The notes under the pieces: model-generated | What the model was told of the DNA's origin: nothing | Seen by the model: the letters and a program-made list of their open reading frames with translations, nothing else | Databases searched by the model: none | Program-made: the position numbers and the translations under genes | Source: Shewanella sp. | GTDB taxonomy: Bacteria > Pseudomonadota > Gammaproteobacteria > Enterobacterales > Shewanellaceae | Assembly (NCBI GenBank): GCA_004195335.1 | Contig: SDWK01000501.1 | Span: 1-13,185 of the forward strand | DNA length: 13,185 nucleotides | Direction of reading: 5' to 3' | Shown: positions 1 to 13,185 of the stretch, in pieces | Layout of the letters: the number at the start of each line of letters is the position of its first letter | Numbering within the stretch: position 1 is the stretch's first letter

Positions 1-77
1 CGAAAGGTCTTGCCTTTCGCATCGAAGACCACGGCGACCCGATCAGGTTGTTCCTCCCTGATCAACTTTCTTAACAT
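1..77 (-). pseudogene. polA: polA fragment: 5'-truncated piece of DNA polymerase I, running off the left edge
   Basis: Read on the minus strand from the ATG at 77 down to base 1, an open frame gives MLRKLIREEQPDRV followed by AVVFDAKGKTF. This is the 5'-nuclease domain of DNA polymerase I around residues 40-65, where NML...VVFDAKGxTFR is highly characteristic. The roughly 40 residues that normally precede it (the LVDGSSYLYRA region) are absent: just upstream the same frame meets a TAA (about 105-107), and that DNA codes for the LysR C-terminus in another frame. So the fragment is truncated at its 5' end. The window ends before its downstream extent can be judged. It could be a decayed duplicate, a truncated gene using this internal ATG, or an assembly join. 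Family recognition is from memory of PolA sequences. Confidence 0.6.
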
Positions 78-79
78 AT

Positions 80-925
80 TTATGCCTGCCTTGCCGTCGA
101 TTTACATACCGATATCACCGAAGCTATCAGTGGTTCTTTCATCCTACTGGCTTGATAGGCCAGTCCAATTCTTTTCATTAGTTTCTCGTTGGCGATAGGA
201 CGTAACACAAAGCCATCGTTATGTTTTATTTCCAGCCAGTCAGGTAGTAGGGCGGCGCCGACACCGGCACTGACCAAAGGCCAAGCATACTCTATGGTTC
301 GGATGTTGGCTCTTGGCTGAAACTGAACGCCCTCAACGGCCATGGCTTGTTTTAATCTTTCCAGCGCATCGCATGGAGTGCGGTTAATAAAGGGGATACC
401 TGCAAGGTCTTCGATAGAGATCAGTGGCTTAGTCGCTAATGACCAGCTGCTGGGGATGGCAAGCTGATATCTGTCCTCCCAGATCGGGATAAAGTCTTCA
501 CAACTCGATGCAGACTGAGATAAAACCACCCGTGCATCGCAGGGCTCATCGGGTTCAACTAGGGTTAATTCCAGATTCTCTATGCGTTTAGTCAGCTCGG
601 TGAGTAGTTCACTCATGCGCTGGGCCCCCAAGGAACGCATGAGTCCCAGGCGCAGGGGAACAGGTGTGGGTCCATCGCTGAAAAGATGCAGAATTGACTG
701 TTCGTTATCACTCATCTCTCTGGCAAGAGGATAGAGTTTATCGGCCGCAGAAGTCGGCCTGACGCCCCCCGCATGACGAACAAACAGCTCAATGTTGAGT
801 TCTTGTTCCAGCTGTGAAATCGCTGCGGTGATCGAAGGCTGTGAAACGAAGCACTGACGCGCTGCACCTGTGATGCTGCCCTGTTCGTAGACTGACTGAA
901 AGTACTTGATCGATCTGAGTTTCAT
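80..925 (-). CDS. LysR-family transcriptional regulator, likely regulator of the adjacent amino-acid operon
   Basis: A 281-residue DNA-binding regulator. The N-terminal winged helix-turn-helix is typical of LysR proteins (about residues 1-60: LRSIKYFQSVYEQGSITGAA, then VSQPSITAAISQLEQELN), followed by a linker helix and a substrate-binding-like effector domain (about 85-275). The ATG at 925 is preferred because it begins exactly at the family's MKLRSIKYF start and has TAGGA about 8 bases upstream. The frame stays open to 994, but that extension (KHSRLKPLLHG) is translated from a REP-like palindrome. The gene is divergent from the aminomutase operon, the usual arrangement for a LysR regulator and its target; symmetric candidate sites lie between them. 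The effector is unknown; an operon substrate or intermediate is the natural guess. Its stop codon lies at the junction with a polA fragment. Confidence 0.93.
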   Translation of the reverse strand: MKLRSIKYFQSVYEQGSITGAARQCFVSQPSITAAISQLEQELNIELFVRHAGGVRPTSAADKLYPLAREMSDNEQSILHLFSDGPTPVPLRLGLMRSLGAQRMSELLTELTKRIENLELTLVEPDEPCDARVVLSQSASSCEDFIPIWEDRYQLAIPSSWSLATKPLISIEDLAGIPFINRTPCDALERLKQAMAVEGVQFQPRANIRTIEYAWPLVSAGVGAALLPDWLEIKHNDGFVLRPIANEKLMKRIGLAYQASRMKEPLIASVISVCKSTARQA

Positions 926-956
926 TAAAAATCCTATTAAGCTACGAGCGACTCCA

Positions 957-980
957 TGTAGGAGCGGCTTTAGCCGCGAA
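957..980. repeat. REP-like palindromic element
   Basis: The sequence GTAGGAGCGGCTTTAGCCGC begins at 958 and forms a stem (GCGGCT 964-969, AGCCGC 972-977) headed by GTAG. Repetitive extragenic palindromes of the type mobilised by RAYT transposases have this GTAG-plus-palindrome form, and near-identical elements are common in Pseudomonas and other gammaproteobacteria (from memory). It lies just upstream of the lysR start, so it would be in the lysR leader or promoter region. Only one copy is in this window. Confidence 0.6.
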
Positions 981-1129
981 TGTTTCAGGGCCACGAGCTA
1001 GGAGCTAGAGTGATCGCAGCTTGTCTTTGTTTATACTCGATCTTCGAAACATTCTTAGCCTTGTCTTATTCTCGCGACTTTCTCTGCTTCTCAGTCTACT
1101 CAGGCTTTTCTATGTAAACAAGCTCTAGC

Positions 1130-1146
1130 CATAGGCTTTGGCTATG
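1130..1146. promoter_or_regulatory. Candidate LysR-type regulator binding site (CATAG-N7-CTATG)
   Basis: A perfect 5-base dyad, CATAG (1130-1134) and CTATG (1142-1146), encloses a 7-base spacer and contains the classic LTTR pattern T-N11-A (T1132, A1144). A slightly shifted pair, TAGCCA 1126-1131 and TGGCTA 1139-1144, overlaps it. It lies between the divergent lysR and mutase genes, where autoregulation and operon activation sites are expected. Role is inferred from position and symmetry only. Confidence 0.5.
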
Positions 1147-1193
1147 AACGGCATAAAAAGATTGTATTTCATCAATGTCCCTAAAAATTGTAT

Positions 1194-1208
1194 GGTTAAT
1201 AATTAACC
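1194..1208. promoter_or_regulatory. AT-rich 15-base perfect palindrome, candidate operator
   Basis: GGTTAAT-A-ATTAACC is a perfect inverted repeat with a single central base, 204 bases before the mutase ATG and 48 bases from the T-N11-A dyad. Its symmetry is typical of a homodimer binding site. It may be a second LysR contact site or belong to another regulator; the sequence does not decide. Confidence 0.4.
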
Positions 1209-1250
1209 GTCGAGAGCTGTCGTTTTACGATTGATTTACTACTTTTGTTG

Positions 1251-1306
1251 AAAAGCTCTTGTTCAAAAGCTCTTTTTGAAGAGCTTGTGTTTAACAGCTC
1301 GTGTTA
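1251..1306. repeat. Four degenerate 14-base tandem repeats upstream of the mutase gene
   Basis: Four consecutive 14-base units start at 1251, 1265, 1279 and 1293: AAAAGCTCTTGTTC, AAAAGCTCTTTTTG, AAGAGCTTGTGTTT, AACAGCTCGTGTTA. Each carries an AGCT core at the same offset. Weaker echoes (AAAA..GTG..TT) continue to about 1360. The last clear unit ends 105 bases before the mutase ATG, so the array probably lies in or near the promoter or untranslated leader. Confidence 0.6.
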
Positions 1307-1411
1307 GAAATATTTTTATTAAAAAGTGCTTACTTAAAACTCATATTAAAACGTGTTTAAGAAGAGCACCGCTCCTCGATAGGGGAGACAAATCACTGAT
1401 AGGACATAATA

Positions 1412-3013
1412 ATGAGCAATCAGAACTCTGCCGAACGCATTATCACAACCTCAAGCCCGCAAAAGCATTTAGTCGTTAACACCGCTGCTGTCGAACAGAC
1501 AATGACCCGATACGGGTACAGTGATGAGACGATGAATATCATCAACCAAGAGAGGTTGTTGCCGGCAGGATTGCTTAGCAGGTTGCATGCCTCCTATCCC
1601 CAGCACTCAGGTTTTCTCGAAAGCCGTGAGTTTCTTTTTATTGAGAAAGATCACTACACGGGCTTGTCCGGATTTCGAGAAGTCTGCGCGATACTGAATA
1701 AGAATGGCATAGATATCGGTGCCATCGACGAGCGTGAACTGTTTGTCGAGGTGTACCGTTTCCTGGCGACGCGCCACACACTGAACAGCATCAATTGGGA
1801 TGATTATCCAACCGATTCAGTATTCCAGCTGGTGTTCCCGCAACCCGGGATGATCGATGAGCAGACCACGCAGCAATATGTGGACAGTCAGGATGCTAAG
1901 GCCCGCACTCAGATTGCTATCGATTATATGGAGAAGACCAATCCACACGACGGCAATCAGCAGCTAAATAAGCCTTGGTTTGTAAACGATGAAGGCGTGC
2001 TGGAGTTTCTCGATGGCAGCCAGCATAAGTATCCCCAGTGCCAGCTGGTGTTTGATAAAACCACCCAAAACTGTTTCTCCTTCTGTACTTACTGTTTCCG
2101 GCACGCTCAGGTCCGTGGCGATGAAGATATGTTTATCCAAAAAGATATTGCCCAACTGCATGAATACCTGAGACGACATACCGAAGTGACCGATATTTTG
2201 ATCACAGGTGGTGATGGTGGTTATATGCCGGTGAGCCGCTTACGCCAGTATGTGATGCCGCTTATCGAAGATCCCTCTTTGCTACATGTTAAAAATGTCC
2301 GCCTGGCAACCCGGGCGCTGACCTTCCAACCTGAGATGGTGTTAACTGAAAAGTATCAACCTATGTTGGAGTTGTTCGACACTCTGCGTGATAACGGCGT
2401 GCAACTGGCGTGGATGGCCCACTTTTCTACGCCGCGGGAGTTACTCAACCCAAGCACCATAGCGGCGATTCGTCGTCTGCAAAATCATGGGGTGAATATT
2501 CGTAGTCAGAGTCCGATGATGAACCATATCAGCCTGTTCAAAGATGAAGCGGGCAATGTCGATGTTGAACGCTCCTCTCAAAACTGGATCGATCTGGCCA
2601 CGATTCTGGGCATGATGTGTGTGGGCTTCCATTCCATGTATTGCGCCCGCCCAACCGGCGAGCATCATTACTACACCGCGCCGCTGGCCGATATGAGCAA
2701 GATTTTTAATCGTATCTATCGCTCACTCGCCTCCATCAATCGTCCTTCACGTCATATCTCCATGACGATATCGGCAGGAAAATTAGCCATCTTGGGGACT
2801 TCGGTGGTGAATGGCGAGAAGTGTTTCGCCTTGCAATTTACCGAGGCCAGAAACATGGAATGGATGGATAGAGTGATCTTGGCTAAATATGATGAGAAGG
2901 AGAATAAGGTCGACTTCCTCACGCCACTGGATACCGATAAGTTCTTCTTCGAAGATGAACTCAAAGAGATCGAGACGGGTCTGGCAGATGCGCTGCAGCA
3001 GCGTTTAAATTAA
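1412..3013 (+). CDS. KamA-family radical SAM / PLP aminomutase (lysine 2,3-aminomutase-like, substrate uncertain)
   Basis: Predicted to move the amino group of an alpha-amino acid to the beta carbon, using an S-adenosylmethionine radical and PLP. Seen in the 533 residues: the 4Fe-4S motif C221-x3-C225-x2-C228, Arg230 two residues after the last Cys (equivalent to the carboxylate-binding Arg134 of clostridial lysine 2,3-aminomutase), GGD at 266-268 for SAM, HFSTPRE (337-343) matching the family's HFNHPNE, and Lys457 in SAGK matching the PLP-binding GGGGK. By eye, Asp293 and Asp330, which hold the lysine epsilon-amino group, are Leu375 and Ser450 here. The N-terminal region (about 200 residues before the cluster) is longer than in the clostridial enzyme, and the C-terminal zinc-binding cysteines are missing. 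AGGA at 1401-1404 supports the ATG. First gene of the operon, 21 bases before the CoA-transferase. Lysine is unlikely; a carboxylate-ended substrate such as 2-aminoadipate fits the neighbours better (inference). Confidence 0.9.
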   Translation: MSNQNSAERIITTSSPQKHLVVNTAAVEQTMTRYGYSDETMNIINQERLLPAGLLSRLHASYPQHSGFLESREFLFIEKDHYTGLSGFREVCAILNKNGIDIGAIDERELFVEVYRFLATRHTLNSINWDDYPTDSVFQLVFPQPGMIDEQTTQQYVDSQDAKARTQIAIDYMEKTNPHDGNQQLNKPWFVNDEGVLEFLDGSQHKYPQCQLVFDKTTQNCFSFCTYCFRHAQVRGDEDMFIQKDIAQLHEYLRRHTEVTDILITGGDGGYMPVSRLRQYVMPLIEDPSLLHVKNVRLATRALTFQPEMVLTEKYQPMLELFDTLRDNGVQLAWMAHFSTPRELLNPSTIAAIRRLQNHGVNIRSQSPMMNHISLFKDEAGNVDVERSSQNWIDLATILGMMCVGFHSMYCARPTGEHHYYTAPLADMSKIFNRIYRSLASINRPSRHISMTISAGKLAILGTSVVNGEKCFALQFTEARNMEWMDRVILAKYDEKENKVDFLTPLDTDKFFFEDELKEIETGLADALQQRLN

Positions 3014-3034
3014 TAATCATAAGGTGTTGTAAAT

Positions 3035-3745
3035 ATGATAGATAAACGTATAGCGTCATGTGCCGAGGCGGTGGCCGATATTTTCGATGGCGCGACTGTG
3101 ATGATAGGTGGTTTCGGTGAGGCTGGCAGTCCGATAGAGCTTATTCATGCCTTGATCGATCACGGTGCCCGCAATCTTACCGTGATTAATAATAATACCG
3201 GTAGCGGCCATGTGGGTCTGGCGGCTCTGATTGAGAATGGCCAGGTTGGTAAGATGATCTGCTCATTCCCGCGAACCGCCAATTCAACGGTATTTCCCGA
3301 TCTTTATCGTGCCGGCAAGATAGAGCTCGAGTTAGTGCCTCAGGGCACGCTTGCCGAACGGATCCGCGCCGGAGGCGCCGGGATCCCGGCCTTCTATACG
3401 GCGACATCAGTAGGGACGCCGCTGGCCGATGGCAAAAAACATGAGATATTCGATGGACAAGAGTTCGTACAAGAGCGTGGTCTGAAGGCCGATTTTGCCC
3501 TGATAAAGAGTCTCAAGGCCGACCGTTATGGCAACCTGATATACAACAAGACGGCGCGAAATTTCGCCCCCATCATGGCGATGGCAGCCAAGTGCGCAGT
3601 AGTGCAGACCCAACAATTTGTCGAAGCGGGTGATATCGATCCCGAGGTTGTCGTCACCCCCGGCATTTTTGTTAATCGTATCGTGACCGTGGCAAACCCG
3701 GCTCAAGAGTCGAAGTTAGTCAATGCCGGAGTAACCTATCCATGA
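3035..3745 (+). CDS. pcaI: 3-oxoacid CoA-transferase subunit A, PcaI-like (3-oxoadipate type)
   Basis: Alpha subunit (236 residues) of a family I CoA-transferase that would activate a beta-keto acid using succinyl-CoA or acetyl-CoA as donor. The GGFGEAGSP loop (25-33), CSFPR (76-80), LYRAGKIELELVPQGTLAER (90-109) and the ARNFAPIMAMAAK stretch (174-186) match Pseudomonas PcaI closely. The SFPR...LYRAGKIELE segment separates it from acetoacetate-type AtoD, which reads differently there. AAGGTG at 3021-3026 sits 8 bases before the ATG. The stop overlaps the start of subunit B (ATGA), the usual coupling for a heteromeric enzyme. No protocatechuate or catechol genes lie nearby, so the 3-oxoacid presumably comes from the neighbouring mutase and aminotransferase rather than aromatics. 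Family assignment is firm; substrate is inferred. Confidence 0.92.
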   Translation: MIDKRIASCAEAVADIFDGATVMIGGFGEAGSPIELIHALIDHGARNLTVINNNTGSGHVGLAALIENGQVGKMICSFPRTANSTVFPDLYRAGKIELELVPQGTLAERIRAGGAGIPAFYTATSVGTPLADGKKHEIFDGQEFVQERGLKADFALIKSLKADRYGNLIYNKTARNFAPIMAMAAKCAVVQTQQFVEAGDIDPEVVVTPGIFVNRIVTVANPAQESKLVNAGVTYP

Positions 3746-4452
3746 GCAACCTAACCATGAGTAGTCTATTTATGAGTAAAATAAGTCAACACAATCATAA
3801 TGATGAATCAGCTGGGATAGGTTGGGATCGTGAGCAGATGGCGCATAAGGCCGCTCAGGATATTCCCGACGGTGCCTATGTAAACTTAGGTATAGGGATC
3901 CCGGAAAAGGTCGCTCGCTATGTTCCGCAGGGACGTGAAGTGATCTACCACACCGAGAATGGCTTGCTGGGAATGGGGCCGACACCAGAAGATGATGAGA
4001 TAGATTTTGAGCTTATCAATGCGGGTAAGAAACCTGTCAGCGCAATAGCTGGCGCGGCCTATTTTCATCATGCCGACAGCTTTGCCATGATCCGTGGCAA
4101 ACATATCGATGTCTGTGTGTTGGGTGCGATGCAGGTTTCGGCTAAGGGGGATCTGGCCAATTGGTCAACGGGTGCCGTCGATGCCATTCCTGCCGTAGGG
4201 GGGGCCATGGATCTGGTCGCCGGGGTTAAAACCATCTTTGTTATCACTCAGCATACGACTAAGCAGGGCGAGCCCAAGTTGATCGATTATTGCAGTTACC
4301 CGCTGACGGGACGCGGGGTGGTGAGTCGCATCTATACCGATCTGGCCGTTATCAAGGTTACTGAGCAAGGTTTAGAGGTGGTCGAGCTGGCGCCGGGTGT
4401 CGATTTTGACTATGTGCAGCAGCGCACCGGTTGTGAACTGCTTCGCCCCTAA
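3742..4452 (+). CDS. pcaJ: 3-oxoacid CoA-transferase subunit B, PcaJ-like (3-oxoadipate type)
   Basis: Beta subunit carrying the catalytic glutamate: Glu72 in TENGLLGMGP (71-80), which forms the glutamyl-CoA intermediate in family I CoA-transferases. Other PcaJ-like stretches are DGAYVNLGIG (43-52), AYFHHADSFAMIRG (106-119), KGDLANW (135-141) and IPAVGGAMDL (149-158). The chosen ATG overlaps the subunit A stop (ATGA), suggesting translational coupling, giving 236 residues. Known PcaJ proteins have about 10-15 fewer N-terminal residues, and two further in-frame ATGs at 3757 and 3772 are equally spaced, so the true start could be 3772. Expected to work as a heteromer with the preceding gene and feed the thiolase encoded at the operon end. 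Confidence 0.92.
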   Translation: MSNLTMSSLFMSKISQHNHNDESAGIGWDREQMAHKAAQDIPDGAYVNLGIGIPEKVARYVPQGREVIYHTENGLLGMGPTPEDDEIDFELINAGKKPVSAIAGAAYFHHADSFAMIRGKHIDVCVLGAMQVSAKGDLANWSTGAVDAIPAVGGAMDLVAGVKTIFVITQHTTKQGEPKLIDYCSYPLTGRGVVSRIYTDLAVIKVTEQGLEVVELAPGVDFDYVQQRTGCELLRP

Positions 4453-4605
4453 TTTAAGTGAATAGTTTATGCCGCCATGGTTTAGATCTAAAGCTTAAAG
4501 CTTAAAGCCAAAGTCTAAAACCTAAAGCCTAAAGCCTAAAGCCTAAAGCCATAGTGCCAGCTAGTAGCAAGACCCCTACAACGTTTGTGAACCGGAATAG
4601 GAAAG
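4453..4605. repeat. 153-base intra-operon gap containing a TAAAGCC heptamer array (4489-4550)
   Basis: Within this gap, positions 4489-4550 hold two TAAAGCT units, one TAAAGCC, a 6-base degenerate unit, one TAAAACC and four perfect TAAAGCC units. Tandem heptamers can gain or lose copies by replication slippage. The array lies between genes that otherwise overlap or nearly touch, so it interrupts the operon's mRNA without an evident terminator. The unit resembles telomere-like C/T-A repeats only superficially. It is too short and spacer-less to be a CRISPR. Confidence 0.75.
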
Positions 4606-5976
4606 ATGGAAGATAATAAAAACGATATCCATAGCAATAAAAAACCAACCTCGCCCGACCGTAGCGCCGAACTCTACAAGAAGGCATTAACCTTGATGCC
4701 GGGTGGTTGCAGCCGTAATACGGTGCTCAGAAGCCCTAACCCTCTCTATGCCGAGTCGGCGAAGGGCTGTTATGTCACCGATATCGAAGGTGTGACGCGT
4801 ATCGATTTTGCCAATAACATGGCGGCATTGATCCATGGGCATGCTCACCCTCTGATTGTCGCCAATGTCACCGAGCAGCTCAATAAAGGCAGTGCGTTTA
4901 CCTTAGCGACCGAAGTTGAAATCGATTACGCCGAGCACTTGTGTAGTCGCAATGCGAGTTTCGAGAAGATCCGTTTCGTCAACTCAGGCACAGAGGCGGT
5001 GATGAGCTGTTTGAAGGCGGCGAGAGCCTATACAGGAAGGCCTAAAATTGCCAAGGTCGAGGGGGCTTATCATGGCCTCTATGATCATGCCGAGGTGAGC
5101 CAAACCGCCAGTCCTGCTAACTGGGGAGATGAGTCAAGTCCCAATAGTGTGCCTGTCGCCTACGGCACACCCGAAGCCACACTCAAGGATGTGGTGGTGA
5201 TCCCTTTTAACGATGTTGAGCGAGCCATCAATATCTTAGATAAGCACAAGGATGAGTTAGCCTGCGTGTTGGTGGATCTTCTGCCTCACCGTGTGGGCCT
5301 CATCCCTGCCTCGCAGGAGTTTGTGGTTGCGCTCAGACAGTGGACGACTCAGCACAATGCCCTGTTAGTTTTCGATGAGGTGATCACCTTACGTAACGGT
5401 TATGGCGGTGCACAGGATAACTATCCCATCAGTCCCGATCTGACCGCTCTGGGTAAGATGATAGGGGGCGGCTTCCCGGTCGGCGCACTGGCTGGTCGCA
5501 GTGAGGTGATGGATGTGATGAACCCGCTCAAAGATAAGGTGCTGTTTCCTCACTCAGGCACATTCTCGGCTAACCCGATCACTATGGTGGCGGGCTTAAC
5601 CGCCATGACACTGTTCGATCGAGAAGCCGTGGCTAAACTCAATGAGCTGGGTGAGCAGCTTAGGTCTCAAATCAGTGAAGTGATTGCGATAGCCGATGTT
5701 CCCGCTTGTGTCACCGGTGATGGCTCCATGTTCCGAATTCATATGAAGGCTAACCCGCCGAAGAACTATCGTGACTCCTTTGCCGATGCCAAGGAGAGCC
5801 GTATCAGAACTGCGCTGGTGGACCATCTGTTCGATAACGGATTTATGATGATCAACACCTGTTCGGGTACGCTGTCGACCGAGATGACGGGTAAAGAGGT
5901 AAACCTCTTTACCCAGGTCTTATTGGATGGATTTCGTAAAATTAAGCCAATGTTCTTATTAGTAGAAGGTCATTAA
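4606..5976 (+). CDS. Class III PLP aminotransferase, beta-amino acid transaminase / glutamate-1-semialdehyde aminomutase-like
   Basis: A 456-residue fold-type I PLP enzyme, likely to transaminate the beta-amino acid made by the mutase to a beta-keto acid. Visible features: MPGGCSRN (31-38) with Arg37 at the place of the carboxylate-contacting Arg of beta-phenylalanine aminotransferases, NSGTEA (126-131) for PLP phosphate, Asp257 in FDEVIT for the pyridine nitrogen, Lys284 in LGKMIGGGFPVGA as the Schiff-base lysine, and HSGTF (316-320). The usual VEPMQG segment reads VDLLPHRVG (223-231), an odd departure. Automated pipelines would probably call this glutamate-1-semialdehyde 2,1-aminomutase, but a true HemL role is not supported by this context. 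AGGA just before the ATG is close (3 bases); GGA at 4594 is better spaced. One base separates its stop from the thiolase start. B. subtilis YodT, in a kamA cluster with CoA-transferase genes, is a useful parallel (known). Confidence 0.9.
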   Translation: MEDNKNDIHSNKKPTSPDRSAELYKKALTLMPGGCSRNTVLRSPNPLYAESAKGCYVTDIEGVTRIDFANNMAALIHGHAHPLIVANVTEQLNKGSAFTLATEVEIDYAEHLCSRNASFEKIRFVNSGTEAVMSCLKAARAYTGRPKIAKVEGAYHGLYDHAEVSQTASPANWGDESSPNSVPVAYGTPEATLKDVVVIPFNDVERAINILDKHKDELACVLVDLLPHRVGLIPASQEFVVALRQWTTQHNALLVFDEVITLRNGYGGAQDNYPISPDLTALGKMIGGGFPVGALAGRSEVMDVMNPLKDKVLFPHSGTFSANPITMVAGLTAMTLFDREAVAKLNELGEQLRSQISEVIAIADVPACVTGDGSMFRIHMKANPPKNYRDSFADAKESRIRTALVDHLFDNGFMMINTCSGTLSTEMTGKEVNLFTQVLLDGFRKIKPMFLLVEGH

Positions 5977-5977
5977 C

Positions 5978-7195
5978 ATGAGTTCAAATAAGCTGAAAGA
6001 TGTCTATATTTGCGATGCCGTCAGGACACCGATAGGACGCTATGGTGGGGCGTTATCTTCCGTTCGGGCCGATGACTTAGCGGCCTTACCACTTAAGGCA
6101 TTGATGGAGCGAAATCCGGGAGTCGATTGGCAGGCTGTCGATGATGTGTTGCTGGGGTGCGCTAACCAGTCCGGCGAAGATAATCGTAACGTGGCCAGAA
6201 TGGCGACGCTGCTTGCCGGCCTGCCTCAAGAAGTCCCCGGCTGTACGGTCAATCGCTTGTGTGGTTCGGGTCTTAATGCCATTGGCGATGCGGCTCGCGC
6301 GATCAGCTGTGGTGAAGCCGACTTGATGATTGCTGGTGGTGTCGAGAGTATGTCCCGCGCCCCCTTCGTCATGCCTAAAGCCACAACCCCCTTCTCACGT
6401 TCAACCGAGTTCTATGACACCACCATGGGCTGGCGTTTTATCAATCCTAAATTCGATGCCGACTATGGTACCGAGGCTATGCCCCAGACGGCTGAGAATC
6501 TGGCTCATGACTTTGGCATCAGCCGTGAAGATCAGGATAAGTTTGCGCTCTGGAGTCAGCAAAAAGCGGCGGCGGCACAAGAGGATGGCCGACTGGCCCA
6601 AGAGATTATCGAGGTGAGCATTCCTATGCGCCGAGCCGATCCGGTGATCTTCAATCAAGATGAACATCTGCGTGGGACGAGTCTGGATAAGCTTGCCAAG
6701 TTAAGGCCCCTGTTCGATGCCGGCTCAATCACGGCGGGTAACGCCTCGGGGCTTAACGATGGCGCCGCTGCTCTGCTGCTTGCCTCTGGCGATGCGGTTA
6801 AGCGATATAACCTTAAGCCCAAAGCCAGAATATTGGGTATGGCCGTTGCGGGCGTCCCTCCAAGGGTCATGGGATTGGGCCCGGTTCCAGCGACCAGAAA
6901 GTTGCTTAAAAGGTTAGCACTCACTCTGGATGACATGGATATTCTCGAGTTTAATGAAGCCTTTGCCGCCCAAGCATTAACCTGTACTCGTGAGCTTGGG
7001 TTAAAGGATGATGACCCTAGAATAAACCCACAGGGTGGCGCTATCGCACTCGGGCACCCTCTGGGTATGAGTGGCGCTCGTTTGGCCACCAGTGTGACTT
7101 ATCAGCTAGAGCGAACTCAGGGAAAACTGGCGCTATGCACCATGTGTGTCGGCGTGGGGCAAGGGATCGCTATGGTGATAGAGAGAGTGGAATGA
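5978..7195 (+). CDS. pcaF: Acetyl-CoA acyltransferase, PcaF-like 3-oxoadipyl-CoA thiolase
   Basis: A 405-residue degradative thiolase that would cleave the beta-ketoacyl-CoA with free CoA into acetyl-CoA and a shortened acyl-CoA. Catalytic residues are all present: Cys95 in NRLCGSG, NEAFA (326-330), His360 in GHPLGMSG and Cys390 in CTMCVGVGQG. Long stretches match Pseudomonas PcaF rather than FadA or acetoacetyl-CoA thiolases: ICDAVRTPIGRYGGAL (11-26), GCANQSGEDNRNVARMA (60-76), VESMSRAPFVM (122-132) and TTMGWRFINP (148-157). With 3-oxoadipyl-CoA the products are succinyl-CoA and acetyl-CoA. The start has AGAAGG 8 bases upstream, overlapping the end of the aminotransferase gene, which makes them almost certainly co-transcribed. 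Last gene of the operon. Confidence 0.93.
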   Translation: MSSNKLKDVYICDAVRTPIGRYGGALSSVRADDLAALPLKALMERNPGVDWQAVDDVLLGCANQSGEDNRNVARMATLLAGLPQEVPGCTVNRLCGSGLNAIGDAARAISCGEADLMIAGGVESMSRAPFVMPKATTPFSRSTEFYDTTMGWRFINPKFDADYGTEAMPQTAENLAHDFGISREDQDKFALWSQQKAAAAQEDGRLAQEIIEVSIPMRRADPVIFNQDEHLRGTSLDKLAKLRPLFDAGSITAGNASGLNDGAAALLLASGDAVKRYNLKPKARILGMAVAGVPPRVMGLGPVPATRKLLKRLALTLDDMDILEFNEAFAAQALTCTRELGLKDDDPRINPQGGAIALGHPLGMSGARLATSVTYQLERTQGKLALCTMCVGVGQGIAMVIERVE

Positions 7196-7210
7196 TAAAA
7201 GCTGCTGATT

Positions 7211-7273
7211 CTAGGAACGAGTCGCGAGGTTCTAGTTTCCAGACCTTAGACCCTAGGCTCCTCGTGCCTAGAT
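7211..7273. repeat. Heptamer-phased intergenic tract (YNAG every seven bases)
   Basis: Read in sevens from 7211, the first seven units are CTAGGAA, CGAGTCG, CGAGGTT, CTAGTTT, CCAGACC, TTAGACC, CTAGGCT: each begins with pyrimidine-N-A-G. Two further units (CCTCGTG, CCTAGAT) lose phase by one base. The tract also contains an inverted repeat CTAGGC/GCCTAG (7253-7258, 7266-7271). It starts 16 bases after the thiolase stop and resembles the heptamer array inside the operon in period but not in exact sequence. Confidence 0.5.
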
Positions 7274-7298
7274 ATCTGAGGATATGTCAGATTTTCTT
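7274..7298 (+). terminator. Weak candidate intrinsic terminator after the thiolase gene
   Basis: ATCTGA (7274-7279) and TCAGAT (7287-7292) form a 6-base stem with a 7-base loop, followed immediately by TTTCTT. The stem is short and AT-rich, so termination would be modest; the CTAGGC hairpin just upstream might add to it. Position, about 80 bases after the last operon gene and before the next gene, suits an operon end. Confidence 0.35.
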
Positions 7299-7429
7299 AA
7301 AATTTAAATATAGGCAATTAAAATTCGTGGAATCTTAACGCTAAAACTGGTTGCATCGGCGAAAGTCATCTAGATTTAAATTAACTATTAGTTAGTTAGT
7401 TATTATTTAAATGGAGATAGGAGAAAATA

Positions 7430-7861
7430 ATGCGCACTCGTAAAATACTCTGTCCCACCGATTTTTCCGAGACAGCATCTCATGCTTTGGGTTATGCCAT
7501 GGAAATGGCTCGACATTATCAAGTCGGTATCTGTTTATTGCACGTGATAGATAAGCCTTTTGGTGATAAACACACACGGGTCTTGTCAGTGACATCCGAG
7601 GAACTAGCGACTCGGTTGGGAGGAGAGGCTGCTGAAAAGATGCAAGTGCTGATAGCGGACTTGGATACTGAGGTGAAAATTGAGGTATTGATCCGCCACG
7701 GACATGCCACTAAACAAATTTTGGATGCGGCTAAAGAGATTAATGCCGGGATGATAGTCATGGCCAGTCATGGTTACACAGGTCTGAGCCACTTTCTGCA
7801 TCCGAATGTCGCTGAAGCCATTGCAAGTGGAGCCGAATGCCCAGTGTTGGTGGTGAAATAA
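7430..7861 (+). CDS. Universal stress protein (UspA family), single domain
   Basis: A 143-residue cytoplasmic Usp-fold protein. It opens with the family signature KILCPTDFSETASHAL (5-20), has the LLHVID strand (36-41), and ends with the usual MASHGYTGL...CPVLVV block (111-142). In ATP-binding relatives this block carries G-x2-G-x9-G-(S/T). Here it reads Ala112-x2-Gly115-x9-Pro125-Asn126, so the phosphate-binding Gly-Ser is replaced and ATP binding is doubtful, as in the UspA-like subgroup (inference). The ATG has a strong AGGAG at 7419-7423, 6 bases upstream. Monocistronic by appearance: AT-rich DNA with a TTAG tetranucleotide run (7386-7402) precedes it and a 411-base gap follows. No link to the catabolic operon is visible. 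Confidence 0.93.
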   Translation: MRTRKILCPTDFSETASHALGYAMEMARHYQVGICLLHVIDKPFGDKHTRVLSVTSEELATRLGGEAAEKMQVLIADLDTEVKIEVLIRHGHATKQILDAAKEINAGMIVMASHGYTGLSHFLHPNVAEAIASGAECPVLVVK

Positions 7862-7876
7862 TATTATACCGTTCAA

Positions 7877-7913
7877 TTGCGCTAGGGCCTGAATCTAAAG
7901 GTCTTTAGCGCAA
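7877..7913. other. Hairpin downstream of the stress protein gene
   Basis: TTGCGCTA (7877-7884) pairs perfectly with TAGCGCAA (7906-7913) around a 21-base loop, with extra G-T and G-C pairs possible inside. No T-run follows on either strand, so it is not a standard intrinsic terminator. It could stabilise the 3' end of the stress-protein mRNA or be a protein site. Confidence 0.45.
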
Positions 7914-7931
7914 ATATCTGTGATAGAGCAA

Positions 7932-8009
7932 ATGGCCAGCGACAAAACGTCAGCCAGTGAACCCGTGCGGGTGAAGGTCGTCGAAAATAACTCATTAAAC
8001 CCCGTTTAA
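7932..8009 (+). CDS. Possible 25-codon small ORF or gene-start remnant
   Basis: ATG at 7932 opens 25 codons ending in TAA at 8007-8009. The peptide starts MASDKTSASEPV and ends with RVKVVENNSLNPV. It is richer in GC than its flanks and its composition (acidic, polar start, then a VKVVE strand) looks like a protein N-terminus rather than random AT-rich spacer. There is only a weak AGAG upstream and I recognise no family. It may be a true small protein, a leftover start of a lost gene, or chance. Confidence 0.2.
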   Translation: MASDKTSASEPVRVKVVENNSLNPV

Positions 8010-8272
8010 CAGTAAACCTCTTAATTATCAGCTTTTAATCGTGCCAACAATATTTTACATCTTCTGTTTAAACCTTATTAAATAGAGTAATCCTTTGTCT
8101 TATATTCATTTTCACAATTAAATTAGAGTTATCTGTTGCTAAGTGACTGTTGGTAAGAGCAAAATTTGTCCAGTATTTTTTATTGTTTGTTATGCTTAAT
8201 ATTAGGGCTCGAAAAACGGAATGGCTGAGCTGGAACAAAGGAGGTGATAAACCTGACTCGGTAGGTAGTGTG

Positions 8273-9898
8273 ATGGTCAATTTAAAGATTAAACAAAAAA
8301 TGACACTGGGATTGTTAGTCCCGTTAATTCTATTAATCAGCATCTGTTTTCTAGCGGTCAACATGATGGGGAAAATCGAAACAGGTGTTGTAAGCATATA
8401 TAACGACAGGGTTGTCCCTCTGGAAGATCTTAAAATTATCGGAGATGACTACGCGGTTTCGGTTATCGATGCGATCAATAAAGCCAATGCCGGGATGTTC
8501 AGCGCCACTGAAGCCAGTCGTGCAATGACTGAGTCCAGTCGAAATATCAGTGAGAAGTGGGATGGCTATATGGCAACGACCTTGACCGATGAGGAGTCCA
8601 GGTTAGCTAAGGAAGCCAATCGATTATTCACCCCAGCCAATCAAGAAATCTCTAAACTTGTCAATAAGCTTAACAGCATGCAAGGTGCGGCGACGGGTCA
8701 ATTGAATGATGATATCGCGCCTCTCTATGACGTGATAGACCCTATCAGCGGAAAAATTGCAGAGCTGGTCAGCCTTCAGTTAAGGGTCGCGGGCGAGGAG
8801 AAAGACAGGGTCGATGAAATTTACTCATCCTCTATGAAAATTTTTATCATCTTGACGCTGACCGCCATAGTGACGAGTGTCTTGATTGGACTCTGGGTGA
8901 CTCGAGCTGTAATGCGACCCATAGATAATATTGTCAGCACGCTTAATACGGTTCGGATCGACTCGGATCTGACCGTGACATTTAAGACCTTTAACGACGA
9001 TGAACTCGGACAGATATCGACCAATCTGACACTGGTGATTGAGCATCTGCGTGGCATTCTTAATTCTATCGCCCTTGCCGCCAATACCGTCGGTGATTCG
9101 ACTATGAAATTGAGTGAGTTTACTCAGCAAACCAATGACAGAATGCATCAACAGCAATCGGAAACAGAGCAGACTGCAGCCGCGATGAACCAGATGACGG
9201 CAACGGTGGCCGAGGTTGCTCAGAGTGCGACTAACGCCGCCGATTCGGCAAAAGATGCTGAAACCAATGCGACTAAAGGGAATGATATTGTTCAGCAATC
9301 GGTTGCCAGTATGACTCTGCTCTCTAAACAGATAGAACAAACCTCAGAGGTGATTACTCATCTGGCCAGCGAAAGTCACAATATTGGTAGCGTTCTGGAT
9401 GTGATCAAAGGGATCGCCGAGCAGACTAACCTGTTGGCGTTAAATGCGGCCATTGAGGCGGCTAGAGCGGGTGAACAGGGGCGTGGGTTTGCAGTTGTGG
9501 CCGACGAGGTAAGAACTCTGGCACAACGAACCCAAGAGTCGACTCAAGAGATCGAATCTATGATCGATGGGTTGCAAAAAGGGGTTCAAGAAGCGGTTGG
9601 GGCCATGAAAGTCGGCACCGAGCAGGTTTATGATGCCAATGAGAAAGCGCACATGGCCGGAGAAGCCCTTAATGAAATCGTGATTTCGGTCGATAATATC
9701 AGCAACATGAATACTCAGATCGCCACCGCTGCCGAAGAGCAAAGCAGTGTAGCCGAAGACATAAACCGAAGCATTATCGCTATCAGCGATATCGCTCAAA
9801 CCTCTACCATGGCGGCTCAGGAGCTGACAACTTCGGTGGCCGAACTAACCAGTTTGTCGGAAAGTATGCGTGAGCAGGTGAGCCAGTTTAAGCTTTAG
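8273..9898 (+). CDS. Methyl-accepting chemotaxis protein with periplasmic four-helix sensor domain
   Basis: A 541-residue inner-membrane chemoreceptor that would signal through CheW and CheA. Order of parts: short cytoplasmic N-terminus, TM1 (about 10-31), helical periplasmic sensor (about 32-188, with [17 protein letters not shown] typical of four-helix-bundle MCP sensors), TM2 (about 189-209), HAMP (about 209-262), and a long cytoplasmic coiled-coil hairpin whose tip is [20 protein letters not shown] (383-402) followed by [15 protein letters not shown]. There is no NWETF-like C-terminal tether for CheR/CheB. The frame is open back to a TTG at 8150, but the ATG at 8273 gives the normal receptor N-terminus; TAGG is 7 bases upstream. 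Its ligand cannot be read from sequence. A strong terminator follows, so it appears monocistronic. Confidence 0.93.
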
Positions 9899-9921
9899 GT
9901 TTTCTGGTCACTATCAAGCTG

Positions 9922-9954
9922 AGACAGAACCTTATGGTTCTGTCTTTCTGTTTT
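9922..9954 (+). terminator. Strong intrinsic terminator after the chemotaxis gene
   Basis: AGACAGAACC (9922-9931) and GGTTCTGTCT (9936-9945) form a perfect 10-base stem with a TTAT loop, followed by TTCTGTTTT. It begins 24 bases after the chemotaxis gene stop. On the minus strand no T-run follows the stem, so it should mainly act on plus-strand transcripts, separating this gene from the convergent DUF924 gene. Confidence 0.88.
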
Positions 9955-9979
9955 AACAGTCATTATCTTATTAATCGTT

Positions 9980-10561
9980 TTAAAAACTTGAGCCCGGTTG
10001 TGACAAAAACTCCAGTTCGACCGCAGTCGATTCTCGCCTGAGGATCTCGTTTCTGTGAGGGTATCTTCCAAAGCGGTCGATTATGGCTTTATGGCGGCGC
10101 TCAAACTCCAGGTTACCCTTGGCCGACTCACGACTAAATAAGATCATCGCCACTTCGTGGATGCGGGGAGATTCGCTGTGCATGTAAGGCATAAACAGGA
10201 ATGGAACCTGTTTACCTTTGAGCTCACTATCGATATTCAGTGCAACGGCTTCCTGGGCTAAGGTCAGAGCCATGGGATCGGCGCCAAACGCCTCAGGTGT
10301 ATCACGATAGATGTTACGGCAGAACTGATCCAGGACAATGATTTCGGCGAGCCGTCCCTCCGGCGTCGTGCGCCAGTGGTAGAGTTCGCCACGTTTCGCC
10401 TGCTGGACCAGTTCACCAAATCGTTCCTTAAGCAGGCTATCGAATTGTGTGTCTTTAACCCACCAAAGTTTAGGATCGATCTCTTCAAACCAGAAGTTGA
10501 TGATGGTATCGGGGGTTATATTAATAATGATTTGACTATTAATTTGATTGCTGGTGTTCAA
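9980..10561 (-). CDS. DUF924 family protein (TPR-like helical fold, function unknown)
   Basis: A 193-residue soluble protein with the full DUF924 pattern: INFWFEE plus WW (21-34), LDQFCRNIYRDTPEAFGADP (77-96), PFLFMPYMHSE (120-130) and RFGRYPHRNEILRREST (163-179). The family is widespread in proteobacteria, also present in eukaryotes, and has no firmly established biochemical role; a TPR-like all-helical fold is assumed. The start is a TTG at 10561, supported by AAGGAG nine bases upstream (10571-10576 on the plus strand) and by the absence of a nearby in-frame ATG. Downstream of the PH-domain pair on the same strand with a 114-base gap, so it may be read through or have its own promoter. Confidence 0.88.
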   Translation of the reverse strand: MNTSNQINSQIIINITPDTIINFWFEEIDPKLWWVKDTQFDSLLKERFGELVQQAKRGELYHWRTTPEGRLAEIIVLDQFCRNIYRDTPEAFGADPMALTLAQEAVALNIDSELKGKQVPFLFMPYMHSESPRIHEVAMILFSRESAKGNLEFERRHKAIIDRFGRYPHRNEILRRESTAVELEFLSQPGSSF

Positions 10562-10675
10562 TGTCTGACTCTCCTTGGCTGGCGACTATATCCAAACGAC
10601 CTCGAAATGCAGGTTTCATATTTATTGAAATTAAGGCTGCTCCACTGACTATTTAAATATCTACTATTTCTTCGA
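10562..10675. other. Short intergenic region upstream of the DUF924 gene
   Basis: AT-rich gap containing the imperfect dyad TTTCA (10614-10618) / TGAAA (10626-10630). I see no intrinsic terminator for the upstream PH-domain gene, so transcription may continue into the DUF924 gene. Confidence 0.3.
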
Positions 10676-12292
10676 TTAGATCCAGTTGGTATGATCTTTA
10701 GCCGTGATAGCCAATGCCCGTTCGGCGATATTTCTGGCGTCGCTCAAGGGCATATAAGGGATGGTCAAAGGGCCGCTGGCAAGTCCCAGCTCCAGGCTGG
10801 CCAACTGCTTTCGTTTTTGGCTAGGTGTTTGGGTAATGGCCACATGTTGGACTTTTTTCAATGCGATAAGGTCCCAGGTCTGTCCGAGCATACCGGTATG
10901 GACCCAGCAATCATCTCCCTGATGCAGATAACCCCATTGTCGATATCTCAAATAGAGGCCAATCACAAAGCAGATGGCCGCAAACCATAACAGTTCAGTG
11001 AAGGGATTCAGCCCAATGAATAAGGTATTTACCAAAGGGATGAGTAGCGGCAAGAAGCCTCGACGCCAAAACCAACCAAGATGGATCCGAGAGTAGGAGT
11101 GAGGCAATGTTGAACTTTCAGAGACTAACCCCGACAGTTTAGGCATTAACTCTGCGATGGCTTCTCTTGTCATGCTAGGGACTAGCATATGCTTCTTTGC
11201 GACCTGTTCAACTTCAGTCCCTTTGACTTGCTTGAAGTTCATTGTCCATAGCTTGAGAAAGCGACCAATAACGGGCTGAGTAAAGCGAATGACCTGTATT
11301 CTATGTTGTGTCAGAGCATCATTTTGCTTAGCAATCACCCCGCCGGTTCTATGCAGAGTATCTCCGCTTAAGCTCAGCTGGTAGGGATAATACTTGAGTA
11401 CGGATGCTGCCATCGAAATCAGTGAAAGTAACAGATAAAAGCCGATAATGAGTGAGATGGCGAAGAGCAGCTGGAGCAGCATATTTACCGCGATGGTTTG
11501 CTCATACCAATGCATTGCACCTAGGGCTTGGTCGGTATTTGCCAGGGCCTCCCAATCAAACTGACCGATAATAGGGCCTGCGATAATGGCAAACCAAAAT
11601 AGATTATTTTGATAGAAGCCGAACAGTAATAGTGATTTCATCTTTTTCAATACCAAGGGGGCCGTTAAGCTTTGGCTGTTGGTAAAGCGAGATTCAAAGG
11701 GGACTTCATTATTCGCCTGACTGGCATCTGTTCTGGCTTGATTAGACGTAAATTTCTGGGATGTTTCAGGCTTATTTTCCGGCTCTGGATCGGAAGAGTG
11801 CTGTGGGTTAACCAGTTGCTGTTTGAGCTCTATGGCTTGCTGGTAACTGACCGCGGCTAATACGGCTTCATCTTTTTTGGATCCTGCAGTTTCTACTACT
11901 AAACTATAGAGGCCCATAGGTCGGAAGTAGAAGGGCTGTTCCAGGCGAATGTTTTGAATCTTACTCTGGGGAATTTCATGAGCCTTCTTAAAAATGAGCC
12001 CTTGGCGTATCCCCAACTTGTCATCGAATAAGCGATAGCGAAACATGGCCCAGTCTATAATCGCGCTGATGAGGATCAGTAAGCATACAGCGACAAAGGC
12101 GATGATCATCCAGGGAGAATCAAATCCTTGTTTCCAACCTGTATAGATGAAAGGCACCATGGCGTAGCCGTTCGTGATTAGGATACGAATGGTGTTAAAG
12201 GTAAAACTCACGATCGACCATGGAGACAGGCCCTTCCACTGAGTGAGTATCTGACTCATATTAATGCTCTGCCCTGTCGACTGCGGGCTCAT
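10676..12292 (-). CDS. YdbT-like membrane protein with three bacterial PH (DUF304) domains
   Basis: A 538-residue inner-membrane protein with three repeats of a membrane-helix pair followed by a bacterial PH domain: TM about 28-52 and 60-84 then PH 83-160; TM about 219-244 and 269-298 then PH 300-385; TM about 411-448 then PH 450-530. A polar, low-complexity linker (163-208) follows the first PH domain. Proteins of this layout are paired with a YdbS-type partner in many bacteria; in Bacillus subtilis YdbST has been linked to resistance to an antimicrobial peptide (from memory). Start is uncertain: the ATG at 12292 has GAGG 9 bases upstream and overlaps the partner gene by 32 bases; the ATG at 12259 begins right after the partner's stop, giving 527 residues. 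Either way the two genes are coupled. Confidence 0.87.
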   Translation of the reverse strand: MSPQSTGQSINMSQILTQWKGLSPWSIVSFTFNTIRILITNGYAMVPFIYTGWKQGFDSPWMIIAFVAVCLLILISAIIDWAMFRYRLFDDKLGIRQGLIFKKAHEIPQSKIQNIRLEQPFYFRPMGLYSLVVETAGSKKDEAVLAAVSYQQAIELKQQLVNPQHSSDPEPENKPETSQKFTSNQARTDASQANNEVPFESRFTNSQSLTAPLVLKKMKSLLLFGFYQNNLFWFAIIAGPIIGQFDWEALANTDQALGAMHWYEQTIAVNMLLQLLFAISLIIGFYLLLSLISMAASVLKYYPYQLSLSGDTLHRTGGVIAKQNDALTQHRIQVIRFTQPVIGRFLKLWTMNFKQVKGTEVEQVAKKHMLVPSMTREAIAELMPKLSGLVSESSTLPHSYSRIHLGWFWRRGFLPLLIPLVNTLFIGLNPFTELLWFAAICFVIGLYLRYRQWGYLHQGDDCWVHTGMLGQTWDLIALKKVQHVAITQTPSQKRKQLASLELGLASGPLTIPYMPLSDARNIAERALAITAKDHTNWI

Positions 12293-13064
12293 CTTCGTTA
12301 GCCTCTTGGTTCACCTCTGCAGCGGTTTTGATCGCTATTGCAGCCATAGTGAGTAGGTGTTGTCTGAGTTTTTCTGCGGTTTCACTCTCTAATCCCGGTA
12401 GCTCTATCTCTGCACTGCCGCTTCCGGCGCTAAAGCATTTAAGAGTCCGTAAATTAAATTTTCGCTCTAAGGGACCTTGAGACAGGCTGATATGCTGCAG
12501 TCGGGTATAGGGAAGCGAGATCCGCTTTACCCAAAAAATACCGGTCTGCATCACCAGTTCATGACGGCAAGCTGCGTAACCTATAGCTTTAGCATGGGTG
12601 TACCTCAGCCAAGTGATCGTTGAGCCAATCAGTAATAGGGCTGGAATGACAATTGCCGCGATGTGCAGGGGAATGGTAGCGACAAAAATCAGAAATACCG
12701 ACAAGATAGAGATAAGAATTACTGCAATAGTTGCCGTTTCAATGAGTACTTGTGTGTAATGACGCGGCTCAACTGGCGACAATGGGATTTGGTCAAAGCT
12801 TTGCCACTGCTCCTGAGGTTGTGGATTGTGATCTAATTGACAGCTTTTTACGGAGGGCTCTACGGTAGAGTGTTCTACAGGAGAGCTTAAAGGAGAGTTC
12901 TTTACATGAGAGTCATCTATGAGAGAGTGCTTCTCGACAGAGTCGATTGAGGGTGCAAGATCCGTTATCACCGCAGAATCTAGCTCAATAGTCGGCTCTT
13001 TGATTGAATCTTTGACCTTGGTAGCAACTAAACTCTCTTTTATTTCAGTTGTTTCATGGGGCAT
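12261..13064 (-). CDS. YdbS-like membrane protein with one bacterial PH (DUF304) domain and long acidic N-terminus
   Basis: A 267-residue protein: a polar, acidic, probably disordered N-terminal stretch (1-88), two adjacent membrane helices (about 107-129 and 133-155), then a bacterial PH domain (155-240) with the recognisable RHELVMQTGIFWVKRISLPYTRLQHI block and the RTLKCFSAGSGSAEIELPGL strand pair. Typical YdbS proteins are near 160 residues, so about 80 N-terminal residues are extra. No internal ATG precedes the membrane helices, so the long form is taken as real, though its ribosome-binding site (CGGA) is weak. Its stop sits inside or next to the start of the YdbT-like gene, implying one operon and a joint membrane complex (inference). 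The promoter should lie in 13065-13185; I could not identify it clearly. Confidence 0.87.
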   Translation of the reverse strand: MPHETTEIKESLVATKVKDSIKEPTIELDSAVITDLAPSIDSVEKHSLIDDSHVKNSPLSSPVEHSTVEPSVKSCQLDHNPQPQEQWQSFDQIPLSPVEPRHYTQVLIETATIAVILISILSVFLIFVATIPLHIAAIVIPALLLIGSTITWLRYTHAKAIGYAACRHELVMQTGIFWVKRISLPYTRLQHISLSQGPLERKFNLRTLKCFSAGSGSAEIELPGLESETAEKLRQHLLTMAAIAIKTAAEVNQEANEDEPAVDRAEH

Positions 13065-13185
13065 GTGCCAGTATCCGTTTCTGGTTTCTTATTCATTTTT
13101 GAACATCACTATATCAAGAAGAGGTGATCTATCTCTATAGGCTGACATATTTCACAACAAATTCACTCTGTGGTATTTTTATAGG

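Follow-up and report, generated by a model that had tools for sequence, protein, structure and literature searches.

The five-gene operon at positions 1,412 to 7,195 of the window (the whole stretch of 13,185 nucleotides from a marine Shewanella that was analysed here) quite probably degrades L-2-aminoadipate by means of a KamA-like aminomutase (hereafter Mut), a transaminase, a PcaI/PcaJ-type CoA-transferase and a PcaF thiolase. We infer the reactions and substrates as follows: Mut, a radical-SAM/PLP enzyme, would convert 2-aminoadipate into 3-aminoadipate by shifting its amino group from C2 to C3; the class III aminotransferase would yield 3-oxoadipate; PcaI/PcaJ would activate this to 3-oxoadipyl-CoA, the CoA donor probably being succinyl-CoA; and the thiolase would split the product into succinyl-CoA and acetyl-CoA. 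Where a bacterium has aminoadipate-semialdehyde dehydrogenase (ALDH7) and saccharopine or lysine-dehydrogenase-type enzymes as well, the operon would serve as the lower half of lysine degradation, without passing through 2-oxoadipate, glutarate or glutaryl-CoA and without loss of carbon. We think it rather likely that this 2-aminoadipate 2,3-aminomutase route, free of glutaryl-CoA, oxygenases and carbon loss, represents an undescribed branch of lysine degradation in eight phyla.

If this is true, a function would be assigned to a family with many members (1408 proteins, possible distant subfamilies included), and a radical enzyme would gain a new substrate. Lysine degradation would also have an end suited to anaerobic or facultative sediment bacteria, because neither glutaryl-CoA dehydrogenase nor oxygen would be needed, and pcaIJF genes in an operon would not always be a sign of an aromatic pathway.

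Gene order, families and regulation of the operon

A divergent LysR-type regulator gene (positions 80 to 994, reverse strand; PF00126 and PF03466; probable true start near 925, judging from homologues) flanks the operon, and a probable LysR-type binding site lies at 1129 to 1147, with three mismatches to the consensus CTATAG-N7-CTATAG. On the forward strand follow Mut (1412 to 3013; 533 aa; the proposed 2-aminoadipate 2,3-aminomutase), the PcaI-like subunit A and PcaJ-like subunit B of a 3-oxoacid CoA-transferase (3035 to 3745 and 3742 to 4452), a class III aminotransferase of the GSA/beta-transaminase group (4606 to 5976; PF00202; the proposed 3-aminoadipate transaminase) and a PcaF-like 3-oxoadipyl-CoA thiolase (5978 to 7195). 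Family models and gene order confirm the operon of aminomutase, CoA-transferase, transaminase and thiolase genes described in the original prediction, and the neighborhood survey proposed there found the linkage between the mutase and pcaIJF-like genes to be conserved, with the five-gene order kept in 55 of the 80 fetched loci from several phyla. Genes of the Mut pathway were found in eight named phyla, many of the source genomes being MAGs.

Both CoA-transferase subunits exceed the cut-offs of their models (TIGR02429, 347 bits against 128.5; TIGR02428, 299 bits against 243.6), which are subfamily models and therefore do not fix the substrate; the same is true of the aminotransferase model. 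The closest solved structures of the aminotransferase are 6k8h and 6ssd (ForI), and the beta-transaminase structures 6iz9, 2yku and 4ao9 match it too. The thiolase is above the equivalog cut-off for 3-oxoadipyl-CoA thiolase (TIGR02430, 686 bits against 597) and above that of PRK09050 (704 against 605); among the ten further loci chosen for scanning, it passed PRK09050 in all ten and the pcaF model in nine. In line with the earlier remark that genes of the 3-oxoadipate type occur here without ring cleavage, intradiol dioxygenase (PF00775) had no match in 59 of 65 Mut genomes and was present in just six; genome G000 contained none.

In Gammaproteobacteria, a dedicated LysR regulator probably controls the operon. 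A LysR homologue is divergent to Mut in gammaproteobacterial loci L001-L015, L020 and L046, and the cores ATA and CTAT of the site are invariant in all 18 aligned intergenic regions. A strict form of the pattern matched the operon site in nine of ten Mut genomes; over the ten genomes it gave 24 strand rows versus 34 for a reversed-pattern control, and no lysine gene was recognised alongside the ten other matched places that were inspected, so that the pattern offered no lead to where Shewanella would obtain 2-aminoadipate. The Motiliproteus locus L017 has three motif matches (0.12 expected; none of 200 shuffles reached three), all of them intergenic, namely before LysR, before the Mut unit and before the start of an ALDH7-like gene that is cut off where the contig ends. 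LysR homologues (37-40% identity) also adjoin ALDH7 in L116 and L023.

Subfamily and active site of Mut

Mut has the CxxxCxxC motif and the PLP lysine in the predicted fold of lysine 2,3-aminomutase (LAM; KamA/AblA; 2a5h), and shares with this enzyme the Arg that binds the alpha-carboxylate there. It is longer than LAM and far under the family cut-offs, with 65 bits on the KamA-type superfamily model TIGR00238 (cut-off 199.2), 57 on the lysine 2,3-aminomutase model TIGR03820 (525) and 50 on the glutamate 2,3-aminomutase model TIGR04368 (650); its position below the TIGR00238 cut-off marks a distinct subfamily. The family search returned 1408 proteins at E<=0.001, which may include more distant subfamilies; among the 120 matches listed of these, no Pfam domain was present and the named ones were mostly called 'hypothetical protein' or 'lysine 2,3-aminomutase'.

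Asp293 and Asp330 of LAM are the two residues that bind the side-chain amine of lysine. When Mut was aligned by sequence to LAM, all 66 Mut sequences had Arg at the Asp293 position (R413 of the window Mut), and the Asp330 position was Ser in 41 and Thr in 25 (Ser450 in the window Mut), whereas AblA, BlsG, EpmB and KamA2 keep Asp at the former position. With Arg413 and Ser/Thr in place of both Asp, a side-chain carboxylate would fit and lysine would be disfavoured. Glutamate and 2-aminoadipate would both suit Arg413, which cannot tell one from the other.

Linkage to lysine genes

ALDH7 homologues occur in 11 of the 80 loci; in a Geobacter MAG (L022) the gene lies 27 nt upstream of Mut on the same strand, and the ALDH7 proteins of L022, L023 and L063 pass the cut-off of NF050084. 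Homologues of saccharopine reductase are located on both sides of the operon in L063 and, according to tblastn, flank it in nine further Prolixibacteraceae loci, one of which (L042) has the upstream homologue only, its contig ending early. Loci with such flanks include those of Draconibacterium/Maribellus. ALDH7 is adjoined by a 3abi-related dehydrogenase gene in the L018 genome and by an LKR homologue in the L038 genome. These linkages, the Asp-to-Arg exchange and the association with pcaIJF-like genes lend support to 2-aminoadipate as the probable substrate, which had originally been guessed from the chemistry, while the replacement of both lysine-binding Asp speaks against beta-lysine, named at that time as an alternative.

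Of 80 Mut genomes, 35 had an NF050084 match above the cut-off (20 in a set of 50 and 15 in a set of 30), a frequency for which the comparison rate was measured in Shewanella alone. On the Mut tree, ALDH7 labels from the 50-genome set showed hardly any clustering (16 changes, a number as low in 64 of 500 shuffles). In a sample of 295 Bacteroidia genomes Mut was present in one, the centre itself, so that no co-occurrence table with ALDH7 was possible there.

Among Shewanella, ALDH7 over the cut-off was found in none of 97 genomes, 15 of them with Mut, and the 29 Alteromonadales/Vibrionales Mut genomes had none either. The window genome had no ALDH7/P6C dehydrogenase match above the cut-off, and no lysine gene was recognised among the neighbors of the best eight of its 17 ALDH-superfamily matches. 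PF16653 was over its cut-off in nine of 97 Shewanella genomes, only two of which have Mut, and LodA_C was detected in 3 of 26 Mut genomes versus 5 of 14 others; Sacchrp_dh_C and LodA_C were both rejected as sources of 2-aminoadipate in Shewanella, as neither tracks Mut. A search for LAT matched none of 40 genomes, and its controls gave no match either.

The window Mut is 71-75% identical to gammaproteobacterial relatives linked to ALDH7. Between 34 ALDH7-positive and 18 ALDH7-negative Mut rows (ORFs of at least 450 aa, plus the window and L017, the latter counted as positive for its cut gene start), only two columns were separating by the criteria used, namely 421 (Tyr versus mostly Phe) and 289 (Ser/Thr/Arg versus mostly Glu/Ala), and neither is among the mapped active-site positions.

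Alternative substrates and related systems

As any side-chain carboxylate suits Arg413, Mut might instead be a glutamate 2,3-aminomutase, with glutamate or environmental beta-glutamate passing through 3-oxoglutarate to malonyl-CoA and acetyl-CoA; glutamate is always available, which would account for Shewanella without ALDH7, and a candidate radical glutamate aminomutase, IdnL4, is described in PMC11284099. We judge this unlikely in view of the thiolase score above the 3-oxoadipyl-CoA equivalog cut-off, the genes for ALDH7 and saccharopine enzymes that are linked to Mut in more than one lineage and the very low TIGR04368 score. Glutamate, moreover, already has shorter catabolic routes. The glutamate 2,3-aminomutase Eam, to which IdnL4 may be added, acts on a substrate with a carboxylate side chain, as expected for Mut, and has Lys, a basic residue, where LAM has Asp293; the operon of Mut differs in its 3-oxoadipate module.

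The absence of ALDH7 over the cut-off would also be explained if ALDH7 carriers use 2-aminoadipate and the Shewanella/Vibrionaceae/Pseudoalteromonas clade switched to another substrate; the high identity to ALDH7-linked relatives, the mere two separating columns and the LysR motif that precedes the Motiliproteus Mut unit too make such a switch highly improbable. PcaF-type thiolases have relatives that take longer 3-oxoacyl-CoAs (PaaJ), which would leave room for Mut to act on an acidic or long-chain substrate of another kind (2-aminopimelate or diaminopimelate, for instance) and so lead to a different 3-oxoacyl-CoA, but among the clusters that recur beside the operon, a minority of which was annotated further, we recognised no fitting gene, while ALDH7 recurs; this too appears very unlikely. 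Beta-lysine routes operate in Bacillus (yod) and Pseudomonas, and some sources name Mut lysine 2,3-aminomutase. The enzyme logic would be identical, yet a lysine 2,3-aminomutase with both amine-binding Asp replaced, one of them by Arg, among five genes with no acetyltransferase and a thiolase of the 3-oxoadipyl-CoA type, seems hardly probable.

Preferring 2-aminoadipate as the substrate, we regard the operon as a probable 2-aminoadipate 2,3-aminomutase pathway, that is, a new variant of beta-lysine-type logic. The Bacillus yod cluster for beta-lysine catabolism resembles it in its mutase, transaminase and CoA-transferase, but includes an N-acetyltransferase, which the Shewanella operon does not; the latter has a PcaF thiolase, a GSA-type aminotransferase and a mutase of another subfamily. 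Bacillus KamA and YodT are treated in PMC6522883. The 2-oxoadipate routes, including that of HglS (PMC7286885), have a similar upper part from lysine to 2-aminoadipate, whereas the proposed route would leave 2-aminoadipate by amino migration rather than alpha-transamination. The last two steps resemble the end of aromatic pcaIJF pathways, but would be fed by transamination in genomes that mostly have no PF00775 match. Among the matches listed from the open-licence literature searched (titles and abstract starts), we found no account of a pathway via 3-aminoadipate. 3- or beta-aminoadipic acid itself is named by two papers of that literature.

Operon layout and gene order in related loci

The window is contig C251 of a Shewanella genome (5.93 Mb, 1060 contigs, contamination 4.91), and S. 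canadensis and S. atlantica are its nearest relatives by mutase identity (98 and 97%). The unit predicted at 1412-7195 is present as same-direction ORFs encoding a KamA-like 2,3-aminomutase (Mut, 1412-3013), the CoA-transferase subunits PcaI (3035-3745) and PcaJ (3742-4452), a class III aminotransferase (AT, 4606-5976), and a PcaF-like thiolase (Thl, 5978-7195), with successive spacings of 21, -4, 153, and 1 nt and a divergent LysR gene at 80-994. No terminator-like match lies inside the 153-nt PcaJ-AT gap (11 were found in 990-7900, 6.9 being expected), and folding of the gap is not above chance (179 of 200 shuffles were equally or more stable). A tandem heptamer of AAAGCCT type occupies 4490-4550 in this spacer, and a perfect 11-pair hairpin without a strong T tail lies within the AT gene (5889-5914). 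Universal stress protein genes flank the operon on one or both sides in several Shewanella (window 7430-7861; L001-L006, L046), and 8270-13064 is otherwise filled by genes for a chemotaxis receptor (starting near 8270), a DUF924 protein (9980-10561), and two bacterial PH-domain (bPH_2) proteins (10676-13064).

Among the best 80 of 89 relatives from the genome contig collection, 55 loci carry Mut followed by PcaI, PcaJ, AT, and Thl on one strand, a conserved linkage to pcaIJF-like genes that agrees with the original prediction. Thl alone is missing in nine loci, four of them at a contig end (L040-L043), and two stop past PcaJ close to a contig end. The other 14 (11 Colwelliaceae, L038, L077, and L080) have none of the four genes behind Mut within the limits used; L038, where the PcaI start is visible, and L077 are at contig ends. 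In Colwellia L030 and L033, the opposite strand carries homologues of Thl and AT, and in L033 also of PcaJ, at a distance of about 6.5-10 kb. Mut is separate from the remaining operon genes in Colwelliaceae L025-L034 and L044, and its neighbor in L025-L034 is a different LysR gene. The Mut frame is broken in an Alteromonadaceae MAG (L080:10001-11781; two tblastn pieces, short ORFs). Carriers of Mut, many of them MAGs whose contigs are possibly misbinned, belong to Pseudomonadota, Thermodesulfobacteriota, Bacteroidota, Ignavibacteriota, Planctomycetota, Acidobacteriota, Sumerlaeota, and Cloacimonadota; in wider samples the gene is rare (15/97 Shewanella, 1/295 Bacteroidia).

Lysine breakdown genes and the mutase substrate

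When flanking ORFs were clustered, 11 loci proved to have an aldehyde dehydrogenase and 10 a saccharopine-dehydrogenase-like protein; tblastn returned identical sets. The four of these dehydrogenases that were scanned (L063, L022 twice, and L023) score 799-807 bits against the aminoadipate-semialdehyde dehydrogenase (ALDH7) model NF050084 (cut-off 730); that of L063 matches solved antiquitins and Pcd, and both saccharopine-type proteins at this locus match saccharopine reductase. The Geobacter MAG locus L022 has two ALDH7 genes around a single Mut operon (8381-9913 and 16494-18050, both above the cut-off), with 27 nt from ALDH stop to Mut start as called. An LKR-like gene comes after ALDH7 in the genomes of L057 (L106) and L038 (L110), the protein of L110, the one scanned, giving 298 bits to mitochondrial AASS. 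In the genome of L018, the gene preceding ALDH7 encodes a protein related to 3abi (PH1688, a lysine dehydrogenase). The contig of Motiliproteus L017 ends inside a frame starting MKMTFLENL, a short resemblance only to the ALDH7 start of L116 (MQTTFLQNL).

Two further neighbors were observed. In Desulfuromusa, ALDH7 and the Mut operon are separated by the genes of an ABC-type amino-acid transporter (an ATPase, an SBP_bac_3 protein, and two permeases; L023:4928-7995), possibly a lysine or aminoadipate importer, and a DAO-type FAD oxidoreductase that could feed pipecolate or D-lysine is downstream of AT in an ALDH7-containing gamma MAG (L018:15099-16406).

Across whole Mut genomes, NF050084 is passed in 35/80, comprising 0/29 Alteromonadales/Vibrionales and 35/51 others. 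ALDH7 exceeds the cut-off in 0/97 Shewanella genomes, though 15 carry Mut, and none of the further upstream families examined tracks Mut. It is possible that the Shewanella-type clade switched substrate, and glutamate is another possible substrate. In the phylogenetic tree, mutases of Shewanella, Photobacterium, Pseudoalteromonas, and Aliivibrio form one clade (18 rows, 99/96) next to five rows from Motiliproteus and gamma MAGs, three with ALDH7 above the cut-off, and only columns 421 and 289 separate ALDH7-positive from ALDH7-negative Mut sets. We infer that the Shewanella-type clade and its ALDH7-linked relatives would have one substrate in common; 2-aminoadipate would then be imported or formed by some other dehydrogenase in the former.

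Downstream enzymes and known routes

The window Thl scores above the equivalog cut-off for 3-oxoadipyl-CoA thiolase. In the ten further loci picked for scanning, Thl is above the PRK09050 cut-off in all, and nine are among the listed pcaF matches, all above cut-off; because the matches listed extend to E 1e-185, L070 could still match pcaF with a lower score. The models that PcaI and PcaJ pass are at subfamily level and extend to other 3-oxoacids, and AT is closest to 6k8h and ForI, with beta-transaminases matched as well.

According to PMC5653290, glutaryl-CoA is the endpoint of almost all bacterial lysine routes. Neither an aminoadipate mutase nor 3-aminoadipate as a catabolic intermediate was found among the matches listed in a literature search. 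Beta-lysine degradation follows the same reaction logic as the proposed Mut pathway.

Upstream dyad and a second mutase clade

Alignment of 18 LysR-Mut intergenic regions reveals a common dyad with the consensus CTATAG-N7-CTATAG, the window copy of which (1129-1147) is degenerate. The motif rests on this alignment because a window scan at two mismatches finds a sole match, in the PcaJ-AT gap, and the strict pattern is not commoner than its reversed control in 10 genomes. L017 has three matches at two or fewer mismatches (0.12 expected), one each ahead of LysR, the Mut unit (preceding its thioesterase gene), and the ALDH7-like start. A 4HBT thioesterase gene is ahead of Mut in both Motiliproteus loci (L016:9152-9565 and L017:4895-5329).

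A second clade with 32-36% identity to Mut (L149:7872-9251, L150:5827-7179, L152:7866-9182, and L155 and L157 near 8001-9185) likewise has Arg at the position of Asp293 of lysine 2,3-aminomutase. The three annotated members, from Mycetohabitans, Streptomyces, and Rhodococcus plasmids (438-459 aa), are labelled 'lysine 2,3-aminomutase', a label that this Arg makes doubtful. The Rhodococcus gene sits within a biosynthesis-like cluster.
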